Of a stretch of 20,948 bases of DNA, positions 1 to 20,948 are shown in pieces. A model generated the notes under the pieces. It worked only from the letters and a program-made list of their open reading frames with translations. It made no database searches and had not been told where the DNA came from. Source of the stretch: Deltaproteobacteria bacterium. GTDB taxonomy: Bacteria; Bdellovibrionota_F; JAHFAK01. The translations under genes and the position numbers were made by a program. The stretch covers positions 1 to 20,948 of the forward strand of contig JAHFAK010000006.1 of assembly GCA_023250585.1 (NCBI GenBank), read 5' to 3'. Each line of letters opens with the position of its first letter. The first letter of the stretch is position 1.

Positions 1-4
1 GCTA

Positions 5-33
5 TTGCATTAACCTGAATTTACTGCTATAAT
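5..33 (+). promoter_or_regulatory. Sigma70-type promoter for the pilus operon
   Basis: A -35-like TTGCAT (5-10) is followed after 17 bases by a perfect TATAAT (28-33), preceded by TG as in extended -10 promoters. The predicted transcription start is around 40, only a few bases before the ATG at 47, so the mRNA would be leaderless or nearly so. No SD sequence precedes that ATG, which fits this reading. The prediction rests on sequence only. Confidence 0.6.
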
Positions 34-46
34 TTTAAATGGATAT

Positions 47-907
47 ATGTATTTAGAATTTTTCAACCTAAAAGAATACCCATTTAACGTGACACCGGAC
101 ACTCGTTTTTTATTCCTTTCAACTCAGCATAAAGAAGCCATTAACTGCCTTTTATATGGAATTACTGAACGAAAGGGATTTATCACGCTCACCGGTGAAA
201 TTGGTACGGGAAAAACGACAATCACGAGAGAAGTATTGAACCGACTCGATACGACGATAGCTACATCGCTCGTGTTTAATCCTCTGCTTTCAGTAGACGA
301 ACTTTTGAAATCTATTAATCAGGATTTTGGTTGTAAAGAAACCAAAGGATTTCACACTCATCCGATTTACACGCTCAATGAATTTTTACTCGAGCAAGAA
401 CAGACGGGAAAAAATGCAGTGGTTTTTATTGATGAAGCACAAAACCTTTCATTCGAAGCGCTCGAAGCTATCCGCATGCTTTCAAATCTTGAAACTGAAC
501 ATAAAAAATTGCTACAGATTATTCTTATTGGCCAGCCAGAACTTGAAAGAAAACTCAGCTCATATGAGCTTCGTCAGCTGAATCAGCGCATTAGTGTACG
601 ATATAATTTAACACCACTGAATTTTAAAGAAACAAAAGCATATATTATTCATCGTCTCTTCACGGCGAATACGTCTGGAGAACTTCATTTTTCTGATGGA
701 GCGATTAAAAAAATTTATGAATATTCCCGCGGTACGCCTCGGCTGATTAATATGGTATGCGATCGAACGCTTTTAGCGGCATATACCTTTGGTGAACGTT
801 TTGTAAGTAAAAAAATTGCCCTCCATGCAATGAACGATTTAGCGGGACGGCCACATATACCATGGATTAAAAAATTATGGGTGCGACATCATGAGCATTA
901 TTCATAA
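47..907 (+). CDS. ExeA/GspA-like AAA+ ATPase
   Basis: This is a 286-residue P-loop ATPase of the ExeA/GspA type. In type II secretion and some pilus systems such proteins work with a GspB/ExeB partner to help place the secretin through the peptidoglycan. The Walker A motif GEIGTGKT is at residues 50-57 and Walker B VVFIDE at 125-130. A sensor-like IILIGQPEL lies near 158-167, and RGTPRLIN near the C-terminus fits a sensor 2/arginine region. The N-terminal F-L-x-x-x-P-F pattern is typical of the family. No C-terminal peptidoglycan-binding domain or transmembrane segment follows, so it is the short form. It is the first gene of the T4P operon and overlaps the next gene by 17 bases, which suggests translational coupling. 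The earlier ATG at 39 stops after five codons, so 47 is the start. Confidence 0.88.
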   Translation: MYLEFFNLKEYPFNVTPDTRFLFLSTQHKEAINCLLYGITERKGFITLTGEIGTGKTTITREVLNRLDTTIATSLVFNPLLSVDELLKSINQDFGCKETKGFHTHPIYTLNEFLLEQEQTGKNAVVFIDEAQNLSFEALEAIRMLSNLETEHKKLLQIILIGQPELERKLSSYELRQLNQRISVRYNLTPLNFKETKAYIIHRLFTANTSGELHFSDGAIKKIYEYSRGTPRLINMVCDRTLLAAYTFGERFVSKKIALHAMNDLAGRPHIPWIKKLWVRHHEHYS

Positions 908-1622
908 AGCATTACAAAAATTACAGAGAGAAAAGAAGGAAAATACAACGCAACAATCCGTTCCATTTTCTTTAGCGCCAGAGACTTCTAGTCTGGTTAC
1001 TTCGTCTAAAAAACTCAGGCATATAAAAATCATCGGAATTATTACAGGATCAGTGGTGATGGTTCTGGGTAGCTTTGCTGTTTATGTGACTCAATTCCAA
1101 TCTGCAAAAAAGAATCCGAGCGCTGTAATTGATACTCAAGCTGTACAGAAAAATGATAGCGCAACTCTCAGTACAGAAGGGATCGAGGCGTATAAAAAAG
1201 GCGACTTTCCTAAAAGTGTTGAACTCTTTCAAAAGGCATTAGAAAAAAATGATACCGACTCGTTTCTGTATAACAATATTGGCTTAGCATATCTCAAACA
1301 AAATGATACTACGAATGCTCAAATTCATTTTGAAAAAGCAATAAGCCTTAATAAAGAATGTTTTGAATGCTACAATAATTTAGGCCTCGTGAAAGTAAAG
1401 TTAGAAAAATTTAACGAAGCTCATACTCATTTTAATGATGCTCTAAAAATTAATAAAAACTATGCGGATGCCTATTTTAACCAAGGAGTTCTTTTTGAAC
1501 GAGAAGAAAACTACGAAGAAGCAGTTAATAACTACACGCAGTTTATTTTCTTAAGTCCTAAAGAGCACCAAGCGATTCTTGAAAAAGTAAATCAAAGAAT
1601 AGAAATGCTTTTAAACCATTAA
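891..1622 (+). CDS. ExeB/GspB-like membrane protein with TPR repeats
   Basis: This is a 243-residue protein whose N-terminus (MSIIHKALQKLQREKK) looks like the short helical start of GspB/ExeB proteins, the partners of ExeA. One transmembrane helix lies at about 44-67, followed by a linker and then about four tetratricopeptide repeats at about 93-230 (for example YNNIGLAYLKQNDTTNAQIH and YNNLGLVKVKLEKFNEAHTH). The predicted topology is a cytoplasmic N-terminus with the TPR domain in the periplasm. The TPR part may do the job of PilF/Tgl-type pilotins, which help the secretin assemble, although there is no lipobox. Overlap with the ExeA-like gene supports a two-protein unit. The ExeB resemblance rests on the short N-terminal motif and is less certain than the TPR call. 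Confidence 0.75.
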   Translation: MSIIHKALQKLQREKKENTTQQSVPFSLAPETSSLVTSSKKLRHIKIIGIITGSVVMVLGSFAVYVTQFQSAKKNPSAVIDTQAVQKNDSATLSTEGIEAYKKGDFPKSVELFQKALEKNDTDSFLYNNIGLAYLKQNDTTNAQIHFEKAISLNKECFECYNNLGLVKVKLEKFNEAHTHFNDALKINKNYADAYFNQGVLFEREENYEEAVNNYTQFIFLSPKEHQAILEKVNQRIEMLLNH

Positions 1623-1627
1623 TATAT

Positions 1628-2653
1628 ATGATCCCATTTGTTAAAAATAAGAATAAAGCGGTTGGAATTGATTTTGGATTCCATACTATCAAAGTAGTTT
1701 CATTACAAAAGTACCAAGACCAATGGAAACTCATGAACTTTAGTAAGATTCCAAGCAATGATACCGAAGCAATAAAAAAAGCTTTTTCAAATATGAAAAT
1801 TAATTCGGGAAAAATTGGAGTTAATACTGAATATCTTAAAGTAAAGACAAAAATTATTGAGCTCCCTAAAATGCCAGATGAAGAATTAACAGAAGCAATG
1901 AAATGGCAAGTTAAAGATATAATCGAGGGAACTCCTGAAGAATATGTTATCAGGTATCTCAAATTCCCACATTCTCCTACAGACACCAAGAGATCTTCTT
2001 TTATAGTTTTTACTTTAAAAAAGGATGCTCTGACCGAACGAGAACGATTGCTTAAAAAATTTGGTGTTCGCTGTGATTTCATTGAGCCTGAAGTATCCGC
2101 ATTGCGATTTAGTTTCTTTAAAACCTTTGGTAAAGGATCGAATGAGCCCTATGCGTTTTTGGAAATAGGTCATGAGCATTCTTTCTTTGGACTATTTCAC
2201 AAAGAAAATCTTCTCTTTTTCCGATCGCTGAATGAAATTTCAGGATTAGCATTAACAAAAAGTATTGAACGAGATTTAAATGTTTCGGAAGCAAAAGCTG
2301 AAGAATTAAAGATAAACTACACAAGCGATACAAATGAAAAAGAAGAAAATGAAGAGAAGAAAAAGCTCAAAAATACTATCGCAAATTTTCTCACTAAAAT
2401 ATCTCTCGAAATACAACGTTCTATTGATGCATATGCTGTTCTTGAGACGAGCAATATACAACCCAATGGAATATTTATATCAGGCGGGGGAACATATCTT
2501 TCTGGTTTTAAAGAATACTTGCATACGACACTCGGTTTTGAGGTACAACGTTTTCGCTCATTTAGTGGCCTTGATACATCGCTTTTTAATGAAGAGCAAC
2601 TAAAAGCCAATGAGGATTTGTATGCCATCGCCTGCGGGTTAGCATTACACTAA
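1628..2653 (+). CDS. pilM: PilM, actin-like T4P assembly protein
   Basis: This 341-residue cytoplasmic actin-fold ATPase is PilM. In known systems it binds the N-terminal tail of PilN and links the inner-membrane alignment complex to the motor. The phosphate-1 motif GIDFGFHTIK is at residues 13-22, and the second lobe contains LEIGHEHSFFGLF and ISGGGTYLSGFKEYL (near residue 285), which match the actin-like phosphate-2 and adenosine regions. A charged Lys/Glu-rich stretch near 230-245 is probably a loop insertion. The length is normal for PilM. The start follows the previous stop by five bases with no obvious SD, so translation may be coupled. Its place before pilN and pilO is the standard order. 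Confidence 0.93.
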   Translation: MIPFVKNKNKAVGIDFGFHTIKVVSLQKYQDQWKLMNFSKIPSNDTEAIKKAFSNMKINSGKIGVNTEYLKVKTKIIELPKMPDEELTEAMKWQVKDIIEGTPEEYVIRYLKFPHSPTDTKRSSFIVFTLKKDALTERERLLKKFGVRCDFIEPEVSALRFSFFKTFGKGSNEPYAFLEIGHEHSFFGLFHKENLLFFRSLNEISGLALTKSIERDLNVSEAKAEELKINYTSDTNEKEENEEKKKLKNTIANFLTKISLEIQRSIDAYAVLETSNIQPNGIFISGGGTYLSGFKEYLHTTLGFEVQRFRSFSGLDTSLFNEEQLKANEDLYAIACGLALH

Positions 2654-2654
2654 T

Positions 2655-3194
2655 ATGGAACACATTAATTTTTTAGAAAAAAAAAGTTTTCATTTTACGT
2701 ATATGACGATGGTTCTGTTTTTTGCTGTCTATGCTTCTGGGTTTGCCGCTCTTTTTATATTTCAAACAATTCATATGCATTCATTGGAAGCCCGGATTAG
2801 TGAAGAAGAAAAAGCTGTTGATGAACTGAGCTCACAAAGTCAAAAATCAGAGAATAGCAGTTCAGCAAAAGATAGCGGTTCGCTCGAAAAAATTATGAAC
2901 GTTGTCGACAATAAAATTGAATGGAGTAAGTATCTTGAAATCATCAGCACCATTCCCGACCGTGTGTGGCTCAATGAGATTAAATTATCAAAAGAAAAAG
3001 TTTTAATCACGGGTAACTACGCTGACACAAAAGATGTCGTAGAATTTCTCGAGAAACTAAAAAAGAAACATATTTTTGAAGAAGTTGTTCTCCGATCTAC
3101 GCAAGTCGATAAGAATAAAGATCAGCAAGAAATATTAACTTTTGCTATAGAAGCAATTATTCACGATGAAAGAAGCGATAAAAAAACTAAATAG
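2655..3194 (+). CDS. pilN: PilN, inner-membrane alignment protein
   Basis: This 179-residue bitopic protein has a short cytoplasmic tail (about residues 1-14), one transmembrane helix at about 15-38, a coiled-coil-like segment rich in Glu/Ser/Lys (about 42-75) and a small alpha/beta periplasmic domain. The tail begins MEHINFLEKK; PilN tails normally carry an I-N-L-L-P motif that docks on PilM, and INFLEKK occupies that place in diverged form. The periplasmic part has the PilN-type pattern (WSKYLEIISTIPDRVWLNEI, then a short beta repeat ending near VVEFLEKL). It would form a heterodimer with PilO. It starts one base after the pilM stop and overlaps pilO, so co-translation is likely. Confidence 0.88.
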   Translation: MEHINFLEKKSFHFTYMTMVLFFAVYASGFAALFIFQTIHMHSLEARISEEEKAVDELSSQSQKSENSSSAKDSGSLEKIMNVVDNKIEWSKYLEIISTIPDRVWLNEIKLSKEKVLITGNYADTKDVVEFLEKLKKKHIFEEVVLRSTQVDKNKDQQEILTFAIEAIIHDERSDKKTK

Positions 3195-3741
3195 AAAACC
3201 CGCGCGGCGTGAGTTCATAATTTTCATCGCCTGCATTAGTGTATTTGGTTTTGTCATCTTGGACACATATTCATTACCAAATTACACAAAGATAAAAGAG
3301 TTAGAAACGAAACTAGGCACAAAAACAAGTTTTCATATGAAGATTAAGGAAAGCGCAGAGAAAGCAAAAACAAATCGTGAAATGCCCAACAATGTAAAGC
3401 CAACACATTATTATGAGCAAATGGCTCATTATACGTATACTCAGGGCAACGATTTATTGCTTAAGTTTATTTCAAGTCCTCATGTTATAGAACCTTTGAA
3501 ACTTATTTCTATCAATACCCGAGAAGAAAAAATCGAAGAAAATTATTTTTCTAAGGAAATAGTTATCGTTTTTTCAGGTCAATTTATAGATCTGCAGCAT
3601 TTTATTACAAAAGTTGAGGCCTTGCCTATTCTCTTTTTTATTGATATGATAGAAATTGGGAAAGGTGTAGAAGATTTTGGAAACATTGAAGCAACGATAC
3701 GAGGAACATTATATGGACTTACGCCAGTTTCAAAGTCCTAA
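3166..3741 (+). CDS. pilO: PilO, inner-membrane alignment protein
   Basis: This 191-residue protein has a basic N-terminus, a transmembrane helix at about 16-34, a helical/coiled-coil linker and a periplasmic ferredoxin-like domain. That is the PilO layout, with a bitopic topology that pairs with PilN. Sequence conservation in PilO is weak; the call rests on topology, size and position between pilN and the PilP-like gene. The hydrophobic C-terminal strands (EIVIVFSGQFIDLQHFI, LPILFFIDMIEIGKG) fit the fold. The first ATG overlaps the end of pilN by 29 bases in another frame, typical of a tightly coupled operon. Confidence 0.82.
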   Translation: MKEAIKKLNRKPARREFIIFIACISVFGFVILDTYSLPNYTKIKELETKLGTKTSFHMKIKESAEKAKTNREMPNNVKPTHYYEQMAHYTYTQGNDLLLKFISSPHVIEPLKLISINTREEKIEENYFSKEIVIVFSGQFIDLQHFITKVEALPILFFIDMIEIGKGVEDFGNIEATIRGTLYGLTPVSKS

Positions 3742-3751
3742 GAGGAGAAGT

Positions 3752-4117
3752 ATGTTTAGAAAAAAAATATATACTATACGTTTGCTTTTTCTCTTCTCTC
3801 TTCTCTACGTTTTTTTGATCCCACAATCTTTTGCGACAGAGAAGCTTTCTGAAATTAATATTGATGATTTTGTGAAGATACAAAAAACAGAACCAAAAGC
3901 TGAAACCAAAGATCCTTTTGTACGTTCGAAAAAAGTATTTTCGGATAGTGAACTTAATTTGTTTGGTATTATTTACGGGAAAGACATAGCTGGATGCTTA
4001 ATTAACGATAAAATTCTTTTTGTACATGATACAATTGGTAATTACACCGTTATCTCTATTAGCAAACAGCGTGTTCTATTAAAAGGAGTCAGCGGTAGTA
4101 TAGAGTTAACGCTGTAA
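3752..4117 (+). CDS. pilP: PilP/GspC-like periplasmic protein
   Basis: This is a 121-residue secreted protein. A longer frame opens at 3677, but AGGAG lies just upstream of the ATG at 3752, and starting there places a signal peptide at the N-terminus (RKK, then a hydrophobic stretch, with likely cleavage after SFA at about residue 27). The mature protein has a linker with DPFVRS and then a small beta domain (LNLFGIIYGKDIAGCLINDK, YTVISISKQRVLLKG), the pattern of the PilP/GspC homology region that bridges the inner-membrane PilN/PilO complex and the secretin. No lipobox is evident, unlike classical PilP lipoproteins. Position between pilO and the secretin supports the assignment. Confidence 0.78.
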   Translation: MFRKKIYTIRLLFLFSLLYVFLIPQSFATEKLSEINIDDFVKIQKTEPKAETKDPFVRSKKVFSDSELNLFGIIYGKDIAGCLINDKILFVHDTIGNYTVISISKQRVLLKGVSGSIELTL

Positions 4118-4123
4118 TACATT

Positions 4124-5485
4124 ATGGCACAGACGAGGCAAAAAGTAACAAATGTATGCGAAGTTCTGGTGTTGTGTATAATTAGTCTATTGTGTTTTAA
4201 TTTTCTCGCGACAGCAGCAGCACCTACCTATTCTATTGAATTTAGAGAAGCTGATATTAAAGATGTCATTCGCTTTCTTGCAAAAATGGATAATAAAAAT
4301 GTCATCGTTTCTGATAAGCTCGAAGGAACAGTCACCGTAAGTTTCGATACTATTACTTTAAATACCGCTCTTCATTCAGTACTCGATGCCCATGGACTTA
4401 TTTTTATCTATGAAAATGATGTATTAAAAATTGCTCCTCTCGATGAATTTAAAAAATTGGGAAAGGATTTGAGCGCGGAAACCTATAATTTAAAATATGC
4501 AACAGCCTCGAAAGTTATAGATCAAGTTAAATCACTTGTATCAACAAGAGGTTCAGCAATTTTTGATGAGCGAACTAATTCTATCACGATAAAAGATACT
4601 CCAGAAGATCTAAAAAATACGCGCGAATTTCTTACCCGTCTTGATACGAAAGATGAACAGGTATTAATCGAAGCAAAAATTATTGAAGCATCATTTGATT
4701 TTATCAATAGCCTTGGAATTCAATGGGGCGGGGAAGCTGCAAAAGGCAACGTGCGGACAGGTGGAATCAGCGAAGTTGGAACAACTACGTTCGGTTCTAC
4801 GTCTGGAAATTTAGCCGTAAATGCTCCGGCCCGAGGAACAACCGGAACTCAAGGAGGATTGGGAATGCTCATGAGTATTGGCAGTTCTACCGCTATTGCA
4901 AAACTTTCAGCCGCAGAAGAACGAGGAGATATTTCAATTCTCTCTCGACCATCCGTTACGACACTCAACAATCAGGCTGCACGTATTCGAAGTGGAGTAA
5001 CTTTTTATGTCAAAGCAAGTGGGGATATTTCAATTGGCTCAAGTTCGACGAGTAATTCTACTTCTTCAGGACTTGAAACAATCGAAAGTGGAATCGAGCT
5101 TATCGTAACTCCTCAAATTACGGTACGAGATTTTGTTAAACTCACTATTGAAGCAACTGAATCCCAACCTGATTTTAGCCGCGCTGTTGAAGGAATTCCT
5201 GCAATTATTGATAACACCGCTTCAACGACTGTTCTTTTAAAAAATAAAGAAACCACTATTATCGGTGGACTCCTTCAATCAAGAAAATCAAATCAAGAAA
5301 AAGGAGTACCATGGCTTTCAAAGATTCCTGTTCTCGGATGGTTATTCCGCTCAAAAACGGATACGAACAACAAAAGTGAATTACTTGTTTTTATCAAACC
5401 AACTATACTTGAAGGAAGCTTAAAGGAAATACCTTCGATTAAAGAAGATAAAGAGTCGATATTTTATGGGAAGAAGGAGAAATGA
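4124..5485 (+). CDS. pilQ: PilQ, type IV pilus secretin (short form)
   Basis: This is the outer-membrane secretin through which the pilus exits. At 453 residues it is short for PilQ: it has no AMIN domains and only one N1-type repeat. Order: signal peptide (about 1-33), N0/STN domain (about 35-106), N1 domain (about 119-188), secretin barrel (about 190-430). Diagnostic motifs are AAEERGDISILSRPSVTTLN (263-282), GIELIVTPQI (323-332) and VPWLSKIPVLGWLF (395-408). A Gly/Ser/Thr-rich loop (about 208-245) and another Ser-rich loop (about 303-320) fit gate and insertion loops. The start has no SD and follows the pilP stop by six bases. DNA encoding residues 4-19 resembles sequence at the start of the last gene of the window (20046-20089). 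A long palindrome begins immediately after the stop. Confidence 0.93.
   Translation: MAQTRQKVTNVCEVLVLCIISLLCFNFLATAAAPTYSIEFREADIKDVIRFLAKMDNKNVIVSDKLEGTVTVSFDTITLNTALHSVLDAHGLIFIYENDVLKIAPLDEFKKLGKDLSAETYNLKYATASKVIDQVKSLVSTRGSAIFDERTNSITIKDTPEDLKNTREFLTRLDTKDEQVLIEAKIIEASFDFINSLGIQWGGEAAKGNVRTGGISEVGTTTFGSTSGNLAVNAPARGTTGTQGGLGMLMSIGSSTAIAKLSAAEERGDISILSRPSVTTLNNQAARIRSGVTFYVKASGDISIGSSSTSNSTSSGLETIESGIELIVTPQITVRDFVKLTIEATESQPDFSRAVEGIPAIIDNTASTTVLLKNKETTIIGGLLQSRKSNQEKGVPWLSKIPVLGWLFRSKTDTNNKSELLVFIKPTILEGSLKEIPSIKEDKESIFYGKKEK
4133..4180 (+). repeat. Short repeat shared with 20046-20089
   Basis: ACGAGG, AGTAACA, GTATGCGAAGTT and GTGTATA occur here in the same order and nearly the same spacing as at 20046-20089. 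Over the core (4146-4170 against 20054-20078) 22 of 25 bases match without a gap and in the same reading frame. Here the repeat encodes part of the secretin signal peptide. It is probably a dispersed repeat or an old duplication; two copies are not enough to define its ends. Confidence 0.5.
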
Positions 5486-5486
5486 G

Positions 5487-5595
5487 GTAGGTGAGGAATT
5501 CTCTTTTTAAAAAATTATTAAAATGTGTTTCCTCTTATTAAAACTTCACTGAGTAAAATTTTAATAATTTTTTAAAAAGAGAATTCCTCACCTAC
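5487..5595. repeat. Long perfect palindrome (element A) after pilQ
   Basis: Two 38-base arms (5487-5524 and 5558-5595) are exact reverse complements around a 33-base loop (5525-5557). The left arm starts two bases after the pilQ stop. The stem is far longer than an intrinsic terminator, has no terminal T tract and contains a GAATTC and an A/T-rich centre. The loop contains TTTCCTCTTATTAAAA, matching 13 of 16 bases of the loop motif in the elements at 8738 and 15595. The arms share the interrupted pattern GTAGGT, TTCT, AAAAAA, TATT with the 8738 element. It is probably a non-coding mobile repeat of the same family; in RNA it would fold as a very stable hairpin and could also affect transcription of the downstream pilB. 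Confidence 0.85.
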
Positions 5596-5625
5596 TATAG
5601 GACTCTCTGAAAAACTCATATTTAA

Positions 5626-5752
5626 GGGAACCTCTCAAAAAGGTCCAGATGTAAGGCGCACGTAAAGTCACAACCAGAGCATACTCAGGTAGTATGTGAG
5701 GATTGTGACTCTTGTGTGCAACGAAGCAGATGGACCTTTTTCAGAGGTTCCT
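5626..5752. mobile_element. MITE-like element with 21-base terminal inverted repeats
   Basis: The ends 5627-5647 and 5731-5751 are inverted repeats matching at 20 of 21 bases (GGAACCTCT, one mismatch, then AAAAAGGTCCA). Inside, two further nested stems are visible: AGTCACAA (5666-5673) with TTGTGACT (5703-5710), and CATACT (5680-5685) with AGTATG (5691-5696) around a 5-base loop. The whole 125 bases could fold as one imperfect cruciform. No open frame for a transposase is present. The ends resemble, from memory and unverified, terminal repeats of IS4/IS5-superfamily insertion sequences. A related end-like sequence (AGGACTCTCTGAAAAA) lies just upstream at 5599-5614. The element separates pilQ from pilB, whose start at 5767 is only 15 bases beyond it and has no SD. 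Confidence 0.65.
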
Positions 5753-5766
5753 AAAAATGATGGTAT

Positions 5767-7461
5767 ATGAAGCACGTAAGCCTACAACTTATAGACAAAA
5801 TAACTCACGACCTCATTGCCGAAGGAATTATCACTGCCGATCAGTTAACCGTTGCAAAAGAAACACAAAAAAATGTGGGCGGAAATCTCGCTGAGATTTT
5901 TGTTAAAAAGGGTTTCATTTCTGAAGAGCAGCTCTTTGAAGTCATCGGGAAAAAACTGCATATTCCGACTATTTCTCTTAAAGACTATCATATTGATCCA
6001 CGAGTTATTAGCCAACTGTCATATGATCATGCAAAAAAATACCATGTTATTCCTCTCTATAAAATAGAAGATACATTTACCGTAGCCACTTCTGATCCAT
6101 TAAATGTACTGATATTAGATGAAATTAAAACAATTTTAAAAAGTGACGTAAGTATCGTCATTGCATCAGCACATGAAATAGAAGAAGCCATTGCCACCTA
6201 TTATCACGGTCATCATATTCATCAAAAAAATAAGCGTGCAGAGTCACTTGAGATCGTTGAGTACGGGGAAGAAAGCAAAGAAGCTGAGGCAGATTATAAC
6301 CTTGCGGCAGATACCGGCGATCAAGATAGTGTAACTATTGTTAATACAATTATTACCTCATCTTTTGAAGAAAAAGCATCTGACATTCATATTGAACCCG
6401 AAAATAAAGAAACCAAAGTACGTTTCCGTATTGATGGAATTCTTGAAGAAGTCGATACATTCCCTAAAAGAATGCATATGGGTATTGTTTCACGTATTAA
6501 AATTATGGCCAATATGGATGTTACCGAACGACGTATTCCTCAAGATGGTCGTGTACGCGTAAAAATTAATGCAAAAAAACTCGATCTAAGAATTTCTACC
6601 TACCCTACGATGAACGGAGAAGCGATCGCTATTCGACTGCTCTCTCAAGATTCAGTTATAACTCTCAAAGATTTAGGGTTCTCGGAAGAACAACGAAAAA
6701 TTTTTGAAACCATTATCATAAAACCACATGGAATGATTCTGGTCACCGGGCCTACAGGTTCGGGTAAAACAACAACGCTCTATGCAGCTTTACAAAAATT
6801 AAACACCAAAGAAAAATATATTATTTCTATCGAAGACCCCATTGAAAACGAAATACCAGGATTAGCACAAGCACAAATTAATGTTCGCGCTGGTGTCACC
6901 TTTGCATCGAGTTTACGGGCAATATTACGACAAGATCCTGATATAATCATGGTTGGAGAGATTCGTGATGCAGAAACTGCTCAAATTGCCGCACGGGCCG
7001 CGATGACAGGACATTTACTCTTATCTACTCTCCACACAAATACTGCAATTGCCGCAATATCAAGACTTACTGACTTAGGCGTTGAACCTTTTTTGATTGC
7101 TTCATCTCTCCTTGTCGTCATGTCTCAAAGACTCGTGAGAAGAATCTGTGAGTCGTGTCGCGAAGAACGAATGCCTTCCAAAGAAGAATTACAGTTTTTA
7201 GGCGTTGAAACACTGCATGCCTATAGAGGCAACGGATGTACCGCTTGTAAAATGACCGGCTATAAAGGACGTTTGAGTATTTTTGAAATCATTACCTTCA
7301 CCGAAACAATTAAAGAAATGATTACCAATAAAAAATCAGAAAATGAAATTATCCATGCTCTTCTTGCCGAAGGCCACAAAACCATGATTCACGATGCTAT
7401 AGATAAAGTTCAGCAAGGATTAACTAGTATTTCAGAAGTTATGAGAGTGACTATCACTTAA
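5767..7461 (+). CDS. pilB: PilB, T4P extension ATPase
   Basis: This 564-residue hexameric motor ATPase drives pilus extension. The N-terminal MshEN/T2SSE-N domain (about 1-150) includes the paired motifs LAEIFVKKGFISEEQL and ATSDPLNV. The catalytic part begins at about 185 with SDIHIEP (205-211). Walker A GPTGSGKTT is at 328-336, the Asp box around ISIEDPIE (353-360), Walker B in LRQDPDIIMVGEIRD (387-401) and the His box GHLLLSTLHTNTA (415-427). Four cysteines (C461, C464, C491, C494) form the zinc-binding CxxC pair typical of PilB/GspE and absent from PilT. The length is normal. The start at 5767 has no SD and lies just beyond a MITE-like element, so how its translation starts is unclear. 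pilC follows after five bases. Confidence 0.95.
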   Translation: MKHVSLQLIDKITHDLIAEGIITADQLTVAKETQKNVGGNLAEIFVKKGFISEEQLFEVIGKKLHIPTISLKDYHIDPRVISQLSYDHAKKYHVIPLYKIEDTFTVATSDPLNVLILDEIKTILKSDVSIVIASAHEIEEAIATYYHGHHIHQKNKRAESLEIVEYGEESKEAEADYNLAADTGDQDSVTIVNTIITSSFEEKASDIHIEPENKETKVRFRIDGILEEVDTFPKRMHMGIVSRIKIMANMDVTERRIPQDGRVRVKINAKKLDLRISTYPTMNGEAIAIRLLSQDSVITLKDLGFSEEQRKIFETIIIKPHGMILVTGPTGSGKTTTLYAALQKLNTKEKYIISIEDPIENEIPGLAQAQINVRAGVTFASSLRAILRQDPDIIMVGEIRDAETAQIAARAAMTGHLLLSTLHTNTAIAAISRLTDLGVEPFLIASSLLVVMSQRLVRRICESCREERMPSKEELQFLGVETLHAYRGNGCTACKMTGYKGRLSIFEIITFTETIKEMITNKKSENEIIHALLAEGHKTMIHDAIDKVQQGLTSISEVMRVTIT

Positions 7462-7466
7462 ACTTT

Positions 7467-8690
7467 ATGGAAACCTATACTTATAAAGCTCGAGATGACA
7501 AAGGAAATCTCATTATTGGGGAAATGTTAGTTGAAACAAAAAGTCAGCTTTATAGTAAGCTCAGTGAAAAACATCTCTTTCCTGTACTCATCGAAGAGAA
7601 ACAAAAAAACACTGGTTTAGAATCTCTTCTGCTACTCTTTAAAAAACCTTCTACAAAAGACCTCATCTCTTTTACCCGACAATTCCATTCGCTCTTTAGA
7701 GCAGGAATAAACTTAAATAAAATATTTTCTATTCTCGTAAAACAATGTCCTAATAAATTTATGAAAGAGACGATTACATCAATACAATTCGACATCCAAA
7801 AAGGAACAAGCCTCGAAGCAGCATTTAGTAAACATCCGAAAGTATTCAATCGGATCTATACCAGCATGCTTGCTATTGGAGAACAAGGAGGAATTCTCGA
7901 TAAAACGCTGAAAGATCTTATTTCTATTTTGGAAAAAGATCACAAGATATCTAAAAAAGTAAAATCAGCAACGTTGTATCCTAAAATTGTCCTGAGCGTA
8001 GTTGCTGCGGTTATGGTTCTTGCTCTCACGTATATTATCCCTATTTTCAAAGATTTTTATGCTGGCTATGGAAAAAGCTTACCATTACCTACTCTTATTT
8101 TAATGGCCATGAGCAATTTCTTACGTTCTTATTGGTACATTTTTATGGGAGGAGTTGCCGGAAGCTTTATTGCCTTTAAACGGTTTATTGCCACAACCAA
8201 TGGAAGATTACTCTTTGATAAGTTTAGGTTTAAAATTCCTGTGTTTGGAAATCTTGACCTTCTTGTCGGAAATGCTCGTTTCGGACACCTGTTAAGTTCG
8301 CTCTATAAAAGCGGTTTGCCTATGCTCAAAACGCTCGACATTATTGCAGGTTCAATTGGAAATAGTGCATTTGAACATTCAATCAAAACTTTAGAAAAAA
8401 AGATTCAAGGAGGCAGCAGTATTGCACACGCCATGGAAGAAGAACCATATTTTACTCCTATAATGATCGAAGGAGTAACTGTCGGTGAAGAAACGGGAAA
8501 CCTCGATGAAATGTTAGAAAATGTAGCAACCTTTTATGATGAAGAAGTTGATTATATCCTCGAAAATCTTACAACGCTTCTCGAACCTTTTTTATTAGTT
8601 TTTATTTTTGGTATTATTGGTTTACTTGCACTTGCGATATATCTGCCGATTATTAATTTGGCCAGAACCGTGTTGCCGGGAGGAGGCTAA
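7467..8690 (+). CDS. pilC: PilC, T4P inner-membrane platform protein
   Basis: This 407-residue GspF/PilC-family polytopic protein forms the platform on which PilB and PilT act. It begins with the short beta-rich N-terminus typical of PilC (YTYKARDDKGNLIIGEM) and then has two copies of the GspF cytoplasmic domain: copy 1 contains FTRQFHSLFRAGINL and IGEQGG, copy 2 contains NARFGHLLSSLYKSGLPML and VGEETGNLDEML. Transmembrane helices are visible at about 168-195, 205-235 and 370-397. It follows pilB with no clear SD and is the last gene of the operon; a long palindrome lies 48 bases after its stop. Confidence 0.94.
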   Translation: METYTYKARDDKGNLIIGEMLVETKSQLYSKLSEKHLFPVLIEEKQKNTGLESLLLLFKKPSTKDLISFTRQFHSLFRAGINLNKIFSILVKQCPNKFMKETITSIQFDIQKGTSLEAAFSKHPKVFNRIYTSMLAIGEQGGILDKTLKDLISILEKDHKISKKVKSATLYPKIVLSVVAAVMVLALTYIIPIFKDFYAGYGKSLPLPTLILMAMSNFLRSYWYIFMGGVAGSFIAFKRFIATTNGRLLFDKFRFKIPVFGNLDLLVGNARFGHLLSSLYKSGLPMLKTLDIIAGSIGNSAFEHSIKTLEKKIQGGSSIAHAMEEEPYFTPIMIEGVTVGEETGNLDEMLENVATFYDEEVDYILENLTTLLEPFLLVFIFGIIGLLALAIYLPIINLARTVLPGGG

Positions 8691-8737
8691 AGATCCTATA
8701 TATCCACGGTCAAGCTTGCAACAATGACATAAGAAGT

Positions 8738-8883
8738 TAACAGCTCAATTACTAGGGTGTAGGTAAGTTCTAAAAAAGTATTCCTATCGACGTCGCTTCC
8801 ATAATACTATTAAGAACAGGAAAGCGCGCTCGATAGGAATACTTTTTTAGAACTTACCTACACCCTAGTAACTGAGGGATTAC
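8738..8883. repeat. Long palindromic element, copy C1
   Basis: Arms 8749-8790 and 8830-8871 are perfect reverse complements (42 bases) around a 39-base loop (8791-8829); pairing extends to 8744/8876 with one mismatch. A small internal stem (GCTTCC with GGAAaGC) is possible in the loop. The loop is identical, in reverse complement, to that of the element at 15595-15743. Homology to that copy continues outside the arms: TAACAGCTC on the left (8738-8746) and TAACTGAGGGATTAC on the right (8869-8883). It lies between the convergent ends of pilC and the FimT-like gene and could stop transcription from both sides. No coding frame or transposase is present. Confidence 0.92.
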
Positions 8884-8893
8884 GTAAGAAGAT

Positions 8894-9391
8894 TCACGGA
8901 CTATAGACCCTACCCGTACCTGTCGTAACCGTTATAGTCTTCGTCACTGTCCCATCAGTAATTTGAACATTGCCACCTCCACCGGTTGTAGGGCTACCGT
9001 ATTGATTAAATTCGACGGTAAAATTAGCCACAATAGAAACACCGGGAAAGCGCGTAAAACTTTCAATTAAATTTTGTTTGGTTAATGGATCGGCGACAGG
9101 AGTAGCAGTCGTACCTTGATATACGGTATATCGATTATTAGTCTTATCAAAAAATACCCCAAATGTCGTTCCTTTTTTAGTCATGGCTAATTGTTGCGCA
9201 AAATTAATGTCCGAAACAATTTTATGTTTCGCAACTTCTATATATGTTTTTTTATAATTAAAAACGACAACGGTTGCTGCCGCACCTAATATGCCTAAAA
9301 GCGCAATGACGAGCACAAGTTCAATGATCGTAAAACCCTTAACGGGTAGCGTATAGCGCTTAGCGGATAGTTTTAATACATCGTATTTCAT
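8894..9391 (-). CDS. FimT/GspH-like minor pilin
   Basis: This 165-residue pseudopilin has an unusually long 19-residue leader ending in KG, then FTIIELVLVIALLGILG. The predicted cleavage is G19/F20 with Glu5 of the mature protein at residue 24. After the hydrophobic helix comes a beta-rich domain with a Gly-rich loop (PTTGGGGNVQ) and a C-terminal TGTGRVYSP, like the conserved Gly-Arg end of FimT/GspH. An SD (AAGGAGA) precedes the ATG at 9391. It is the last gene of the rightward-to-leftward pilin operon and ends ten bases before the palindromic element C1. In the pilus it would be a minor pilin of the priming complex. Confidence 0.84.
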   Translation of the reverse strand: MKYDVLKLSAKRYTLPVKGFTIIELVLVIALLGILGAAATVVVFNYKKTYIEVAKHKIVSDINFAQQLAMTKKGTTFGVFFDKTNNRYTVYQGTTATPVADPLTKQNLIESFTRFPGVSIVANFTVEFNQYGSPTTGGGGNVQITDGTVTKTITVTTGTGRVYSP

Positions 9392-9414
9392 CGGCTTCTC
9401 CTTACTATACGCTA
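9347..9414 (-). promoter_or_regulatory. Inverted repeat spanning the start of the FimT-like gene
   Basis: TAGCGTATAG (9347-9356) and CTATACGCTA (9405-9414) are exact reverse complements enclosing 48 bases that include both the SD and the ATG. In mRNA this could hide the start region, but a 10-pair stem with so long a loop is weak. Related words (CTATAC, TAGCGG) recur nearby, so it may be simple local repetition. Confidence 0.3.
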
Positions 9415-9435
9415 TGTGCTATACACTGACCAACA

Positions 9436-9858
9436 CTATGGGCATGCAGCCGTTTGATTTATGAATGTACCTGCTGCTGAGGAATAGACATAATACTCTG
9501 CAGTTCCGTTATTATCGAAATGATAGCAGGTATCGGATTTTTTCGTCCATCCCTTCTGTGTCGTTCCACCTTGGATAACAGTACCATAGAATGGTTTACT
9601 GTTAGCACTCACATCATCCACAGCTCGAGCATCAAGTGCTGCTGGATAACTAACAGAGTTACCCTGCGCTACTTGATCAGCCGCATAGTTAGATAATCCA
9701 GTCTGTACTGCAGCAGCCGTTGCATCACGCGCATTTTCGCGCGCTGTCGTTGTAGAGATAGAAAACAATTTAGGTAAAGCGGCAGCGGCAAGAATTCCTA
9801 AAAGAGCAATAACGAGGACGAGTTCAATTAGTGTAAAACCTTGATTCTTTGTTTTCAT
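9436..9858 (-). CDS. Type IV pilin, probable major pilin (PilA-like)
   Basis: This 140-residue prepilin has a six-residue basic leader plus Gly: MKTKNQG, then FTLIELVLVIALLGILAAAA. Cleavage is predicted at G7/F8 with Glu5 at residue 12. The helix is followed by a small beta domain with two cysteines (C111 and C139) near the C-terminus, consistent with the disulfide-bonded D-region of many major pilins. The short leader, strong G-rich ribosome-binding site (AAGGGGGG upstream) and position behind a strong promoter fit a highly expressed major subunit. A T2SS GspG-like role is less likely because the calcium-site end typical of GspG is missing here. Confidence 0.82.
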   Translation of the reverse strand: MKTKNQGFTLIELVLVIALLGILAAAALPKLFSISTTTARENARDATAAAVQTGLSNYAADQVAQGNSVSYPAALDARAVDDVSANSKPFYGTVIQGGTTQKGWTKKSDTCYHFDNNGTAEYYVYSSAAGTFINQTAACP

Positions 9859-9891
9859 AATTTCACCCCCCTTTTTTTTTACGATACATTC

Positions 9892-10302
9892 TTACCATGA
9901 CTCATATCCCTTCGTTGATGATCGAATGGCGCCTGTTTCTCGATCATATTGATAGGGACTATTAAAAGGATCAAGAAGCCAACCATCTTTAGTTATCTGC
10001 AAATTCTTCCAATCAAGCATAATCGCGTTCGAATTTTCTTTCAACCTTTTTACAAGATTCATCAAATTATTGGGCTTTGCTTGATACATCTTAACATGCA
10101 TTTGCATCGCCGCTCGTAGAGTTCTTAACTGATAGATAAGAGTTTTTTCATTTTCATTTCTGATATCTACCTTAACGTAAACAAACCCAATACTCATTAC
10201 TATACACAAAGCACCAAGAAAAACCAATTTTTCCCCTATGCCTCGTTTCTTCTGAGGTATACTCGGCATTGGGTTGGTAGTATTTTGCTCTATATGCTCC
10301 AT
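9892..10302 (-). CDS. GspG-like pilin-fold protein without a clear prepilin cleavage site
   Basis: This is a 136-residue bitopic protein. A 20-residue hydrophilic N-terminus ends in KKRG, followed by IGEKLVFLGALCIVMSIGFVYV (transmembrane about 25-45). The C-terminal part has LLDPFNSPYQYDRETGAI, the pattern of GspG-type pseudopilins (D-P-W/F-G/N-x-P-Y-x-Y). The usual G-F-T-L-I-E junction is absent: if cleaved after G21, Glu would be at position 3, not 5. It may be a pilin-like membrane protein that is no longer processed, or one processed at an unusual site. It is the first gene behind the strong promoter at 10347-10375 with GGGGG as SD, and lies 33 bases before the PilA-like gene. Confidence 0.62.
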   Translation of the reverse strand: MEHIEQNTTNPMPSIPQKKRGIGEKLVFLGALCIVMSIGFVYVKVDIRNENEKTLIYQLRTLRAAMQMHVKMYQAKPNNLMNLVKRLKENSNAIMLDWKNLQITKDGWLLDPFNSPYQYDRETGAIRSSTKGYESW

Positions 10303-10346
10303 AATTCCCCCTTAAAAAATGTAGCTATACGCAATTTGGCATTGTA

Positions 10347-10375
10347 ACTATAACATGTTTTACTGTCTGTGTCAA
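10347..10375 (-). promoter_or_regulatory. Strong sigma70-type promoter for the pilin genes
   Basis: On the - strand a consensus -35 TTGACA (10370-10375) and TATAGT (10347-10352) are separated by exactly 17 bases. Transcription would start near 10340, leaving about 38 bases of leader with a G-rich SD before the ATG at 10302. This is the best promoter in the window and matches the expected high expression of a major pilin. Confidence 0.8.
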
Positions 10376-10391
10376 TCATTTTTTACTAACC

Positions 10392-11453
10392 TCATAGAGT
10401 TGCTAGCATTCGCTCGAGTTCATCTCTATCGGAGGTACGAGAAAAAGCGGCTTCTTTACTGACATGCCCATCTTGAATAAGGCGGGCTAATGATTGGTTC
10501 AGTGTAATCATTCCTGTTTTTTCTTGGCCTACTTGCATTTGAGAATAAATTTGGTGAACTTTATTTTCACGAATGAGATTACGAATTGCAGGAGTGCTTA
10601 TGAGAATTTCTAATGCTGCCGCGCGCCCACCATTTTTTTTAGGAATAAGTTGTTGACTGATCACTCCCTGCAATATGAAAGAAAGTTGCGTACGAATTTG
10701 GGCTTGTTGATGAGAAGGAAATACATCGATAATTCTATCAATGGTACTTGCCGCAGTATTAGTATGGAGTGTTGCAAAAACAAGATGCCCTGTTTCTGCT
10801 GTTGTAATAGCTGCAGATATAGTTGCAAGATCTCGCATTTCTCCAATTAAAACGACATCAGGATCCTGGCGTAAAATATATTTAAGAGAAGTAATAAATG
10901 ACTCAGTATCACGGCCGACTTCTCGTTGAGTGATAACTGAATTCTTATGAGAATGAACAAATTCAATGGGGTCCTCAATAGTAATAATATGTTCATGATG
11001 CTTTTCATTGATACGATCAATCATTGATGCCATGGTTGTTGATTTTCCCGAACCAGTGGGACCAGTAATCAAAATAAGACCATTTTCTTTTTCAGTAAGA
11101 TTAATGATTGATTGAGGAAGTCCAAGCGTTTCAATTTTTGGAATAATCATTGGTATAGGACGTAAAGCTGCAGCAACGGATTCTTGTTGCATAAAAATAT
11201 TTGCTCGAAAGCGTGATTTATTATCATGAGTAAATGAAAGGTCTAATTCATGTTTTTTTTCGAATTCTTGAATCTGTTCTGGAGTCAATATTTCGTAACA
11301 CAGTTCTTGTGCCTCTTTTCGTGTAAGAGGATGGTTGTCTATTTTTGCTAAATGTCCATCAATACGAAACTGAGGGGGGGTTCCCTCAGCAATGTGAATG
11401 TCAGAAGCCTTTTGTTCAAGACTCATGGTCAGCAATTCTTTAAGTGTTTTCAT
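10392..11453 (-). CDS. pilT: PilT, T4P retraction ATPase
   Basis: This 353-residue hexameric ATPase powers pilus retraction and so twitching or DNA uptake. Motifs: SDIHI (17-21), Walker A GPTGSGKS (131-138), ITIEDPIEF (Asp box, 157-165), Walker B in LRQDPDVVLIGEMRD (194-208), His box GHLVFATLHTNTA (222-234) and the PilT hallmark AIRNLIRE (289-296). There is no MshEN domain and no zinc-binding cysteine pair, which separates it from PilB. It is divergent from the PilV-like gene at 11535 and is not in one operon with pilB/pilC. A TATAAC about ten bases upstream of the ATG could be its -10 box, though the -35 is poor. Confidence 0.95.
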   Translation of the reverse strand: MKTLKELLTMSLEQKASDIHIAEGTPPQFRIDGHLAKIDNHPLTRKEAQELCYEILTPEQIQEFEKKHELDLSFTHDNKSRFRANIFMQQESVAAALRPIPMIIPKIETLGLPQSIINLTEKENGLILITGPTGSGKSTTMASMIDRINEKHHEHIITIEDPIEFVHSHKNSVITQREVGRDTESFITSLKYILRQDPDVVLIGEMRDLATISAAITTAETGHLVFATLHTNTAASTIDRIIDVFPSHQQAQIRTQLSFILQGVISQQLIPKKNGGRAAALEILISTPAIRNLIRENKVHQIYSQMQVGQEKTGMITLNQSLARLIQDGHVSKEAAFSRTSDRDELERMLATL

Positions 11454-11493
11454 AACTTGTTGTTATAATGAGTAAATTTATTTCCTTTACATA

Positions 11494-11522
11494 TTGATAA
11501 CATAATCCTATCCTTTTATTAT
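11494..11522 (+). promoter_or_regulatory. Promoter for the minor-pilin operon
   Basis: TTGATA (11494-11499) and TATTAT (11517-11522) are spaced by 17 bases. Transcription would start near 11529, about six bases before the ATG at 11535, again implying a nearly leaderless mRNA with no SD. It lies in the 81-base divergent gap with pilT. Confidence 0.55.
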
Positions 11523-11534
11523 TATAGCATTTTT

Positions 11535-11996
11535 ATGAAGACGTGTATAGCATTTTTAAAGAAAAAAGATTATGGATTTACCCTCATTGAAGGGGTCTTG
11601 GCAGTACTCATAATTGGGGTTGGACTTATTGGAGTACTCTCCATTTTTGGTGGCGCAACGAGTCGTTCTCTCAATGCAGATCAAGTGAGCGTCGCCCAAA
11701 ATCTTGCCGAAGAAAAAATCGAAACAATTATTGCCAATAAAGCCAATGCTAATTACACAACGGTCGTTAATAATATCAATACAGGAAACTACAATGATGG
11801 ACCTATTTTCACTATCTATACGCGTACGGTAACACGAAGTTTTATTAATGTTCCCGCAAGTCCTGATGGTAATAGTACCGACGATTTTTCAAGTGTCTCC
11901 GGCAGCGATACAGGCTATGCCTTAGTAACGGTAACCGTTAGTTTCAATAATGGAAATAATTCAGTTATGCTCAAAACTCTTTTAAGTAATTGGTAA
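11535..11996 (+). CDS. PilV/GspI-like minor pilin
   Basis: This 153-residue prepilin has leader MKTCIAFLKKKDYG, then FTLIEGVLAVLIIGVGLIGVL. Cleavage is predicted at G14/F15 with Glu5 at residue 19. The helix with the pattern E-G-V-L-A-x-x-I-I-G-V-G is typical of PilV/GspI, and AQNLAEEKIETI resembles the following ARxxAEE-type helix of that group. The rest is a short beta domain. It opens an operon of minor pilins whose order (PilV-, PilW-, PilX-like) matches the priming-complex genes of other T4P systems. Confidence 0.82.
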   Translation: MKTCIAFLKKKDYGFTLIEGVLAVLIIGVGLIGVLSIFGGATSRSLNADQVSVAQNLAEEKIETIIANKANANYTTVVNNINTGNYNDGPIFTIYTRTVTRSFINVPASPDGNSTDDFSSVSGSDTGYALVTVTVSFNNGNNSVMLKTLLSNW

Positions 11997-11999
11997 AAC

Positions 12000-12494
12000 A
12001 TGAACAAGCATCATCACATATCAAAAGGTTTCACAATGGTTGAGCTTGTACTCGTTATTGCTCTTTTGGGTATCATTGGTACAGTTACTGGATATATGCT
12101 TACCGAGTCTCTCAAATCATATACATTAGTAGCCGCACGCAATGATTCACTCGCCGATGCGAGACGAGCAATAGAACGGATAAAGTCAGAACTCCGGATT
12201 GCGACTGGAATCGATAGTATGAGCGCTACTTCTGTGCAATTTGATACGACGCAAGAAAATAATATTCCGTATACCCTCACCGGAACTGACCTTAAACGTA
12301 GTGGAAATGATATTGCAAAAAATGTAAGTGCTTTCACATTTACCTATTTTGATGCAGCGGGAAATGTTACCGTAACTCCTGCAAACGTGCGACGAATACA
12401 GCTCGACATAACAGTCTCAACAACATCACATGGAACGAATCGCCTTCGTTCTCAGGTATATTTACGAAGATATTATTATACAAATTTTCAATGA
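12000..12494 (+). CDS. PilW/GspJ-like minor pilin
   Basis: This 164-residue prepilin has leader MNKHHHISKG, then FTMVELVLVIALLGIIG. Cleavage is predicted at G10/F11 with Glu5 at residue 15. The helix extends into ARNDSLADARRAIERIKSEL, as in PilW/GspJ proteins, followed by a beta-rich domain. It starts three bases after the previous stop without an SD. Its stop overlaps the next start (ATGA), so translation of this and the PilX-like gene is probably coupled. Confidence 0.8.
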   Translation: MNKHHHISKGFTMVELVLVIALLGIIGTVTGYMLTESLKSYTLVAARNDSLADARRAIERIKSELRIATGIDSMSATSVQFDTTQENNIPYTLTGTDLKRSGNDIAKNVSAFTFTYFDAAGNVTVTPANVRRIQLDITVSTTSHGTNRLRSQVYLRRYYYTNFQ

Positions 12495-13225
12495 AAGACA
12501 CCAATAGAAAAAGCTTTGCTCTTTTAGGAGCTATCATCTCAATCTTAATTCTTGCAGCCTTCGGAACAGGCATTGCCGTATTCGTTGCGGGTAGAAATCA
12601 AGGAACAATTACTCAAATTTCAACAGCAAAATCATTCTATGCATTGCAGGCTGGTGTTGAATTTGCGCAGCGAAAACTACGTGCTACGGGTGAGGGTATA
12701 TCATTGAACACCCTTGCAGGAACGTATGAATTTGGGAATACGACTTTTACGATTTCGAGTGGCGGAGCTAATACGGTAATTATTCGAGGGAATAATCAAG
12801 ATGCGGTAAGCCAATACCAAACAGATATTCCTCTGGTTAACCAAGCTAATTGTTTTATAATTAATGCAAGCGGCGCGCATCAGAGCATAGCAAAACTTCG
12901 CGGCATAACATTACAACGTGCTTCAGGGTGTTCACTATCTCTCACGCTGAGCGCTCTTACTGGTACCTGGACTCCAAATAATAGCGAACGACTCAATCGA
13001 ATTAAAATAGAAGAAGCTGCATTTGAATATGATAGCGCCGTTGGAGTAGCATCTGGTGAAACGGCAGTGTTTGATAATCCCTATACCATCAATGATAATG
13101 CCATTCGAGACTTTGTTGAAATTCAATGGGATAAAAATCTCGGGGGGAATAAAGATTTTGATTTCATTGCTACCATGAGTGATGGCAGCACATTGCCATT
13201 CGCGGTTCACTTACTTAATCCATGA
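12491..13225 (+). CDS. PilX/GspK-like minor pilin, copy 1
   Basis: This 244-residue protein has an N-terminus KSFALLGAIISILILAAF, a hydrophobic helix without Glu5 (Gly takes its place), as in GspK and many PilX proteins. YALQAGVEFAQRKL is the Q-A-G-[IV]-E-[YF]-A pattern of the PilX group. A large beta-rich domain follows, with a cysteine pair (about 117 and 143 by position) that may form a disulfide. The residue before the expected cleavage site is Ser (S8/F9) rather than Gly; its paralogue at 14859 has Gly there. Overlaps the PilW-like stop by four bases. It probably caps the initiating minor-pilin complex. Confidence 0.78.
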   Translation: MKDTNRKSFALLGAIISILILAAFGTGIAVFVAGRNQGTITQISTAKSFYALQAGVEFAQRKLRATGEGISLNTLAGTYEFGNTTFTISSGGANTVIIRGNNQDAVSQYQTDIPLVNQANCFIINASGAHQSIAKLRGITLQRASGCSLSLTLSALTGTWTPNNSERLNRIKIEEAAFEYDSAVGVASGETAVFDNPYTINDNAIRDFVEIQWDKNLGGNKDFDFIATMSDGSTLPFAVHLLNP

Positions 13226-13237
13226 TTGTAGAGGAAT

Positions 13238-14431
13238 ATGTATTCTCATACTGAAATCTTAAAAAAAATACCGCTCTTCTCAAAACTCAATGCCAAAGAG
13301 TTAGAAGAACTTACCCATATAGCCAATGCCCAAACTCATCAAAAAGGAAGTATATTAATCGAAGAAGGAACGTATGGTGGAGAACTCTATATTTTAATTA
13401 ATGGAGAACTTTCGATTTGGAAGAAAGATACAACAGGACATGCGCTTGAACTATCTCAATTAAAAGAAGCTGGGGATTTTGTAGGAGAGATGTCTCTTTT
13501 TGATCAAAAGCCACGAAGCGCTACGGTGGAAGTACGAAAAAAATCAGAGATACTTAAAATTGAACGAAAAGATTTGTTGTCAAAACTGTCGAACCCGCAA
13601 AATATTTTAATCAAAATTCTTGAAGAAATTTCTCTCAGATTTCGAGAATTTGATGACAAATATTTTCATGAAATTCTTGCAAAAACCGAAGCATTAGAAA
13701 AAGCAAATCAAGAGTTACAAAAGTTAGACGAATTAAAAAGTAATTTTATTTCTCTGTCGAGTCATGAATTAAAAACACCGCTGAATTCTATCCTGAATGC
13801 TTCCAGCCTGCTTTTGGAATTCATGAAAGATAAACTCAATGAAAACGAAAAAAAATGTTTTGGCCTTATCAATACAAATGCAAAACGTCTCAACTATGCA
13901 TATGACCAAATTATTCGTGTTGCAGAACTTGAAAATCCTCATATTGAACTTCAAGGCTTTGAAGACAATAATATAAACCTTATTATCGACGAGGTAGTGG
14001 ATGAAATATCTCCTTTTATTGAAAAGCGTAACCAAAAACTTACCGTAAACAAAGGGACTATACCCTTAATCCCTTTAAACAAAGAACAAATACGCCAAGC
14101 AGTCCTCAATGTTATTCTTAATTCTATCAAGTTTACACCTGATACAGGAGAAATTATTATTTCATCTTCTAGAAAAAATGATTATCTTGAAATACAGGTC
14201 AAGGATACAGGGATAGGAATATCTCTCGATGAACAAGAAAAAATTTTTGATTCGTTTTATGAAATTGGCAATATCAACACCCATAAATCAGGAACCTATG
14301 AATTTATGAGTAAAGGTTTGGGACTTGGATTATCAATCGCAAAAAAATTTATTGAAACAAATAAAGGAGTAATTCGTGTACAAAGTAAAGAAGGTCAAGG
14401 CGCTACTTTTATAATCAGCTTTAAGATATAG
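13238..14431 (+). CDS. Soluble histidine kinase with N-terminal cNMP-binding domain
   Basis: This 397-residue cytoplasmic kinase has no transmembrane segment. Order: cyclic-nucleotide-binding (Crp-like) domain at about 1-125, with GELYILINGELSI and GDFVGEMSLFDQKPRSATV; a coiled-coil linker at about 135-168; HisKA with phospho-acceptor H176 in SSHELKTPL; HATPase domain with N-box NVILNSIKF (291-299), G1 DTGIGI (323-328) and G2 GLGLGL (360-365). The R-S-A-T in the phosphate-binding cassette suggests that cAMP or c-di-GMP-like ligand binding is possible but the ligand is unknown. It lies inside the minor-pilin operon 12 bases after a PilX-like gene and is followed by a receiver protein, so it may control pilus use in response to an internal nucleotide signal. 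Confidence 0.88.
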   Translation: MYSHTEILKKIPLFSKLNAKELEELTHIANAQTHQKGSILIEEGTYGGELYILINGELSIWKKDTTGHALELSQLKEAGDFVGEMSLFDQKPRSATVEVRKKSEILKIERKDLLSKLSNPQNILIKILEEISLRFREFDDKYFHEILAKTEALEKANQELQKLDELKSNFISLSSHELKTPLNSILNASSLLLEFMKDKLNENEKKCFGLINTNAKRLNYAYDQIIRVAELENPHIELQGFEDNNINLIIDEVVDEISPFIEKRNQKLTVNKGTIPLIPLNKEQIRQAVLNVILNSIKFTPDTGEIIISSSRKNDYLEIQVKDTGIGISLDEQEKIFDSFYEIGNINTHKSGTYEFMSKGLGLGLSIAKKFIETNKGVIRVQSKEGQGATFIISFKI

Positions 14432-14471
14432 GGCACTTCTAATAACTATGTTTTTTGGGAACCTCTAATAA
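14431..14471 (+). repeat. Tandem end-like repeats related to the 5626 element
   Basis: GGGCACTTCTAATAA (14431-14445) and GGGAACCTCTAATAA (14457-14471) match at 13 of 15 bases. The second contains GGGAACCTCT, identical to the left end of the MITE-like element at 5626-5635. They may be remnant ends of a past insertion between the kinase and receiver genes; the second also supplies part of the AGGAG SD of the receiver gene. Confidence 0.4.
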
Positions 14472-14480
14472 GGAGAATAT

Positions 14481-14849
14481 ATGTCAAAAAAAATATTACT
14501 CGTTGATGATGAAGAATCATTGGTTGTACTGTTAGGTGAACGTTTAAAATTCAATGGATATGAAGTTATTACTGCTTCTGATGGCCAGGAAGGATTAGAC
14601 AAAGCAAAGAAAGAAAAACCAGATCTCATTTTATTAGATGTCATGATGCCTAAAATGAATGGGTATCAAGTATGCCGCCTATTAAAATTCGATCAACGTT
14701 TTAAGCATATTCCCATTATTATGCTGACTGCGCGGACACAAGCCATTGATATGAAAACGGGAAAAGAAACGGGTGCCGATGCCTATATTACCAAACCATT
14801 TGAATCTGATGTACTTTTGAATGAAATGAAAAAACTTCTTAAGGAATAA
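14481..14849 (+). CDS. CheY-like single-domain response regulator
   Basis: This 122-residue receiver domain has no output domain. Conserved residues are all present: acidic pair D9/D10, phospho-acceptor D53 (LLDVMMPKMNG), T83 and K105 (ITKPFE). AGGAG lies at a good distance from the ATG. It directly follows the cNMP-domain kinase and is its likely partner. It would act by protein-protein contact, plausibly on a pilus motor or on another kinase, as CheY/PilG/PilH-type proteins do; the target cannot be read from sequence. It sits between the kinase and the second PilX-like gene. Confidence 0.93.
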   Translation: MSKKILLVDDEESLVVLLGERLKFNGYEVITASDGQEGLDKAKKEKPDLILLDVMMPKMNGYQVCRLLKFDQRFKHIPIIMLTARTQAIDMKTGKETGADAYITKPFESDVLLNEMKKLLKE

Positions 14850-14858
14850 AGGTCTTCT

Positions 14859-15578
14859 TTGATGAAAAGTGGTTTTGCATTACTGGGCGCACTTATTTCA
14901 ATTCTTGTATTAGCTATTTTAGGAACGGGTGTCACCGTAATAGTCTCACGAAATAATCAAGCAACGATTTCACAAATCAGCTCAACTCGTTCTCTCTATG
15001 CTCTTCAAGCAGGCATTGAGTTTGCACAAAGAAAACTCAGAGCTACCGGAGAATCAGTATCAATCAATACTCTCGCAGGCACGTATGAATTTGGAAATAA
15101 TACTTTTACTATTACTAATGGCGGAAATAACACCGTCATTATTTCGGGTAGCGGCCAGGATGCGTTTTCTCAGTTCACGCTCGATATTCCCCAGGTAAAC
15201 CAAGGGACTTGTCTTATTGTACAAACAGATGATGCAGCCATTGATAAGAAAAAGCTCATCGATATCACATTACAGCGTGACCCCTTATGTTCTATTGCCT
15301 TAACAATTACTGCTCTCAAAACCACGTGGACTCCTGATAATAGCGAAAAGCTTGATCATATCCAGATTGAAAAGAATCCTGTTGAATATGATAGTAAAAA
15401 AGGAATTACGTCTGGCCAGACAGCAACATTTAGCAATACCTATACTATTAATAATACCGCTCTACATACAATCACAGAAATCAGATGGGACGTAAATATT
15501 GGCCCGTCAAAATTTGATTTTTTATTTACAATGAGTGATGGAACTACCAAAGCATTGAGTCTCGACTTAAGTCACTAA
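14859..15578 (+). CDS. PilX/GspK-like minor pilin, copy 2
   Basis: This 239-residue paralogue of the protein at 12491-13225 aligns along its whole length (by eye about half the residues identical; the helix, QAGIEFAQRKLRATGE, LAGTYEFGN and FTMSDGT blocks are almost the same). The N-terminus is MMKSG/FALLGALISILVLAI, so the canonical Gly precedes the cleavage point (G5/F6), unlike copy 1. The matching two cysteines are present. It begins nine bases after the receiver gene and ends 16 bases before the palindromic element C2. It may be an alternative tip subunit. Confidence 0.78.
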   Translation: MMKSGFALLGALISILVLAILGTGVTVIVSRNNQATISQISSTRSLYALQAGIEFAQRKLRATGESVSINTLAGTYEFGNNTFTITNGGNNTVIISGSGQDAFSQFTLDIPQVNQGTCLIVQTDDAAIDKKKLIDITLQRDPLCSIALTITALKTTWTPDNSEKLDHIQIEKNPVEYDSKKGITSGQTATFSNTYTINNTALHTITEIRWDVNIGPSKFDFLFTMSDGTTKALSLDLSH

Positions 15579-15594
15579 AAATATTTCTTAGACT

Positions 15595-15743
15595 GTAATC
15601 CCTCAGTTATTAGGGTGTGCGTATGTTTTCAAAAAGTATTTCTATCGAGCGCGCTTTCCTGTTCTTAATAGTATTATGGAAGCGACGTCGATAGAAATAC
15701 TTTTTGAAAACATACGCACACCCTAACTCCCCCAGAGCTGTTA
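15595..15743. repeat. Long palindromic element, copy C2 (inverted relative to C1)
   Basis: Arms 15610-15648 and 15688-15726 are perfect reverse complements (39 bases) around a 39-base loop (15649-15687) that is the exact reverse complement of the C1 loop. Outside the arms GTAATCCCTCAGTTA (15595-15609) and GAGCTGTTA (15735-15743) match C1's flanks in inverted orientation. Compared with C1, the arms differ at six positions, each compensated on the other arm. It lies between convergent genes (PilX-like copy 2 and the GGDEF-like kinase). Confidence 0.92.
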
Positions 15744-15745
15744 CC

Positions 15746-16975
15746 TTAGACTGAAGAGCTGTCTCTCATTCGAGCAAGCTTGAGAAGATTTTCTTCATCA
15801 TGAGCATCTTCAGGATAACTTGCATGTCCCACATTAAATTTAATATGAAGTGGTATTTTACAGTGAGCAAGATAATTTTGTAGAGAACTTTCCAAACGAG
15901 TTTTTACTGCTTCTGCTCCGCTTCTATTACAATCCCGAAGAACCATAAGAAACTCTTCGCCTTCATCAATACTAACATCTCGAAATTTTCGTACCGTATT
16001 TCGTACTACACCTTTTATTTCCTCTACAATAGTTTGGAATTCTCCCCTCGGAAGTTGAGCTTTCACATGATCTACTTCTTCAATAGACAAACTCAAAATC
16101 GACATCGTTGTAGTATTAATATCGATGCTTTTAATTTCATGGTTGATTTCATCGCGAACAACTGTTTCGGGAATGTATTTTGGTAAAGTAAAATTAAACG
16201 TAGAGCCTTGTCCTTCTTTACTTTCAACCCACATAGTTCCTCGATGAATCTTAATGATTCCCTCAGCGATAGAAAGCCCAAGTCCCGTTCCTCTTTCAGA
16301 TGCTTTAAAAGCCGTATGATGAACCTGTTCAAACTTATTGAAAATTCTTTGTAAATCATCGAAAGGAATTCCAATACCATTATCGGCAATCGCAATTTGG
16401 ATAAAATTATTGTCCGCGGCTAAAATGCGATAGGCAACTTTGACAACCCCTTCTGTGGGAGTAAACTTCATTGCATTCCCGAGGATATTGGTAAATACTT
16501 GAATTATCTTATCTACATCAACATATAGCATAGTATCATTCTTAGGATACCGAATAATCAGTCGAATCCCTTTTTCTTGTGCTTTAATATAAAAAGGAGC
16601 GCATGCTTTGTCGAATAGTTCTCGTAACGATATCTTCTCCTTGTGAAGATCCATCTTGCCCGCTTCAATTTTTGATACATCAAGTAGGTTATTAATCATT
16701 CTCGCTAAACGATCAATGCTATCACACACGGTACTTAATGTTTTTTTTTGTTTCACATTAATTTTTCCATAGACGCCGGTGAGCATTAACTCTATTCCCT
16801 CTTTAATGATTGCAAGCGGTGTGCGAAGTTCATGAGAGACGATGGAAACAAAATCAGATTTAAGTTCGTTCTGTTTATTGAGTTCATATTGATCCTTTTC
16901 GAATTGTATTATTTCATTCTCAAGAAGCGTAATGCGTTCTTTTTGCGTTTGGATAAGTACTTCTAAGTTTTTCAT
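15746..16975 (-). CDS. Soluble histidine kinase with C-terminal degenerate GGDEF-like domain
   Basis: This is a 409-residue kinase with no membrane segment and only a short coiled-coil (about 1-40) as input. HisKA has H48 in VSHELRTPL; HATPase has N-box NILGNAMKF (163-171), G1 DNGIGIP (198-204) and G2 GTGLGL (229-234). After a linker, about 290-405 resembles a GGDEF domain: the signature reads EGEEF (338-342) inside SIDEGEEFLMVL, and VGHASYPEDAHDEENLLKLA matches the usual I-G-x-A-x-Y-P-x-D segment. The first signature Gly is replaced and the domain is short at its N-terminal part, so it is more likely a binding or sensing domain than an active diguanylate cyclase. It starts nine bases after the PAS kinase stop; both probably form one operon. 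Confidence 0.85.
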   Translation of the reverse strand: MKNLEVLIQTQKERITLLENEIIQFEKDQYELNKQNELKSDFVSIVSHELRTPLAIIKEGIELMLTGVYGKINVKQKKTLSTVCDSIDRLARMINNLLDVSKIEAGKMDLHKEKISLRELFDKACAPFYIKAQEKGIRLIIRYPKNDTMLYVDVDKIIQVFTNILGNAMKFTPTEGVVKVAYRILAADNNFIQIAIADNGIGIPFDDLQRIFNKFEQVHHTAFKASERGTGLGLSIAEGIIKIHRGTMWVESKEGQGSTFNFTLPKYIPETVVRDEINHEIKSIDINTTTMSILSLSIEEVDHVKAQLPRGEFQTIVEEIKGVVRNTVRKFRDVSIDEGEEFLMVLRDCNRSGAEAVKTRLESSLQNYLAHCKIPLHIKFNVGHASYPEDAHDEENLLKLARMRDSSSV

Positions 16976-16984
16976 AATTATTGT

Positions 16985-18121
16985 CTACCTTTTCTTGCCT
17001 ATTTTCTGTATGGCTAAAGAATCTTCCCATTGAGGGAGAGTAAAATGGAAGGTAACTCCTTTATCCATCACACTTTCAACCCAAATAGCGCCGTCATGTT
17101 GTTCAATGATTTGTTTTGAAATTGGAAGACCAAGCCCAGTGCCTTTATACCCCTCTCCTCCCTGTGGCCTATTGATTTGATAAAATTTATCAAAAATTAA
17201 TTTACGATCAGAAGCTGCAATATGCGACCCATCATTAAAAATACTAATCTGTACTTTTTTTCGAGTTTTTATAATTTTAGCACTAATCGTAATGTTCTTT
17301 TTTGCATAACGAATCGCATTGACAAGAATATTGTTCATTACCTGCATGACCATAGTTGCATCTATGTAAAGATCCGGGAGAGAAGGCGATGAATTAATAG
17401 TTATGAGTAAACCATTGTGTTGAACCTGAGAAGAAAAGTTATTAACGATCTCATTAATGAATAAAGGCGTTGAGACTCTTACTTTATTACATCGTACTTT
17501 CCCCGATTCAAGTCGAGACATATCAAGCAAGTCATCGATGAGTGAACTTAACCGGTGGGTATTTTTTTTTGCAATACATGTTACAGCTTGCTGTTTTTGT
17601 GTTAAATCTCCGCATAAACCATCAGTAAGATTTTCTACTGCTTCTTTAATGATAGTAAGTGGCGTGCGAAGCTCATGAGAAACAGTGCTAATAAAATCAT
17701 CTTTTGTCCGCTCGAGTCTTTTTCTTTCAGTAATATCCTCAATAATACCAATGTACCCCATTCCACGTACGGGAACCGCTCGAATAAATCCAATGCGTTC
17801 CATTCCATCGCGATGAATGTAACGTACTTCACGCTCAATGTTATGACGACGTGACATACTTTTTTTCCATTCTTCGAAGAAAAATTTTCTGTCATCAGGA
17901 TGAAGCGTTAGTATCCACCATAGTCCCTGGCTTTCTTCTTTGGTGCTTCCACTAATTTCAAGACACCTTTCGTTAGCATAGGTACATTTACCTTCAGTAT
18001 CCGCGAAAAAAATACCTATCGGAGATAAATCACACAAAAGACGAAAGCGTTTCTCGCTGATTTTCAGTCTTTCATGTTCATTCTTAATAATTTTTTTTAA
18101 TCGTATCTGGCGTCGTTTCAT
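16985..18121 (-). CDS. PAS-domain histidine kinase
   Basis: This is a 378-residue soluble kinase when started at the ATG at 18121, which has AGGAG at a good distance; an in-frame GTG nine codons upstream (18148) lacks that signal and lies inside the promoter -10/-35 region. Order: short helical region (1-25), PAS domain (about 26-135, with SPIGIFFADTEGKCTYAN and the PAC-type YIGIIEDITERK), HisKA with H149 in VSHELRTPL, HATPase with N-box NNILVNAIRYA (263-273) and G2 GTGLGLP (327-333). The G1 box reads NDGSHI, lacking the second Gly; such variants occur in active kinases. No receiver gene accompanies the pair of kinases here; the receiver at 14481 may serve them as well. Confidence 0.9.
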   Translation of the reverse strand: MKRRQIRLKKIIKNEHERLKISEKRFRLLCDLSPIGIFFADTEGKCTYANERCLEISGSTKEESQGLWWILTLHPDDRKFFFEEWKKSMSRRHNIEREVRYIHRDGMERIGFIRAVPVRGMGYIGIIEDITERKRLERTKDDFISTVSHELRTPLTIIKEAVENLTDGLCGDLTQKQQAVTCIAKKNTHRLSSLIDDLLDMSRLESGKVRCNKVRVSTPLFINEIVNNFSSQVQHNGLLITINSSPSLPDLYIDATMVMQVMNNILVNAIRYAKKNITISAKIIKTRKKVQISIFNDGSHIAASDRKLIFDKFYQINRPQGGEGYKGTGLGLPISKQIIEQHDGAIWVESVMDKGVTFHFTLPQWEDSLAIQKIGKKR

Positions 18122-18138
18122 ATAGGTATCTCCTTTTA

Positions 18139-18167
18139 ATTGTACCACTATCAGCCGGCAATTACAA
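18139..18167 (-). promoter_or_regulatory. Sigma70-type promoter for the two kinases
   Basis: On the - strand TTGTAA (18162-18167) and TACAAT (18139-18144) are 17 bases apart. The start would fall near 18132, just before the AGGAG and ATG at 18121. This supports the shorter PAS-kinase start, because the GTG at 18148 would be upstream of the transcript. Confidence 0.6.
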
Positions 18168-18243
18168 TACTATATAAATAATACTTGCTTCATTTCTCTT
18201 ATTTACGTTATTTTATGCTGTTGTAGAGTAGTATTATGTAGCC

Positions 18244-20013
18244 ATGCCAATATTAAAACGTTACCAAATTAAAATATTCATTTTTAATCTCTTGGAAAAA
18301 TGTGGGCTTAAAGATGATCGCCTCTTTTTCGCTGTTACTATTGGAGTTGCCCTCTTTTGCGGATTTACTGCAGTAGCGTTTAAAAAGATCATCGAGAAAC
18401 TTTTTACCTTTTTCTATCATACTCCCCATTTTGAAGCTTGGTACTTTTATCTCATTATCCCGGCTTTGGGAGGTCTTCTTGCAGGACTCATTATTCATTA
18501 TTTTACACCTGAAGCTCGTGGCAGCGGAGTTCCGGAGCTTAAATTAGCTCTCTATGCTCGTAATGGGGCTATCTCTCTCAAAACAGTTCTTGGAAAATTC
18601 TTTTTAAGTGCTTTATGTATTGGCACGGGCCATCCTACGGGAAGAGAAGATCCAACACTATATATTACCGGAGGTATCGCATCAGCTATTGCGCGTTTTC
18701 TTTATTTTTCACGAGAAAAAATGCAGACTCTGGTCCAAGTTGGAGCAACCGCTGGTTTTGCAGCTGCATTTAATACCCCACTTGCTGCAATAACATTTAC
18801 GCTTGAAAAAATAGTAGGAAATTTTAATGCCAAAATTTTAGGCACGAGCGTTATTGCGGCCGTAGTGGCAAGCATGGTTGAACGTTCATTTTTTGGAAAT
18901 GTTCCTTTATTTTATGTCCCAACCTATAATTTTTCAACTCCAACAGAACTCTTGTTTTGTCTATTCTTGGGTATTGTTTCAGGCGTGGTTTCAGTAATTT
19001 TTATACATGGACTACTTTATACTCGCATGATGTTCAGAAATAAACTCAATCCTCGTACTCGGCCGTTGCAACCCTTCTTCGGAGGAATAATTATCGGGCT
19101 TATTGCTCTCATCAGCAAAAATAGTATGGGAATTGGATATAATATCGTAAACCAAGCCCTTTTTTCTGAACTCGCAATCACGGTGCTTCTCATTCTTCTC
19201 CTTCTTAAATTGGGGGGAACAATAATATCATATGCTTCGGGTAATGCCGGTGGGATATTGGCGCCTACTCTCTTTATTGGCGCAATGACGGGTGGATTTA
19301 TGGGTCAACTCATATCTCAAACCTTTCCTGCAGTTACTGCTGATTCTGGCACCTATGCTCTCATAGGAATGGGTGCATCATTTGCAGGAATTATTCGTGC
19401 TCCTATGACGAGTGTCCTTCTTATTTTTGAAATGACCCATGATTATTCTATTATTGTTCCTTTAATGATTACTAATATGATGAGCTACGCAATATCAGAA
19501 CGATTTTCAAAAACTCCCGTATATGATGCATTGGCATTGCAAGATGGAATTCATCTTCCGAACCCCAATGAACAGGAGTTTTTTAAAGAACTTCATGTAG
19601 GGGAAATAATGCAAATAGATCTCATTACCTTTTTGTATAATTGGCCTGTTATGCGTGTCATAAAAAATAGAGAACTCAAATACTCCCGTTACCCAGTTGT
19701 AGATATTGAAGGAAATTTTATAGGTCTTGTCAGTAGTAATGATATTCAAAAAGAATATTTAAAAAAGCACTTTCATAAAAAGCTGTATAAAATTACCGAA
19801 AGTGATCCTGAGTTCCGTATATATCCCGATCAATCCGTCGAGATTGCCTTACGGAAAATGGGTCAAAAAGGAATTAAAACCATTCCCGTTGTTGATCGAG
19901 AAAACAGCAAAAACCTCTTAGGCATTGTGACTGCTTCAGATATATTTAAGGCTTATGGAATTAAAGATACGAACTTGAAAATGTATGATGATACTAAGAT
20001 GCATTCAAAATGA
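18244..20013 (+). CDS. CLC-family chloride channel/transporter with CBS domains
   Basis: This is a 589-residue polytopic inner-membrane protein that moves chloride (or related anions), either as channel or as proton exchanger. CLC signatures: GSGVP (93-97, anion-coordinating Ser), GREDP (133-137, standing for the usual GREGP, with gating Glu E135) and GGILAPTLF (336-344). The cytoplasmic C-terminus (about 452-575) is a CBS pair, with RYPVVDIEGNFIGLVSSNDI and TIPVVDRENSKNLLGIVTASDI. In AGFAAAFNTPLAAITFTLEKI the second position of the usual Glu pair, the internal proton glutamate of exchangers, is Lys (K189). It is divergent from the kinases and shows no link to pilus genes. A TATTAT lies just upstream (18232-18237), again with a very short leader. 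Confidence 0.93.
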   Translation: MPILKRYQIKIFIFNLLEKCGLKDDRLFFAVTIGVALFCGFTAVAFKKIIEKLFTFFYHTPHFEAWYFYLIIPALGGLLAGLIIHYFTPEARGSGVPELKLALYARNGAISLKTVLGKFFLSALCIGTGHPTGREDPTLYITGGIASAIARFLYFSREKMQTLVQVGATAGFAAAFNTPLAAITFTLEKIVGNFNAKILGTSVIAAVVASMVERSFFGNVPLFYVPTYNFSTPTELLFCLFLGIVSGVVSVIFIHGLLYTRMMFRNKLNPRTRPLQPFFGGIIIGLIALISKNSMGIGYNIVNQALFSELAITVLLILLLLKLGGTIISYASGNAGGILAPTLFIGAMTGGFMGQLISQTFPAVTADSGTYALIGMGASFAGIIRAPMTSVLLIFEMTHDYSIIVPLMITNMMSYAISERFSKTPVYDALALQDGIHLPNPNEQEFFKELHVGEIMQIDLITFLYNWPVMRVIKNRELKYSRYPVVDIEGNFIGLVSSNDIQKEYLKKHFHKKLYKITESDPEFRIYPDQSVEIALRKMGQKGIKTIPVVDRENSKNLLGIVTASDIFKAYGIKDTNLKMYDDTKMHSK

Positions 20014-20045
20014 TAAACGTCAGGCGAGGAAAAGACGACGCAAGA

Positions 20046-20089
20046 ACGAGGAGTAACAATGGTATGCGAAGTTATGGCGCCCGTGTATA
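20046..20089 (+). repeat. Short repeat shared with 4133-4180
   Basis: This is the second copy of the sequence described at 4133-4180, with a 5-base shorter gap after ACGAGG and one extra base before GTGTATA. It covers the SD and first codons of the last gene of the window. The upstream bases (GGCGAGG, GACGACGCAAGAACGAGG) have the look of an intergenic repeat. Confidence 0.5.
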
Positions 20090-20948
20090 TGAAAGGATTG
20101 CTTATGAATAGTACCTCTATTACTGAATTTGAAACACTAGAAAAGGAAATTAATACGCTTGCTCAAGCTTTTTCAACTATTAAGAAAGAATGGGCAAGTC
20201 TAAAAAAAACTGAGTTAAACATCAATCAATCGCTACCAGCCATTGATACGAGTGTACAAAAAATTATGAAAGAAATTGAAACATTGAAAAATAGTGAAGG
20301 TTACAGAAAACAGCTCGAAGATTTTTGCCGGACACTAGCGACAAAGCTTGAAGAAGAGAAAACACATTTTCGGACAGCTTTTATAAATAGTCTTGCAAAA
20401 GGATTAAGCTCGCATGGCTTTGAAATGAAGGGAGCACTTCCTGAACTTAAAATTGGCATCGTTACTCTTGCCTTCTCGTTCGAACAAAAAGAAGTAACTC
20501 TTTATTACGGCCCAAAGATTTATCCCATGGGAACCGTGACTTTAGATACGGAGAAAATCATCGAAAAGGTTAAATCATTGCTCGATGATCTCAATAACCA
20601 TCTGATTCCCGATCACGAATTTATAAAATTACTGTATATGGCGTATGATCGGATGGTAAGACTCGGTAAAACCGAAACTTCAGGATCAGTGGGAATATAC
20701 GAATTAATGCCAGAATTTGTACTTCTCATGCAACCAGAGCAATTTTTAAAAGATCCAAAAAAAGAAAATTTTAAAAATTATACAAAAATATATTTCAGCT
20801 ATAACATATATAAACTGCGAGAACGAACGTATAATGGTAATGAATTACAATTAAATATTGCAACACGAGAAGAAACAAAAAAAACCTACGCCCACTTGTG
20901 GGTTCCCCAAAATGATCGAGGCGATGGAGTACATTTTGGAGGAGTGAG
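20059..20948 (+). CDS. Unrecognised protein, N-terminal part (runs off the window)
   Basis: An open frame runs from 20059 to the window end without a stop (296 complete codons), so the gene is cut at its 3' end. AGGAG lies seven bases before the ATG at 20059. A later in-frame ATG at 20104 also has AAAGGA upstream; the 15 codons between lie mostly in a repeat shared with 4133-4180, so 20104 may be the real start. From 20104 the protein begins with a helical, Lys/Glu-rich coiled-coil region (about the first 100 residues, ending near LEEEKTHFRTAFINSLAKGL), then a mixed alpha/beta part (GIVTLAFSFEQKEVTLYYGP, LLYMAYDRMVRLGKTETSG, YNIYKLRERTYNGNEL). No signal peptide, transmembrane segment or catalytic motif is visible. 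I do not recognise the family. Confidence 0.75.
   Translation, partial: MVCEVMAPVYMKGLLMNSTSITEFETLEKEINTLAQAFSTIKKEWASLKKTELNINQSLPAIDTSVQKIMKEIETLKNSEGYRKQLEDFCRTLATKLEEEKTHFRTAFINSLAKGLSSHGFEMKGALPELKIGIVTLAFSFEQKEVTLYYGPKIYPMGTVTLDTEKIIEKVKSLLDDLNNHLIPDHEFIKLLYMAYDRMVRLGKTETSGSVGIYELMPEFVLLMQPEQFLKDPKKENFKNYTKIYFSYNIYKLRERTYNGNELQLNIATREETKKTYAHLWVPQNDRGDGVHFGGV

Follow-up and report, generated by a model that had tools for sequence, protein, structure and literature searches.

Dispersed long palindromes with a conserved apex and probable arm-to-arm copying of DNA in one bacterial genome

Compensatory change within a stem is usually taken as proof of a functional RNA. Variable, self-complementary arms are also a property of integron attC sites, which combine a folded single strand with conserved unpaired features, are conserved at their outer ends (the R boxes) and belong to cassettes arranged in arrays. 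The bacterial MITEs (NEMIS, ERIC, RUP, Nezha and others) are short, non-coding, intergenic and hairpin-forming elements that carry TIRs and target duplications. REPs measure 20-40 bp, with stems mostly of 6-13 bp; those of the CGTC superfamily are defined by an 8-9 bp stem starting with AT, a 4-5-nt loop and a CCA-like tail, and those of the GTAG type by a RAYT gene flanked by the repeat (PMC3733652). Template switching within inverted repeats (quasipalindrome correction) is reported to leave end conversion and spacer inversion as its footprints (PMC8604942, PMC8794818).

We report a family of dispersed hairpins, F1, with 79 copies in one 2.24-Mb genome, two of which (C1 and C2) lie in the window, the 20,948-nucleotide stretch of DNA analysed here. 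The TIR-bearing copies have all of the MITE features listed above, but about half of the F1 copies share the hairpin without TIRs, the apex is invariant while the arms saturate, the loop is randomly inverted relative to the TIRs, and no transposase was found for these TIRs: IS66, considered because the ends read GTAA and the duplications span 8 bp, was rejected, its DDE domain being absent from the genome. The F1 elements recall REPs and REPINs in being palindromes scattered through intergenic DNA, in the compensated variants of their stems and in having CGTC 5' of a small apical hairpin, yet they have arms of 35-45 bp and a 43-nt apex, lie in many cases between divergent genes and adjoin no RAYT gene; with an apical loop of ~20 nt, no CCA tail and a helix embedded in those long arms, they fall outside the CGTC and GTAG types. 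They also differ from attC sites in being conserved at the apex and dispersed, with the outer arm ends as the least conserved part of the element. Arm homogenisation in both directions and spacer inversion are shared with quasipalindrome correction (PMC8604942, PMC8794818), of which the known cases are single loci, whereas F1 is a genome-wide family with both footprints, a conserved spacer and TIRs that serve as a built-in reference for scoring flips of the loop.

We consider it probable that the F1 elements are long palindromes whose arms are kept complementary by arm-to-arm copying and whose apex is kept by purifying selection. The coexistence of near-perfect covariation and DNA-copying footprints in one genome is a strong caution against the inference that covariation implies RNA, and provides a test bed for it.

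The F1 family and its copies in the window

The family is described as having at least 79 copies, these being the places matched by the covariance model at E below 1e-5. The number of copies far exceeds chance: a search of the genome with a 32-nt loop pattern, allowing at most three mismatches, gives 44 matches, and the reversed control gives none. TIRs are present in 41 copies, which are MITEs and include C1 and C2, and absent from 38; TIR scoring covered 77 copies (41 with, 36 without), and the two unscored copies are also without TIRs. Contig ends are close to some of the copies, and the loop of C44:11576 contains Ns. The exact loop pattern has no match in GTDB genomes or IMG/VR, and blastn with the loop found none in plasmids or phages. 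The source genome belongs to a poorly sampled phylum, another genome of which (G001, GC 61%) gave no match to the covariance model and, in 386 kb, no hairpin of at least 20 pairs. As a check on ascertainment of the conserved loop, 203 kb taken from stretches without F1 hits was examined and held no F1-like arms around another loop.

C1 is a complete, MITE-type F1 element on the forward strand (8737-8883), delimited by its ends, the covariance model and the TIR family GTAAt..CTCAGTTA. Its target-site duplication, read directly from the sequence, is imperfect, with ATAAGAAG on the left (8729-8736) and GTAAGAAG on the right (8884-8891) agreeing at 7/8 positions. The left arm (8749-8788, forward strand) and right arm (8832-8871, forward strand) pair over 40 bp without mismatch, and they enclose the invariant 43-nt apex (8789-8831, forward strand), which consists of GA/TC closing pairs, a 3x3 bubble, a 5-bp apical helix and the apical loop. 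C2, also complete and TIR-bearing, lies on the reverse strand (15595-15744) with its loop opposite to that of C1, between two exact copies of the directly read duplication CTTAGACT (15587-15594 and 15745-15752); its arms (15610-15646 and 15690-15726, reverse strand) pair over 37 bp without mismatch around the same invariant 43-nt apex (15647-15689, reverse strand).

Both elements stand where a sequence-only reading had placed them, and re-reading bears out its account of self-complementary arms, of six arm differences between the two and of a 39-base centre identical in reverse complement (8791-8829 in C1 against 15649-15687 in C2); additionally, the outermost pair near 8751 differs. The centre had been described as a loop, and although its identity stands it is not open, for the bubble, the apical helix and the ~20-nt apical loop lie inside it. 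The many copies with a conserved loop and covarying arms that this reading predicted were found, and the assembly artefact that it had feared is excluded because the arms of C1 and C2 differ, both elements are interior to a 41-kb contig, and many copies elsewhere have clean target duplications.

Complementary arms, probable footprints of copying and a conserved apex

Differences between the arms of F1 copies are almost always matched by a second change. In the TIR-less copies 96.6% of pair differences are compensated (7729/7998 differing positions with two-sided changes, against 4348/4595 in the TIR copies), and two-sided changes are found at 31 of the 38 pairs. Across 58 copies 96.2% of cells are paired, and the covariation score reaches 0.559; shuffles give 0.143 (0 of 500), and sliding the arms yields no more than 0.143. 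Perfect pairing of the arms usually spans 35-37 bp but can continue into sequence specific to the copy, reaching 44-45 bp. A role for the arms as guides for other genomic sequence was rejected, BLAST of the outer arms returning only self-overlaps and chance matches of 15-18 nt.

Footprints of copying are found both at the ends and in the loop. In four elements (C1, C50:4136, C70:9204 and C156:2936) asymmetric TIR sequence has given way to the sequence of the opposite end, and among these the conversion runs in both directions; in C1 it is the inner TIR part of the left arm that copies the right end (CTCAaTTACTAGGG against CTCAGTTACTAGGG). These events are deduced from the copies of one genome rather than from ancestral and derived alleles. 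The loop is oriented one way relative to its own TIRs in 21 copies and the other way in 18, and on a weakly resolved tree (3/36 branches starred) its orientation changes at least 13 times, a count that random labels might also yield and which indicates recurrence rather than rate. Mismatches include 10 G.T and 11 A.C among 2651 Watson-Crick pairs, with no excess of wobble. Given the end conversion, the loop inversion and this lack of a G.T excess over A.C, copying of the arms at the DNA level is favoured over stepwise RNA compensation. The sequence-only reading had left selection as RNA, selection as a cruciform and arm copying side by side; copying is now the favoured of these, and RNA selection as the sole cause is disfavoured.

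In the process that we propose, one arm would serve as template for the other, either as the DNA is replicated or once a cruciform has been extruded, so that any mutation in an arm would be lost or transferred to its partner. Complementarity would thereby persist while the sequence of the arms drifts, and the intermolecular form of the same template switch would invert the loop. The sequence and fold of the apex would be under purifying selection through recognition, most likely as DNA.

Within the apex, the 3x3 mismatch bubble opposes CGT to CGC/CGA, and the apical helix below the loop has the sequence CGCTT/AAGCG. The bubble is unpaired in 73 of 77 copies and homogenised in four, three from left to right and one from right to left. 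In the TIR-less copies the p-distance falls from 0.607 in the outer arm to 0.296 in the inner arm and 0.107 in the loop core. A sister family, F2, with six copies, a different invariant loop and no CGTC, shows the same gradient of divergence (0.60, 0.34), and its loop is identical in five copies. One TIR-less F2 hairpin lies in the window on the reverse strand (5487-5595), with perfect arms of 38 bp and a 33-nt loop (5525-5557), between a gspE-like gene and a gene that appears gspD-like on inspection of its translation.

Such conservation implies a constraint on the apex, most simply its recognition as DNA. Relative to co-directional genes the loop is oriented 19:19, and it is thus probably not read as sense RNA; this random orientation with respect to transcription makes recognition as DNA the most likely form. 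The earlier suggestion that the loop is read by something therefore remains the best account of its conservation, with the amendment that the reader, if any, is probably one of DNA. Neutral flipping of a functionless loop would also give random orientation, yet would leave the conservation of the loop unexplained, and the identity of the apex may in part reflect recent spread with fast-mutating arms, or conversion among copies. Candidate recognisers are a DNA-binding protein of the host and whatever machinery formerly spread the TIR-less copies. In both families conservation is much stronger at the apex than along the stem, which raises the question of whether this little-studied lineage has a reader of hairpin DNA. 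A CsrA-type GGA site in the loop was rejected, as it is lost in GGGGT, GAC and GAA variants, and so was a small ORF across the hairpin, neither start codon nor frame being conserved on inspection.

Competing explanations

The TIR-less copies sit within likely core operons (pheS|pheT, atpG|atpD, carA|carB, tsf|pyrH, tgt|yajC and era|der). A more specific reading, which we offer tentatively, is that F1 and F2 are chromosome-wide hairpins placed in such core-operon gaps, whose folded apex is read by a dedicated host factor regardless of orientation, the stem being a structural handle renewed by arm copying.

Equally tentative is the proposal that the TIR-less hairpins are a mobile element and that a transposase of the HUH/Y1 type recognises their apex in folded single-stranded form, in the manner of REP/RAYT systems. 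These copies lack TIRs and, by eye, obvious target duplications; the small apical hairpin follows CGTC, which also tags one of the REP superfamilies (PMC3733652); and the genome encodes four proteins with a Y1_Tnp domain. However, no F1 or F2 hairpin was found in the examined flanks of those four genes, so that the REP/RAYT link was rejected, the stem length, loop length and tail are unlike those of CGTC REPs, and F2 is without CGTC altogether. The proposal would explain the conserved apex by the spread of intact copies only, but selection for spread alone would not hold the apex identical in old copies with nearly saturated arms.

That the hairpins are functional RNAs, transcribed from intergenic sequence as RNase III sites, mRNA stabilisers or protein-bound RNAs with stems kept by stepwise compensation, appears unlikely. 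The covariation is very strong and extends to the apical helix (GGTT/AACC in C44:6415, U-A in C111:6325 and C158:10079), and many of the TIR-less copies, lying between genes of likely operons, are probably transcribed. Against this, G.U is no commoner than A.C in a total of ~1.6% non-Watson-Crick pairs, an RNA loop would be the complement in half of the copies between co-directional genes, and gaps between divergent genes hold 8 TIR-less and 15 TIR copies. No Rfam family was found (0 covariance-model matches at the gathering score, with only miRNA-precursor-like hairpins below it), and the end-conversion tracts and loop flips require a process acting on DNA.

It is improbable that F1 is an ordinary MITE family in which perfect palindromes are simply young copies under no selection. 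The 41 TIR-bearing copies fit this description, with an 8-bp target duplication that is exact in 14 and matches at at least six of eight positions in 25 of the 31 TIR copies scored, and the F1 TIRs also flank an unrelated type of palindromic MITE. The description does not extend to the 38 copies without TIRs, however, in which the arms are nearly saturated and the loops are not, the opposite of what young copies would show under uniform mutation.

Bidirectional termination between convergent genes, the situation of both C1 and C2, is scarcely credible for the family, since only 9 of the 70 classified copies lie between convergent genes and 23 between divergent ones, many copies are inside likely essential operons, and the T-runs of C1 and C2 are found within the stem, whereas an intrinsic terminator has its U-run immediately after a GC-rich stem and lies downstream of genes.

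C1, C2 and the F1 hairpin family

C1 (8737-8883) and C2 (15595-15744, both delimited by the element ends) share, as a sequence-only reading had claimed, 39 central bases that are identical in reverse complement, while their arms differ at six positions and nonetheless pair perfectly within each element, over 40 bp in C1 and 37 bp in C2 without mismatch. C1 is flanked by ATAAGAAG and GTAAGAAG; around C2 the 8-bp duplication, CTTAGACT, is exact. The observation holds but falls short of the full extent: with blastn, the loop pattern and a covariance model derived from 58 copies, we find this family, F1, at 79 places in the 2.24-Mb genome, with one further, truncated copy at C159:30961 (contig:position, as for similar handles below). 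Against Rfam, window positions 8757-8863 score below threshold with several miRNA precursor families, a structural resemblance of long hairpins only.

Scripted scoring of 77 copies finds terminal inverted repeats (TIRs) in 41 of them, with unlike ends, GTAAT.CCTCAGTTATTAGGG on one side and GTAAC.GCTCAGTTAATGGGGGAGTTAGGG on the other. Among the 31 TIR copies with both ends mapped, the 8-bp target duplication is exact in 14 and matches at six or more positions in 25; the TIR-bearing copies are MITEs. The same TIRs bound a different MITE with paired GGATCCCGCGGTCAAGCCGCGGGATGACA palindromes, resembling CGTC-type REP/RPE sequences of Rickettsia, in six stretches of this genome (L087:4135-4290, L089:1929-2086, L090:415-570, L092:2017-2174, L097:2001-2161 and L104:1808-1965). 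TIRs are absent from the remaining 36 scored copies and from two unscored ones, and the arms of these TIR-less hairpins have a T-run at the place taken by an A-run in almost every TIR copy.

Searches elsewhere returned no F1 sequence: the loop pattern had 0 matches in the other GTDB genomes searched and 0 in IMG/VR, blastn found nothing in plasmids and phages, 58 other genomes gave nothing, and one other genome of the same phylum had no covariance-model match and, in 386 kb, no hairpin of at least 20 pairs. The best match of the window's GspE protein to a named genome, a Deferribacteres MAG, is only 47% identical, implying a deep and poorly sampled host lineage.

Compensated arms and probable copying between them

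Across 58 copies, pairing is kept in 96.2% of cells and the covariation test proposed in the sequence-only reading scores 0.559, against 0.143 in shuffles, a control that overstates significance because the copies are related, and no more than 0.143 when the structure is slid, a control that does not. Mean p-distance among TIR-less copies falls from 0.607 in the outer arm to 0.296 in the inner arm and 0.107 in the loop core, and both sides differ at 7729 of 7998 differing pair positions. The nearly invariant 43-nt apex contains a 3x3 bubble (CGT vs CGC or CGA), unpaired in 73 of 77 copies, and above it a 5-bp helix that covaries in three.

Selection as RNA, a cruciform and arm-to-arm copying had all been offered for this pattern, and the arms are best explained by the last, repeated at the DNA level, on the evidence of end conversion, bubble homogenisation, loop inversion and a lack of wobble bias. 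The inner part of C1's left end has come to read CTCAaTTACTAGGG, almost a duplicate of the element's right end, CTCAGTTACTAGGG, with the outermost left bases still of the original left type; similar conversions, in both directions, are seen at C50:4136, C70:9204 and C156:2936. Homogenisation has also reached the bubble, in favour of the left version in three cases and of the right version in one. With the unlike TIRs as reference, loop orientation is split 21 to 18 among the copies, and a weakly resolved tree requires at least 13 changes of orientation, a count that indicates recurrence and no rate. Mismatches are rare (10 G.T and 11 A.C among 2651 Watson-Crick pairs) and show no wobble bias. 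Template switching between inverted repeats has two reported outcomes, arm homogenisation and spacer inversion (PMC8604942), both of which F1 shares, and it is also a proposed origin of what look like compensatory mutations in RNA stems (PMC8794818).

Two mosaic copies, in stretches L083 (C61:2739-2857) and L183 (C140:135-253, on a short contig), have left and right arms that do not match each other (7-8 mismatches) and left flanks that are alike, a pattern that recombination of two elements through the loop would produce.

Conservation of the apex

Copying between arms would let them drift at an approximately neutral rate, in which case a neutral loop should drift too; the F1 loop does not. 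The earlier suggestion that the loop is read by something is retained as the best explanation of apex conservation, in the form of selection on the apex, which is probably read as DNA. Relative to co-directional genes the loop points either way equally often (19:19), which makes recognition as sense RNA unlikely; DNA recognition fits better. Ascertainment is an unlikely cause of the conservation: 203 kb of sequence taken from stretches that lack F1 hits contained no F1-like arms enclosing a different loop. The genome encodes four Y1_Tnp-domain proteins (L282 on C47, 224 aa; L280 on C32, 217 aa; L281 on C69, 189 aa; L279 on C13, 145 aa), the three longer of which resemble REP-associated tyrosine transposases, but none is flanked by F1 or F2 hairpins or TIRs.

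The MITE and template-switch parts are of known kinds; the TIR-less hairpins that combine saturated arms with an invariant apex, in two families, are a new variation.

Gene context, the F2 family and other repeats

F1 copies sit in intergenic gaps; for the TIR-less ones the median distance is 12 nt to a stop codon and 28 nt to a predicted start (approximate, the furthest possible start being used); three TIR-less copies lie within a predicted reading frame. TIR-less copies separate pheS|pheT, atpG|atpD, carA|carB, tsf|pyrH, tgt|yajC, era|der, mnmE|maf, hslU|purA and prkA|yhbH, from which we infer that many must be transcribed, so that the hairpins may have an added role in mRNA processing. A leaning of TIR-less copies towards placement between co-directional genes (22/33 vs 16/37) is not significant (Fisher p = 0.06). 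Within the window's pilin/secretion cluster, a paralogous gene pair (12491-13225 and 14859-15578; 71% identical DNA over 170 nt) encloses a histidine kinase and a response regulator.

The window copy of the sister family F2, at 5487-5595, separates a gspD-like from a gspE-like gene; it is a perfect 38-bp palindrome, and its loop, TTTGCTCAGTGAAGTTTTATAAGAGGAAGCAAA, is identical to that of five other copies (C100:13817, C75:17412, C25:11329, C101:3381 and C163:5921). The arms differ among all six copies, being perfect over 38-46 bp in five and mismatched in the sixth, in stretch L188; p-distances are 0.60 in the outer and 0.34 in the inner arm, with the loop identical in five copies.

At 5620-5758 lies a third dispersed repeat, about 140 bp long, whose ends read AGGGAACCTCTNAAAAAGGTCCAGAT... 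and which is probably another MITE; it has relatives at L099:1235-1400 and near position 8782 of L306, and an end fragment at 14445-14471 of the window. A further palindromic family of the same genome has long arms around CGACGTATTAGAAAATACGCC (L321, 9800-10090, and L155, near 2970).
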